Part shown: positions 1 to 64,000 of the stretch, piece by piece
Layout of the letters: every line of letters starts with the position of its first letter
Position numbering within the stretch: the first letter of the stretch is position 1
Source of the DNA: Bacillaceae bacterium IKA-2
GTDB lineage: Bacteria; Bacillota; Bacilli; Bacillales; Anaerobacillaceae
Assembly: GCA_031761875.1 (NCBI GenBank)
Contig: CP134492.1
Span: forward strand, 186,001 to 250,000
Direction of reading: 5' to 3'
DNA length: 64,000 nt
Program-made: the position numbers and the translations under genes
The notes under the pieces: generated by a model
The model's input: only the letters and a program-made list of their open reading frames with translations
The model's database searches: none
Told to the model about the DNA's origin: nothing

Positions 1-242
1 AAGGCGTGTTTACAACCGGGAACTTGCCTGCTAACAATTTTTCTGATTCTTTCACCAGGAAAATCAGGGTCTGTTAAAATAATCACTCCCCTGCGCTCCT
101 TAGCTAGCTTTATTTGCTCGATAACTTGATGACCAATAGCTGAACCATTCGTTTCAATTGTATCGGCCTCTACCGCGTTTTTGACGGCCACTGTGTCATC
201 TTTTCCTTCAACGACAATAATTTCTTTAATTTTAATTTTCAT
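1..242 (-). CDS. rnmV: Ribonuclease M5 (N-terminal part, runs off the window)
   Basis: RNase M5 matures the 5S rRNA precursor in Firmicutes. Only the first 80 or so residues are present because the gene continues past base 1. The translation starts MKIKIKEIIVVEGKDD, the TOPRIM start with its conserved Glu, and reaches the second TOPRIM motif ILTDPDFPGERIR with the DPD acidic residues. The ATG is at 240-242. It lies downstream of yabE on the same strand, the order found in Bacillus (yabE-rnmV-ksgA). Identification rests on the TOPRIM motifs plus position and is strong. Confidence 0.93.
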   Translation of the reverse strand, partial: MKIKIKEIIVVEGKDDTVAVKNAVEADTIETNGSAIGHQVIEQIKLAKERRGVIILTDPDFPGERIRKIVSRQVPGCKHA

Positions 243-253
243 AAATCCCCCAA

Positions 254-405
254 TTGAGTGAAATTCACAATACCAATAAAATAGTCACATCAAGCTATAT
301 CTAGTAACTTGAATCAGTAGCGAGTTAGCTTGTAACTTTAAGCAATAACAAGTTCCCTAGTGTACCTAGTAGAGTCGAATAAATATTAGCAAATTCATTA
401 AATTT
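254..405. repeat. Degenerate copy of the MITE-like repeat seen near rpmH
   Basis: The yabE-rnmV gap contains a stretch (about 258-310) that resembles the repeats at 62875 and 63437: gaaattcacaataccaataaa followed by a tagtcaca/agcta block matches their left half. The right half is only weakly similar. No ORF is supported here. The element is called by eye and its limits are approximate. Confidence 0.4.
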
Positions 406-463
406 TTTTCTTCATAAATGAAACCTTCTCTTAGTATATAGCGTCTAATAATTTGAAACAAGA

Positions 464-489
464 AAGAGGCTGACTAAAGCCAGCCTCTT
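464..489 (-). terminator. Rho-independent terminator after yabE
   Basis: GAGGCTG (465-471) pairs with CAGCCTC (481-487), and on the minus strand the stem is followed by a T-rich run. It sits just past the yabE stop and should end that transcript. Confidence 0.75.
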
Positions 490-497
490 CTCATTAC

Positions 498-1778
498 TTA
501 TTTTACAATTCGTACTTGAACGTTTTTGCGACCCCATCTAAGAGCATCACTACGCTCTGCCATAAAAATATCAATTTTATTATTGACAATTGCTCCGCCA
601 GTGTCAGCAGCTTTATACTGACCCATAATAGTGCCATTGTACCTTACTTCAACAATTGAGCCTAATGGAATAACATTTGGATCAACGGCAACCACTCTTT
701 GATTCGGGTTTTCAATTAAATTTATCCCTGTTCTCGTTATTCCTGAACAACCGTTACAGTAGGCCGTGTAAGCTGTTGACGTAAATGATCGCCATTCTCC
801 AGATGCACTCACTGTAGATGGTGCACTCTTTGCGGGTTCGCTCTTTGCAGGTGTACTCTTTGCAGGTTCGCTCTTTGCAGGTGCGACACTACGAGAAACA
901 GTTGGTGTCGGTTGTTTTGTACCAACCGCGACAATACGGTCTTTACTATCTGAAACTAATTCAGTTTTGAGAAGTTCTCTTGATACTTCATCGCCATTTT
1001 CATAAATTACTTGATAATGCTTAGCAACCTTACCTTTTTGACCTTGCTGAACTTCTTGTTCAGTTCCACTAGTAAGTGAGTTATCATTTTTCGTTACTGT
1101 GGCAAAGTTTGTTGCTTCTTCAACAACATCGGTGACTTTTTCTACTCTGATGACATTGATATCTGTATTCGCTTTAACAATTTTCTCATTTGTCGGCTCT
1201 ACTCTATCAAGTTCTCCGAGAATGACTTTTTCACGCGCTAAAAAGTCAGCGACCGTTGTCGAAACCGTCCATACTTCTTTTTCTATATTATCGCTAAGTA
1301 ATGTGACAGCAAAAGCAGACTCAAACGTTATTTGCATATCCTCAACAAGCGCAGAATCTAAACTTGGTGTTATTTCATCGTATTCTCTTATTTCCAAGTT
1401 TAATTCTTCGAGGAAATCCTCTACCGTATTAGCCGTGGTCCAAGCCGGTCCCTTTTCGCCATCTTTTGTAAAAAAGACTAATTGCGCTGATAACCACTCA
1501 ACACTGAGATTGTCTGTTAACTTACTATCTAACGACGGTTCAATGTAATCATGTTCTCCTACTACTATATTATTCTCTAACATTAGCTCATCTACTGTTT
1601 TGGCATGAGTTTTCTGGGATCTTTCTTCCCCTTCTATTACCAGTGTAACTGATGTTTTTGTTAGCTCATAAGCCATAAAACTACCAACACCTACTAGTAA
1701 TATCATACTAAGGATGAACACGATTGTCTTTTTTCCCACTAAAGCATCAGAAAAAAGTTTTTTCATGTTTTGTAACAT
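498..1778 (-). CDS. yabE: YabE-like cell wall protein (DUF348 x3, G5, 3D domain)
   Basis: Predicted resuscitation-promoting-factor-like cell-wall protein of 426 residues. An N-terminal membrane anchor (about residues 18-40) is followed by three DUF348 repeats (about 45-90, 100-145, 155-200), a G5 domain (about 205-285), a Pro/Ala/Lys/Ser linker (about 295-330), and a C-terminal 3D domain with the Asp motifs VAVDPNVIPLGS and ADTGG...KIDIF (about 345-426). The 3D domain is the likely muralytic (lytic transglycosylase-type) part; this is known of the family, not shown here. A GGGGGAG ribosome site lies 9 bases before the ATG. Position between tatD and rnmV matches Bacillus. Confidence 0.9.
   Translation of the reverse strand: MLQNMKKLFSDALVGKKTIVFILSMILLVGVGSFMAYELTKTSVTLVIEGEERSQKTHAKTVDELMLENNIVVGEHDYIEPSLDSKLTDNLSVEWLSAQLVFFTKDGEKGPAWTTANTVEDFLEELNLEIREYDEITPSLDSALVEDMQITFESAFAVTLLSDNIEKEVWTVSTTVADFLAREKVILGELDRVEPTNEKIVKANTDINVIRVEKVTDVVEEATNFATVTKNDNSLTSGTEQEVQQGQKGKVAKHYQVIYENGDEVSRELLKTELVSDSKDRIVAVGTKQPTPTVSRSVAPAKSEPAKSTPAKSEPAKSAPSTVSASGEWRSFTSTAYTAYCNGCSGITRTGINLIENPNQRVVAVDPNVIPLGSIVEVRYNGTIMGQYKAADTGGAIVNNKIDIFMAERSDALRWGRKNVQVRIVK
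826..885. repeat. Four tandem 15-base repeats in yabE
   Basis: The unit ctctttgcaggttcg and close variants occur four times end to end (826, 841, 856, 871). In frame this encodes the repeated five-residue Pro-Ala-Lys-Ser-type linker between the G5 and 3D domains. Such an array can change copy number by slippage without breaking the frame. Confidence 0.85.
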
Positions 1779-2006
1779 AGATATAAACTCCCCCTTCTAA
1801 CGACCGAATTATAAACGTCTATGCTCATCTTGTCAATGTAAATAATTCCCTCCTTTGTATATTAGGTAATATTATCCCTGCAATTCATGAAAAAAGAAAC
1901 AAAAACAGTTCGACAAGACTAGCATATGTGGTCGGTCATCTTTGTAGAACTAAAGAAAAGAAAGTTCTTTTAGACAAGGTCTTATAATTTTCGACAAAAT
2001 TTACTA

Positions 2007-2774
2007 TCAGTTTATGGAAAAAAGTCTTTTCGCATTCTCATTTGTCTTTTCGACAACTTCATCGTATGTTATCCCTTTTAATTCGGCAATTGCCTCCGCT
2101 ATTAGCTTTACATGCTGAGGCTCGTTACGCTTTCCACGATAAGGATGGGGCGCTAGATAGGGAGAATCCGTTTCAATTAGCAGGCGATCTAAGCGAATTT
2201 CTTTTGCTACCTCTTTTGGTCGTTTAGCATTTTTAAATGTAACAGGACCTCCAAAGGAAATATAAAAATTCATATCAAGACATTGTTTGGCAATTTCTAA
2301 ACTACTACCAAAACAGTGCATAATCCCTCCTACCGCACTCGCCCCTTCTTCCTTTAAAATTTGAACAATATCCTCATGGGCATCCCGATTATGAATAATA
2401 ATTGGTAATTTTACTTTTTTCGCTAGCTGAATTTGCTTGCGAAAAACACGGCTTTGGACGTCCTTTGGCGATTTGTCCCAATGATAATCCAAGCCCATCT
2501 CTCCTAGTGCGACAACTTTAGGATGTGCAGCTAGTTCTTCGAGCCAAATTAAATGCTCTTCTTTAAAATCAATGGCATCGACAGGATGCCAGCCAACAGC
2601 AGCATAAATAAACTGATACTGTTCGGCTAACTTAATCGCACCGCGAATTGTTTTTTCGTCAAAACCGACGACTACGATATTCGTTACACCTACTGCTTGA
2701 GCTTGCTTTATCACTTCATCTACATCATCTTCAAATTGATCCGCATTTAAATGTGCGTGCGTGTCAAACAACAT
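2007..2774 (-). CDS. tatD: TatD family metal-dependent DNase/hydrolase
   Basis: Amidohydrolase-fold TatD protein (YabD in B. subtilis), predicted metal-dependent deoxyribonuclease. The metal ligands are visible in order: DTHAHLN near the N-terminus, GEMGLDYHWD, IIHNRDAH, MHCFG and ETDSPYL. I start it at the ATG at 2774 because a GGAGG (2783-2787) lies 8 bases upstream. An in-frame start 15 bases earlier would place the ribosome site inside the gene. This gives 255 residues, the usual family length. It is downstream of metG on the same strand. Confidence 0.93.
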   Translation of the reverse strand: MLFDTHAHLNADQFEDDVDEVIKQAQAVGVTNIVVVGFDEKTIRGAIKLAEQYQFIYAAVGWHPVDAIDFKEEHLIWLEELAAHPKVVALGEMGLDYHWDKSPKDVQSRVFRKQIQLAKKVKLPIIIHNRDAHEDIVQILKEEGASAVGGIMHCFGSSLEIAKQCLDMNFYISFGGPVTFKNAKRPKEVAKEIRLDRLLIETDSPYLAPHPYRGKRNEPQHVKLIAEAIAELKGITYDEVVEKTNENAKRLFSIN

Positions 2775-2888
2775 CTTAAAAACCTCCACTTGCTTAAGTT
2801 TGAATTTTGAGCGCTAATTTATTGTAAAAACGCATCTATTTCACTGTCATTCAATTCAGCATCAAAAAATCTTTTTTTGCGATTGCTA

Positions 2889-4850
<1,962 letters not shown>

Positions 4851-4858
4851 TTATAATA

Positions 4859-5096
4859 GAAAAGCACAAGCGCCTTGATAGATTCGAAAAATGTTGGAGA
4901 CTAACCATAAAGAGGCGCTTTTTACCTCTGCATGGTTAGTTGAAACATTCGAGAACCTAGGCGCTGCAGCTAGACATAGAAAAGCACAAGCGCCTTGGTA
5001 GGTTCGAAAAATGTTGGAGACTAACCATTAAGAGGCGCTTTTTGCCTCTGCATGGTTAGTTGAAACATTCGAGAACCTAGGCGCTGCAGCTAGACA
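4859..5096. repeat. Tandem pair of about 118-base hairpin repeats in the metG leader
   Basis: Two near-identical units (4859-4976 and 4979-5096, period 120) start gaaaagcacaagcgcc and end gctagaca. Each folds almost end to end on itself: AGCGCC with GGCGCT, ATGTT with AACAT, AACCAT with ATGGTT, and an inner AGAGGC/CCTCT stem. They lie between the T-box terminator and metG, so they are part of the metG mRNA leader. Other copies are at 20452, 50380 and elsewhere in this window. Confidence 0.85.
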
Positions 5097-5098
5097 AA

Positions 5099-5385
5099 AA
5101 GCCCCCGCCCTATAGAGGGACGAGAGCTAATATTCTCACGTGTTACCACCCAATTCCCCTTGCTTCTCACGAGTCAAGGCTCAGTAAGTTACGCTTTTGT
5201 AACTTTACCTGACTAACGCTCAGGCCACGTCACCCTCTCATCACACAGTAACTTAAAGGTGATTCCTCCGAGACCATTTTCAAAAGTTCAGCCTATACCA
5301 GTTTTCAGCTCCCCTGGTTCTCTGCTTTATGAACACTCATAAATAGGTATTCCTTTTTACTTATCTCTTCAATGGAAAAATATAC
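5099..5385 (-). promoter_or_regulatory. T-box riboswitch leader of metG, AUG specifier
   Basis: On the minus strand the T-box core GGGTGGTAACACG (about 5140-5153) precedes a GC-rich terminator hairpin with T-run (5099-5130). Upstream is a long structured stem I region including an AGAGAACCAGGG block. The candidate specifier triplet is AUG at 5277-5275, in the context AAA-AUG-GUCUCGGAG. The serS leader in this window has the parallel context GAA-UCC-GUCCCAGAG, which supports both readings. Methionine specificity is inferred from this triplet and the gene downstream. The 5' boundary is approximate. Confidence 0.8.
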
Positions 5386-5495
5386 GAGTTCATAATTTCT
5401 TTACGGTTTTTTTAAAGCCTTTGGCAAAAATATACCTAAACAAACATATTATTGTCAAGTTTGTCCAAAAAACATTATTATTAACAATTATTTTT

Positions 5496-5533
5496 TGTCG
5501 AATTTATAGTGAATTACTATTATTTTTGTCGAA
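5496..5533. promoter_or_regulatory. Two Spo0A-box-like TGTCGAA sites upstream of abrB
   Basis: TGTCGAA occurs at 5496-5502 and 5527-5533, 31 bases apart in the same orientation, in the AT-rich gap between the metG T-box and abrB. They match the 0A box TGNCGAA. They are about 180 bases upstream of the abrB promoter, so a role there is uncertain. The rest of 5386-5707 is AT-rich without a supported gene. Confidence 0.4.
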
Positions 5534-5707
5534 TTAACACTTGGTTAATTTTTAAAATTTAATTAAATTCTTCCATTTTATTCCCGTTTTTTTCCTTTAC
5601 AGAAAAAATACAAGTATTGCCAACAGCTTATAAACGTTGATATACCAACAAATTAAAAATATTTTTTTAAAAAATTCTACAAAACTAGCAAAAACTTGAA
5701 ATAATAA

Positions 5708-5736
5708 TTGACTTGTTTTGGAATTTTTGGTATTCT
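5708..5736 (+). promoter_or_regulatory. Sigma-A promoter of abrB
   Basis: TTGACT (5708-5713), a 17-base spacer and TATTCT (5731-5736) make a good sigma-A promoter. The predicted start is near 5743, about 70 bases before the abrB ATG. Confidence 0.75.
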
Positions 5737-5753
5737 AGATTTACAGAAAAATA

Positions 5754-5760
5754 TGTCGAA
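5754..5760 (+). promoter_or_regulatory. Spo0A box just downstream of the abrB promoter
   Basis: A perfect TGTCGAA lies about 11-17 bases after the inferred transcription start. In B. subtilis, Spo0A~P represses abrB through 0A boxes placed just downstream of its start sites, so this is the expected position for the same switch. Confidence 0.65.
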
Positions 5761-5814
5761 AATTGCTGAATTCCGATATAAATCTTAGAACATACTATAC
5801 TAGGGGGATAAAAA

Positions 5815-6102
5815 ATGAAATCTACAGGAATTGTTCGTAAAGTTGATGAATTAGGACGTGTCGTTATTCCTATCGAGCTTCGCCGTACTCTTGATATTGC
5901 TGAAAAGGATGCTTTAGAAATTTATGTCGATGGTGAAAAAATTATTTTAAAGAAGTACAAGCCTAACATGACTTGCCAAGTAACTGGTGAAGTAAATGAC
6001 GATAACCTTTCTTTAGCTGGTGGGAAAATTATTTTAAGCCCGGGCGGTGCAAAAGATATTATTGTTGAACTACAGAATTACGTTCAAAGCACAACAAAAT
6101 AA
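5815..6102 (+). CDS. abrB: Transition-state regulator AbrB
   Basis: Global DNA-binding repressor of post-exponential genes, acting as a tetramer. The 95-residue protein starts MKSTGIVRKVDELGRVVIPI, the classic swapped-hairpin SpoVT/AbrB DNA-binding domain (residues 1-50), and ends in the AbrB multimerisation region. Length equals that of the B. subtilis family. A TAGGGGG ribosome site precedes the ATG. It is one of few plus-strand genes here and is flanked by its own promoter, a Spo0A box and a terminator, as in Bacillus between metS and rsmI. Confidence 0.97.
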   Translation: MKSTGIVRKVDELGRVVIPIELRRTLDIAEKDALEIYVDGEKIILKKYKPNMTCQVTGEVNDDNLSLAGGKIILSPGGAKDIIVELQNYVQSTTK

Positions 6103-6110
6103 TTTTCATT

Positions 6111-6144
6111 AAAATAGGCTGACCATATGTCAGCCTATTTTTTT
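6111..6144 (+). terminator. Terminator after abrB
   Basis: AATAGGCTGAC pairs with GTCAGCCTATT and is followed by seven T residues. It ends abrB; the A-run on the other side may let it also serve the converging rsmI transcript. Confidence 0.85.
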
Positions 6145-6159
6145 GTCTAGCTGCAGCTT

Positions 6160-7026
6160 CTAATTATGGTAAATTTGGTAAACTTCACGCTTTTGGACGT
6201 TACGATCTTTTGCTACCTGTTTAATTGCGTCTTTAGAAGATAACTGAAGGACAATATAATGATTGATATGTTGGAGTGTTGTCAACTCTGTCCACCACTG
6301 GGCCTCAGTACCGTTAAGTTCCAGATCAGCCCCTTCCAAGACAAGGCAATATTCTCCCCGCGGATTTTCTTTTTCATAATGACTAATTACTTCACTAATA
6401 TTACCTCTAATAAACTCTTCAAATTTCTTTGAAAGTTCGCGGCAAACAGCGATTTTTCGATCACCTAACTGCTCCAATATTAGCTGTAACGTTTCCTTTA
6501 TACGGTGCGGAGATTCATAAAAAATGATTGGACTTTCCATGTTTTTTAACTGCTCTAATTGTTTTTTCTTATCCTTTTTTTGCCTATCTAAAAATCCATA
6601 AAAGAAAAAATGGTCTGTCGGTAACCCAGACGCAATTAGAGCTGGAAGAGCTGCATTTGCTCCAGGTAAAGGGATAACATTAATTTTTTCTGCAAGACAG
6701 CTTACAACTAATTCATAGCCTGGATCAGAAATCGCTGGCATTCCGGCATCACTTACTAAAGCAACTTTTTTCCCGTTACGAAGATCTTCTAGCAACTTAT
6801 AACCGCTCGTTTGTTTATTATGATCATGATAACTAACTAATTTTGTCTGAATTTGAAAATGATTACATAGCTTTATCGTTTGTCTTGTATCCTCAGCCGC
6901 AATCACATCAACTTCCTTTAAAATAGTTAAGGCTCGGTATGTAATGTCCTCCAAATTGCCAATGGGTGTAGGAACTAAATATAGGGCACCTGCTTCTTCA
7001 TTATGAAAACTTTTTTGTATCCACAT
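6160..7026 (-). CDS. rsmI: 16S rRNA (cytidine-1402-2'-O)-methyltransferase
   Basis: SAM-dependent tetrapyrrole-methylase-fold enzyme that 2'-O-methylates C1402 in the 16S decoding centre. The signature PTPIGNLEDITYRA is at about residues 19-32, AAEDTRQT at about 55, and the glycine-rich VSDAGMPAISDPG at about 92-104. At 288 residues it is full length (YabC, 292 in B. subtilis). The gene is 32 bases downstream of yabB. In B. subtilis a small GIY-YIG gene (yazA) lies between them; it is absent here. Confidence 0.95.
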   Translation of the reverse strand: MWIQKSFHNEEAGALYLVPTPIGNLEDITYRALTILKEVDVIAAEDTRQTIKLCNHFQIQTKLVSYHDHNKQTSGYKLLEDLRNGKKVALVSDAGMPAISDPGYELVVSCLAEKINVIPLPGANAALPALIASGLPTDHFFFYGFLDRQKKDKKKQLEQLKNMESPIIFYESPHRIKETLQLILEQLGDRKIAVCRELSKKFEEFIRGNISEVISHYEKENPRGEYCLVLEGADLELNGTEAQWWTELTTLQHINHYIVLQLSSKDAIKQVAKDRNVQKREVYQIYHN

Positions 7027-7058
7027 TATTTTTACACTACTCCTCGTAAATCAATTAA

Positions 7059-7796
7059 TTAAGAAAAATAGATTTCCTTAAACTTGTCTGTATAAGTATT
7101 GTCTTCATTGTAAACAACAAGCGGCTTTAGTATTTTTACACCCGGCCTCCCTCTTTTTACTCCTTCAATAAGTAAGATATTAGCTTCTTTGGCTGTTTTT
7201 GGGTGGACAAACTGAATTTTTTTTGGTTCAATTTGATACTTTTTCATAACCAATATCATATCTATTAACCGCTCTGGTCGATGGACAATCGCTATCTTTC
7301 CTTTTTGTTTTACCAGCTCGCTACTGACGCGAATCACATCATCTAGGCTGCAATGAATTTCGTGTCTTGCAATAGCAAAATGTTTATTTTCATTCCAGGC
7401 TTTTTCCGTGACTGTTTTAAAATATGGTGGATTACATGTAACTACATCAAATTTTTCTTTTCCTAGTTTTTCAACAGTATTTTTTAGATCATCATGATAA
7501 AAATGAATTTGATGTTGTAAGTCATTAACCTCGGCAGTACGGATTGCCATTTGATAAAGACGTTCTTGAATTTCAACACCCGTAATCTCCGCTTTGCTTC
7601 TTTCAGATAATAAGACTGGAATTGCCCCATTACCAGTACATAGATCTATTATTTTTCCTTTTTGAATCGGTACATAGCAAAATTTTGCTAACAGAACCGC
7701 ATCCATTGAAAATGAAAAGACATCAGAGCTTTGAATAATTTTATTGTTCTGATTAGGTAAGTAATCAATTCGTTCATCTTGCTCTAGTCTAACCAT
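7059..7796 (-). CDS. yabB: YabB, tRNA1(Val) A37 N6-methyltransferase-like (TrmN6 family)
   Basis: Class I SAM-dependent methyltransferase of 245 residues. [17 protein letters not shown] (about 48-64) is the SAM-binding motif I, and VTCNPPYF (about 118-125) is the NPPY catalytic motif typical of N6-adenine methyltransferases. The YabB/TrmN6 assignment rests on this plus its place between yabA and rsmI; the tRNA target is inferred from the family. GAGAGGA lies 7 bases before the ATG. Confidence 0.88.
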
Positions 7797-7913
7797 ATTT
7801 AATTCCTCTCAGATTTATTATTTATAAATACGGATAGAACACCCGTTACTTTAGCGATGGGAGGTTCATTTTTTGATTATAGCAAACAAAAGCAAGTCAA
7901 CGCTAGAAAACAC

Positions 7914-8014
7914 GAAAAGGACTGAAGCGGTCGAGCCGATGGGGCTTGCTCCTGCGGTTACTCGTCGCAAAACCTGCTATGAAGTAACGCAATGATGTGT
8001 CTTGAAGCTAGACA
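7914..8014. repeat. Copy of the gaaaagcg...gctagaca repeat (short subfamily)
   Basis: Begins cacgaaaagg and ends gaagctagaca. The core, from ggttactcgtcgcaaaacctg to the end, closely matches the copies at 59004 and, reversed, at 30645 and 59590. It fills most of the 310-base yabB-yabA gap, which otherwise holds only the yabA terminator. Confidence 0.75.
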
Positions 8015-8065
8015 GACACGAAAATTTTAAACTTTCTTACCTGAATGAATTTCATTCACTTATAA

Positions 8066-8098
8066 AAAAAAAGAGGCTCCTATTGGAAGGTAAGCCTC
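8066..8098 (-). terminator. Terminator after yabA
   Basis: GAGGCT pairs with AGCCTC (8073-8098) and is followed on the minus strand by nine or more T residues. It separates yabA from yabB. Confidence 0.75.
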
Positions 8099-8106
8099 TA
8101 AAAGTA

Positions 8107-8454
8107 CTACTTTTTATTTAAGAACGACAGGCAAAATAGACAATCCCCTTCTTTACGAATGCTTCCGTAGTGAAGGTTACAAATGTGAAATCCTTCATGA
8201 TACAACCGAGCTAGGTTATCGTACCCTTCTCCAACATCATTTCTTTCTTTTCCTTGTTTTGTTTTCTTTTTTTCTTCCTCTTGTTCCGCTTCTTTTTCAA
8301 TTCGCGAACGTAGATGGTCATTTTCAATCTTAAGATGTTGGTTCTCTTCTAGGAGAAGTGCTAAATGCTCTTTTAATTCTCCTAACTCACGATAAAGACC
8401 ACCTATTTTTTCTTCCATAAGACTGACTCGTGAAAAGACCTCGTTTTTATCCAC
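8107..8454 (-). CDS. yabA: Replication initiation control protein YabA
   Basis: Negative regulator of initiation that bridges DnaA and the DnaN clamp. Residues 1-60 form a leucine-zipper-like coiled coil, a charged linker follows, and the C-terminal domain [18 protein letters not shown] contains the Cys/His zinc ligands. I start at the GTG at 8454 (giving [10 protein letters not shown]...), because GAGGTG at 8464-8469 lies 9 bases upstream. A GTG at 8466 would overlap that ribosome site. 115 residues matches the family. It follows ricT with a 31-base gap. Confidence 0.93.
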
Positions 8455-8485
8455 GTTACTTAACACCTCAATATTTTTGGTATGA

Positions 8486-9304
8486 CTAGGTATTGCTAGG
8501 TATTGCTCCTTCGTTCATGAGCTCATCGAGAGTATATTCCATGACTCGCTCGTCCGCTAACTGAATTTGAACTAGATGCTCTAATATATTTAAACCAGTT
8601 ACTCGCCCTTTTCCATGTGCTGTCATAATCGACTTTCCTATATCCGGAAGAAGTCGCTTCGCGGTTTCATAATTATCATTTTCATATTTTAAACAGCACA
8701 TTAATCTTCCGCACAAACCAGAAATCTTGGTCGGGTTTAAGGACAAGTTCTGATCCTTTGCCATCTTAATTGACACAGGCTCAAAATCACCAAGAAAAGA
8801 GGAACAACATAAAATTCTACCGCAAGGACCAATTCCCCCTAACATCTTAGCTTCGTCACGAACACCAATTTGCCGTAATTCAATCCTTGTCCGAAAAATT
8901 GCTGCCAAATCTTTGACAAGCTCCCTAAAATCAATACGACCATCTGCTGTAAAATAAAAAAGTACTTTATTTCGATCAAATGTATATTCTACATCAACAA
9001 GTTTCATATCAAGAGTATGTTCTTGAATTTTTTCATGACAGACGTCAAAAGCTTCTTTGGCGGCTTGCTTATTTTCTTCGACTGTTGTTTTGTCTATCTC
9101 ATTTGCAAACCGAATTACTTTTTTTAATGGAAAAACAACATCTTGGTCTTCAACAAGCTTTTTACCAATAACCACTTTTCCGAACTCTATACCTCTAGCA
9201 GTTTCAACTATGACTAGATCACTTTTTTGTACATCTATATCTTCAGGGGAGAAATAATATATTTTTCCCGCTTTTTTAAACCTAACACCGACTACTTGAT
9301 GCAC
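8486..9304 (-). CDS. ricT: RicT (YaaT), PSP1-domain regulator of RNase Y and Spo0A phosphorelay
   Basis: Part of the RicA-RicF-RicT complex that stimulates RNase Y cleavage and affects sporulation and biofilm formation. The PSP1 domain spans about residues 60-145. Two cysteine clusters, [12 protein letters not shown] and [12 protein letters not shown], supply the ligands for the 4Fe-4S clusters of the complex. The start is a GTG with GGAGGG ten bases upstream. 272 residues is normal. It sits 6 bases after holB in the tmk-darA-holB-ricT-yabA operon. Confidence 0.94.
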
Positions 9305-9310
9305 TATACT

Positions 9311-10297
9311 TTATCCCTCCTGCAACCTCAGCATTAATTGCTCGATTAATAATTGAGGATTTACATTTGCAATTAGACGCCTCTTCGCTTCTAAAATTAC
9401 CGCCATCTGTTGGCTCACTTTCTGCTGTGAGCTATTTAATGCATGCCGTTCTAATTTATCAATCTGATCAACAAAGATAAGTTGATCTTTATTTTCTATT
9501 AGGGTACGTAACACATCTCGATACCATAACAGTAGTAGATCAAAACCTATATTTAATTGATTTTTCTCTTTAAAATGAGAAAACCAACTCTCTTGTAAAG
9601 TGAGCATAACCTGATGTGGTCTTGTACACACTTCTTCTACTAATTGTATCATTATGACTCGGGCTTGTGCAATCCATTCATCAGCATAAAGCTGATTAGC
9701 TTCTTCAATATCATTAGTTAATTGGCTTAAAAGCATTGCTATCGGCTTAGAAATACCATTTTGCTCCAAATTACTCATTAATTTAAGCGGTCTTAGCGGA
9801 GTAAAGGAGATAATTTGTGTTCTTGACAAGACTGTACTCAACAATCGATGAGCTTCTGTCGTTGTCAGTACAGCAACAGACTGACCGTCAGGCTCCTCCA
9901 AAAACTTTAAAAGTCCATTCGCCGCACTTATTGTCATCTTCTCTGCATCTTCAATAATATAAAATTTTCTTCCTGATTCCATACCACGGTAGGAAAACTC
10001 TTTTTTTAAGTGGCGAATTTGTTCAATTTTTATCGATTGGCCATCAGGTTTAATTGCATGCACGTCCGGATGATTACCTGAACTGATCCGTTTACAATTA
10101 GGACAATTTTCGCACGCATTAACTCCTTCTTTCTCATCGCATAAAAATGTTTTCGCTAGTTGAAAGGCTACTTGTCTCTTTCCAGTACCTTTAGCTCCTT
10201 CAAATAAATATGCATGGGACAACCGTTTTTTTTTGATACTATTTGTAATAATCTTGACGACTTTTTCCTGAGTTTCTAGCAACTGATCCCACGTCAT
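9311..10297 (-). CDS. holB: DNA polymerase III delta' subunit
   Basis: Clamp-loader subunit of 328 residues. GAKGTGKRQ (about 35-43) is the P-loop, CENCPNCKRIS is the zinc module, and a C-terminal collar domain follows. It pairs with the DnaX protein encoded at 20961-22643. GAGG lies 5 bases before the ATG. It is 11 bases downstream of darA; the yaaR gene that sits between them in B. subtilis is missing. Confidence 0.94.
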   Translation of the reverse strand: MTWDQLLETQEKVVKIITNSIKKKRLSHAYLFEGAKGTGKRQVAFQLAKTFLCDEKEGVNACENCPNCKRISSGNHPDVHAIKPDGQSIKIEQIRHLKKEFSYRGMESGRKFYIIEDAEKMTISAANGLLKFLEEPDGQSVAVLTTTEAHRLLSTVLSRTQIISFTPLRPLKLMSNLEQNGISKPIAMLLSQLTNDIEEANQLYADEWIAQARVIMIQLVEEVCTRPHQVMLTLQESWFSHFKEKNQLNIGFDLLLLWYRDVLRTLIENKDQLIFVDQIDKLERHALNSSQQKVSQQMAVILEAKRRLIANVNPQLLIEQLMLRLQEG

Positions 10298-10308
10298 TTT
10301 AGCCTCAC

Positions 10309-10641
<333 letters not shown>

Positions 10642-10847
10642 CTAAAACCTCCTTGAAGAGTCATTATCTATTAAAAAAACTTTCCATGCGAAATAATAAG
10701 TTACCATTATTTTTTCCATTTGTTACTATCTTATTATAACAGATACAACTACATGGCGCCTAGTTGAGGAACTCTTATATTCTAAAAAAAAAAGCCTGTA
10801 GAGTTGAAAAAATCTTCATTTTATGGACACCACGAACTATTTTATAA

Positions 10848-11489
10848 TTATTTTTGTCTTAACAAATTCAAATAACCAGTTACTTTTGACTTTGTTTCTT
10901 CAACTACTTCTTTTAATGGCCTGTCAGCATCGATGGTAATTATTCTTTCAGGGAACATTGTTAACAACTTTAGATAACCTTCGCGAACCCGATAATGAAA
11001 AGCTAAATTTTCTTGGTCTAAACGGTTTATTTCACGATCCTTATTTTCTGCTATTCTTAAAAGCCCCTTCTCAGGTTCAATGTCAAAATATAAGGTTAGC
11101 TTAGGCATGCAATCCTCAATTGCAAATGCATTAATCGCATAAACCTCATCAAAACCAATATTTCGAGCGATGCCTTGATAAACTAAACTACTATCCAAAA
11201 AACGATCACAAAGCACAAGCTTCCCTGCCTTTAAATCAGGAATCACCTTTTCGACAAGGTGCTGTCTTCTAGCCGCTGCATATAATAAAGCTTCTGTTCT
11301 AGCGTCCATAACTGTGTTATTCGTATCTAAAATAATTTCACGGATGCTCTCAGAAATTTGAATACCACCTGGCTCCCTAGTAGTAGTAAACTTCTCACCT
11401 ATATCGTTAAAATGGTGAGCTAAAGCTTGAATGACAGATGTCTTTCCTGCTCCTTCGCCACCTTCAAATGTAATAAATTTTTCATTCAT
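10848..11489 (-). CDS. tmk: Thymidylate kinase
   Basis: Phosphorylates dTMP to dTDP. The P-loop FEGGEGAGKTS (about 8-18), the DR motif CDRFLDSSLVYQG (about 93-105) and the LID region are present over 213 residues. Two adjacent ATGs (11492 and 11489) are possible; the second is 8 bases from GAGG and is preferred. It opens the tmk-darA-holB group after yaaO. Confidence 0.95.
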   Translation of the reverse strand: MNEKFITFEGGEGAGKTSVIQALAHHFNDIGEKFTTTREPGGIQISESIREIILDTNNTVMDARTEALLYAAARRQHLVEKVIPDLKAGKLVLCDRFLDSSLVYQGIARNIGFDEVYAINAFAIEDCMPKLTLYFDIEPEKGLLRIAENKDREINRLDQENLAFHYRVREGYLKLLTMFPERIITIDADRPLKEVVEETKSKVTGYLNLLRQK

Positions 11490-11567
11490 CATCTAAACCT
11501 CACTTTACATGTTTGTGGATCGCTCCCTCAAATGTTATCACATTTAGAAGGATAATTTTGGTTACAG

Positions 11568-12992
11568 TTAGGTAAAAACTTTAACTCCTGTTTCAAGAAT
11601 ATCTACTCCTTGAAAATATGCTCCGCTTGCTTTTAAATTGTTTATATATTCGACATGTATTTTTTCAACCTTCTCACCACTTATTAATATAGGTACACCT
11701 GGCGGATACGGAATGATTTCTTCAGCAATAATTCTCCCAACTGAATTTTTTAATGGAATTAGCTGTACTTCAGCTACATTCATTTCCGGGTAAGTCATCG
11801 CCAATCTAGTTACTTTATTTGTAAAAGAAGCATCTAGCTTATTATATCTTGGAATAATTTCAAATTCACTTAGTTTTCGTTTTATTTTTTCAGCAATAAA
11901 AATAAGGTTCGTCGTTATCACTAATGGCATAACAAATAAAACATTGCATGAGTCAGCTAATTCAGTATAAATTCCTTCTTCTTCGAAAAGTTCTTGTAAC
12001 TGAAAGCCGGTTAACTTACATTGAGATTGAACCGTTACTTTTAGAGGATCTATCTGATAATGTTCACTTCGCACTGTTTTAAGTTGAGGAATTTTGTTAA
12101 TATACGTTTTAAAAGCTGTAATAGCCTCAACAGTATTTTCTATTTCTTTTTCCGAAATTGTCGCTAAAAAGTGCCTTGCTAAATCAAGAGATGCCATTAT
12201 TGGATAGGAAGGACTACTTGATTGAAAGAGCTGTAAGTAATAGGTTAGCTTTTTTACGTCGACTAATTTACCATTACAATGTAGATAGGAACCCATTGTC
12301 ATTGCCGGTAACGTTTTATGAGCAGATTGGACAACAATATCAGCCCCCTCTATGATAGCTGATTTCGGCAGTAAAGTAGATGGATGCCCAAAATGAGCGC
12401 CATGAGCTTCATCAACAAGAACAGTTATATCATATTGATGCGCTTTCGTAATAATATTTTGCAAATTAGAAGTATAACCATAATAATTAGGATTTGTAAT
12501 AATAAGTGCTTTTGCAGTTGGATACTTCTTTATCGCTGCTAAAACAAGCGTCTCATCTAAACAAGTAGCAATTTGTGCTTCTCGATCAAAGTTAGGTTGT
12601 AAAAAAATTGGGTCTACTTTCGCTAACCTAAGTCCATTTAAAATAGATTTGTGACAGTTTCTTTGGACAAGAACTGTATCGCCCTCTTGACACGTTGCCA
12701 TGATCATTGCTAAATTCCCTACTGTTGAGCCTCCGATAAGGAAAAAACATTCTAGAGAACCGTATAAATGTGCAGCAATCTCCTGCGCTTCTTTAATTAC
12801 TCCGGTAGGATAATGAAGGTCATCTAAACCTCTTAACTCCGTTACATCAATTTCCAATAACTTACAATATAATTCTTTTCCATATTTTGAAAAAACAGCA
12901 CCATTTTTATGACCTGGCACATGGAAAGAGTTTGAGTTTACTTCACTATGAGCTAACAGAGCTTCGTACAATGGTATTTTATTTTGGTCCAT
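11568..12992 (-). CDS. yaaO: Orn/Lys/Arg decarboxylase family PLP enzyme (YaaO)
   Basis: Pyridoxal-phosphate enzyme of the fold-I basic amino acid decarboxylase family, 474 residues. The PLP lysine is in VQSAHKTLPAMTMGS (about residue 221). FHVPGHKNG at the N-terminus and a small C-terminal domain complete the family architecture. The exact substrate (arginine, lysine or ornithine) cannot be told from sequence. It lacks the N-terminal wing domain of E. coli inducible decarboxylases. Position between csfB and tmk matches Bacillus, although xpaC and yaaN are absent. Confidence 0.88.
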   Translation of the reverse strand: MDQNKIPLYEALLAHSEVNSNSFHVPGHKNGAVFSKYGKELYCKLLEIDVTELRGLDDLHYPTGVIKEAQEIAAHLYGSLECFFLIGGSTVGNLAMIMATCQEGDTVLVQRNCHKSILNGLRLAKVDPIFLQPNFDREAQIATCLDETLVLAAIKKYPTAKALIITNPNYYGYTSNLQNIITKAHQYDITVLVDEAHGAHFGHPSTLLPKSAIIEGADIVVQSAHKTLPAMTMGSYLHCNGKLVDVKKLTYYLQLFQSSSPSYPIMASLDLARHFLATISEKEIENTVEAITAFKTYINKIPQLKTVRSEHYQIDPLKVTVQSQCKLTGFQLQELFEEEGIYTELADSCNVLFVMPLVITTNLIFIAEKIKRKLSEFEIIPRYNKLDASFTNKVTRLAMTYPEMNVAEVQLIPLKNSVGRIIAEEIIPYPPGVPILISGEKVEKIHVEYINNLKASGAYFQGVDILETGVKVFT

Positions 12993-13188
12993 CCTAATTC
13001 AAATCCTTTTTCACTAAAATTAAAAACTCTATTCCATTCCGATTAACTGGACTTTTCACCAATTCTATTATAAACGAAATTTCCTCTTTAAACGTTTTTT
13101 TGTAATTAATATGGAGACATACACATTGATAATAAATAACGCATAAAATGAAAAAAGTTATTTTTTAATAAAATTCAGAATTTTTTAT

Positions 13189-13217
13189 GTATAGTTTGTC
13201 CTTCATTGGTAATGAAT
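13189..13217 (+). promoter_or_regulatory. Possible sigma-F-type promoter of csfB
   Basis: GTATA at 13189 and GGTAATGAAT at 13208 resemble the -35 and -10 elements used by sigma-F, with one mismatch in the -10. CsfB in B. subtilis is made in the forespore from such a promoter. The inferred start would leave a very short leader before the GGAGG. Confidence 0.35.
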
Positions 13218-13239
13218 TGAATATGGAGGTGGACAACTA

Positions 13240-13440
13240 ATGAATGAAGAACAATACCGGGAAACATGTTCTATTTGCGAACAGAGAGCTTTAAAGGAAA
13301 AAGGAATTCATATATATAATATTTTTATTTGCGAAAGTTGTGAACGTGAAATAGTCAGTTCCGATGTGGGTGATCCATTTTACAAGTACTATTTACAGAA
13401 ACTACGAAAACTAAAGCAGTCTCTATTAAATATTTCTTAA
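13240..13440 (+). CDS. csfB: Anti-sigma-G factor Gin (CsfB)
   Basis: Zinc protein of 66 residues that blocks sigma-G (and sigma-E) activity to time forespore gene expression. The two CxxC knuckles CSIC (about 10-13) and CESC (about 30-33) are the family hallmark. GGAGGTGG precedes the ATG. It is on the plus strand, divergent from yaaO, with its own terminator. This gene is a clear sign of an endospore former. Confidence 0.92.
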   Translation: MNEEQYRETCSICEQRALKEKGIHIYNIFICESCEREIVSSDVGDPFYKYYLQKLRKLKQSLLNIS

Positions 13441-13476
13441 GCTGACCTTGTCTAATCAAGGGTCTGCTTTTTTTTT
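13440..13476 (+). terminator. Terminator after csfB
   Basis: An imperfect stem (AGC-GACC-TTG with CAAGGGTC-GCT) around a TCTAAT loop starts at the csfB stop codon and ends in eight T residues. Confidence 0.65.
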
Positions 13477-13541
13477 AGATAGCAAGAAAGCTACTGACCA
13501 CGTTCACATCCTGAGTTGCATCATTGAAGTTACTTCATGAC

Positions 13542-13577
13542 AAAAAAGTACATTCAATTACGAATGTACTTTTTTTT
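13542..13577 (-). terminator. Terminator of the rRNA operon
   Basis: AAAGTACATTC pairs with GAATGTACTTT, with A- and T-runs on both sides, directly after the 5S 3' end. Confidence 0.85.
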
Positions 13578-13693
<116 letters not shown>

Positions 13694-13716
13694 CTATTTT
13701 CAGTCAAAGAAATTCA

Positions 13717-13739
13717 TTCTTTGAAAACTAGATAACAAC
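13717..13739 (-). other. 3' strand of the 23S precursor processing stem
   Basis: This 23-base stretch is perfectly complementary in the transcript to 17002-17024, upstream of the 23S gene. Pairing would form the long stalk that encloses pre-23S RNA and is cut by RNase III-type enzymes. Confidence 0.75.
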
Positions 13740-13791
13740 CGTACACACATTCAAGATTTGAGCTTCATTGAATTCAATTCGTCTTATTTTT

Positions 13792-16749
<2,958 letters not shown>

Positions 16750-16761
16750 TAATCTTTTTGT

Positions 16762-16866
16762 GATAAGCTTCGCATTTCTTCGTCAACTGCGCTCGAAATC
16801 GTCCTCATGTACCCAAAAGTACATTGCGGGGATCGCCTCGCTTGTTTCCTTGAACTACTCGCTTCT
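16762..16866. repeat. 16S-23S spacer repeat, copy 1
   Basis: About 105 bases starting gataagcttcgcatttcttc, repeated imperfectly at 17038-17142 in the same orientation. Each copy contains an inverted GTAC...GTAC segment and an AATCGTCC/GGGGATT stem. The 501-base spacer (16750-17250) has no tRNA gene. Confidence 0.7.
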
Positions 16867-17001
16867 CTCAAAAAAATACCTGGTGTCTTTTTACAAAAAC
16901 ACCTGTTAAAAGGATTTCTACGTCGAATTGAATTCTTGACTACTCAAATTTACCTTCACGTTTTTACAAACTTTCCGGTAAAACTTAAATGTGTTGTTAT
17001 T

Positions 17002-17024
17002 GTTGTTATCTAGTTTTCAAAGAA
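17002..17024 (-). other. 5' strand of the 23S precursor processing stem, with boxA-like sequence
   Basis: In the transcript this reads TTCTTTGAAAACTAGATAAC and on; it is the perfect 23-base complement of 13717-13739 and includes the TTTGAAAACT sequence common in Bacillus rRNA leaders. Confidence 0.75.
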
Positions 17025-17037
17025 CGAAAAGCCAATT

Positions 17038-17142
17038 GATAAGCTTCGTATTTCTTCGTCAGCGGCGTGTGCCAATCGTCCTCATGTACCTTATGTACAT
17101 TCCGGGGATTGTCCCACTTGCTTTCTCGAACTACTTGCTTCT
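17038..17142. repeat. 16S-23S spacer repeat, copy 2
   Basis: Second copy of the 105-base spacer element, starting gataagcttcgtatttcttc. Substitutions relative to copy 1 are often inside the stems. Confidence 0.7.
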
Positions 17143-17177
17143 AAATTGCCTTTATAAAATTGGGAGATTATTCTTCC

Positions 17178-17192
17178 AAAACTGAACACACA
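17178..17192 (-). other. 3' strand of the 16S precursor processing stem
   Basis: Fifteen bases that pair perfectly, in the transcript, with 18925-18939 upstream of 16S, enclosing pre-16S RNA. Confidence 0.7.
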
Positions 17193-17248
17193 ACGTAAGC
17201 GTACTTCTACTAATGAAAGTAAAAGTATCGACTAGAGTTTTAACTCCA

Positions 17249-18811
<1,563 letters not shown>

Positions 18812-18924
18812 AGTGTTGTTTGATTTAGCTCTTCTTACATAAGATGTGTCCGCTTCGACGTTAGTCGGGCTCCCCATCCTATTTCTTGCATTGACGAGAT
18901 ATTACTATCTCTACTTCGCTTGGC

Positions 18925-18939
18925 TGTGTGTTCAGTTTT
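18925..18939 (-). other. 5' strand of the 16S precursor processing stem, next to boxA
   Basis: The transcript reads AAAACTGAACACACA, preceded by TTCTTTG (boxA-like antitermination signal). It pairs with 17178-17192. Confidence 0.7.
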
Positions 18940-19004
18940 CAAAGAACATTCTCACTAATTTGGTATTCCAATTAGCTTTTTGTTGTTTTGCGACAACGAA
19001 AATT

Positions 19005-19033
19005 ATTATATCACAATAATTTTTACGTGTCAA
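19005..19033 (-). promoter_or_regulatory. rRNA operon promoter P2
   Basis: On the minus strand: TTGACA (19033-19028), a 17-base spacer, TATAAT (19010-19005), a perfect sigma-A consensus. Confidence 0.9.
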
Positions 19034-19076
19034 CAACCTATTAAAATATTAAATCGCGTTTGTTGCGACTCCTAAT

Positions 19077-19105
19077 ATAATATCACTTCAATCATTAACT
19101 GTCAA
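19077..19105 (-). promoter_or_regulatory. rRNA operon promoter P1
   Basis: TTGACA (19105-19100), a 17-base spacer, TATTAT (19082-19077), 72 bases upstream of P2. Tandem promoters are usual for rRNA operons. The rest of 18812-19251 is leader and AT-rich spacer. Confidence 0.85.
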
Positions 19106-19199
19106 TAACTAAATTTGTTAATTTTGTGTTAATGTCTGTTTTTGAAGGCCGTTTATTACTATATCATCACTACACCCTTTATGCAAGACCTTAAAACTT

Positions 19200-19219
19200 A
19201 AAAGTATCTAGTACTTTTT
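19200..19219 (-). terminator. Probable weak terminator after bofA
   Basis: AAAAGTA pairs with TACTTTT around a short loop, with T residues following on the minus strand. The stem is short and AT-rich. Confidence 0.45.
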
Positions 19220-19251
19220 ATCGACAAACTTAATAAGCATTATCATTATAT

Positions 19252-19515
19252 TTATAAAATTAGTTGATCAATTGCAATTAGTAATAATACTCCTGGGATT
19301 CCTAGAAAACCCGAAACAGTAGTTGTGACAAAGTTAATTGGGATATGATAATCAAATGCCGAGCCAAAAGCATTTAAAAAGAATAAAAACAATGCACCAA
19401 TAATTAACTTAATCATTCCTTGTCCAACAATACGTAATGGTTTAATTGGTGCACCTAACACTAACAACAAAAAAATAATTCCTCCAAAAAATGTAACAAC
19501 GATAATTGGATCCAT
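19252..19515 (-). CDS. bofA: Pro-sigma-K processing inhibitor BofA
   Basis: Small membrane protein (87 residues) that, with SpoIVFA, holds the SpoIVFB protease inactive until the forespore signal arrives. Hydrophobic segments at about 1-22, 33-50 and 62-86 and the C-terminal GIPGVLLLIAIDQL match the family. AAAGGAGAGG precedes the ATG. The recR-yaaL-bofA order upstream of an rRNA operon is typical for Bacillus. Confidence 0.92.
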   Translation of the reverse strand: MDPIIVVTFFGGIIFLLLVLGAPIKPLRIVGQGMIKLIIGALFLFFLNAFGSAFDYHIPINFVTTTVSGFLGIPGVLLLIAIDQLIL

Positions 19516-19594
19516 TCAAACCTCTCCTTTTTTGTGGCAAGCCTTCTTTATTTATCGTATTCTATAGCAAAAAAAAAAGAACATAAGAAAATCA

Positions 19595-19819
19595 TTATTT
19601 TGATTTTCCCACGCTCACATTTCTTACTCTTGCTTCTTTTAATAAAAAGATGTATTTCGCTTCTGTTAGTTTCAATTTAAAGATAACTTCTTCTGAAGGG
19701 TCTATACTATTCTTTAATAATTGAGTTCGAATCATTAGATTTTCCTTTAGCATTGCAATATGACTAACAAGACGCTGATCCTCAAGTTCTCTTATTTTAC
19801 CCTTCTTTTTAAAAAGCAT
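19595..19819 (-). CDS. yaaL: YaaL family protein (DUF2508)
   Basis: Short, charged, largely helical protein of unknown function. The start is placed at the ATG at 19819 (MLFKKKGKIREL), with GGAG eight bases upstream, giving 74 residues, the usual length. An in-frame start 39 bases earlier overlaps recR and has no better site. It lies just after recR, as in Bacillus. Confidence 0.85.
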   Translation of the reverse strand: MLFKKKGKIRELEDQRLVSHIAMLKENLMIRTQLLKNSIDPSEEVIFKLKLTEAKYIFLLKEARVRNVSVGKSK

Positions 19820-19835
19820 CACTATTTCTCCTCTA

Positions 19836-20432
19836 CTATAATTCTCGACGACCTTCAATTGCCCTTGAAAGAGTTACTTCATCAGCGTATTCTAAATCAC
19901 CGCCAACAGGAAGACCATGGGCAATTCTAGTAACTTTAATTCCAGTTGGTTTTACTAGCCTCGAGATATACATAGCGGTAGCTTCGCCTTCAATGTTTGG
20001 GTTAGTCGCTAAGATAATTTCTTGGATTGTTTCATCTTGAAGACGCTTCAATAATTCCGGGATTTTTATATCCTCTGGTCCTACACCTTCCATTGGTGAA
20101 ATAGCCCCTTGTAAAACGTGGTAAAGACCATGGTACTCTCTCATTTTTTCCATAGCAATAACGTCTCTTGCATTTTCAAGAACGCAAACAATAGATCTAT
20201 CTCTTTTTTGATCTTCACAAATATAGCATGGATCTGAGTCGGTTATGTTATAACAAACTGAACAATACGTAAGATTTCTTTTTGCATTTACTAATGCCTT
20301 AGCAAAATCCAAGACATCATCTTCCTTCATATCTAATACAAAAAAAGCCAACCGACCCGCTGTTTTCGGACCGATTCCCGGCAATCTCATAAAGCCTTCT
20401 ATTAATTTGGATATCGGTTCAGGATACTGCAA
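19836..20432 (-). CDS. recR: Recombination mediator RecR
   Basis: Works with RecO/RecF in loading RecA at gaps. It has an N-terminal helix-hairpin-helix ([14 protein letters not shown]), a zinc finger CSVC...CYIC (about 54-69) and a TOPRIM domain (about 78-175). I choose the TTG at 20432 ([13 protein letters not shown]...), preceded by GGGGGGAG, giving 198 residues like other RecR. A longer frame starting at 20501 would begin inside the repeat element at 20452 and is unlikely. Confidence 0.94.
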
Positions 20433-20451
20433 AAACTCTCCCCCCTTATAA

Positions 20452-20570
20452 GAAAAGCGCAAGCGCCTTGGTAGGTTCGAAAAATGTTGGAGACTAACCA
20501 TAAAGAGGCGTTTTTTTGCCTCTGCATGGTTAGTTGAAACATTCGAGAACCTAGGCGCTAGAGCTAGACA
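20452..20570. repeat. Copy of the 119-base hairpin repeat
   Basis: Starts gaaaagcgcaagcgcc and ends gctagaca; nearly identical to the tandem pair at 4859-5096. It sits between ebfC and recR, ending about 15 bases from the recR ribosome site, so it is transcribed within the dnaX-recR operon. Confidence 0.85.
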
Positions 20571-20629
20571 TTGAAAACTTTGGCTCAGCCAAGTTTTAGC
20601 GCTTGCTGAGCCTTAGTTACACTTATTTA

Positions 20630-20941
20630 TTAAAACATTCCTGGCATATTCATCCCTTTTGTGAACTTGCCCATGTCTTGATTAATCAATTCATCCGCAT
20701 TCTTTAATGCATCGTTTGTAGCTGCCAAAATTAAATCTTGAAGCATTTCTACATCATCAGGATCAACAACTTCTTCTGATATAATTACTTCTAAGATCTT
20801 TTTTTCTCCAGTCACAGTAACCTTTACCATACCACCACCAGCTGTTCCCTCAACTGTTTTTTCTTTAAGTTCCTCTTGAGCTTGTGCCATTTGCTTTTGC
20901 ATCTTTTGCATTTGCTTCATCATATTTCCCATGTTTTTCAT
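20630..20941 (-). CDS. ebfC: Nucleoid-associated protein YbaB/EbfC family
   Basis: Dimeric DNA-binding protein of 103 residues. A Met/Gln-rich N-terminal helix ([19 protein letters not shown]) precedes the conserved core with [14 protein letters not shown] and [14 protein letters not shown] lies upstream of the ATG. It is encoded 19 bases after dnaX, as in most bacteria. Confidence 0.93.
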
Positions 20942-20960
20942 TTTAATTTCCTCACCTTCA

Positions 20961-22643
20961 TTATTCTATAATTTCAATTAAATCTGAACCAACTAGCTTT
21001 ATAGCTTCATCAACAAGGGGATCAACTTCATTTGCAGAATTAGTTTCCCCACGCTGACCTCGAACAAATTCTTCTTTTATAGTTTCCCACTGATTGGTTA
21101 GTAATGTCAAAATTTTATATTGCTGAGAAAATACATTTGCGATCACTTCTTCGACCATCGTACGGAATTTCGTATCAACCATGTCTTTGTGCATTTCATT
21201 TTGAAATGCAAGTAAAATACTTTCGTTTGAAGCCGCTACTGGCTTACTGTCAACAAGCCAAGCGTGTGCAGGAGCACTTTGTTTTTTTACTAAATCCATT
21301 ACTTTTCCCCAACTACTAGTGACCTTTTGTAAATCCTGTTTTGAGGCCTGCGCTAACATCCCTTTTACTTGTCCTTTATTAAAACCACTTTTGCCAGTTT
21401 TAAAATTGAACTGTCCTTGGTTTTTCTTAGACTTTTCCTGGACCGCAGTTGCTTGAGTTGATGAATCTTGATTTAAATTTTCTAACTTTCGTTCTAGCTC
21501 TTGAACTTTATTCATTAACGACGAATAGATCTCATTATTCGCTTGTTCAGTTTCTTCGTTGCTATTACAAATTTTCACAATAGCTACTTCAATGAATATT
21601 CTAGGATGACTTGACCATTTCATATCTTGTAATATTTCATTTAGAACCATAATCGTTTTATAAATCCAGCTAGTCTTTGTATCTTTAGATAGAGACGTAA
21701 ATTGATCATCAACCGTCACTCTTTCAAGTAGGTCATTTAGCTCTGGGGCTGTTTTATATAAAAGCATATCTCGATAAAAAAAGATGAAATCCTCAATAAA
21801 ACGTGTCGGATCTTTACCAGCTAAGACAAGTTTATCAACAGCTGTTAAAGCTTTTAAAACATCATTGGTTATCAAAGATTCGGCCACCTCCATCAAGAGG
21901 CCTTGAGATACAGCACCGGTAATAGTAAGAATATCTTCTAAAGCGACTTCTTCATCACTGTAAGAAATCGCTTGATCCAACAAACTTAATGAATCACGCA
22001 TGCCTCCTTCAGAAATTCTAGCAATCATTGCTAACGCATCATGACTTGCTTTTGTTTCATAATGACTCAAGATAAACTCCATCCGCTTAATCATCGCAAC
22101 ACTTGATATCCTTTTAAAATCAAAACGTTGGCACCTTGAAATAATCGTTAAGGGTATTTTATGTGGCTCAGTTGTAGCTAAAATAAAGATGACATGTTGT
22201 GGGGGCTCTTCTAATGTTTTCAACAATGCATTAAAAGCTCCAGTAGATAACATATGTACTTCATCAATAATATAAACTTTATAACGCATCCCGCTACTTG
22301 GCGCAAACTTTACTTTATCACGGATGTCTCTAATTTCATCAACACCATTATTTGAGGCGGCATCGATCTCGATAACATCTACAATTGAACCATTAGTAAT
22401 TCCAAGGCAAGACTCACACGAGTTGCAAGGTTCTTCAACAGGTGCTTTTTGACAATTAACTGCCTTAGCGATAATTTTCGCCGCACTTGTCTTTCCTGTG
22501 CCACGTGGGCCTGTGAAAAGATAGGCATGGGATAGCTTTTCTTGTATGAGTGCATTTTTAATAGTTTTCGTTATATGTTCTTGGCCTACAACATCATTTA
22601 GCTGTTTTGGCCGCCAAACACGATATAATGCTTGGTAACCCAT
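20961..22643 (-). CDS. dnaX: DNA polymerase III gamma/tau subunit
   Basis: Clamp-loader ATPase and replisome organiser. [12 protein letters not shown] is the P-loop (about 45-56), CNSCESC part of the zinc module (about 73-79), and IDEVHML the Walker B (about 120). Domain III and a tau-type C-terminus follow. The start [12 protein letters not shown] at 22643 has GGGAGGTG upstream; an in-frame start 75 bases earlier lacks family similarity. 560 residues matches B. subtilis (563). Confidence 0.96.
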
Positions 22644-22800
22644 CCACGCACCTCCCAGGATACTTCTCTCATAGATATTATACCTTTTCAGTTTGTATAT
22701 TTCAAAGTCTATCTTCAATATGAAAGGTTAATTACTAATGCTTATACATATACACAGTTAATATTACTCACCCTAAACCTAGTTCATTTATTAAATAAAA

Positions 22801-22831
22801 AGAAGTAACCCTCAGAGTGAGAATTACTTCT
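22801..22831 (-). terminator. Terminator of the SRP RNA
   Basis: AGAAGTAA pairs with TTACTTCT, with an inner CTCA/TGAG, followed on the minus strand by TTTTTATTT. Confidence 0.75.
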
Positions 22832-22845
22832 AATATAAATTTAAT

Positions 22846-23114
22846 GTCGTGCACCTTCCTTTGATTAAGTTATCCCAGGCGTTACCTAAGCAGTTAGCTC
22901 GATTCAGGCAACTCTACGGCACACAGAAGGATCCACTTACTGCTGCTTCCTTCCGGATCTGACAGGATTCATGGGTTTCCGTTGCGTAGAACCCAAATGT
23001 CAACACCACTTACTTAGGGCAGACCCTACGATAACAAAACCTAGGGAAGGGATTACTCCTCGCTATAGCGGATTGCGAGTTACAGGGCACCGCTACCTCC
23101 CCACCTAGCACGAC
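22846..23114 (-). ncRNA. ffs: Signal recognition particle RNA (Bacillus scRNA, large type)
   Basis: About 269 bases. The two ends GTCGTGC and GCACGAC pair with each other. The 5' region GGTGGGGAGGTAGCGGTGCC is the Alu domain of Bacillus-type SRP RNA, and the middle carries the conserved S-domain apical part (GATCCGGAAGGAAGCAGCAG). It targets proteins to the membrane with Ffh. Location between tadA and dnaX is the standard one. Confidence 0.95.
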
Positions 23115-23300
23115 AAATTTATAAACAATTTTAAGCGCCTTTTCTTTGACGCATAATTTAGTATAGTGGTTTTGGCATTAAAAAGCAAGTGTACACAAAA
23201 ACAAGTTAAAGGAAACTACGGGAAGATCTGTATATTAATATTCTATCTCATTAAGCCTAGCACTCCCGCTGCAACGCTCGCTATAGCCCAGAGCATTGAT

Positions 23301-23771
23301 CTAAAATTCCTTCCTCTTCCTTAACTTTCTAAAGAAATTAGAAAGTAGCTGACCACACTCCTCCGCCAGAACCCCAGATTCTATTTCACATTGATGATTA
23401 AACCTCGGTTCTGAAAGGAGGTTATATATTGAGCCAACACAACCTGCTTTTGGATCCATAGCTCCAAATACAACACGATCAATTCTGGATTGGATGATGG
23501 CACCTGCACACATTGAACAAGGTTCAAGTGTAACGTAGAGGGTACAATCAGTTAATCGCCATGTATTTAAATTTTTACAAGCTTGATCAATAGCTAGTAA
23601 TTCCGCATGTGCAATAGCCCGCTTTTCAGTTTCTCTTAAATTATAGGCCGTTGCCACAACTTTGCCATCCTTTACAATGACTGCCCCGATGGGGACTTCA
23701 TTTATTTCTTCAGCTTTTTTTGCTGATTCTATGGCTAGTTTCATAAAATCCAAGTCGCTATTCTCTAACAA
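23301..23771 (-). CDS. tadA: tRNA adenosine(34) deaminase
   Basis: Converts A34 to inosine in tRNA-Arg(ACG). The zinc deaminase motifs are HAELLAIDQA (His and catalytic Glu, about 56) and LEPCSMCAGA (about 85-94). 156 residues is typical. The start is a TTG with GGGGG about seven bases upstream; an internal ATG at residue 10 is the alternative. It is the last conserved gene before the ccm block. Confidence 0.94.
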   Translation of the reverse strand: MLENSDLDFMKLAIESAKKAEEINEVPIGAVIVKDGKVVATAYNLRETEKRAIAHAELLAIDQACKNLNTWRLTDCTLYVTLEPCSMCAGAIIQSRIDRVVFGAMDPKAGCVGSIYNLLSEPRFNHQCEIESGVLAEECGQLLSNFFRKLRKRKEF

Positions 23772-23840
23772 AATAAAACCCCCAAAAAAACACTTTAGCT
23801 TATTGTATTATACATGAATGAAATTCACTTACCTAAAAAA

Positions 23841-23937
23841 AAAAGAGATTGCTCAATAGTTATAATCACTACAGCTATATAAAAGGTTATAACCTTTTAT
23901 ATAGCTGTAGTGAAAAAACAATTAAGATCAACCTCTT
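23841..23937 (-). terminator. Terminator of the ccm operon with a 46-base perfect palindrome inside
   Basis: On the minus strand an outer stem (AAGAGGTTGATC with GAGCAATCTCTT) is followed by ten T residues. Between its arms lies a perfect 46-base palindrome, 23867-23912 (cactacagctatataaaagg and its complement, no loop). It ends transcription after the ResA-like gene. Confidence 0.65.
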
Positions 23938-23950
23938 CAAAAAGACTAGC

Positions 23951-24463
23951 TTAATTCATAAGTTCATCTAACTTTACAGCAAGATAATCTCTTGAAACTC
24001 CACCGATTATATGATCAACAATAATACCTTCTTGATTAATGATTATCGTCTCTGGTTGCCCAACTGCTCCATAGCTCCTTGAAACATTATTATTAAAGTC
24101 AAATATATACTTCTTCTTAGAATCCATTTCATCGATATATCGTTTAACAGTATTTTTCGTCTCACCTTTAACAACAATTAACAAGTTTGCTTGGTCTTTA
24201 AATTCAGCATGAAACTTCTCGAGTTCCGGAGCCTCTGCTTTACAAGGCTCACACCAACTAGCAAAAAAGTTTAAAATCACTACTTCGCCTTTATAATCAG
24301 ATAATTGATGGGTATTTCCATCCATATCCTCAAGTTCAAAATTGTAACCTTCATCACCAATGCCTACCGCGCTCCCTTGAGAACGCAATCCTAACACCAT
24401 TGTAACTAAAACTCCAATGGCAAAAACTAGGACAACAGTTTGAATTATTTTTTGCCTATTCAT
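23951..24463 (-). CDS. ccmG: ResA/CcmG-like membrane-anchored thiol-disulfide protein
   Basis: Extracytoplasmic thioredoxin that keeps apocytochrome CxxCH cysteines reduced. An N-terminal membrane anchor (about 8-28) is followed by a TlpA/ResA fold with the active site FFASWCEPCKAE (about 67-78) and a cis-Pro loop GAVGQPETIII. 170 residues. It is the last gene of the ccm operon, 38 bases after ccmD. B. subtilis ResA and E. coli CcmG are the closest functional types; the symbol reflects context. Confidence 0.88.
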   Translation of the reverse strand: MNRQKIIQTVVLVFAIGVLVTMVLGLRSQGSAVGIGDEGYNFELEDMDGNTHQLSDYKGEVVILNFFASWCEPCKAEAPELEKFHAEFKDQANLLIVVKGETKNTVKRYIDEMDSKKKYIFDFNNNVSRSYGAVGQPETIIINQEGIIVDHIIGGVSRDYLAVKLDELMN

Positions 24464-24501
24464 TCATAACTCCCCCTATATTAAACATATGGGTATAGAG
24501 A

Positions 24502-24630
24502 TCACTTTTCCTCTAACTCCTGCAAAAACTTAAGTTGTTTCGCAATTTGATTTTGGCGTTTTCCAAGCAAAAACATGTAACCTGCTAACAATAACCAAAT
24601 AATTGAATAAGCTGCAAATAAATATGTCAT
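24502..24630 (-). CDS. ccmD: CcmD-like small heme-exporter protein
   Basis: A 42-residue protein between ccmC and ccmG. It begins MTYLFAAYSIIWLLLAGYMF, one transmembrane helix, then a basic cytoplasmic tail rich in Lys, Gln and Glu. This matches the size, topology and place of CcmD, which helps release holo-CcmE from CcmC. GGGAGG lies before the ATG. Similarity is by architecture, as CcmD sequences are weakly conserved. Confidence 0.8.
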   Translation of the reverse strand: MTYLFAAYSIIWLLLAGYMFLLGKRQNQIAKQLKFLQELEEK

Positions 24631-24645
24631 TGAAATCCCTCCCTT

Positions 24646-25380
24646 TTAGCTAATCATTTTTTCTTGAATTCGTTCTTTTAAACGGTCTGCCTGAATTTTT
24701 AATTTCTCAATATAAATTCCTTTTTGTAAAAAGACACTATATAATACTGTCATCATGAATACTGAAAAAATAAGCGTAAATAACATTGATGGCTCGAGTC
24801 CACCTCCTGCTTCACTACCACCTTCACCTAAAACGACTGGATGAAGTGCTGACTCCCACCAACGGATCGACATAAATACAATTGGTACGTTTATGAAGCT
24901 AATAATTCCAAACACTGCAGCAAGTCGGGCTTTCTTCTCCCAAGCTCCATCCATTTTTCGAATCATAATATAAGCAACATACATAAAAAATAAAATTAAG
25001 GACGTTGTTAATCTTGGTTCCCATGACCACCACGTATTCCATGCCGAGCGAGCCCAAATTGGCCCAGTTGTCAGTACAATTGCTGTATAAACAACACCAA
25101 TTTCAGCAGAAATTCCAGCAATGACATCATAAATTCGTTTTCTCTTTACCAGGAACATGATGCTAAACAAAGCGACAATAAAAAATGCAAAGAAAGCAAC
25201 CCACGCTGATGCTACATGGAAATAAAAGATTTTTTGGACAACTCCCATCATCCTCTCAATAGGAGTCCAAATAAACGATAAATATAAAGCAATAACAACC
25301 ATTGGAATAGAAATGTAAAACATCGTCTTATATAAAAGTGTTTCTTCAGGTATATCAATTAAATCATTCGGATTACTCAT
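24646..25380 (-). CDS. ccmC: Cytochrome c maturation protein CcmC
   Basis: Multi-pass membrane protein (244 residues, six predicted helices) that loads heme onto CcmE. The tryptophan-rich WWD-type motif NTWWSWEPRLTTSLILF lies at about 117-133, in the external loop, with flanking His residues for heme binding (FHVASAWVAF, and HPVVLGEG). GGAGG precedes the ATG. It follows ccmB by 5 bases. Cytochrome assembly family membership is certain; CcmC is chosen over CcsA by length and neighbours. Confidence 0.93.
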   Translation of the reverse strand: MSNPNDLIDIPEETLLYKTMFYISIPMVVIALYLSFIWTPIERMMGVVQKIFYFHVASAWVAFFAFFIVALFSIMFLVKRKRIYDVIAGISAEIGVVYTAIVLTTGPIWARSAWNTWWSWEPRLTTSLILFFMYVAYIMIRKMDGAWEKKARLAAVFGIISFINVPIVFMSIRWWESALHPVVLGEGGSEAGGGLEPSMLFTLIFSVFMMTVLYSVFLQKGIYIEKLKIQADRLKERIQEKMIS

Positions 25381-25385
25381 ATTTA

Positions 25386-26069
25386 TTACACCTCCAACAC
25401 ATATTCAAATAATATTAAACATAAAACAAAAAAGATTAAATTATAGGCACCCATTAATTGCATCCAAGAAATTGCACTTGCTATTTGCTCAATATCTATT
25501 AATAAAATCTTCGTTGCTTGCACAGCAGCTATTATAACTGGACTAACAACAGGGAAAAGTAAAATCGGTAATAACATTTCGCTACTTCTCGAATTAGCTG
25601 CAAGCCCTGCTAAAAAGGTCCCTACACTAATGAAACCAAATGTCCCTAAAAAAACAACAACGATAAAGAGCGGTAAATTACCTATAAACTTAAAATCAAA
25701 TAATAAAAATAAGACCGGAATTGAAATTAACTGTACTATTAATACAAATAAATAATTAGCAATTACTTTTCCGAAATAAATACTAGCTGGATCTGTTGGT
25801 GACACAATCAACCCAAACAAATTATCATTTTTTGTTTCAGACGAAAACGAACGATTTAATCCCAAGATAGCCGAAAATATCGTAATTATCCAAATTAGGC
25901 CAGGAATGATGGCACGAACAGCGTTGTTCGAAGGATCAAAAGCGAAAGAGAATGTTACAATAACAAGTCCAGAAAAAATTAACATCGTTGTTACCACTTG
26001 TTTTGTTTTCCACTCTGAATACAAATCCTTTCCAGCTATTATAAAAGCCGCTTTGAATAAGTTGTTCAT
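25386..26069 (-). CDS. ccmB: Heme exporter permease CcmB
   Basis: ABC-type membrane subunit, 227 residues with six hydrophobic segments. It shows the conserved ENK-like region NRSFSSETKNDNLFGL (about 69-84) and LLPILLFPVVSPVIIAA (about 165-181). With CcmA it forms the ATPase that drives release of heme-loaded CcmE from CcmC. The ATG overlaps the ccmA stop (ATGA), so the two are translationally coupled. Confidence 0.92.
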   Translation of the reverse strand: MNNLFKAAFIIAGKDLYSEWKTKQVVTTMLIFSGLVIVTFSFAFDPSNNAVRAIIPGLIWIITIFSAILGLNRSFSSETKNDNLFGLIVSPTDPASIYFGKVIANYLFVLIVQLISIPVLFLLFDFKFIGNLPLFIVVVFLGTFGFISVGTFLAGLAANSRSSEMLLPILLFPVVSPVIIAAVQATKILLIDIEQIASAISWMQLMGAYNLIFFVLCLILFEYVLEV

Positions 26070-26767
26070 ACGCTTGCCACCTGCTCCATGTATTTTTGCG
26101 TGATAGCATCAAGGTTTTTATCGATGTTTTCTAAGTCACCAACAACTTTTCCATTTTTAATAATAATAAAGCGGTCACACGTTTCTATCGCTTGCCCAAA
26201 ATCATGAGTCACCATTAAAATGGTCGATTTTTCTTGTTTCATTCGGTTAATGACATTGTTTAAAATTTTAATAGCTTGTTGATCAAGACCGGTATGAGGT
26301 TCATCAAACAATAATATTTCTGGTTCATGAATGATTGCTCGCGCTATCGCTATCCTTTGAATCATTCCCCTAGAAAATGATTGAACTGGATCATGAGTAA
26401 AAACACTAAGGCCTACCTCATCAATTAATTTCTTTGCACGCTCTTCAATATTTACTACACCATAAAGCTTGCCAAAAAATTTTAAGTTTTCTAATGGTGT
26501 CAAGTGATCATATAAAAAACTGTTATGTGCTAAAAAGCCGATTTTTCGCTTACTATCGTAGGAATCTTTTTTAAAATCCACTCCATTGATTTTAATTTCT
26601 CCCGATGTAGGCTTGATTAAGCCACCTAAAATTTTTAACACCGTACTTTTTCCTGCTCCGTTAGGTCCAAGGATTGCAACAGTTTCTCCTTTTTTAATGG
26701 AAAGATTGATACCACGAAGAATCATTTTGTCTCCAATTGTTTTGACGAGTGCTTTTGTTTCGATCAT
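26066..26767 (-). CDS. ccmA: Heme exporter ATP-binding protein CcmA
   Basis: ABC ATPase of 233 residues. Walker A GPNGAGKST (34-42), signature SFSRGMIQRIAIARA (about 129-143), Walker B LLFDEPHTGLD (about 156-166) and the switch histidine MVTHD are all intact. GGAGAG precedes the ATG. It is coupled to ccmB downstream and lies 13 bases after the small membrane gene at 26781. Confidence 0.92.
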   Translation of the reverse strand: MIETKALVKTIGDKMILRGINLSIKKGETVAILGPNGAGKSTVLKILGGLIKPTSGEIKINGVDFKKDSYDSKRKIGFLAHNSFLYDHLTPLENLKFFGKLYGVVNIEERAKKLIDEVGLSVFTHDPVQSFSRGMIQRIAIARAIIHEPEILLFDEPHTGLDQQAIKILNNVINRMKQEKSTILMVTHDFGQAIETCDRFIIIKNGKVVGDLENIDKNLDAITQKYMEQVASV

Positions 26768-26780
26768 GGCTTACTCTCCT

Positions 26781-27176
26781 TTAATCCGTCAACTGCTGCA
26801 ATTCTACTTTTACCTTTATAAGATGCTGTCGATACGCGTTTAATTTAGTTTTAAATTCTTCATCAGCTAGTTCGCCTTTTTTATGCATCTCTTCTAATTC
26901 TAAAATTTTATTTAAAATAACCTTTTGCTTAACAACCAAATCATGAAAATATTTTTCATCTGTGCCTGTTTCAATTTTTTTTTCTAACTCTCTGTGCTTT
27001 AATTGGAAATATATGAACCAACCTATTCCAGACAAAATAATTATCACAAAAATTGCAGTTACAAGATGCGCATCAAAGTTTCTTAACGGAGAATCATACC
27101 ACATTCTCATATGTCCTGGATTGTGAAAGGACGGAGAAGATCGGGTGATTGCTGCTGCTAAAATAGGGGATATCAT
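26781..27176 (-). CDS. Small membrane protein of the ccm operon, unknown function
   Basis: 131 residues with one transmembrane helix (about 39-60), an N-terminal segment probably outside the cell, and a charged helical cytoplasmic tail. The tail contains ILELEEMHKKGELADEEFK, a short two-helix motif also seen in the CcmI-like protein next to it and in the protein at 31179. Its ATG overlaps the stop of the upstream gene (ATGA) and GGAAAGGAA precedes it. I do not recognise a named family; context suggests an accessory subunit of cytochrome c maturation. Confidence 0.75.
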   Translation of the reverse strand: MISPILAAAITRSSPSFHNPGHMRMWYDSPLRNFDAHLVTAIFVIIILSGIGWFIYFQLKHRELEKKIETGTDEKYFHDLVVKQKVILNKILELEEMHKKGELADEEFKTKLNAYRQHLIKVKVELQQLTD

Positions 27177-27565
27177 TTCCTTTCCCCTCTTTCCTCTCTA
27201 AGTTTAGCAAGCTCTGCTTCAATCTCAGCTTCAATGTCTTGGTCTTGGGTTTGATCTCGATTGCTACTGATTGAGGTTTTAGTTTTAGTTTTAGCTTTAG
27301 CTTCGTCTTGCTCCTCCTTAGCAATTAGTTCAGCTGCAAGCTTTTCATATTCATTTTTCAGCTTGCTATAATCTTCATCATTTAATTTCTGCATGTTATA
27401 GTCCATTTCTAATTCGTTTAAAGTTGCATAAACATTTGGCAGAGAAATTTCTTCAAAACCAACGTCCTCATCAACTTTTTTTGTTGCAACTTTCGGTTTT
27501 AACAAAGGTGTTATGACCAAATATAAACATAATCCTACAATTAACAAACTAACTATATAAGCCAT
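27173..27565 (-). CDS. CcmI-like membrane protein (N-terminal module only)
   Basis: 130 residues. One transmembrane helix (about 2-22) is followed by LNELEMDYNMQKLNDEDYSK, which resembles the short helical segment after the anchor of CcmI proteins. The rest is a charged coil with a KAKTKTKTS repeat and no TPR domain. CcmI normally holds apocytochrome c by its TPR part, so this would be a minimal version. The ATG at 27565 has AGGA ten bases upstream; a GTG three codons earlier is less likely. CcmI assignment is inference. Confidence 0.65.
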   Translation of the reverse strand: MAYIVSLLIVGLCLYLVITPLLKPKVATKKVDEDVGFEEISLPNVYATLNELEMDYNMQKLNDEDYSKLKNEYEKLAAELIAKEEQDEAKAKTKTKTSISSNRDQTQDQDIEAEIEAELAKLREERGERK

Positions 27566-27577
27566 TTTTTTCACATC

Positions 27578-28057
27578 CTAGTAATACTTTTTACGTTCCT
27601 CTTCAATGATCGATGTTGTAATTTCATCTTCAATATTAGGTTCCCTTGTTTCTTCAAATAGTGGCGATTTTTGGTTTTTAATCATTTTTTTTAACCCGAT
27701 AAACAAGGCAAACCCAGCAATCCCCAAGACAACAAATGGTGTTAACCATGCAGTTAAACTAAATCCCTTTTTTTTCGGAGCTATTAAACCTTCTTCACCA
27801 TACATACTATAATAATAATCAAGAACTTCTTCCTTTGTTTTTCCCTCATTTAATAATTCTGAAATTTCACCATAATACCTTTGTTTTGTTGCACACGTTC
27901 CAAGATCATGAGTTTCATGGTCTTGCATCGAAAGCTTGCTAGCAATATCTTTTACTTCTGGTGAGTTTATATCATATGATGCTTCATCTGCTGAAGTAAT
28001 CGCATGTGAACTAAAGAAAATTATCAGAAGCAATGTCAATAACTTTACTACTTTCAT
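27578..28057 (-). CDS. CcmH-like protein lacking the redox Cys pair
   Basis: 159 residues: signal or anchor helix (about 3-22), a helical domain, a membrane helix (about 104-124, GFSLTAWLTPFVVLGIAGFA), and a cytoplasmic tail ending SIIEEERKKYY. Overall layout and the GEEGLIAP...GFSLTAW stretch match its neighbour at 28070. Where CcmH has its CxxC pair, this protein has a segment with a single Cys (HDLGTCATKQRYYGEI). It therefore cannot form the usual disulfide. It is a diverged tandem duplicate; NrfF-like specialisation is possible. Confidence 0.75.
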   Translation of the reverse strand: MKVVKLLTLLLIIFFSSHAITSADEASYDINSPEVKDIASKLSMQDHETHDLGTCATKQRYYGEISELLNEGKTKEEVLDYYYSMYGEEGLIAPKKKGFSLTAWLTPFVVLGIAGFALFIGLKKMIKNQKSPLFEETREPNIEDEITTSIIEEERKKYY

Positions 28058-28069
28058 TTTTTTCACATC

Positions 28070-28567
28070 CTAATAATACTTTTTACGTTCCTCTTCAATA
28101 ATCGATTGAACGATTTCATTTTGTATATCATCTTCATCGGTCGTTTCATTATATGTCTCACTCAAACCAGAACTAACTGCAATCCATCGGCGGAGAGCAA
28201 AGAAAACTCCCGTGCCGGCACCACCAATGGCAATGAATGGTAACACCCATGCAGTAAGACTAAACCCACGTTTTTCTGGCGCTGTTAAAATTTCTTCCCC
28301 ATATATACTTAAGTAGTAGTCTTTGATGTCAGCTTTACCCAAGCCATCATCCATCATTTCTTTTATTTCTATCTTAAATGAGTCGTTTAAACCACAACCC
28401 TGCATGTTACACTCGAAATGGTCTTGACCACAGCCACACATACACATAAATTGGCTTGCAACCTCTTTAAATTCCTGAGATTTATAGTCATATTGTTCCC
28501 CGTTAGCGAATACAGGAATTCCGATCATCATAAACAAAAGTGTCCAGATAAAAATCAGCTTTTTCAT
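28070..28567 (-). CDS. ccmH: CcmH-family thiol protein of cytochrome c maturation
   Basis: 165 residues. A signal helix (about 1-21) is followed by QFMCMCGCGQDHFECNMQGCG (first part about 39-48), a Cys-rich variant of the CcmH motif LRCxxCQ, then a three-helix domain, a membrane helix (about 100-125) and a tail ending SIIEEERKKYY. CcmH reduces or holds the apocytochrome cysteines and acts with CcmF. Its ATG overlaps the ccmF stop (TAATG). The 3' forty bases are almost identical to those of the next gene, a sign of recent duplication or conversion. Confidence 0.82.
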   Translation of the reverse strand: MKKLIFIWTLLFMMIGIPVFANGEQYDYKSQEFKEVASQFMCMCGCGQDHFECNMQGCGLNDSFKIEIKEMMDDGLGKADIKDYYLSIYGEEILTAPEKRGFSLTAWVLPFIAIGGAGTGVFFALRRWIAVSSGLSETYNETTDEDDIQNEIVQSIIEEERKKYY

Positions 28568-30546
28568 TATGACACCAACCTTTTTGGTCCTTTATACCTT
28601 GGTGTAACATTTCCATATTTACCAGTCCAAACAGCAAATATTGAGCCAATTACTAAAACAAAACTTCCGATCCAAACCCATTGAACAAGTGGATTGACTT
28701 TGACAACAAATGTTGCTCGCCCATCTTCCTCCCAAGCGCTTAAGACAACATAAAGATCCTCTCGTAATGATGAAAGTACCGCTACTTCTGTAGAAGGTTC
28801 CTCCCAGTTACCATAGAATATTCGTTCTGGTTGGATATAACCTAAATCTTTACCCGCTTTTTCAACGCGGATATTTGCAAATATTACATCATTAAGTCCT
28901 TCTCTTTGTTGTGATAAATTTTCATAAGTGAGAACAAAATCTTCTATTTCAATCGTTCCACCTTTTGGTACAGTTTTCATTGTTTCACTATCAAAAGCAG
29001 AGCCGACAATACCAATGGCCATTAAGCCAATTCCTAAGTGAACGATGTATCCACCGTAGCGACGACGATTTCTAATCATTAATCTGTATAATGCAGTCGG
29101 GTACGCCTCACTTGTAACTTTTCGACGTGCCTTAACACCGCGGTAAAACTCTAATAAGTTTGTTAATAACGCAAAGGAAATGATACCAAAAGCGATAATT
29201 GGATACGCTGCTCTCATTCCTAAACCTACCAATAATCCAACAATCACAAGGCTAATAATAGCCGGGATCATAAAATTATCTTTTATGTTTTTCATTGATG
29301 ACCTTTGCCACGCAATTAACGGACAAATCGCCATGACGAAAATTAAAGCTAATAATATGGGTGACATGACCGTATTGAAGAATGGTATCCCTACTGTAAC
29401 TTTCGTACCTCTTACAGCCTCTGAAACTAGCGGGAATATCGTTCCCCAAAACACTGCGAAAGTAGCTCCAATTAAAATTAAATTATTCACTAAAAAGCTA
29501 GTTTCTTTCGATAAAAATGATTCAAACTGACCACTATCTTGCTTTAATAAATGATAGCGACTCATTAAGACGTATATTGAGAAAATAACAACCAGTGCCA
29601 TAAAGATTAAGAAGTATCCTCCTAAGTTCGAATCTCCAAAGGCGTGTACCGATGTAAGAACACCACTTCTTACTAAAAACGTTCCGAAAAGGGTTAGCGC
29701 GTAAGAAAGAATGATTAAGCTTATATTCCAAATTTTTAGCATCCCTTTACGTTCTTGGATCATTACTGAGTGTAAATAGGCGGTTACTGTGAGCCAAGGC
29801 ATAAACGAAGCATTTTCGACTGGATCCCATGCCCAATATCCACCCCAACCTAATTCAAGATAGGCCCACCAACCACCAATTACGTTACCAAGCGTTAAGA
29901 AACACCAAGCGACAATCGTCCAACGACGTGTCATCCGTAACCAGAATGCATCAGTGGATTTTAGAATTAAGGCAGCAATCGCAAAGGCAAACGGCACTGC
30001 TAAACCAACATATCCTAAATACAGCGTTACAGGATGCAGGATCATTCCCGGATCTTGGAGCATTGGGTTCAAGCCACGACCCTCAATAGGAACGCGGTCT
30101 AGTAATAAGAAAGGTTTTGTGACAAAAGCTAGAATAAGATAGAAGAAAATTGTATTTGCCAACATAATAGCAGAGATATAAGGAATCATTGGGTTGTTTT
30201 TCATCTTTCTAGAATAAGCAACCATTACCGTGTACATTGTTAAAAAGAATGCCCACAGTAATAATGAACCAGCATTTCCTGCCCATAGTGCAGCAAGTTT
30301 ATATACTAAAGGTAAATCTGAACTAGTATAAGAAGCTACGTACTCAAATTGGAACTGACTTGTTCCTAACACTGTAAATAAGATAAGCATTGAGATTGAT
30401 GATAAAATAAAGACAGCCAGCGTTGCAGCCTTACCACTATCTACAAATCTCTGATCTTGTTTGAAAATACCTACTATAAATATGATAAAAGCATAAATTG
30501 CTAACGCTAACGCTAAATAAATGGTTAAGTTTCCGATAATATGCAC
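28567..30546 (-). CDS. ccmF: Cytochrome c heme lyase subunit CcmF
   Basis: Large integral membrane protein (about 659 residues, roughly 14 helices) that takes heme from CcmE and, with CcmH, attaches it to apocytochrome c. The WWD signature WGGYWAWDPVENASFMPWL is at about 228-246 and flanking His residues are conserved. A C-terminal external domain (about 500-620) is present. I prefer the GTG at 30546 (MHIIGNLTIYLALALA), with AGGTGG five bases upstream, over a GTG three codons earlier. A 179-base gap with a repeat separates it from ccmE. Confidence 0.93.
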   Translation of the reverse strand: MHIIGNLTIYLALALAIYAFIIFIVGIFKQDQRFVDSGKAATLAVFILSSISMLILFTVLGTSQFQFEYVASYTSSDLPLVYKLAALWAGNAGSLLLWAFFLTMYTVMVAYSRKMKNNPMIPYISAIMLANTIFFYLILAFVTKPFLLLDRVPIEGRGLNPMLQDPGMILHPVTLYLGYVGLAVPFAFAIAALILKSTDAFWLRMTRRWTIVAWCFLTLGNVIGGWWAYLELGWGGYWAWDPVENASFMPWLTVTAYLHSVMIQERKGMLKIWNISLIILSYALTLFGTFLVRSGVLTSVHAFGDSNLGGYFLIFMALVVIFSIYVLMSRYHLLKQDSGQFESFLSKETSFLVNNLILIGATFAVFWGTIFPLVSEAVRGTKVTVGIPFFNTVMSPILLALIFVMAICPLIAWQRSSMKNIKDNFMIPAIISLVIVGLLVGLGMRAAYPIIAFGIISFALLTNLLEFYRGVKARRKVTSEAYPTALYRLMIRNRRRYGGYIVHLGIGLMAIGIVGSAFDSETMKTVPKGGTIEIEDFVLTYENLSQQREGLNDVIFANIRVEKAGKDLGYIQPERIFYGNWEEPSTEVAVLSSLREDLYVVLSAWEEDGRATFVVKVNPLVQWVWIGSFVLVIGSIFAVWTGKYGNVTPRYKGPKRLVS

Positions 30547-30644
30547 ATGTTCCACCTTCTTTACATTTAGATCGCTTAGATGAAATTAGGACTTCAACAA
30601 AAGTTCTTTTTGTAAGCCTTAATTTCTTGCTAAGCATTTCTTAC

Positions 30645-30721
30645 TGTCTAGCTTCAAGACACTTCAATGAATTATTTCATAGCCGATTTTGCAACAAGTA
30701 ACCGCTGGAATAGCACTTTTC
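30645..30721. repeat. Reversed, shortened hairpin repeat between ccmE and ccmF
   Basis: Starts tgtctagcttcaagacac, the reverse complement of the gctagaca end of the family, and continues with tttcatagccgattttgcaa as in the 59590 copy. It is inside the ccm operon, so its transcript may act as a processing or stability element. Confidence 0.65.
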
Positions 30722-30725
30722 TAAT

Positions 30726-31166
30726 TTAGTCTTGTTTCAGCATTTCTTTATGGAATTCTGTATCATAGTTTTCTGGATCTTCACCTTCATATTTAGAAGG
30801 ACATTTCGTTCTCAAACGTTCTGCAACAAACGGTTCACCTGCTGTAAGATAGCCATCAACAATAACAATGACATCTTCTGAAAAATTATCAGGCCTAACT
30901 CCATGGTGGAAAACAGATAAAGTGTTTCCTTCTGGATCAATGATATCAAAACGAAGCTCAATTTCATCGGCACGCCAATCAACCGAGTCAGCAACTAAAA
31001 ATCCTTCTGTTGTAATATAACGATCTTCGTAATTATCCGGATTAGCTAAAGCTTCCTGAATCGTAATCTCAGTTCCACTAGCACCTGGTGTAGCAGCAAT
31101 TAATAGAATTAAAATCGTCAATATAATTGAACTTCCAGCTAACAAAACTTTTGTATTTTTCTTCAT
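30726..31166 (-). CDS. ccmE: Heme chaperone CcmE, CxxxY type
   Basis: 146 residues: an N-terminal membrane helix (about 7-27) and an external OB-fold domain. In proteobacterial CcmE the covalent heme ligand is the His of HxxxY. Here the corresponding place reads LRTKCPSKYEG, with Cys122 and Tyr126, that is CxxxY. This variant is known from archaea and some anaerobic bacteria such as Desulfovibrio. GGGGGAG precedes the ATG. It receives heme from CcmC and passes it to CcmF. Confidence 0.88.
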   Translation of the reverse strand: MKKNTKVLLAGSSIILTILILLIAATPGASGTEITIQEALANPDNYEDRYITTEGFLVADSVDWRADEIELRFDIIDPEGNTLSVFHHGVRPDNFSEDVIVIVDGYLTAGEPFVAERLRTKCPSKYEGEDPENYDTEFHKEMLKQD

Positions 31167-31178
31167 TTAAACTCCCCC

Positions 31179-32186
31179 TTATCCTAATTTGGCTCGTTTT
31201 TCTTTATATGTTTTTTCATCGATTTGACCATCAGCTAACATTTTTCTTAGTTTTTTTATCTCTGCCTCTTTATTGACAATTTTCTTAGGTGAGGTACCTT
31301 TTTCATTTGAAATATGTCCTTTGCCTTGCTTTCCTCGAACGACAATAAAAACAAATGCACCTACGATGATTAACGCGATGATAATTAAAATTATATTTTC
31401 AGTACTTACAAGTGATTCACTTGCATCTGCGCTAGCTTGATTGCCATCTTGCCCCATCATTCCTGCATGAGCATCATCGTCTGGGACATCAAAGTCATCA
31501 TAAGCTTCCATTGTTGTTACAATATCATCCTTCTTATATGTCACTGAAAAATCTAATACATCTCCTAGCTTTACATCGCTATATTCAAACAAATAGAATT
31601 GTAAACCAAATGTTTCTGTCGTGATATCTGGCTCTTTATCTATTTGAAAGTCTTCTGATCTAAACGGGGCATAAAAAGCTATATTTGCTAATTTCAAATC
31701 TGATTCTGCTGTGTAGGTAAAATCGAAATTCCTATCTGTTATTCCTTCAATAGAGGCAGTGAAATATTCTAAAACAAAATAATAATTTTCGTTTGGCTCA
31801 ATAGGTTCTTTCGGTGTCCAAGAAAAAGTTTGTTCTTCTACATTAACCGTATAATCCTCTACTGAAGGTTCAACATCTTCTTGGTTTTTAAATCTAGCTA
31901 CAAAACCTTCTTTAAAATAAGGTGACTGTGTAGGGACACTTACTTTTAATTCACCCGTATAGGCTGTATCTGAATGATTTGTAAATGTTCCGTGGTAACC
32001 AACTAATAATGATGGCAATTCATAATCCCATTCTTCTGGATTAATAAACTCTGGCATTACTTTAATATTTATCTCAGTTATCGTGACATTTGATTGCTCG
32101 GCATAAGCTTCGTTAGGCGGCAAAAGTGTTAATTGTAATAGGAGGATCATTGTAAACAAAACTATACCTCTAGTGATTTTTTTCAT
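31179..32186 (-). CDS. Membrane-anchored external protein at the head of the ccm operon, unknown family
   Basis: 335 residues. Signal peptide (about 1-29, likely cut after AYA), a beta-rich external domain (about 30-250) with aromatic-rich segments such as LLVGYHGTFTNHSDTAY, a transmembrane helix (about 262-284), and a basic tail ending with LRKMLADGQIDEKTYKEKR, a short SHOCT/CcmI-like helical pair. No Cys and no heme motif. It is 12 bases before ccmE and first in the operon behind the FNR-like promoter. A role in holding apocytochrome or in the heme pathway is a guess from position. Confidence 0.8.
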   Translation of the reverse strand: MKKITRGIVLFTMILLLQLTLLPPNEAYAEQSNVTITEINIKVMPEFINPEEWDYELPSLLVGYHGTFTNHSDTAYTGELKVSVPTQSPYFKEGFVARFKNQEDVEPSVEDYTVNVEEQTFSWTPKEPIEPNENYYFVLEYFTASIEGITDRNFDFTYTAESDLKLANIAFYAPFRSEDFQIDKEPDITTETFGLQFYLFEYSDVKLGDVLDFSVTYKKDDIVTTMEAYDDFDVPDDDAHAGMMGQDGNQASADASESLVSTENIILIIIALIIVGAFVFIVVRGKQGKGHISNEKGTSPKKIVNKEAEIKKLRKMLADGQIDEKTYKEKRAKLG

Positions 32187-32236
32187 TTGTTTCTCCCCTT
32201 TTAATCTATCTATGACATTATTTTTATCCTATCTTG

Positions 32237-32302
32237 ACTGTAATCTTAAATGGCTTTGATAACTGTGAGATTAATCACAGATTGTAGTGAAATAACTGTG
32301 AA
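32237..32302 (-). promoter_or_regulatory. FNR-like promoter of the ccm operon with tandem GTGAA sites
   Basis: A perfect FNR/CRP-type palindrome TGTGA-GATTAA-TCACA is at 32264-32279. A TACAGT -10 at 32242-32237 places its centre at -41.5, the class II activator position. Upstream, GTGAA occurs at 32287 and 32298, an 11-base period like tandem ResD sites. The inferred start is about 44 bases before the ATG. The remaining part of 32187-32493 is AT-rich and ends in the nrfA terminator. Confidence 0.75.
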
Positions 32303-32448
32303 AAGTATATGTGATAATGTGTAATTATTTTCGGTTGTTTTTAAAATTTCACTCTATTTTCGTTGTGAAAGCAAATTATCACTGAAATAACACTAATTTC
32401 CACATATAAATGTATTATTTATATGTTTTTTTATACACAATTTACCAC

Positions 32449-32482
32449 AAAAAGAACCGTACAAACTGTGTACGGTTCTTTT
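32449..32482 (-). terminator. Terminator after the second nrfHA operon
   Basis: AAAGAACCGTAC pairs with GTACGGTTCTTT, a long perfect stem with a short loop and T-rich tail on the minus strand, just after the nrfA stop. Confidence 0.85.
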
Positions 32483-32493
32483 AATCATTAAAA

Positions 32494-33939
32494 TTATTTT
32501 TGTGCCGGGAACCATTCGTTGATGGCGTGCTTATGCTTTTCTAAAGGATCCTCTTCATTCACAATTGTTTCCATTGTCGTTGCAATTTGACTTCTTAGCT
32601 TATCTAGATCTTCACCAACTTTTACCAATTCTTCGGTTGCTACAACAATTGCTGCTTGAGATTCAATTGACGAAATTCTAAATGCATCGATTGAGCCATC
32701 TGGATTATGGAAACCAGTTGAGTTCTCGGCTGCCATGAAATCCCAGAACCATTGTGCTTTACGAACATGTTGTTGCGCTTCATTAATTTTTTCTTCAGAA
32801 ACTCCTGCTGTAATCATTCGGTTAACATAATAATGCGCTACTGTATTTAGTTCTTGCGCTTCAAGTAAACCTACCTTGTGACGATCTTGAATATCTTCAA
32901 CTCGATCCTTTAAGTATGTTGGACTCTTGTCTGCATGACAAGTACGGCAAGATTCTTCAATCGTTTTTAAAGGTGATCCCCAACGGTGTGAAGTAATCTT
33001 CTTTTTACCGTCAGTTCTTTGATATGGCATATGGCAATCAGAACATGAGACACCTGCTTCACCATGTGTTCCATAGCTCGATAACTCAAATTCAGGGTGC
33101 TGTGCTTTTAAAGATGGTGTCGCAGAAATATTGTGAATCCAATCATATTCAAATCCTTTATCCTTAGCTATTGTTTCAAAATATTCATAGATGTTTTCAA
33201 CTTTTAAACCTTTATCCCATGGAAAGGTAACCTCTTGGGTTTCTGGCTCAAAGTAATACTCAACATGACACTGCGCACATACGTAAGATCTCATATCATT
33301 TTGAGTAGCTTTTGATAAATCTTCGCCTTTTCTTTCCATTGCTTTAGTAAAAGATGGGCGAGTAATTCTTAAATCCATTGTGACAGGATCATGACAGTCC
33401 GAACATCCGATTGCCATATGACCATATTGTCCTAACTCATCGCTTTCTCCACCTAATCCTAACTCTACCATTCGAGGAAGAATTTCACCTCTAAAGTTCG
33501 CGCTCCAGTAGTCATCACCAAATTCGTCATCACTTAAAAGAAGTGGGACTACGGTTGATTTACAAGTTAAACAAGAACCAATTGTCTCATCGTTGACCCT
33601 GGCAATGTTTACTTGATCCTCTATCGCATAAGTATGACCTCTTGTTAAATTGTACTCAATAGCAAATCCATAGCCATTCCATAATGCCGGTTGGTATGGC
33701 TCTATAGAAGGATCGCTCTTTGAGATAACCTCTTTTTCATTCTCCATATTTTTCATATAACTTTCCCATTGAAGTGGAAATTTATCTTTAAAGGCTGTGT
33801 TTAAAAACTCATTGGCATCAAGTCCTGTATCCATTGGCTTACTTTCTTCTGCTTCTGAGCTATTACATGCTACAAGAACTAACATTAATAAGAAAGAAAA
33901 CAGCGCCAAAAGAATTGACTTTTTATTTAAGCTCCCCAT
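32494..33939 (-). CDS. nrfA: Cytochrome c nitrite reductase NrfA (second copy)
   Basis: Five-heme enzyme that reduces nitrite to ammonium with six electrons. Heme sites in order: CLTCK (catalytic heme with Lys ligand, about 123-127), CSDCH, CAQCH, CSDCH, CRTCH. CHVEY and KAQH supply the Glu, Tyr, Lys, Gln and His of the calcium and active site. A lipobox (VLVAC, about residue 25) makes it a lipoprotein held outside the membrane. The start is the ATG at 33939, eight bases from GAGAGGA. It pairs with the NrfH just upstream. Confidence 0.95.
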   Translation of the reverse strand: MGSLNKKSILLALFSFLLMLVLVACNSSEAEESKPMDTGLDANEFLNTAFKDKFPLQWESYMKNMENEKEVISKSDPSIEPYQPALWNGYGFAIEYNLTRGHTYAIEDQVNIARVNDETIGSCLTCKSTVVPLLLSDDEFGDDYWSANFRGEILPRMVELGLGGESDELGQYGHMAIGCSDCHDPVTMDLRITRPSFTKAMERKGEDLSKATQNDMRSYVCAQCHVEYYFEPETQEVTFPWDKGLKVENIYEYFETIAKDKGFEYDWIHNISATPSLKAQHPEFELSSYGTHGEAGVSCSDCHMPYQRTDGKKKITSHRWGSPLKTIEESCRTCHADKSPTYLKDRVEDIQDRHKVGLLEAQELNTVAHYYVNRMITAGVSEEKINEAQQHVRKAQWFWDFMAAENSTGFHNPDGSIDAFRISSIESQAAIVVATEELVKVGEDLDKLRSQIATTMETIVNEEDPLEKHKHAINEWFPAQK

Positions 33940-33962
33940 ATTTTTCATTCCTCTCAGTATAG

Positions 33963-34466
33963 TTATCTATTAAAATCAAAATTTCCTGGCACGGACCATG
34001 CGGCTGGACGAAAGTCACCTTTCTGATGTGGAACTTGGCGGTGGCAATCAATACAACTATCTTTTGCCCCATGGCTAATATTTTCTAAGCCTGGTTCGTG
34101 GCAACTTATACAATTCTTTTCGATAATCTCTTTTGACTTATCACTCGCTTCAATAATAGTAGGGATATTGCTAGCCCCTATCGTTGTCTTATATCCATGA
34201 GTAACTGCATTTACACTTTTAAACATATATTTCGCGATTTTACTATCTGTTGGTGCATGGCAATCGTTACATTTTAACGAAGCATGGTTTGAGCTTTCAA
34301 AATTTAAAATGACATGCTCATATACATGGCAACTAGCACAAAAATCCGGTGTATCAGTTGCATTGATCGCTCCTTCTGTACCAGCAAATAAAACAATGCC
34401 TACAAAAACTCCAATCAATGTAAATAAAAGTAGCTTATTGTTGATCTTTTTTAGTAAGCCTTTCAC
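33963..34466 (-). CDS. nrfH: Cytochrome c quinol dehydrogenase NrfH (second copy)
   Basis: NapC/NirT-family membrane cytochrome (167 residues) that takes electrons from menaquinol and passes them to NrfA. One N-terminal membrane helix (about 12-32) is followed by four heme motifs: CASCH, CNDCH, CISCH, CIDCH. The start is a GTG after a GGGGGGGAG ribosome site. It is 23 bases before nrfA. About two thirds of its residues look the same as in the first copy at 36414. Confidence 0.94.
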   Translation of the reverse strand: MKGLLKKINNKLLLFTLIGVFVGIVLFAGTEGAINATDTPDFCASCHVYEHVILNFESSNHASLKCNDCHAPTDSKIAKYMFKSVNAVTHGYKTTIGASNIPTIIEASDKSKEIIEKNCISCHEPGLENISHGAKDSCIDCHRQVPHQKGDFRPAAWSVPGNFDFNR

Positions 34467-34510
34467 TTTCTCCCCCCCCTTTTACACAAAATTTCTTATT
34501 TCTACGACCA

Positions 34511-34575
34511 ATACTAGCCCTAGCAAAATGACGCTGCAGTGAGATTTGTCACCCCAAATGTGAAGAATTTATGAA
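34511..34575 (-). promoter_or_regulatory. FNR-like promoter of nrfHA copy 2 with tandem TGAA sites
   Basis: AGTGA-GATTTG-TCACC (34538-34553) matches the FNR palindrome at 8 of 10 positions. A TAGTAT -10 at 34516-34511 puts its centre at -41.5. GTGAAGAATTTATGAAC (34560-34576) upstream holds two TGAA units 11 bases apart and is identical to the one at 37128. Further up (34631-34649) TTTGTGAAC and TCACA give another possible ResD/FNR-type site. The rest of 34467-34857 has no gene. Confidence 0.7.
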
Positions 34576-34806
34576 CGCCATAGAAATCGAGACTGAACGT
34601 TTAAATCTACGGTAATTATTTGTCAGACACTTTGTGAACCCCTGTCACAATAGCTTTTTAGAGATTAATAACAAGGCTAGAAATACATCTTAAAAATAAT
34701 TTCATGCACTTTTAGCTATTTTTCAGATACATGCATTGAATTCCACTGACCGTAACTGTGCTTTACGTCACGTTTTATATGCCAAATTAGTGAATACTGT
34801 TCACAA

Positions 34807-34847
34807 AAAAACTCCTTCCAAAGGCACTCAGCCTTTGAAAAGAGTTT
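34807..34847 (-). terminator. Terminator after the first nrfHA operon
   Basis: CAAAGGC pairs with GCCTTTG and an outer AAACTC with GAGTTT; the minus-strand end is T-rich. It separates the two nrfHA operons. Confidence 0.75.
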
Positions 34848-34857
34848 CTTAACTTAC

Positions 34858-36396
34858 TTATTCTTTATCACGATGGTTCGGGAACCACTCGTTAATTGCT
34901 TGTAGATGTTTTTCGTGAGAAACTGTCTCATTGACAACATTTTCCTTAGTAACTTCGATTTGACGCTCCAACTCATCAATATCTTCTCCAATTTTCACTA
35001 ATTCAATTGTTGCGATACGAATTGCTTCAGAAGATGCTTGAATAGACCATCTGAATGAATCAATTGCTGCGTCTGGGTTGTGGAAACCGTATGAGTTTTC
35101 AGCAGCGATAATATCCCAGAACCATTGACCTTTACGTTGTAAATAACGTGTTTCATTAACTTTAACTTGATCAACATCTTTTCCTTCATCTAAGCGTGTC
35201 ATTAATCTGTTCACATAGTAAGTTGCACTTACACTAAGCTCTTGAGACTCAAGTAAAGCATCTTTGGAACGCTTTTGAATGTCGTCTACGCGATCAGTCA
35301 AATCTGTTTCTGATTTATCAGAGTGACACGTACGGCAAGATTCTTCAACTGTGTTCATAGGAGAACCCCAACGGTGAGAAGAAATTTTCTTTTTACCGTC
35401 AACTCTTTGGTAAGGCATATGGCAGTCCGAACACGATACAGATTTGTGAGTGCCGTAGCTCCATAATTCATACTCAGGATGTTGTGCTTTTTGAATTGGT
35501 GTGTTTGTAAGTCTTGATACATACTCACCTTTGAAATAGTCTTCTTTACCAGTACGGTTAACTAATTCACCTGTGGCTTCATCAAAGCCCCAAAGCTCAT
35601 CATAGTAATCCCACATATTTTCCATTCTAACACCTTTGTCCCAAGGCATAGTTGTATGTGCATTGTTAGTTGGGTCAAAGAAGTACTCGACGTGACATTG
35701 AGCACAAACGAGTGAACGCATGTCATGTTGTGTAATCGTATCTAAAGAATATCCTAATTGCTTTTGCATGATTTCAGGATCCATGTTTTCTAAAGAAAGT
35801 GTTAATTGTGGCATTGTGATACGTAAATCCATTGTTACAGGGTCGTGACATGTTGAACAACCAACCGAAGCATGCCCATAAGTTCCAAGCTCATCAGTTT
35901 TAGTAGAAGCTGTCATTTCATCAATCCATGGCATTGCTTCATCATGATAACTCATTTTAAAAGCATTGTCATAGCCAAACTCTTCGATCATCTTCGGGAA
36001 TAATGTCGTTTTACAAGACATACAAGCTGCAACTGCATTTGGGTTACCTGTAATACGTCTTACGTTCATTTGATCTTCGAAAGCATAGGTATGGCCTCGT
36101 GTTAAGTTATACTCTACAGCGAAACCAAATCCGTTCCACAAGATCGGTAAAAATGGCTCAATTGAAGGATCACTTTTTGCAATTGGCTCTTTTTCATCCA
36201 CCATGTTTTTCATATAGCTTTCCCAATGTAGTGGGAATTTTTCTTTAAAAGCGTAGCTGTTCCATTCTTCTGGATCAATTCCAGTATCCATTGGTTCTAT
36301 ATCTTTTGCTTGTGAATTTGCGCACCCTACTAATATAAGCATTAACATGAATGATAGTACCATCAACAATAATGTTTTTTTATGATTGCTCTCCAT
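34858..36396 (-). CDS. nrfA: Cytochrome c nitrite reductase NrfA (first copy)
   Basis: Paralogue of the enzyme at 32494. Heme sites: CMSCK (catalytic), CSTCH, CAQCH, CSDCH, CRTCH. CHVEY and KAQH of the calcium/active site are present. A lipobox (ILVGC) makes it a lipoprotein. It is about 30 residues longer than the second copy, mainly by an insertion around the WGFDEATGELVNR region (about residues 255-290). The first ATG overlaps the nrfH stop (TAATG), but AAAGGA fits the ATG at 36396 better. Confidence 0.95.
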   Translation of the reverse strand: MESNHKKTLLLMVLSFMLMLILVGCANSQAKDIEPMDTGIDPEEWNSYAFKEKFPLHWESYMKNMVDEKEPIAKSDPSIEPFLPILWNGFGFAVEYNLTRGHTYAFEDQMNVRRITGNPNAVAACMSCKTTLFPKMIEEFGYDNAFKMSYHDEAMPWIDEMTASTKTDELGTYGHASVGCSTCHDPVTMDLRITMPQLTLSLENMDPEIMQKQLGYSLDTITQHDMRSLVCAQCHVEYFFDPTNNAHTTMPWDKGVRMENMWDYYDELWGFDEATGELVNRTGKEDYFKGEYVSRLTNTPIQKAQHPEYELWSYGTHKSVSCSDCHMPYQRVDGKKKISSHRWGSPMNTVEESCRTCHSDKSETDLTDRVDDIQKRSKDALLESQELSVSATYYVNRLMTRLDEGKDVDQVKVNETRYLQRKGQWFWDIIAAENSYGFHNPDAAIDSFRWSIQASSEAIRIATIELVKIGEDIDELERQIEVTKENVVNETVSHEKHLQAINEWFPNHRDKE

Positions 36397-36413
36397 TTTT
36401 TTCATTCCTTTCA

Positions 36414-36932
36414 TTATTTTCTACCTGGTTCTACAAAGAAAAATTCTTTTTTCTCAAATGCTTCTTGTGATCTGAAATCACCTTTACCATGTGGTACTTG
36501 GCGGTGACAGTCTATACAGCTATCATACGCTCCACCATGGTCAACATTTTGTAAGCTTGGTTCATGGCAGCTAACACAATTTTGTTGAACTATTTCTTTT
36601 GAGCTTTCTGTTGCATGGATAACAGTAGGTATTTTGCTAGCACCTAGAGTTTGCATGTAACCATGACTCAAAGCTGATTTAGCCTTGTACGTATACTTTC
36701 CTAACTTGCTATCATTAGGTGTATGGCAGTCATTACAATTTAAGTTAGCATGATTAGACTGTTTAAAATTATTGATCGTGCTTTCATAAACGTGACAACT
36801 AGCGCAAAAATCAGCTGTATCTGTTGCCTTCAATGTTCCTGCTGTTCCTGCAAAAAGAACAATACCTACAAAAATACCAATTAATGTAAATAATAAAAGC
36901 TTCTTATCTAACTTTCTAAGCATTTCCCCCAT
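36414..36932 (-). CDS. nrfH: Cytochrome c quinol dehydrogenase NrfH (first copy)
   Basis: Four-heme menaquinol dehydrogenase. Membrane helix at about 10-30, then CASCH, CNDCH, CVSCH, CIDCH. The start at 36932 (MGEMLRKLDKK) has AAGGAG eight bases upstream; an in-frame ATG six codons earlier contains that ribosome site. The C-terminus is extended by about ten residues compared with copy 2. Stop and nrfA start overlap. Confidence 0.94.
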   Translation of the reverse strand: MGEMLRKLDKKLLLFTLIGIFVGIVLFAGTAGTLKATDTADFCASCHVYESTINNFKQSNHANLNCNDCHTPNDSKLGKYTYKAKSALSHGYMQTLGASKIPTVIHATESSKEIVQQNCVSCHEPSLQNVDHGGAYDSCIDCHRQVPHGKGDFRSQEAFEKKEFFFVEPGRK

Positions 36933-37010
36933 CGGTTTCTCTCCTTTCATGATTTAGAGATTATATTAAGGTAACGTTTAAGTTCACCTAATAACGAAAA
37001 CAACTATTGT

Positions 37011-37070
37011 GTTTTAAACTTGCATTGTTTGCGGTGTTTTTAACTTGCATTGTTTGCGTTGCTTTTAACT
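37011..37070. repeat. 25-base tandem repeats in the nrfH leader
   Basis: Two and a half units of gttttaaacttgcattgttt(gcggt) follow each other (37011, 37036, partial at 37061). With the start inferred at about 37072, the array fills the beginning of the 5' leader of the first nrfHA operon. The second nrfHA operon has no such array. Confidence 0.75.
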
Positions 37071-37078
37071 CTATGTTC

Positions 37079-37143
37079 ATCATACTTTAATATACTTTTA
37101 CACAATGTGTTGAAAATCACATTTTGCGTGAAGAATTTATGAA
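37079..37143 (-). promoter_or_regulatory. FNR-like promoter of nrfHA copy 1 with tandem TGAA sites
   Basis: TGTGT-TGAAAA-TCACA (37106-37121) matches the FNR palindrome at 9 of 10 positions. TATGAT at 37084-37079 is a good -10, again placing the site at -41.5. GTGAAGAATTTATGAAC at 37128-37144 is identical to the copy at 34560 and lies at the same 6-base distance. Beyond this, 37145-37320 is AT-rich without a gene. Confidence 0.75.
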
Positions 37144-37322
37144 CAAAATATCCTAAACATCATTACACGTAAGCCAAACTAACTTAACAATAGATTTTAC
37201 CTGAATTTTATTTTAAAATAAAAGTCAAAAAAGTATAAGATAATCAGTAAAAACGTTATATTTTATCTCGTAAATGTGTAAAAGTAATAAACAACGGTAA
37301 ATATCTTACATATTTTCATGCA

Positions 37323-37362
37323 CAAAAAAGAGCAGAAGGAAGTTATCACTATCCTTTTGCTC
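37323..37362 (-). terminator. Terminator after the app operon
   Basis: GAGCAaAAGGA pairs with TCCTTcTGCTC around an AGTGATAACT-type loop, followed on the minus strand by TTTTTT. It ends the transporter operon about 130 bases after appC. Confidence 0.75.
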
Positions 37363-37495
37363 ATCTTTTTGCTCAACACTTATTCTATTAACTACTTTCA
37401 AACATAAAAATGGCCAATCTCACCAAATATGAATTCTACTACTAAGGAGTATGAGATTTCACAATTTGGTCAAACTGACCGATCGTCATATTAAG

Positions 37496-38398
37496 TTAAC
37501 TTCTCGTTTTAGGATCGAAGGCATCTCTTAATCCATCACCAATAAAGTTAATCGCAAGTACCGTTAAAACAATCGCAAATCCAGGTGGAAGCCACGCCTC
37601 AGTAAAATTAGTTAAAACTCGTAAGCTACGAGCTTCATTTAACATATTCCCCCAAGTTGGTGTTGGCTGTGGAATACCGAATCCGATAAAACTCAATCCA
37701 GATTCGATGATAATCATTGTTGCCATCATAATTGTCGCATTAACAATGATAGGACCTACTGCGTTAGGAAGAAAATGCTTGATAATAATTCGTGAGTCGG
37801 AACAACCAATCGATCGAGCTCCTAAAATAAACTCATTTTCTCGTATCGATAAAAATGTTCCCCTTAAAATTCTTGTGATATTAGGCCATGTTGTAAAAGC
37901 AATGATCACAACAAACAAACCGATCGAAACTTTTTCTAGTATAGCCATAATTGTTAACACCAGTAATAAAAATGGAATCGTTAACATTAAATCTGTTGCT
38001 CTCATAATTAAACTATCGATTTTACCGCCATAATACCCTGAAAGTGAACCCAATACAACTCCGATTAAAAGCGTAAAGAGCATCGCTGAGAATCCGATTG
38101 TTAACGAAACCCTCGACCCGTATACAAGGCGGGAGAAGTTGTCCCGTCCAGAGGCATCTGTCCCTAAATAATTTTCAGCACTCTGTTTTGCGTAAACGTT
38201 ACTTAAATCCGATTTCACGGGATCATGTGTTGCAATAAAAGGCGCGAATATCGCAATAATTACGAAAAATGATAAAATAATAATTCCGAAAATGGCTAAT
38301 TTGTTACGCAAGAAACGGCGCATTGCTAGTTGAAATGGACTTAAGCTTTTTTCTGTTTCTGGCTGTTTTTCATCAATTATATTTTCATTAGCTCCCAA
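37496..38398 (-). CDS. appC: Oligopeptide ABC transporter permease (AppC/OppC type)
   Basis: Second permease of a peptide importer. A cytoplasmic N-terminal stretch is followed by a membrane helix (about 35-57) and a BPD_transp_1 domain with five helices; the EAA loop is near GARSIGCSDSRIIIKHFLPN. I start at the TTG at 38398 because GAGGTG is six bases upstream; an in-frame ATG at 38437 overlaps appB more deeply. About 300 residues. The order D-F-A-B-C is that of the B. subtilis app operon. Confidence 0.85.
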   Translation of the reverse strand: MGANENIIDEKQPETEKSLSPFQLAMRRFLRNKLAIFGIIILSFFVIIAIFAPFIATHDPVKSDLSNVYAKQSAENYLGTDASGRDNFSRLVYGSRVSLTIGFSAMLFTLLIGVVLGSLSGYYGGKIDSLIMRATDLMLTIPFLLLVLTIMAILEKVSIGLFVVIIAFTTWPNITRILRGTFLSIRENEFILGARSIGCSDSRIIIKHFLPNAVGPIIVNATIMMATMIIIESGLSFIGFGIPQPTPTWGNMLNEARSLRVLTNFTEAWLPPGFAIVLTVLAINFIGDGLRDAFDPKTRS

Positions 38399-38408
38399 AT
38401 CAATCACC

Positions 38409-39374
38409 TCAATCGTAACGAATTCGTGGATCAACAACAGCGTAAAAAATGTCAGCTAAGAGATTTCCTACGAGAATTGATACCGCAAGTATTAAGTTAA
38501 TAGCCATAATGACCGGATAATCTCGATTTTGAATTGAATTTAAAAATAAAGTACCAAGACCTGGGTAGTTAAATACCGCCTCAGTAATAACAGCGCCACT
38601 TAACAGTGTTCCAAATTCAAAACCAAGCAATGTAATAATTGGAATTAGGGCATTTCGTAGCGTATGCTTATAAAGAACGGAATTGTTACTTAAGCCCTTT
38701 GCTCTAGCAGTTCGAATAAAGTCACTTCCCATTACCTCGAGCATTTCAGTTCTCATATAGCGCATATAAATCGCTGTACTAGAAAGTCCTAACGTTAATC
38801 CTGGCAAAATTAAATGTCTAAGTTTGTCAATATAATATTCAAATCCTGTTAAACCAATAGTAGAAATCGTTCCTTGTGACGGAAACCAACCAAACTGGAA
38901 AGCAAAAAAGTAAATCGCTATTAATCCAGCAAAGAAGTTTGGAGTTGCAAGACCGAGAAAAGCAAATGTCGTTGCACCATAATCTAGGAAAGAATATTTA
39001 TTTTTAGCCGAGTAAATACCGATCGGTATCGCAACAACAAGAGTAATAAATAACGCAAAAAGCGATAAATTTATTGTACTCCCTATTCTCGATTTAATTA
39101 AATCTGCTACAGAACGACCTTTGTAATGCATAGATTGACCTAAATCACCTACTGCTATACTTGATATCCACCGTCCATATTGAACATAAACAGGATCATT
39201 TAATCCTAAAGCTTCTCTGCGCTCTTCCAACACTTCATGAGGAATATTTGGGTCTAATTGTTCACCCGATAATGGATCACCAGGAGCAAAATAAGCTAAC
39301 GCAAATACGATAACAGTTACTAAGAAAAGCATGGGTATAAATTGCAAGACCCTGCGGATGATGTACTTATGCAT
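38409..39374 (-). CDS. appB: Oligopeptide ABC transporter permease (AppB/OppB type)
   Basis: First permease, 321 residues and six membrane helices. The N-terminus (MHKYIIRRVLQFIPMLFLV) and the EAA loop (RTARAKGLSNNSVLYKHTLRN, about 215-235) are typical of OppB. GGGGAGG precedes the ATG. It follows appA by 80 bases. Confidence 0.9.
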   Translation of the reverse strand: MHKYIIRRVLQFIPMLFLVTVIVFALAYFAPGDPLSGEQLDPNIPHEVLEERREALGLNDPVYVQYGRWISSIAVGDLGQSMHYKGRSVADLIKSRIGSTINLSLFALFITLVVAIPIGIYSAKNKYSFLDYGATTFAFLGLATPNFFAGLIAIYFFAFQFGWFPSQGTISTIGLTGFEYYIDKLRHLILPGLTLGLSSTAIYMRYMRTEMLEVMGSDFIRTARAKGLSNNSVLYKHTLRNALIPIITLLGFEFGTLLSGAVITEAVFNYPGLGTLFLNSIQNRDYPVIMAINLILAVSILVGNLLADIFYAVVDPRIRYD

Positions 39375-39454
39375 AATTGTCCTCCCCTACTCAGTAAAAG
39401 AGGGCGTATGGCAGGTCTAGACCATACACCCTTGTAATCTAACTTAAATAAAAA

Positions 39455-41239
39455 TTATTGTTCTAACCACCATAAATGTGAATCTGAATTTACATTACGT
39501 GGTTTAACTGTCCAACCATGAAACTTGTCGTTAAATGCAACGTTTACGTTTGCACTGTATAACGGAAGAGCTGGAAGTTGCTCAGAATAATAAGCTGCCC
39601 ACTCGTTGTATACTTCTGCACGGAAATCAAGGTCAAAAGCGTCTGGAGCTCTTAATGCTTTTGCTAATAACTCATCACTATGTGCATCGTCCCAACGTAA
39701 GTAGTTATATGGAGCAGTTGATCTGTGAATTCCAGATGGATCTGGATCTCCAGTTGAAAGACCCCAACCAGCTAAATACAAATCAAAATCTGTATTGTTT
39801 TCTTCTATTAGCGGGAAGTGAGCCGCCGCTTCACGAGGACTTCTCATGTCGACTTTAACACCAACAGCTGCTAAATTTTCAACGATAATTGGAGCTGTAC
39901 GCTCACGAACTACGTTTCCACTTGGAAAATCAAGGTTTAATACATACTCATCTCCGTTTGGAAATTGACGGAAACCATCACCATTTTCATCGATAAAGCC
40001 TGCCTCATCAAGAAGTGCATTTGCTTTGTCTTCACTGTACTCATATTGACTTACAGCATCTGCATTATACGCCCATGAAGCTTCAGGGAATGGTGCATTT
40101 AATACAACTGCACTTCCAAATAATAAACCATCAACAAAACCTTGACGGTTAACTGCATGTGCAATTGCTTGACGTACTTTCACGTCTTGAAGCTTTTCAT
40201 TTGGAATCCAACCACTTTTATCTGTCCAGTCATCTTGTTCACCCTCAGAATGATGGAGCTTGAATCCCATATATTGATAACCAAAATCTTGATCTTCAAC
40301 AAGAGTAACATTTGGCAGTGCATTTACATCTTCAGCGTCTGCTGCCGGTACTCCACCTGGAAGACCTACCATATGAAGCTCTTCAATTTGAAGCTGTCCA
40401 ACCATAACATCTTGGTTAACTACTTTCCAAACAATACGATCAAGAAGAGGTGCACCTTTCCAGTAATCAGCAAACGGTTCAAGAATATATTGCTCACCTT
40501 CTTGAATTTGTGCTAATGTAAACGGTCCAGTACCTACTACACTACCTGCTTCAATAGAACCTGGATGTTCTGGAATATCTTCTACAGCTACATCTTCAAA
40601 AATGTGCTTTGGAATAATTGAAAAAGCTGTGAATTGTAGAGCAGTAATACTAGGCTCTGCAAATGTAAATTTAACTGTCAGTGGATCAACTGCCTCTACA
40701 CCAACTAATGTATCAGCATCACCTGCTAGATACTCTTCGTAACCTGCTAATTGGTTTACGTAATCAACACGTACACCACCAGCTGCCGTGTATCTTGGGT
40801 CAGCAATTGCAGTGAAAGTGAATACTACGTCATCCGCCGTAAAATCTTCACCATCATGCCATTTAACACCTTCATTTAAAGTGTATGTTAGTTCAGTAAA
40901 CTCGTCATTGAAATCCCAACTCTTTGCAAGAGAAGGTTCCCATTCTAAAGTTTCACTTAATTGTGTTAATCCTTCATGCGTAAAATCTAAAATGTTTGCC
41001 TCGTACGCATCTCCATAAAATATTGGATTGAACTGACCTGCTGGAGCTGAGAACATCGCAGCATTAATCTGTCCGCCTTGTTGTGCTCCAGTTGCTTCTT
41101 CTGGATCATTTTCATTTGTTTCATTTGCTGGCTCGTTATTGTTACCTGGTGTTTCGTTTGGAGCATCGTTAGTATTACAAGCAGCTAACGCAAAGACAAG
41201 AACAAACGATAATACTAACATTAACCAAATTTTCTTCAT
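39455..41239 (-). CDS. appA: Peptide-binding lipoprotein of the ABC transporter (AppA type)
   Basis: Substrate-binding protein of SBP family 5, 594 residues. The lipobox ALAAC (about residue 21) anchors it to the membrane, and a Glu/Asn-rich linker (about 25-52) leads to the binding domain. WEPSLAKSWDFND and GTGPFTLAQ are family motifs. Peptide as ligand is expected; nickel- or sugar-binding relatives exist. GGGGGAT precedes the ATG. The 117-base gap to appF has a large palindrome. Confidence 0.9.
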   Translation of the reverse strand: MKKIWLMLVLSFVLVFALAACNTNDAPNETPGNNNEPANETNENDPEEATGAQQGGQINAAMFSAPAGQFNPIFYGDAYEANILDFTHEGLTQLSETLEWEPSLAKSWDFNDEFTELTYTLNEGVKWHDGEDFTADDVVFTFTAIADPRYTAAGGVRVDYVNQLAGYEEYLAGDADTLVGVEAVDPLTVKFTFAEPSITALQFTAFSIIPKHIFEDVAVEDIPEHPGSIEAGSVVGTGPFTLAQIQEGEQYILEPFADYWKGAPLLDRIVWKVVNQDVMVGQLQIEELHMVGLPGGVPAADAEDVNALPNVTLVEDQDFGYQYMGFKLHHSEGEQDDWTDKSGWIPNEKLQDVKVRQAIAHAVNRQGFVDGLLFGSAVVLNAPFPEASWAYNADAVSQYEYSEDKANALLDEAGFIDENGDGFRQFPNGDEYVLNLDFPSGNVVRERTAPIIVENLAAVGVKVDMRSPREAAAHFPLIEENNTDFDLYLAGWGLSTGDPDPSGIHRSTAPYNYLRWDDAHSDELLAKALRAPDAFDLDFRAEVYNEWAAYYSEQLPALPLYSANVNVAFNDKFHGWTVKPRNVNSDSHLWWLEQ

Positions 41240-41342
41240 AAATTGTAATCCCCCTATGTTTTAATTTTTTTTTAAATCTTTAAAAACAGATACATTTTCT
41301 TTTTTTATAGTATGCACCTCCCTTAAAGAATTAAAGTTTATT

Positions 41343-41374
41343 CATCTATACACTAGTTAACTAGTGTATAGATG
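41343..41374. repeat. 32-base perfect palindrome across the appF stop codon
   Basis: CATCTATACACTAGTT and its exact complement meet at 41358. The last four codons and stop of appF are within it. No T-run follows, so it is more likely an mRNA processing or stability hairpin ahead of appA than a terminator. Confidence 0.8.
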
Positions 41375-42337
41375 ACAAGCAACAAAGTGCTCTGGCTTTA
41401 TCTCGATTAACTCTGGACGCTCTTCCTTACAACGATCGAAGCACTCTGGACATCTAGTATGGAATGTGCATCCAGATGGTGGATTTGACGGGCTCGGAAG
41501 TTCACCTGTCAGTCTAATTTTCTCTCTTTTTACCTTTACATCAGCAACTGGCACTGCAGATAATAGTGCCTTTGTATACGGATGAAGCGGCTCATTATAT
41601 AGGTCATCTTTGTTAGCTAATTCAACTATACGACCTAAGTACATCACGCCAACACGATCACTAATGTGTTTTACGACACTTAAATCATGTGCTATGAATA
41701 AATAGGTTAAATGAAACTCGTCTTGTAAATCATCCATCAAGTTCAAAACTTGAGATTGTACAGACACATCCAACGCCGAGACGGGCTCATCTCCAATAAT
41801 AAACTTTGGTTTAATAGCAAGGGCTCTCGCTATACCAATTCTTTGTCTTTGCCCACCGGAAAATTCATGCGGATATTTGCTAGTGGCTTCCGGTCCTAGT
41901 CCTACCTTACGTAATAATTCAATAACTTTTTCTTTTCGTTCTTTTTTTGTAAACAAATTTTGAACAACCATTGGTTCAGCAATTAACTCACCAACACTCA
42001 TCCGGGGATTTAACGATGCATAAGGATCTTGGAATACCATCTGCATATCACGACGATACGGCCGCATCTTTCGTTGACTTATCGATGCAATATCATTTTC
42101 TTCAAAAATAACCTCACCACTAGTCGGATCTATTAATCTCATTATAACTCGACCTAGCGTTGATTTGCCAGAACCAGATTCGCCTACTATACCTAACGTT
42201 TCACCTTTATAAATATCGAATGTAACATCGTCAACTGCTTTTACGTAACCAATCGTTCTTTTTAATACCCCACCTTGTACAGGAAAATATTTTTTTAAAT
42301 TTTTAATTTCAACAAGTTTTTCTTTTTTAGTAGACAT
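41357..42337 (-). CDS. appF: Peptide ABC transporter ATPase (AppF/OppF type)
   Basis: 326 residues. Walker [11 protein letters not shown] (about 54-63), signature LSGGQ-type [16 protein letters not shown] (about 160), Walker [13 protein letters not shown], and the C-terminal oligopeptide-transporter domain with the [14 protein letters not shown] cysteines that can hold a 4Fe-4S cluster in this family. GGAGG precedes the ATG. It is 14 bases after appD. Confidence 0.92.
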
Positions 42338-42351
42338 TGATAAATTCCTCC

Positions 42352-43323
42352 TTACTCTTCATAGAGGTGACAACGAACTTTATGACTTAAACTAACCTCT
42401 AGAAGGTCAGGGTTTATTTCATGACACTTATCCATGACATGTTTACAACGAGGCGCAAATCGACAACCTTTAGGGAAACGGTGTGCCGGTGGAACTGTTC
42501 CTGAAATCGATTCTAATCTATTGACAGTTTTATCAATACTTGGAATACTACCTAGAAGGCCATTTGTGTATGGATGCTTAGGATTTGTAAATAGTTCTTG
42601 CGCTGAGGCTTGTTCGACTATTTGTCCCCCATACATAACCATAACTCGATCTGCAACTTCAGCTACTACACCAAGATCGTGAGTAATAAGAAGAATGGAA
42701 GAATTGAATTTTTCTTTCATCTCTAACATCAAATCAAGTATTTGCGCTTGAATTGTGACGTCTAAGGCAGTTGTCGGTTCATCGGCAATGATAAGTTTGG
42801 GATCACATGACATGGCAATTGCGATCATTACTCTTTGCCTCATGCCCCCTGAGAGTTGATGAGGATATTCGTCAATAATTGCTTCTGCCCTAGCAAATCC
42901 AACTAATTTCAATAATTCAACAGCTTTTTTATATGCCTCTTTTTTTGACATTTTTTTATGGCGAGTTAGCATTTCAGCAATTTGATCACCAATTGTAAAC
43001 ACCGGATTTAACGATGTCATTGGCTCTTGAAAAATCATCGAAATATCATTGCCGCGAACTCTCATCATTTCTCGCTCTCTGAGCTCTAATAAATTTTTAC
43101 CATCAAACAAGATAGAACCACTCTCAATTTTACCAGGTGGTTGTGGGATCAATCCCATCACTGTTAGAGCTGTAATACTTTTACCGCTTCCAGATTCTCC
43201 AACTAATGCCAATGTTTCTCCACTATAAACATCAAAATTAACATCATCTACTGCTTTAGCAATTTTTCCATCCAAATGAAAATATGTTTTTAAACCTTTT
43301 ACTTCTAGTATTTTTTTAGCCAT
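42352..43323 (-). CDS. appD: Peptide ABC transporter ATPase (AppD/OppD type)
   Basis: First gene of the operon, 323 residues. Walker [11 protein letters not shown] (about 39-48), signature LSGGMRQRVMIAIAM (about 154-168), Walker B LIIADEPTTALD and the C-terminal CRFAPRCKHVMDKC cysteine region. It pairs with AppF to power import. GAGGTG precedes the ATG. Confidence 0.92.
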   Translation of the reverse strand: MAKKILEVKGLKTYFHLDGKIAKAVDDVNFDVYSGETLALVGESGSGKSITALTVMGLIPQPPGKIESGSILFDGKNLLELREREMMRVRGNDISMIFQEPMTSLNPVFTIGDQIAEMLTRHKKMSKKEAYKKAVELLKLVGFARAEAIIDEYPHQLSGGMRQRVMIAIAMSCDPKLIIADEPTTALDVTIQAQILDLMLEMKEKFNSSILLITHDLGVVAEVADRVMVMYGGQIVEQASAQELFTNPKHPYTNGLLGSIPSIDKTVNRLESISGTVPPAHRFPKGCRFAPRCKHVMDKCHEINPDLLEVSLSHKVRCHLYEE

Positions 43324-43723
43324 GATATCACCTCTATCAAAAACTCACTGAGTTTTCTTTACTTTGTATTTGTATTTGTATTTCTTTTAATTTTATAAAG
43401 CTATAATATTCAGACTCTTTACTGTTATAAATTTATCATAACATATAATATAAGTATATACTTTTTTAGTATAATGGTTTTAGAGGTATTTTCCATAAAA
43501 AATAACTTTTGTTAATTTACTGTATATTCTATTATATACACAATCTTTTTTTTGATAACTAGTTTATTTTACTGATTTTCCACCATTCGACATGCATAAA
43601 CATTCAATTTTATTCATATAAAATAGTAATTGAATTGTTGGAATTAACTAAAAAATCAACTTAATTATTTTTTTTAAGAGGTTTTTTACTATAGTAATCC
43701 GTTAAAGCGTCAATCTGTTAACT
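43324..43723. other. 400-base AT-rich gap between serS and appD, no gene seen
   Basis: The region must hold the app promoter (minus strand) and the end of the serS transcript. I see long A/T runs and repeats such as tttgtatttgtatttgtatt, but no convincing -35/-10 pair, CodY-type box or terminator hairpin. Confidence 0.5.
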
Positions 43724-44998
43724 CTATTTAATAATGGATAATCCACCCATATAAGGTTTTAATACACTTGGAACAGCAACACTACCATCTTCCTGTTGAT
43801 AATTCTCTAAAATAGCGGCAACAGTTCTTCCAATTGCTAGTCCTGAACCATTTAGTGTATGAACAAATTCTGTTTTACCCTTTACTTCTCTTCTAAATCG
43901 AATATTGGCGCGTCTAGCTTGGAAAGCTTCAAAGTTACTACAAGAAGATATCTCTCGAAAAGTATCAGCGCTTGGAATCCAGACTTCAATATCGTATTTT
44001 TTGGCTGCAGTGAAACCTAAATCACCTGTGCACATACTCATAACTCGGTATGGGAGCTCAAGGAGCTGTAAAACTTTTTCGGCATGCCCTGTTAGAAGTT
44101 CTAATTGCTGATAAGATTCCTCTGGCTTTACAAATCTAACCAATTCTACTTTATTAAACTGATGCTGTCTAATTAGCCCTCTTGTATCTCTTCCAGCTGA
44201 ACCTGCCTCAGAACGAAAACAAGCACTATACGCTGTGTACGAAATTGGCAGCTGATCCCCTTCGATTATTTCATCGCGGTGCATATTTGTTACAGGAACC
44301 TCTGCTGTTGGTATTAAAAAATAGTCTTCTTCTCTTATTTTAAAAGCATCTTCTTCAAACTTGGGAAGTTGTCCTGTTCCGATCATGCTAGTACGATTAA
44401 CAAGATATGGTGGTAGTACTTCTTCATAGCCATGTTCATCTTGATGAAGATCCATCATAAAATTAATCAAGGCTCGTTCTAGACGGGCTCCTTTTCCTTT
44501 ATAGAATACAAATCGGCTTCCCGTAACCTTTGCTGCTCTTTCAAAATCACACATATTTAAATTCGTTGCAATATCCCAATGTGGCTTTGCTTCATATTTA
44601 AAATCAGGAACTTCGCCCCATGTACGAATCTCTACATTATTATCTTCTGTTAAACCAACTGGAACACTTTCATGAGGTATGTTAGGAATTGTTAATAAAA
44701 TTTCTTCTAACTGCCCCTCTACTTCACGAAGTTGTTCATCTGAATGCTTAATTTTATCTGATACTTCTTTCATCTCTTTAATTAACTGATCAGCATCTTG
44801 TTTTTCTCGTTTTAATTTTGCCACTTCTTGAGAAACTAAATTACGACGACTTTTTAATTGTTCTCCATCACCAATAAGCTCTCTTCGTTTTTGATCAAGC
44901 TTACCAAAACGGTCTAAATCAACAAGTTTTTCACCGCGATTTTCAAGCTTAGCTTTCACTTCATCAAAATTTGCTCGTAACAATTTAACATCTAACAT
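43724..44998 (-). CDS. serS: Seryl-tRNA synthetase
   Basis: Class II synthetase of 424 residues. The N-terminal long antiparallel coiled coil (about 27-100) binds the tRNA-Ser long arm. Motif 2 ([20 protein letters not shown], about 258-277) and motif 3 ([17 protein letters not shown], about 380-396) are intact. GGGAGG precedes the ATG. Expression is controlled by the T-box upstream. Confidence 0.97.
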
Positions 44999-45037
44999 TC
45001 TATTTCCTCCCTCTATATAGTTAAAAATTATACAAAA

Positions 45038-45487
45038 AACTCTCGTCCCAAATAAAAGGGACGAGAGTTAACCCGCGTTGCCACCCTAATAGTACCGAAA
45101 AGCGTAAGGCGCCCGCCTATTGGCAATAACCACTGGAAGACCGACAAGAAGCGGACTGTTCTTTGACCGCAATTGTCGGTCTGAAGTGGTCGAGCCGATG
45201 GCGCCTGAAGCTAGACATACCGAAAAGCGTAACGCTTTTTGTGATACCTCTTAGCATCTATCTAACGGTAGATGAACCGGAATTACTTAGTTGAAGCTTA
45301 GGTATGTCTAAGAAAGTAATTGATCTGTATGATGGTCTATTTTCCATCATCATCTTTAATCAGTAATTTTCTTTACAATGCCTGCTTGCTTCGTTCTGTA
45401 ATCTACTCTGGGACGGATTCACAAAACACTATTATCGATTTGCACCAACCATCGACTCTCTAGTAATAGTGACAAATGCTACTATTC
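45038..45487 (-). promoter_or_regulatory. T-box riboswitch leader of serS, UCC specifier, carrying an insertion
   Basis: The T-box core TAGGGTGGCAACGCGGGT is at about 45070-45087, followed on the minus strand by a terminator (ACTCTCGTCCC with GGGACGAGAGT and T-run). The specifier is UCC at 45417-45415 in GAA-UCC-GUCCCAGAG, a serine codon. The leader is about 125 bases longer than normal because a repeat element lies between the antiterminator part and the stem III hairpin (AAAAGCG/CGCTTTT at 45223-45239). Confidence 0.88.
45093..45232. repeat. Hairpin repeat inserted in the serS T-box, flanked by a 15-base direct repeat
   Basis: The element runs from gaaaagcgtaaggcgcc to ggcgcctgaagctagaca and resembles the copy at 50501. 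taccgaaaagcgtaa is present at both edges (45093-45107 and 45218-45232), 125 bases apart. This may be a target duplication, or the hairpin's own sequence may have served as a homologous entry site. Confidence 0.75.
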
Positions 45488-45522
45488 CCCTTCACTGTAT
45501 TTAAGCTTATTTTTCCCAAAGC

Positions 45523-46116
45523 CTAAGTGTTTAAACATTTAGCCTTCGTTTCTTTGACTATATCAACAAAATATTGATGAAAACGAGTATCTTTAGTCAA
45601 CTCTGGGTGAAATGAACAAGCTAAAAACTGATTTTGTCTTACTGCTACAATTTCACCATTATATTTAGAAATAATTTCAACATCTGATCCAACTCTTTTG
45701 ATTAGTGGTGCACGAATAAACAAAGCCATAATATCATCACCAATACCGTTGACCATTAGTTCAGCTTCAAAGCTTTCCCTCTGTCTACCAAAGGCATTTC
45801 GTTCAACTTCCATATCAATAATATCCAAATGACCTGCGTCTTCACCGACAAGTTTTTTGGCCATTAAAATTAAACCTGCACAAGTACCAAACATTGGCTT
45901 ACCTGCTTTTGAAAACTCCTTTAAAGGGTCAAAAAAATGATATTTATCGATAAGACGTCGCATTGCCGTACTTTCACCACCTGGTAAAACGAGTCCGTCT
46001 AAGTACTCTAGTTGTTCAACTTTTTTAACAATAACAACTTCAACACCAGGTGCTTGAAGAGAGTTAATATGTTCACGAACGGCACCTTGTAGAGCAAGTA
46101 CTCCTATTTTAATCAT
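45523..46116 (-). CDS. pdxT: Pyridoxal 5'-phosphate synthase glutaminase subunit
   Basis: Class I glutamine amidotransferase that delivers ammonia to PdxS for vitamin B6 synthesis. LQGAVREH near the N-terminus, the GG(ES)TAMR turn (about 46-52), nucleophile GTCAGLIL (Cys79) and SFHPELT (His/Glu of the triad) are present. 197 residues is standard. It is 5 bases after pdxS. Confidence 0.96.
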
Positions 46117-46121
46117 TTATT

Positions 46122-47006
46122 TTACCAACCGCGCTCTTGCATACGGTCAGAAGGATGGATACTAGAAATTTCAATTCCCTTCATTGCTGTACCAAGTCCT
46201 TTTGATAAACGGGCAATTAATTCATAGTCTTGATAATGCGTAGTTGCTTCAACAATTGCGCGAGCAAACTTTTCAGGGTTGTCTGATTTAAAAATACCAG
46301 AACCAACGAATACACCATCTGCACCTAATTCCATCATTAACGCTGCATCAGCTGGAGTTGCAATTCCGCCCGCTGCAAAGTTAACAACAGGTAGCTTACC
46401 ACTTTCTTTAATTTGAAGTAAAACTTCAAATGGAGCACCCGTATTTTTTGCTTCTGTCATCAGTTCATCAGTAGACATCGTTAGAACTTTACGAATTTGA
46501 GCTTGAATCATCCGCATATGACGAACTGCTTCAACGATATTACCTGTTCCTGGCTCACCTTTTGTACGAACCATTGAAGCACCTTCGGCGATTCGACGTG
46601 CAAGTTCGCCAATATCTCGAGCACCACATACAAATGGAACTGTAAAATCACGCTTATATAAATGATAAATTTCATCAGCAGGTGTCAATACTTCACTTTC
46701 ATCAATATAGTCTACGCCCATAGCTTCCAAAATTCTTGCTTCGACAATATGCCCGATACGACATTTAGCCATTACTGGAATAGAGACAGCATTCATTACC
46801 TCTTCAGTTATTGTCGGATCTGCCATCCGAGCAACACCGCCCTCTGCACGTATATCTGACGGTACTCTTTCAAGTGCCATTACAGCAACGGCACCAGCTT
46901 GCTCAGCGATTTTTGCTTGCTCAGCGTTAACAACATCCATGATCACGCCGCCTTTTTGCATTTCAGCCATACCACGTTTAACCCGATCTGTACCTGTTTG
47001 TCCCAT
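46122..47006 (-). CDS. pdxS: Pyridoxal 5'-phosphate synthase subunit PdxS
   Basis: Makes PLP from ribose 5-phosphate, glyceraldehyde 3-phosphate and ammonia; forms a dodecamer. [20 protein letters not shown] (about 17-36), [18 protein letters not shown] and the catalytic Lys in MAKCRIGH are very conserved. 294 residues. AGGAGG precedes the ATG. It lies after dacA in the common dacA-pdxST order. Confidence 0.97.
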
Positions 47007-47227
47007 ATGTAATTCCTCCTATTGATTTATGTAATCTTGATTATTTCTATTGCTTTACTATTTTTACTTCACTTTATTATATCAAAGTATCAACAAAATA
47101 CAGCATGATAAGCCAAAGCAATTTTTATTATTTTATCATTAATACAGCTTTTTGTAATCTAACATGTAAAATTAGCTGCGAGAATGGTGCGGTAATCTTA
47201 CTGGACCCACTCTCGAAGCTTATAACG

Positions 47228-48577
47228 TTAAGAGAAAAGCCCTTTAACCGTATCTGCAACGCTCGTCCAGATTCCCGAGAAAAATCCACCAATAGCACGC
47301 ATTGTTAGCGAGAACCAATTGGCTTTTTCAACTGTTTCATCTGCAATGACAGGAACTCTTTCTTTATTATGTCCATCTTCAGTAAGATATGTAAAGATAT
47401 CCTCCCCTGAATACTCATATGTTAGCCAACCAACTACTTGTCCTGCTTCAATAGGGGCAATAAGATTTCCTTCTTCATCTAACAAAGAATTATCTAATTC
47501 AAAAAAAGGTGAGTATAATTCACTCTCTCCTGCTTTCACCATGACCGTAAAAGGATCACTTGGTGAAATCATTAACTCTTTTTCCTTTCCTTTAATAACT
47601 TGAACTTCTATCGAAGTACTTAAATCTAACTGTTCAAAGTTACTGAATCCGTAATCAAGTATTTTTGCTGTTTCCACAAATCTTGTGTCAATTTTTTCAG
47701 CGCCCATAACAACTGAAATTAGTCGAGTGTTATCTCTCATTGCTGTACCTGTAAATGTATACTTAGCTAAATTCGTATAACCCGTTTTTAAACCATCTAA
47801 TCCTTCATAATAATGCTCTAACTCTGGTAACATATCATTCCAGTTTTTCATACAAGTCCAGTCTTCTTTACACTCCATCCAGTTTTTATCTGTCACTATT
47901 TCACCTTGAAAGTACTTCATTGGAATACTTGAGGTCTCTAATACTTCTGGAAAATCATTGACTAAATGGTAAGCTAATCTAATAGTATCTCGAGCTGACA
48001 ATCGGTTTTCATCATCAACAGACGTTCCTTCTGCATGGTTACCTTTATAAGATCGATTAGGTAATCCTGTTGAATTCACAAAAAGATATTTTTCTAAATT
48101 AAGTTCACCAGCTTTTTGATTCATAAGCTTGACAAAATTTGCGTAATCACCGCCTAAAAATTCTGCTAAAGCAATCGTAGCTGCATTTGCGGATTCAATC
48201 GCAATCGCTTCATATAAATCTCTTACTGTGTATGAACCATCAACTTCTAAAAATACATTCGATCCACCAGCATCATGGGAAAGTTTGGCAACCCACTCAC
48301 TTATAAGGACAGTTTGATCCCAACTCATCTTATTTTCATGTATAGCTTCTAAAATTAAATATTCCGTCATCATTTTACTCATACTTGCAATTCCTAGTTC
48401 GATATCAGCATTTTTTTCAAATAATATTTTCCCTGTTTGTCCGTCTACTAAAATGGCTGATTCTACATTAGGATCAAAAGTAGCACCGGTTTTTTGAGGT
48501 AAAAAACTAAGTAAACTCGTGAACATAAGTAAACAAATCACGACACTTATTATCTTTTTTTTATCGTATTTATACAT
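47228..48577 (-). CDS. dacA: D-alanyl-D-alanine carboxypeptidase (PBP5)
   Basis: Serine DD-peptidase that trims pentapeptides in peptidoglycan. Signal peptide (about 1-30), then ASMSKMMTEY (SxxK, Ser and Lys catalytic), ESANAAT (SxN) and GLKTGYTN (KTG). The C-terminal beta domain is followed by an amphipathic helix membrane anchor (about 420-449). The ATG at 48577 is ten bases from GAGGAG; an in-frame GTG nine codons earlier includes that site. Confidence 0.95.
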   Translation of the reverse strand: MYKYDKKKIISVVICLLMFTSLLSFLPQKTGATFDPNVESAILVDGQTGKILFEKNADIELGIASMSKMMTEYLILEAIHENKMSWDQTVLISEWVAKLSHDAGGSNVFLEVDGSYTVRDLYEAIAIESANAATIALAEFLGGDYANFVKLMNQKAGELNLEKYLFVNSTGLPNRSYKGNHAEGTSVDDENRLSARDTIRLAYHLVNDFPEVLETSSIPMKYFQGEIVTDKNWMECKEDWTCMKNWNDMLPELEHYYEGLDGLKTGYTNLAKYTFTGTAMRDNTRLISVVMGAEKIDTRFVETAKILDYGFSNFEQLDLSTSIEVQVIKGKEKELMISPSDPFTVMVKAGESELYSPFFELDNSLLDEEGNLIAPIEAGQVVGWLTYEYSGEDIFTYLTEDGHNKERVPVIADETVEKANWFSLTMRAIGGFFSGIWTSVADTVKGLFS

Positions 48578-48639
48578 TTTAAAATTACTCCTCTCAATTC
48601 TCACATAACCGTAATTCTAACATAATTACTCAAAAAAAA

Positions 48640-48665
48640 ATAGACAGGAATAAGTCCTGTCTATT
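48640..48665 (-). terminator. Terminator between guaB and dacA
   Basis: ATAGACAGGA pairs with TCCTGTCTAT around ATAAG and is followed on the minus strand by nine T residues. Confidence 0.85.
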
Positions 48666-48668
48666 ATC

Positions 48669-48783
48669 AAAAGCGCAAGTGCCTTTGTCACCAAGAGCAA
48701 TCACTAGAAGGTCGGCAAGAAGAAGTAACTCAGGACAGTAGCCTCTCTTAAGTGATCGAACAAGTAGGTGCTGAAGCTAGACA
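48669..48783. repeat. Diverged copy of the hairpin repeat after guaB
   Basis: Starts aaaagcgcaagtgcc and ends ggtgctgaagctagaca with a long internal inverted repeat. The middle differs from other copies. It abuts the terminator. Confidence 0.65.
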
Positions 48784-48844
48784 TCGTCGGAAGTTTTATA
48801 CTTTTGATGGTATAAAATCCATTATTTACAAATTTAAAGATGAT

Positions 48845-50302
<1,458 letters not shown>

Positions 50303-50346
50303 CTAAAACCACACCTCTTTCAATTTCGTCTCAAAATATTAGTAGT

Positions 50347-50375
50347 AGCTTATCAATTGGACAAACTACTGTCAA
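50347..50375 (-). promoter_or_regulatory. Probable guaB promoter
   Basis: TTGACA (50375-50370), a 17-base spacer and TAAGCT (50352-50347) on the minus strand, about 35 bases from the guaB start region. The -10 is weak. Confidence 0.5.
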
Positions 50376-50379
50376 GTAC

Positions 50380-50680
50380 GAAAAGCGAAAGCGCCTTGAT
50401 AGCTTCGAAAAATGTTGGAGACTTGACATAAAGAGGCGCTTTTTGCCTCTGCATGCTTAAGTTGAAACATTCGAGGAGCTAGGCGCTGAAGCTAGACATA
50501 GAAAAGCGAAAGGCACCTGCCAACTGGAAGGCCTGTACGTAGCGGTCGGCTCTTAGACCGCAAGTGCAGGACTGAAGTGTTCGAGCCGATGGTGCCTGTA
50601 GCTAGACACAGAAAAGCTTCAGCGCCTTGATAGCTGCGAGTATGTTGGAGACTTGACATAAAGAGGCGCTTTGAACCGCA
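50380..50680. repeat. Three hairpin repeats in a row upstream of guaB
   Basis: Unit 1 (50380-50498) matches the 4859 type; unit 2 (50501-50608) is the ggcacctgcc type seen in serS; unit 3 (50611 to about 50680) is a truncated first-type copy. Each starts gaaaagc and the first two end gctagaca. They fill most of the 491-base yaaC-guaB gap; the rest holds no gene. Confidence 0.8.
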
Positions 50681-50793
50681 CTTGGCAGTTGGTTAGGATG
50701 GTCAAATACTTTAACAACTATTAGTATGGTTTTTTATTTTTTCTTTCCAACTTTTCATCTTTCAACTCTTAAAGATAGTGAGGTTAAGCGATA

Positions 50794-51750
50794 ATGGACC
50801 ATTTAGATGCTTGGAAATATTTCCGAACACACTATTCTTCAACCTATACCCAGCAATTTTTAAAAAAGTGTTACCAAAACTTTGCAGATGGAGAAAAATT
50901 ATCTTATCAAAATAGCTACACGCTAATTTATTTTATCGAACATGGTAAAAAATATTACGATCAATCTTTAATTGCTCCATATGAACTACAACCTGTCCTG
51001 CTTTTTTATGGAATGATTCAATTAATGAAAGCAGCAATTTTAACAGTAGATCCATACTACCCACAAACAACTCAAGTTTTAGCTCATGGAGTATCGACTA
51101 GAAAAAGAAAAAAGAGCCAATACGAATTTTTAGAAGATGAAGTTAAAGTGCAAAAAAATGGTTTGTTTACATACTTTGCGGAAAAAATGTTTCGAATGAG
51201 GCATTTAGAAGGTGAAAAATTTAAAATGGGGGGGTTAATGATGCGTATTCCTGAACTTCACTCCTACTTTTACTCTATTTCAAAAGATAAACTTTCTTAT
51301 CCATTCACTAGCATTAACAAATTAACCTACTCTACAAGTAATAAAATTTTAGACACGCTTAATTTATCAGAAGATGGCATTGTTAATTATTTAAGAGAAC
51401 ACTCAATTAATATTAATACTTGTAGCAATGAAAAGGGACAATTGCTTTTTACATGCCTAAAAGCACCGACACCGTTACTAAGTTCCCCTTTACAATATGA
51501 TTTTGCTAAACAACAATTTTTTCTACCAGCTAACCGAACTCTATATAATTTTTTTCCAGAATTATTAACTCATTATCTTCTCTTGTATAATCTTAGTATG
51601 GTGTGTAGATATGAAACAGATTGGTGGGGTGAATTATTTCACAGTTTTTCTTCTAATGACTTACCATTTATTTGTGAATTTTTGGAAATTACAAAGCAAA
51701 AAGTTCCCTATTTTATTCATTTACTATTGAAAAATAGTCCGCCCAATTAG
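50794..51750 (+). CDS. yaaC: YaaC family protein
   Basis: 318 residues, unknown function, no membrane helix or signal. Regular tyrosine- and leucine-rich sequence with an N-terminal YFRTHYSSTYTQQFLKKCY segment seen in Bacillus YaaC proteins. Identified mainly by size (YaaC 315 in B. subtilis) and its place divergent from guaB and near gyrA. GTGAGGTT precedes the ATG. Confidence 0.8.
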   Translation: MDHLDAWKYFRTHYSSTYTQQFLKKCYQNFADGEKLSYQNSYTLIYFIEHGKKYYDQSLIAPYELQPVLLFYGMIQLMKAAILTVDPYYPQTTQVLAHGVSTRKRKKSQYEFLEDEVKVQKNGLFTYFAEKMFRMRHLEGEKFKMGGLMMRIPELHSYFYSISKDKLSYPFTSINKLTYSTSNKILDTLNLSEDGIVNYLREHSININTCSNEKGQLLFTCLKAPTPLLSSPLQYDFAKQQFFLPANRTLYNFFPELLTHYLLLYNLSMVCRYETDWWGELFHSFSSNDLPFICEFLEITKQKVPYFIHLLLKNSPPN

Positions 51751-51826
51751 CGAATCATAACTGTTCGGTACTATCAAGATAGGCACTTAAAAATTATAAT
51801 ATTAACCTTTGCTGTCCTTCTCTAAC

Positions 51827-52918
51827 CTAATTTAATACTTCTTCAATATACAAATCACTTCTATTAGCTAACTTAATAAATTCGTTACTTTTTTCAATTT
51901 GTATCATTGGGCGTGTTGGAGATTGAGGTTCAATAAAAATCACTTCTCCGATATCATTGTTATTTAGTCTTACTTTTTTTCCAATTGAAAAATTTGAAAC
52001 AAGCTTACACAATAATTGAACAACATTAATATCATATTTCCCAAAATTATCTTTTATAATTAATTCAACCACCTTATAAGGTGACTGTTTCAGTTTGTAT
52101 TGCCTTTCTGACGTCATAGCATGAAAAATATCAATAACTGAAATAACTCGACTAAACTTATGTATTTTGTTTGAAGTCAAAGACATTGGATAACCACTGC
52201 CATCTTCACGTTCATGATGTTGTAATACGCCAACTAATACTCCATCCGTTACACCTGGAATACCTTTTATCATATTATAACTATACAATGGGTGATTTTT
52301 TATTTCTTCAAATTCAAAACTAGTAAGTGCAACTTTTTTTTGTAAGATACTGTTTGGTATTTTTGCCATACCACTATCAGCCATCATTCCAGCAATACCA
52401 AGTTGTATTTCTTCTGCTTTCTTATAGTTAAGCTTTCTCCCTAAATAGGCTGATAGTACTCCTAGTGTCACTGCATGATGAGAAATATAATCTTGTTTAG
52501 TTGCATAATGGTGTAATAAAATAAGTTTTTCAGGTTGTTGATCTAATTTTTCTAAAAGAGGTAGCAGAATTTTTCGAATGCTCAATATATCAACTTTAGT
52601 ACCAGCTTGCCAGCCTTGAAATAGTTTTTTATAAGTATGTACCGCTTGTAAATAAAGGTCTAAAAATGGTTTATCAGCATTTTTATCAAGTATATTTTTG
52701 TGATTATCTTTAGGTTCTATTACCTCTCTAGGTTTAAATGATTCTCCATTAACTAGCGTTTCCTCAACTTCAACATAATCTATTAAAAATACTTTTAAAA
52801 CGGTAACAAACTCTTCTGTTAAAATTGTATTTTTTCTCATTAATACCTGATTAGTTATGCTTTGGACATCTTTAGATAAAATACATCCAATCTTCAGTTG
52901 ATTCGTTTCAACTCTCAT
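51827..52918 (-). CDS. HD-GYP-like protein with altered HD motif
   Basis: 363 residues. An N-terminal DUF3391-like part is followed by an HD-GYP domain (about 135-330). HHEREDGSGYP (about 222) keeps the GYP motif and its histidines, and HHAVTLG the first His. The HD pair itself reads MMADSGMAKIP where active enzymes have HDxG(K/M)xKIP, so the metal-binding His is Ala. It may not hydrolyse cyclic di-GMP. The ATG at 52918 is six bases from GGGGGA. HD-GYP genes occur at this place, downstream of gyrA, in other alkaliphilic Bacillus, to my knowledge. Confidence 0.82.
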   Translation of the reverse strand: MRVETNQLKIGCILSKDVQSITNQVLMRKNTILTEEFVTVLKVFLIDYVEVEETLVNGESFKPREVIEPKDNHKNILDKNADKPFLDLYLQAVHTYKKLFQGWQAGTKVDILSIRKILLPLLEKLDQQPEKLILLHHYATKQDYISHHAVTLGVLSAYLGRKLNYKKAEEIQLGIAGMMADSGMAKIPNSILQKKVALTSFEFEEIKNHPLYSYNMIKGIPGVTDGVLVGVLQHHEREDGSGYPMSLTSNKIHKFSRVISVIDIFHAMTSERQYKLKQSPYKVVELIIKDNFGKYDINVVQLLCKLVSNFSIGKKVRLNNNDIGEVIFIEPQSPTRPMIQIEKSNEFIKLANRSDLYIEEVLN

Positions 52919-53021
52919 ACATTTTCCCCCAAGTAACAATTTACCACTAATACATCTAGGTAATTATATCTAATTTTTTAGATTTAAACTACTGTTTATC
53001 GTTAAATATTTACAAATAAAA

Positions 53022-53055
53022 AGGCTTACCTCATTTTTTAGATGATGGTAAGCCT
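53022..53055 (-). terminator. Terminator after gyrA
   Basis: AGGCTTACC pairs with GGTAAGCCT, with inner TCAT/ATGA; T-rich on the minus-strand side. Confidence 0.8.
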
Positions 53056-53090
53056 CTACTTTAAGAATATGAAATTAGTTACGTTTTTAT

Positions 53091-55610
53091 TTAATTATCT
53101 TCTGGATTTTCTTCTGAATTATCTTCTTCAATCATTATTTCTTCTTCAATTACTTGCTTATCTAATTCTTCAATTTCCGCTACTATTGCTTCTTCATCAA
53201 TATCAATTTTGGCAACAGTTGCGACACCTTCACCTTCACCAATGCGGATTAAGCGGACACCTTGTGTGTTTCGACCTGTTCTTGATATATCTTGAACATG
53301 TAAACGAATAATGACACCACTTACGGTAATAATCATTAAATCATTTTTATCACAAACAACGCGTAATGAAACAACACAACCGTTTCTTTCCGTTAAACTA
53401 CATGTTTTAATACCTTTACCACCACGATTTTGAACTCGATAGTCTTCAACGGGGGTTTTCTTCCCATAGCCATTTTCAGTAACAATTAAAACATCATAAC
53501 CCTCTTCAATAATATCCATACCAATAACTTGATCATCTTTAGGTAATCTGATACCCATAACTCCACCAGCTGTTCGTCCCATTAACCTAACATCATTTTC
53601 ATGGAACCTGATCGACATTCCTTTTTTCGTACCAACAATAAGTTCTTGCTTGCCATCAGTTAGACGAACACCATATAACTCATCATCATCACGAATGTTA
53701 ATCGCAAAAAGTCCACCTTTACGAATTTTAGCAAAAGACGATAAAGCAGTACGTTTTGTAATCCCATGCTTAGTCATGAAAAATAAATAATTTTCATTAA
53801 ACTCTTCAATTGGAATAACTGTACTAATATATTCACCTTTTTCAATTTGCAACAAATTAATAATTGGAATTCCTTTTGCTGTTCTTCCCAAATCAGGAAT
53901 TTCATAACCTTTTAAGCGATATACTTTTCCTTTGTTCGTAAAAAATAAAATTGTATGATGAGAACATGTTGTAAATAGATGTTCTACAAAATCATCATCA
54001 TTCGTACCCATTCCTTGAATACCTCTTCCACCACGTTTCTGACTGCGGTAAGTGGAAATTGGTAGACGTTTAATATAACCATTATGAGTCAATGTAATAA
54101 TAATCTCTGTCCTTGGAATTAAATCTTCATCTTCAAAACTATCTTCATCAATGGAGATAATTGTTCTTCTATCATCATTAAATCGGGTTCTTACTTCACT
54201 TAGTTCTTCACGAATAATTTCTAACACTTTTTCTGGATCTGCTAAAATTGCAGTTAATTCAGCAATTCTCTTCATCAATTCTGCATACTCATTTTCAATC
54301 TTATCTCTTTCTAAACCAGTAAGCCTTTGCAATCGCATTTCTAAAATTGCTTGAGCTTGCTCATAGCTTAACGAGAATTGATCTATTAAACCAGCGCGTG
54401 CGATATCTGTCGTTTGTGAAGCACGAATTAAGGCAATTACTTTATCTAAATGATCAAGTGCAATTCGTAAACCTTCTAAAATATGAGCTCTGGCCTCTGC
54501 CTTTCTTAATTCAAAAGCAGTACGACGTTTAATGACCACTTTTTGATGCTCTAAATAATTTTCTAAGCACTCTTTTAAATTTAGTACTTTAGGTTGTCCA
54601 TCTACAAGAGCCAACAAGTTAATTCCAAAACTAGTTTGCATCGAGGTTTGCTTATATAAATTATTCAAAAGTACATTTGCATTGACATCACGGCGTAACT
54701 CGAGAACAATACGCATGCCTGTTCGGTCAGACTCATCACGTAAATCAGTAATTCCATCGATCTTCTTTTCCCGAACTAGTTCAGCAATTTTTTCAATTAA
54801 TCTTGCTTTATTAACTTGATAAGGAAGCTCAGAGACGATAATCCGTTGCTTTCCATTTTTCATTTCATCTATTGCTGCTTTTCCTCTTATTAAAATTGAT
54901 CCTTTACCTGTTGTATAAGCACGACGTATACCAGAAATACCAATAATTTCAGCGCCAGTTGGGAAATCTGGACCAGGAATAATTTCAATTAACTCAGGTA
55001 TTGTTATCTCTGGATTATGACTTACAGCTAATACACCATCAATAACTTCACCTAACTGATGCGGTGGAATATTTGTAGCCATCCCAACCGCTATTCCTGA
55101 TGAACCATTTACTAATAGGTTAGGAAATCTTGCTGGAAGGACCTTTGGTTCTGTTTCAGATCCATCATAGTTATCTTGAAAATCAATTGTATCTTTATTA
55201 ATATCACGGATCATTTCCATTGAAATTTTTGCCATTCTTGCTTCTGTATAACGCATTGCAGCTGCTGAATCACCATCAACTGAACCAAAATTTCCATGCC
55301 CATCAATAAGCATGTAGCGGTGACTAAAATCTTGAGCCATACGGACCATTGTTTCATAAACAGCTGAATCACCGTGTGGGTGATATTTACCAATTACTTC
55401 ACCGACGATACGAGCAGACTTTTTATAAGCTTTATCTGAAGTCATTCCTAATTCATTCATCGCATATAAAATTCTACGATGTACTGGTTTTAAACCATCT
55501 CTAACGTCAGGAAGGGCACGACTAACAATAACACTCATGGCATAATCCAAAAATGATGTTTTCATTTCTTGACTAATACTTATTTCTTTTACTCTAGGTT
55601 GATCTGACAT
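53091..55610 (-). CDS. gyrA: DNA gyrase subunit A
   Basis: Cuts and rejoins DNA during supercoiling. The catalytic Tyr is in [10 protein letters not shown] (about 123). The quinolone-region sequence [17 protein letters not shown] keeps Ser and Glu at the usual positions. The C-terminal beta-pinwheel contains the GyrA-box [10 protein letters not shown]. The acidic tail (about 815-839) is Glu/Asp-rich. GGAGG precedes the ATG. Confidence 0.97.
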
Positions 55611-55654
55611 CTAAGCTCACCTCCAATTTCCTAAGAAAAATGCAAAGCATTCTC

Positions 55655-57580
<1,926 letters not shown>

Positions 57581-57598
57581 TCACCCGCAATTCTTAAT

Positions 57599-57856
57599 TT
57601 ATAGATCCTCAATATCTTTAACAAAATCAGCTCTTCTTTTTAATGTTCCAGATGAAATAGGGGAAAAATAAATTTGATCTTTTGTAATTACGATAGCCTT
57701 TGTTGTATCCATTTTTTTTTCCTCTTCTTGGTTTTTTTCCATTTGAAAGTTGAGGAAACTCTCAGTTATTTCCGAAGTTTCTTTAACTTGCTTATCTAAT
57801 ATGGCAATAATATCTTTGGAACGGATCACTGTATCTCCACCTAAATGAATAAACAC
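57599..57856 (-). CDS. remB: Extracellular matrix regulator RemB (YaaB, DUF370)
   Basis: Small protein of 85 residues affecting biofilm matrix genes in B. subtilis. MFIHLGGDTVIRSKDIIAILD is typical of DUF370. The start is a GTG five bases from GAGGTG. It lies between recF and gyrB in the same operon. Confidence 0.9.
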   Translation of the reverse strand: MFIHLGGDTVIRSKDIIAILDKQVKETSEITESFLNFQMEKNQEEEKKMDTTKAIVITKDQIYFSPISSGTLKRRADFVKDIEDL

Positions 57857-57865
57857 CTTTTCACC

Positions 57866-58981
57866 TCATTTCATTCTTTCAATATTACCCTTTTCTACCA
57901 TATACGTTGAAGCTTCTTTTAATGTCTGATGATCAATACCGGCAACACTTGTAGTCGTAACAAACGTTTGAACTTTTCCTTTTATTGTATTTAGTAGATG
58001 AGATTGTCGATAATCATCCAGTTCTGACAAAACATCATCTAGTAATAAAATTGGATATTCGCCAATTTTTTCATAAATTAATTCTAACTCTGCCATTTTT
58101 ATTGAAAGAGCTGTTGTCCGTTGTTGGCCTTGTGACCCATACGTTTGAACATCTCTATTATTCACAAAAAATAAAAGATCATCTCGGTGAGGCCCAATTA
58201 ATGAAGTGCCTCTCTCTATTTCCTTCTCTTTCATTTTAGAAAAATTTTCTTCTAGCACTTGTTCTATTTTCGACAATTCTGCAGTTTCTGATACCTTAAT
58301 AGATGGTTTATATTCAATCCTTAATTCTTCAGTGTTTCTACTAATATCTTTATGAATTGGTTTTGCCCATTTTTCCAGCATACGCACAAACTCAAAACGC
58401 TTCATAATTACTTTTCCAGCATTTTCAATAAGCTGATAAGTTAATATATCTAGCACACCATTATCTTTCTTTTTTCTTTGCATATCTTTTAATAAAAAAT
58501 TTCTTTGTTGTAATATTTTTTGATATAGAGCCAAATGATAAAGGTAAACAGAATTAATTTGTCCAATCTCCATATCAATGAATCTCCTACGTACTTGAGG
58601 ACTTCCCTTAACAAGAGTTAAATCCTCTGGTGCAAACATAACGATATTTAAAGCCCCAATATACTCACTTAATTTCCGCTGCTCTAAACGATTTAGTTTT
58701 ACCTTTTTTCCTTTTGTAGAAATAATCACTGATAAAGTAAAAGGACCAGTCTTTTTTTCAGCGCTACCTTCTATTTTAGCATATTCTTGGTCCCAATAGA
58801 TAAGCTCTTTGTCACGAGTAGTTCGATGTGATTTGGCTAACCCAAGAACATAAATAGATTCCATTATATTCGTTTTACCTTGAGCATTTTCTCCTAAAAT
58901 AACATTTACACTATTTTCAAAGGAAACTCTCTCATGACAATAATTTCGATAATTTATTAATGTTAATTCATTTATATGCAA
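57866..58981 (-). CDS. recF: DNA replication/repair protein RecF
   Basis: SMC-like ATPase for RecA loading at gaps. Walker [14 protein letters not shown] (about 31-43), signature region near GSQGQQRT (about 283), Walker [12 protein letters not shown]. 371 residues. The start is a TTG with GAGGGA upstream. Confidence 0.95.
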
Positions 58982-59003
58982 AAAGTTTCCCTCACTTTAG
59001 TAA

Positions 59004-59088
59004 GAAAAGCGCAAGGCGCCTGCTCCTGCGGTTACTCGTCGCAAAACCTGCTAAGTAGTAACGCAAAGATGTGTCTTGGAGCTAGACA
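59004..59088. repeat. Hairpin repeat, short subfamily, between yaaA and recF
   Basis: Starts gaaaagcgcaaggcgcctg and ends ggagctagaca; nearly the same core as the copy at 7914. Confidence 0.75.
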
Positions 59089-59123
59089 GACACGAAAATT
59101 ATATACTTTATTTTCTTCCAATC

Positions 59124-59348
59124 TCAACTTTCACTTCCAACAATTCTAAAAGTTCCATGAGAAGGAATAGTAATTAGATCTCCACTGAATAACTTTTTAC
59201 CTCTTCTCGCTTCAAGCTCATTATTTAAAAATAGTTTATGTTCACTTAAAAACCACTTTGCCATTCCACCAGTATCAATAATACCAACTTCTTTTAGCAT
59301 TTTTCCTAATGTTATGTAATCAGATGAAATAGTTACTTCGGTTTCCAA
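59124..59348 (-). CDS. yaaA: S4 domain protein YaaA (RlbA family)
   Basis: 74-residue RNA-binding protein. ITLGKMLKEVGIIDTGGMAK and LNNELEARRGKKLFSGDLI form the S4 fold. Found between dnaN and recF in Firmicutes; thought to act in ribosome assembly. The start is TTG with AAGGG upstream; the ATG at the same place is out of frame. Confidence 0.9.
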   Translation of the reverse strand: METEVTISSDYITLGKMLKEVGIIDTGGMAKWFLSEHKLFLNNELEARRGKKLFSGDLITIPSHGTFRIVGSES

Positions 59349-59513
59349 TGCATGGCCCTTCTTTCTTCACTAAAATTGATTCTTAAATCCGTGCATCTTA
59401 TTTTACTTCCTAAACTACATTGTACTAAACTCGATTAACTAACACAATTCAATCTACTAAAACATATTAAAAAGTTAATTAATTAGTTAAGTAACATCGA
59501 GTAGCCTATCAAT

Positions 59514-59557
59514 AAAAAAGCTACCAGAATTGTTATTAATTCAAAGGTAGCTTTTTT
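59514..59557 (-). terminator. Terminator after dnaN
   Basis: AAAAAGCTACC pairs with GGTAGCTTTTT, with an inner GAATT/AATTC. Symmetric A/T runs allow both directions. The 321-base yaaA-dnaN gap holds this and the repeat at 59590. Confidence 0.75.
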
Positions 59558-59589
59558 AAAAGTTAAGTAAAGTATAGAATTTCCGTCTC

Positions 59590-59653
59590 TGTCTAGCTTC
59601 AAGACAACATCCTTGAGTTGCTTCATAGCTGATTTTGCGACGAGCGGCTTTTC
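59590..59653. repeat. Reversed short hairpin repeat after dnaN
   Basis: Starts tgtctagcttcaagacaa and ends gcgacgagcgg; like the copy at 30645. Confidence 0.7.
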
Positions 59654-59669
59654 TAATTATCTTTACTTT

Positions 59670-60812
59670 TTAATAAGTTCGAACAGGAGAAAATAGATGT
59701 AATGTATTTTCGTGATCTACTGGTCTCAATAAGAATGGGCTCATTGCACCTGTAAAAGAAATTTTAATTTCATTACTATCAATAATTTTTAAGCTATCAA
59801 TAATATTTTTTCCATTAAATGAAATTCTTAGATCTTCACCAGTTAATTGTTTTGTACTGATTCTCTCAGTTACTTTTCCAATTTCTGGAGTTACTGAAGT
59901 GATTTCAATAATACTATCTTCTAATGTTTTTAAATTAACAACATTATTTTTTCCATCGTGGGAAAGTAAAAGTGCTCTTTCGATTGCTTGTAAAAATCCC
60001 TTTGTTTCTAATAGGACATCAGTTTTTGAATGATCTGGAATCATATTTTGTGTAGCTGGATAATTCCCATCTAAAAGCCTTGAAAAAAATAATAAATTTT
60101 TTGATTTAAATAAAATTTGGTTTTCTGTAACAACAATATTGAGAAGGTCATTATTATCTTCAAGAATTTTACTTAATTCAATTAAACTTTTTCCAGGTAT
60201 AACAACATTTTTAAAAGTTAAATTTTCTAGATTTGTTTCGATGGTAGCTTTTCTCAATGCTAAACGATGACTATCTGTTGCAGTACAGGTTAACATCTTA
60301 TTTTCCAATTGCCAGTTTACACCTGTCAAGATAGGTCGCGTTTCTGCACTGGATACTGCAAATACAGTTTGTCTAATAATATTTTTTAATAAATCATTTT
60401 GGATTTGAAAAATATTTTCCTCTTCAATTTGTGGTAAACGTGGATACTCCTCAGGATCTATACCATTTAAATTAAAAACTGATGAACCAGAACGTAATAT
60501 TGTCGAAAATTGATCTTGTACAATTATTTCTATTTTATCTCCTGGCAGTTTTTTTACAATTTCTGCAAAAACTTTTGCTTGAAGAATAATACTACCTTCT
60601 TCAACAATCTGAACAAATTGAATCCCATCTTCTTCGATGGGAATGAAACATTCAATCGAAATATTTGAATCGCTCCCCGTTAACGTAACTCCTTCGTGAT
60701 CAGCAACTATTTTTATTCCTGTTAAAATTGGAACTGTTGTTCTTGAAGAGATCGCTTTTGAAACATGGTTTACACTGTGAACAAATTGATCCCTATTAAT
60801 GACAAACTGCAT
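59670..60812 (-). CDS. dnaN: DNA polymerase III beta clamp
   Basis: Ring-shaped sliding clamp, 380 residues in three similar domains of about 125 residues. MQFVINRDQFVHSVNHVSKAISSRTTVPIL and the C-terminal LLRPVDHENTLHLFSPVRTY are typical (first part shown in 20-residue pieces here: MQFVINRDQFVHSVNHVSKA). GGAGGG precedes the ATG. Confidence 0.97.
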   Translation of the reverse strand: MQFVINRDQFVHSVNHVSKAISSRTTVPILTGIKIVADHEGVTLTGSDSNISIECFIPIEEDGIQFVQIVEEGSIILQAKVFAEIVKKLPGDKIEIIVQDQFSTILRSGSSVFNLNGIDPEEYPRLPQIEEENIFQIQNDLLKNIIRQTVFAVSSAETRPILTGVNWQLENKMLTCTATDSHRLALRKATIETNLENLTFKNVVIPGKSLIELSKILEDNNDLLNIVVTENQILFKSKNLLFFSRLLDGNYPATQNMIPDHSKTDVLLETKGFLQAIERALLLSHDGKNNVVNLKTLEDSIIEITSVTPEIGKVTERISTKQLTGEDLRISFNGKNIIDSLKIIDSNEIKISFTGAMSPFLLRPVDHENTLHLFSPVRTY

Positions 60813-60859
60813 TATATACCCTCCTTAAAGCTTTGGAACTGATTTCTTTTTTAGAAGAA

Positions 60860-60947
60860 AAATTTAAAAGAAAAACTTATATATATTTATTATTATTTAA
60901 ATAAAAAGTAGTAGTAATAGTAGTAGTGCTTGTGGATTTGTGGATAA
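60860..60947. other. oriC: oriC unwinding element: AT-rich DUE, DnaA-trios, DnaA boxes
   Basis: Between dnaA and dnaN. Two adjacent DnaA boxes, TGTGGATTT (60931-60939) and the perfect TGTGGATAA (60939-60947), are followed by six TAG-type triplets (TAG TAG TAA TAG TAG TAG, 60909-60926) and an AT-rich stretch. This is the layout of the B. subtilis basal unwinding system, where DnaA loads on single-stranded trios. Confidence 0.85.
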
Positions 60948-61036
60948 GTAGGAAAGTGACATGGCAAATATAGTTTTACACATGTTGATAAACTGTTTGT
61001 AAGTCTACCCCTTTTATTAACAATTTACCGGATAAA

Positions 61037-62398
61037 TTAATTTTTAATTTTGAGCTGTTCTTTAATTTCCTCAAGTCTTTTTTGAAATTCTAAATCACTT
61101 CCAAGTAGTCTGGAAATTTTTTCATGAGCATGAATGACTGTTGTGTGGTCTCTACCACCAAACTCAATACCTATTTTTGGTAATGAAAATTCTGTAAGCT
61201 CTCTCGATAAGTACATTGCTATTTGCCTTGGAAATGCGATACTTTGTGTTCTTTTTCGGGCTTTAAAATCATCAAACTTAACACTATAATGCTCTCCAAC
61301 TACACGTTGAATATCACGAATTGTAATTACTTTAGGTTTTGAGTTTGGAACAATATCTTTTAAGGCAATAGCTGCTAAATCGGCATTCATATCTTTATTA
61401 ATTAAAGATGAATAGGCAACTACTCGGATAAGTGCGCCTTCTAACTCTCTTATGTTTGTATCAATTTGGTTAGCAATGTAAAGCATGACTTCATTGGGAA
61501 TATCTAAATTATCTGCTCTCGCTTTTTTTCGTAAGATGGCAATTCGTGTTTCTAAATCTGGAGGAGTAATATCTGTAATTAAACCCCACTCAAAACGAGA
61601 ACGTAAGCGATCTTCTAAAGTAGGAATTTCTTTTGGTGGTCGATCACTAGAAATAACAATTTGCTTACTATCGTCATGTAGAGCATTAAATGTATGAAAA
61701 AATTCTTCTTGAGTTTGTTCTTTTCCAGCGAGAAATTGAATATCATCAATTAATAGGACATCTACATTTCGATACTTATTGCGAAAGTTAACGGCACGGT
61801 TATCACGAATTGAATTAATAAACTCATTCGTGAATTTTTCGGACGATAAATAAACGACATTAGCATTAGGATTATGTTCAATAACATAATGACCAATTGC
61901 ATGCATGAGATGGGTTTTTCCAAGTCCAACTCCTCCATAAATAAATAATGGATTATAAGCTTTTGCTGGGGCTTCAGCTACTGCAAGTGATGCTGCATGC
62001 GCAAATCTATTGCCTGCGCCGATGACGAAAGTATTAAAAGTATACTTAGGATTAAGCATATTTTTAGGGATTCCCGTGTTTGTTGTAATTTTATTTTCAG
62101 GAATTTTCGCAATTTTTTCTATGATATTAACATTATTCTTTTCGACATTTTCTGGTATGACAATTTTTACTTTTAGTTCTGCTCCAGTAATTTCTTGTAA
62201 TACTTCAGAAATTAAATTTTGATACCTATTTTCTAACCAATCCCTTGCAAATTCATTTGGTGCAGTAATTGTTATCGTATCGTTTTGAATTACTTCAGCT
62301 TTTGTAGCTTTCAACCACGTATCAAAACTTGGTTTACTTACTTTGACTTCCATTTCTGCTAGCGCTCTATTCCATAAATCATTTATATTTTGTAGCAA
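61037..62398 (-). CDS. dnaA: Chromosomal replication initiator DnaA
   Basis: 453 residues. Domain I (about 1-85), a linker, the AAA+ domain with [15 protein letters not shown] (about 155-169) and [11 protein letters not shown], and domain IV with the box-binding signature [15 protein letters not shown]. The start is a TTG with GGAGG seven bases upstream. It is flanked by DnaA boxes on both sides. Confidence 0.97.
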
Positions 62399-62512
62399 AA
62401 TGCGGCCTCCTTACTTAAAACCAACTATTTTTTAGTAATTGATGAGTAAAATTATTTTGTATAAGTTTTGTATAAGTGCATTGAATACAAATGTATGAAT
62501 ATTAATTAACAC

Positions 62513-62832
62513 CCTTGTGGAAATATCTATACTATAGTAGCTAAGTAAAAAAATCAAACTTATAAACATGACTGTGGATAGAAGATAAACAAGGCTTGGA
62601 AAGTGTCCACAGCTTTACCCACAGGATGTGGACAACCTAACTGGTTTTTAAAATATCAACAAGTGAAAACATTAATATAATAGCAGAAAAAAGCAATGTA
62701 GGCAATAGATTCTATGTACTTATCCACAATTTTCAACACCTTGTGGTCGGAAGTTACTCACAACACAAGATACTGTGTAAAAAATGTAGACAAGTGAGGG
62801 ATAAGAAAAAAAACGTGATAAAGATATCCACA
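62513..62832. other. oriC: oriC DnaA-box cluster upstream of dnaA
   Basis: A perfect TTATCCACA is at 62720-62728. One-mismatch boxes are at 62573 (TGTGGATAG), 62615 (TTACCCACA), 62627 (TGTGGACAA) and 62824 (ATATCCACA); weaker ones at 62513 and 62603. This matches the incAB region of Bacillus. The dnaA promoter should be here (62399-62520) but no strong -35/-10 is visible. A TTTTGTATAAG pair repeats at about 62456-62478. Confidence 0.8.
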
Positions 62833-62874
62833 GGTGATTTTTTATTATAAAATTTTCTTTTTTTATAATATAAA

Positions 62875-62987
62875 GAATTTCATAATATCAATAAAACTAG
62901 CCACATAAAGCTCCTAAGTTGAAAATGTTCTAATTCAACTTGATGTAGTATCCTAGTGGCGCAGAATCTGCATTATGAAATTAATTC
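62875..62987. repeat. MITE-like element between oriC and rpmH, copy 1
   Basis: Ends GAATTTCATAAT and ATTATGAAATT are inverted repeats. Inside are ccacataaagct and an AAGTTG/CAACTT hairpin, then gtggcgcagaatctgcatta, identical to copy 2. Confidence 0.75.
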
Positions 62988-63096
62988 GTAAATAACAATT
63001 TAGTTTTGATAGATAAAATTTTCTTGGTTTTAGTTATAAAATTTATAAAATACATCTATTGGATCTTAATCTGGATTATTTTTAAAAAGAGTGGAC

Positions 63097-63126
63097 TTGA
63101 CAATTAGGGTTAATACTCTTTATAAT
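63097..63126 (+). promoter_or_regulatory. rpmH promoter
   Basis: TTGACA (63097-63102), an 18-base spacer and TATAAT (63121-63126), perfect sigma-A hexamers. Confidence 0.85.
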
Positions 63127-63173
63127 CTATAAGAATGTCTTATATAGAGTAAGTCCTCAGGGAGGTGTAATAA

Positions 63174-63311
63174 ATGGCAAAACCAACTTTCCAACCAAAT
63201 AATCGTAAGCGTAAAAAAGTTCACGGTTTCCGTGCACGTATGAGCACTCCGGGTGGCCGTAAAGTTTTAGCGCGTCGTCGTCTTAAAGGTAGAAAAGTAT
63301 TGTCTGCATAG
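63174..63311 (+). CDS. rpmH: 50S ribosomal protein L34
   Basis: 45 residues, very basic, beginning [20 protein letters not shown] and ending [16 protein letters not shown] precedes the ATG. Start of the rpmH-rnpA plus-strand operon, divergent from dnaA as in nearly all Bacilli. Most L34 proteins begin M(K)RTFQPN; the MAKPTFQPN form is common in Bacillaceae. Confidence 0.97.
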
Positions 63312-63336
63312 ACCACTGTTGTCAGTGGTCTTTTTT
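63311..63336 (+). terminator. Terminator after rpmH
   Basis: GACCACTG pairs with CAGTGGTC around TTGT, then TTTTTT. It may set a high rpmH to rnpA ratio by partial read-through. Confidence 0.8.
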
Positions 63337-63436
63337 CTAGTAAAATTTTTTTAAATTTTAAATTAAAGGTTTAGAAAGTTGTTTTATTGATATGATGAGA
63401 ATAAACAACTTGTTTTAATAGATAGATTTTATTTAT

Positions 63437-63571
63437 TTGAATAAATTTCATAATACCAATAAACTAGCCACACTAAGCTACATTTAGTTGGAAACATTTT
63501 AATTCAACTAAATGTAGTGTCCTGGTGTTATCTAAGTGGCGCAGAATCTGCATTATGAAATTCATTCATTT
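63437..63571. repeat. MITE-like element between rpmH and rnpA, copy 2
   Basis: Terminal inverted repeats (ttgaataaatttcataat and attatgaaattcattcatt), an inner hairpin CATTTAGTTG/CAACTAAATG, and the shared gtggcgcagaatctgcatta block. It fills the gap of 333 bases between the rpmH terminator and rnpA. Confidence 0.8.
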
Positions 63572-63644
63572 AGATAATTAATTTATTTTTAAATGAAGCA
63601 AGTAAGATAAAGAATTTCTTGTGATTTTCTAATGAGGTGTACCG

Positions 63645-63995
63645 GTGAAGAAGGAAAATCGTGTAAAAAAAAATGAAGAAATTTCTCTTATTTTTAAAGA
63701 TGGGAAATCCGTTGCCAATAAACAATTTGTTTTGTATACGCTTGAAAAAAAAGGACAAACTCATCTAAGATTAGGTGTCTCCGTAAGTAAAAAACTGGGA
63801 AACGCGGTATGTCGAAATAGAATTAAGCGGCTAATGAGGGAAATAGTCTTTCAGCTAAGTGGTGATCTTAAGGAGAGTTACGATTATCTTCTTATTGCTA
63901 GAAAGCCTTGTCTAGAAATGGATTTTCATGAAATGAAGAAAAGTATCTCCCATGTTTGTTATCGTGGAAGTACTTTTAAGAAGAAAGGTGAGTAA
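63645..63995 (+). CDS. rnpA: Ribonuclease P protein component
   Basis: Basic protein of 116 residues that helps the RNase P RNA cut tRNA 5' leaders. The RNR motif GNAVCRNRIKRLMRE (about 51-65) is the RNA-binding signature. GAGGTG lies before the GTG start. The stop codon is just inside the window. Confidence 0.96.
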   Translation: MKKENRVKKNEEISLIFKDGKSVANKQFVLYTLEKKGQTHLRLGVSVSKKLGNAVCRNRIKRLMREIVFQLSGDLKESYDYLLIARKPCLEMDFHEMKKSISHVCYRGSTFKKKGE

Positions 63996-64000
63996 GTTCG

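Follow-up and report, generated by a model that had tools for sequence, protein, structure and literature searches.

T-box leaders (RF00230) are recognised by a specifier codon that matches the downstream synthetase, a UGGN-type bulge and a terminator. In current nomenclature the variable hairpin 5' of the antiterminator is Stem III, a part of the discriminator that is flanked by 5'-RRRxG and AA-3', and 'curious insertions', whose structure and function are described as unknown, are said to occur in every domain of the leader (PMC7583486, accessible parts). The serS leader of Bacillaceae bacterium IKA-2, which we studied within a window of 64,000 nt (contig CP134492.1, positions 186,001 to 250,000), has the core of a transcriptional serS T-box and scores above the RF00230 cut-off. 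It differs from that family by two inserts, one of 84 nt in the Stem II loop and one of 125 nt in the Stem III loop, and by a change of the first A of the AA beside Stem III. The 'curious insertions', as far as the accessible text of PMC7583486 presents them, are likewise found in Stem II and Stem III; the serS inserts, in contrast, have a readable origin, as dispersed repeats with duplicated flanks.

These two repeats, here called A (in Stem III) and B (in Stem II), resemble bacterial MITEs, e.g. bcr1 of Bacillus cereus, in being non-coding, dispersed and hairpin-forming, and repeat B shares with them inverted ends and a direct repeat (PMC10969869, PMC2267715 and PMC3733652, each in its accessible parts). 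However, the very ends of repeat A are unpaired, its units stand head to tail and a parent insertion sequence was not found; the comparison with bcr1 is one of architecture, not of sequence. REP elements, as treated in the available part of PMC3733652, are similarly palindromic, non-coding and present in high copy number, and RAYT genes occur in the genome studied here, but REPs measure 20-40 bp and bear a GTAG or CGTC tag, whereas the repeat A unit is about 120 nt and lies away from the RAYT genes. The accessible part of a 2024 review on MITEs mentions T-box-like motifs in the BOX elements of pneumococcus, and a 2008 survey of stem-loop families, also available in part, includes families of Bacillus halodurans and B. 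anthracis. Neither an account of mobile repeats within a T-box nor a name for repeat A came up in the literature searched, though an earlier description of this repeat is possible.

We interpret the locus as a serS T-box of the ordinary, transcription-terminating kind into which two small non-coding repeats were inserted independently, B at the apical loop of Stem II and A at that of Stem III, and which still switches (probability roughly 0.72). The leader contains both inserts, accompanied by duplications of 4 nt (B) and 15 nt (A), where relatives have empty sites, and it keeps specifier, bulge and terminator. From the protein sequence and the UCC specifier we take the regulated gene to be serS, encoding SerRS; by tblastn its relatives, 80 loci of named bacteria (e.g. 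Priestia, Bacillus, Planococcus, Listeria and Brevibacillus), show 71-80% identity. The specifier matches this synthetase, a UGGC bulge is present and a terminator follows. RF00230 is the only Rfam family that reaches its gathering threshold (93) at the leader, and its alignment has 146 positions inserted just 5' of the T-box motif. The terminator stem pairs perfectly over its 12 bp, with an A in place of the G of a G-U pair of the congeners. The 97.3-bit match, the UCC and UGGC motifs and the 12-bp terminator bear out the statement of an earlier, sequence-only reading that T-box, terminator and UCC specifier are kept.

Table 1. Features of the serS leader and related elements, in window coordinates
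Feature	Position	Strand	Basis
serS, seryl-tRNA synthetase, 424 aa, regulated gene	43724..44998	-	ORF
T-box leader RF00230, 451 nt	45054..45504	-	cmscan 97.3 bits, cut-off 93
Specifier codon UCC (Ser)	45415..45417	-	sequence; GTGAATCC aligned across six congeners
Intrinsic terminator, 12-bp stem, arms 45058-45069 and 45038-45049	45038..45069	-	sequence
AGGGUGG, start of antiterminator, followed by remainder of T-box motif	45081..45087	-	sequence, cmscan
UAUU joining Stem III and T-box motif	45088..45091	-	80/80 other leaders have AA in first two places
Repeat A, 121-nt hairpin unit GAAAAGCG...GCTAGACA	45097..45217	+	covariance model 136.1 bits; covariation
Direct repeat copy 1, TACCGAAAAGCGTAA; on minus strand the second copy of Stem III 3' strand	45093..45107	.	
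Direct repeat copy 2, TACCGAAAAGCGTAA; on minus strand Stem III loop and first copy of 3' strand	45218..45232	.	
Stem III 5' strand, GUAUC ACA AAAAGCG; AAGAG (RRRxG) purine motif at 45248-45252 just before	45233..45247	-	congener alignment and published motif
Repeat B, 84-nt inverted-repeat element, apical loop of Stem II	45300..45383	-	empty in 6/6 congeners
GCTT, left copy of 4-nt target duplication of repeat B (minus strand AAGC)	45296..45299	.	sequence
GCTT, right copy of 4-nt target duplication of repeat B	45384..45387	.	sequence
Second T-box	5113..5381	-	78.8 bits, below cut-off
Other repeat A family matches	50380-50498, 50501-50608, 48668-48783, 20452-20570, 59004-59088	+	covariance model

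The serS gene was located in the genome studied and in all six congeners (one genome per species), and the leader query matches all seven. Its T-box match extends over 451 nt here and over 230-244 nt in each of the congeners. Between CCGTTA and the T-box motif the linker spans 175 nt, as opposed to 41, 43, 50, 40, 40 and 49 nt in the six congeners. Subtracting the insert of 125 nt leaves 50 nt, compared with 40-50 nt in 6/6 congeners. Similarly, the Stem II region measures 146 nt against 61-65 nt in five congeners, and the sixth reads 81 nt with the script anchored on an earlier GTGAATC. Among 79 leaders (75 from other named genera and four from congeners) the linker is 31-66 nt with a median of 37, the value of 66 being a spurious coding match; they come from 87 sequences, four of which were without the T-box motif (three by orientation, covered by the reading of the congeners) and four more without CCGTTA. 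All six congener leaders thus lack repeat A, as the comparison with close relatives proposed earlier had anticipated, and also repeat B; a long leader common to all relatives, which had been named as the outcome that would speak against an insertion, is not what they have. No repeat A or B was found within other T-boxes among the loci compared, i.e. 44 of 100 congener T-box matches (30 returned loci and 14 picked mainly for length or weak score), 16 in the same genome and 80 serS loci of other genera.

Hairpins of the AAAGCC..GGCUUU type, which resemble the native Stem III (AAAAAGCCGGAACGGCTTTTT, AAAGCCGAACGGCTTT), occur in the two congeners whose linkers are longest, and the leader of Bacillus testis has an element-free Stem III of the form AAAAGCG-loop-CGCTTTT. 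Such hairpins make a native Stem III with GAAAAGCG plausible; an AAAAGCG-type palindrome at the serS Stem III is absent from all six congeners, and the ancestral site is one that we infer. Without repeat A, Stem III would read AAGAG-GUAUC ACA AAAAGCG UUA CGCUUUU C GGUAC-UA, and its counterpart in the congeners is legible as AAGAG-stem-AA. Repeat A with the 15-nt duplication is accordingly read from the alignment as entering the loop or the 3' strand of Stem III, inside the discriminator. The earlier reading was right about an insert of about 125 bases, but had placed it in a linker between antiterminator and Stem III; under the current nomenclature it lies within Stem III itself, a hairpin of the discriminator. 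What holds is its description of a dispersed hairpin repeat between 15-base direct repeats: the two copies of TACCGAAAAGCGTAA are identical at 15/15 positions and 125 nt apart, and further copies of the hairpin occur in the same genome.

The last 11 of the 15 bases of copy 1 are the conserved left end of repeat A, so this direct repeat is no plain target-site duplication. As the 15 nt comprise the loop and nearly the whole 3' strand of Stem III, that strand is now present twice. Closure on the first copy, which leaves repeat A outside, has a predicted energy of -64.8 kcal/mol, closure on the second copy, with repeat A in the loop, -63.0 kcal/mol, and a hybrid closure -60.5 kcal/mol, the unconstrained minimum being -65.1. 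In these folds Stem III can close either before repeat A or around it, and the first two energies are too near to choose between them. Of the motifs that flank Stem III, AAGAG is present and the AA on the other side has become UA (first A to U), while AA is kept in 80/80 other leaders (those with both motifs among 86 given). The palindrome AAAAGCG-N1-6-CGCTTTT, of the GAAAAGCG type, occurs at only two places in the genome, one of them the serS leader, and was rejected as a common target of repeat A. With a folding energy of -58.6 kcal/mol, the copy at serS falls among the values of the 43 further units compared (-31 to -66), and hence there is no sign of special selection.

Repeat B is a second, unrelated insert, overlooked by the sequence-only reading, whose single insert corresponds to repeat A. 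On the plus strand it starts with AGGTATG and ends with ATGCCT, giving the inverted ends AGGCAT/ATACCT. There are 10 further matches in the genome, mostly partial (11 with itself), and one weak match in a congener. Being short, non-coding, bounded by inverted ends and present in several copies, repeat B has the appearance of a MITE (an insertion sequence with an internal deletion), with the GCTT duplication read at serS only. In the predicted local fold the base pairs of Stem II are kept and repeat B lengthens its tip. Elsewhere, at about 0.815 Mb of G000:C1, a repeat B fragment stops about 8 nt short of the start of a different T-box match, a weak one (57.7 bits).

When aligned, 23 copies of repeat A define a hairpin of 28 pairs, in which 96.7% of cells are paired. 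Its covariation score is 0.181, compared with 0.097 for shuffled alignments (0/500) and at most 0.051 for slid ones; seven pairs are changed on both sides, moderately above the 4.8 of shuffles (15/500), and 15 further pair types are not above shuffles (15.8). At the termini AGC/GCT and AGGCGCC/GGCGCCT pair and the outermost 4 and 5 bases are unpaired. The covariance model built on these copies, the serS copy (E 6e-36) being itself one of the 23, gives at least 77 matches in the genome studied and at least 10 to 131 in the congeners, with 150 candidates scored per genome out of 856 in our own; searching the family in place of the genus yielded the same seven genomes. The leader used as a query finds 42 matches in its own genome: itself, 36 copies of repeat A and five of repeat B. 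Across the order, presumably Bacillales in the usual sense to judge from the serS relatives, 166 of 299 genomes and 66 of 113 genera have at least one match, these counts being lower bounds from 12 candidates scored per genome. Phage and plasmid records gave no match at E 1e-5, in a set that possibly leaves out records near this genome. The window holds eight matches of the family by the covariance model, all on the plus strand.

Two head-to-tail units of the repeat A family (4859-4976 and 4979-5096 of the window) come immediately after the terminator U-tract of another T-box, the one at 5113-5381. At about 2.834 Mb of G000:C1 another T-box terminator, whose downstream gene we take from its first residues to be ileS, is followed by two very short forms of 20 and 33 nt that consist of little beyond the two ends; ATAC stands in the host flank and again between these forms. 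At 3145913-3145930 of G000:C1 a left end is a perfect palindrome, GAAAAGCGCTTGCGCTTTTC, and the right end of a unit lies just past it on the other strand. Genome G266 has repeat-A-like units just before and after the 16S rRNA in four sampled rRNA operons, as well as right after the 23S in the three operons with a complete 23S.

Repetition of the flank together with the left end is a habit of the repeat A family, of which the serS duplication is one case. The sequence of right end, 1-5 nt and new left end occurs at 53 junctions in the genome, and the reversed-pattern control gave 0. Of 49 distinct junctions read in fetched stretches, 45 have an upstream left end, 36 of them with host DNA to the left and nine inside arrays; the count retains some upstream left ends at odd distances (e.g. 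22, 45, 90 and 146 nt). At the host-flanked junctions, spacer and host flank are the same in 14/36 cases (mean of shuffles 7.6, P 0.0007), and in 23/36 the left ends match at all four variable bases (mean of shuffles 8.7, 0/3000). Inside arrays the figures are 4/9 for the spacer (shuffled 2.7, P 0.23) and 7/9 for the left end (4.1). Seven spacers of at least 3 nt lie beside host DNA, and five of them equal the host flank (TACC at serS, ATTA, ATC, AAC and ATAC), while TTA and AAT differ. The earlier interpretation of the direct repeat as a signature of insertion is thereby partly supported, since flank and left end are repeated more often than in shuffles, but a later tandem duplication could also produce the pattern.

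In this genome repeat A is also oriented with replication. GC skew was computed from fetched stretches, a few short ones of which are near zero or opposite in sign. It has negative values as far as 0.25 Mb and positive ones between 0.34 and about 1.9 Mb, is close to zero at 2.47 Mb and turns negative again by 2.70 Mb; the replication limits of 0.29 and 2.69 Mb were placed at these sign changes after the pattern had been seen. With them, 50/53 junctions agree with the direction of replication, as do 31 of the 33 model matches listed (of 77) and 50/54 matches after merging of neighbours. Among 25 flanks scored by open frames, 15 were leading with the expected orientation, three leading with the opposite one and seven on the lagging strand, and all seven of the latter adjoin copies in replication orientation. 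We rejected the idea that the bias is a by-product of gene direction on account of these 7/7 lagging-frame copies, a small number. Of 14 matches in three genomes that belong to a single genus of another family, 13 fit the strand rule, whereas in a fourth genome, also of another family, 17/17 run against it, all in sampled stretches of rRNA operons; the stretches from other families were partly chosen at known repeat matches. A replication-strand bias has reportedly been found for IS608 and is said to be expected from transposition of single-stranded DNA. An orientation bias of the kind associated with IS200/IS605 elements is thus present in repeat A of this genome, at 50 of 53 junctions. Most likely, repeat A moves via single-stranded DNA at the replication fork, which we infer from the replication orientation of the copies and from the unit being one long hairpin.

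How the long leader arose can be explained in other ways. That it is simply the normal Stem II and Stem III of the lineage, with no insert at all, is scarcely credible: both stems are known to vary in length (accessible parts of PMC7583486), but both extra segments belong to dispersed genomic repeats with duplicated flanks, all six congeners are short, and the empty sites refute this explanation. More serious, though still improbable in our view, is an origin without transposition, in which a local template switch or a transposase-free tandem duplication made use of the 11 nt that the native Stem III shares with the left end of the repeat. It would account for the frequent head-to-tail neighbours (53 junctions, none in the reversed pattern) and for the agreement of left-end variants between neighbouring copies, seen in 26/40 cases across several genomes (15.3 expected within genomes) and in the 23/36 host-flanked junctions (8.7 expected). 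Among 97 distinct units, however, only 40 have a second left end within 8 nt and 57 have none, so most needed no such event, and the share varies by genome (15/31 here, 18/32 in G003 and 1/25 in G001). If repeat A does transpose, its mobiliser could be a RAYT (REP-associated tyrosine transposase) of the HUH/Y1 type, an assignment that we regard as doubtful. The genome has seven Y1 matches, six of them to the RAYT model NF047646, and 3/3 proteins tested match this model (E 5e-18 to 4e-26; one above cut-off); three RAYT-like genes (open frames of 201, 285 and 300 aa) are clustered in about 5 kb at 503-508 kb of G000:C1. The strand bias would suit such an enzyme, and over 299 genomes RAYT and repeat co-occur (both in 119, repeat only in 47, RAYT only in 68, neither in 65; Fisher P 3e-4, uncorrected for descent). 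On the other hand, none of the seven Y1 loci has an end of repeat A inside its 1.5-kb flanks, and 10/37 genomes with at least 12 matches have no RAYT match. With a unit of 121 nt and no end within 1.5 kb of the seven Y1 genes, repeat A does not correspond to the REP pattern of a 20-40 bp palindrome often placed beside a RAYT.

A further question is whether the leader still works, and here we consider that it is most likely a working, perhaps weakened, riboswitch. Retained function is likely because the specifier, the bulge and the terminator core are kept. It is less probable, though a real minority possibility, that the insertions broke or are breaking the riboswitch, so that serS would show constitutive readthrough or termination and the intact core would be a recent inheritance. 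Some features would suit a broken switch: the UA in place of the AA beside Stem III that 80/80 other leaders have, the two partners that repeat A offers to Stem III, one of which separates it from the antiterminator, and the fact that three of eight own-lineage changes fall in Stem II strands. These eight are substitutions at columns invariant in the others; the congeners have 1, 1, 4, 4, 8 and 5, so the count is high in the range, not unique, and there is no clear acceleration. Against a broken switch stand the perfect 12-bp terminator and the unchanged specifier, bulge and RRRxG motif. Moreover, the serS copy is at best 83-84% identical to other copies of its genome over at least 110 nt, and 88% to the congener copies listed; its insertion is thus probably not very recent, yet the core has been kept. 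Two predictions help little in this matter. Pairing of the antiterminator is near zero alike in four versions of this leader (with and without A and B) and in the six congeners and is therefore uninformative. In the fold of the full leader 0.70 of the pairing of repeat A is internal and 0.84 of that of repeat B, while leader stretches of the same length give 0.34-0.82; the value for repeat A is within this range, so the measure does not demonstrate an isolated fold.

The preferred interpretation, two insertions into a T-box that still switches, implies the following course of events. The native Stem III of the lineage would have happened to contain GAAAAGCGTAA, i.e. the bases of the left end of repeat A, and the element would have entered at this match. 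The duplication would have copied the 3' strand, leaving Stem III able to close either before the hairpin formed by the repeat or around it. Repeats A and B would fold largely on themselves, and the leader would still switch on uncharged tRNA-Ser, perhaps less well. Overall, the double insertion into the T-box is real and well supported, and retained function is probable, as judged from the conserved sequence. Although this is speculation and unlikely to be right in full, repeat A might be an unnamed, replication-strand-biased hairpin element, mobilised as single-stranded DNA and dispersed over much of its order, that tends to enter sites resembling its own left end and duplicates the flank together with that end. 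It would then have mistaken the serS Stem III for such a site and made the T-box bistable, and mobile repeats might be a general source of T-box insertions. If this were true, the two alternative closures of Stem III could tune the response of the T-box.

For two T-box insertions in this single leader an origin from mobile repeats can be traced; each occupies an apical loop whose stem is retained. This suggests a rule, testable over many T-boxes, by which parasitic hairpins are tolerated in the outer loops of Stems II and III and not in the core. The serS leader therefore might serve as a natural construct for studies of large structured inserts, with and without them. The mode of movement of repeat A, an element present in 166 of 299 sampled genomes of its order and, in one genome, at the flanks of 16S rRNA in the four operons sampled, constitutes a testable question of its own.
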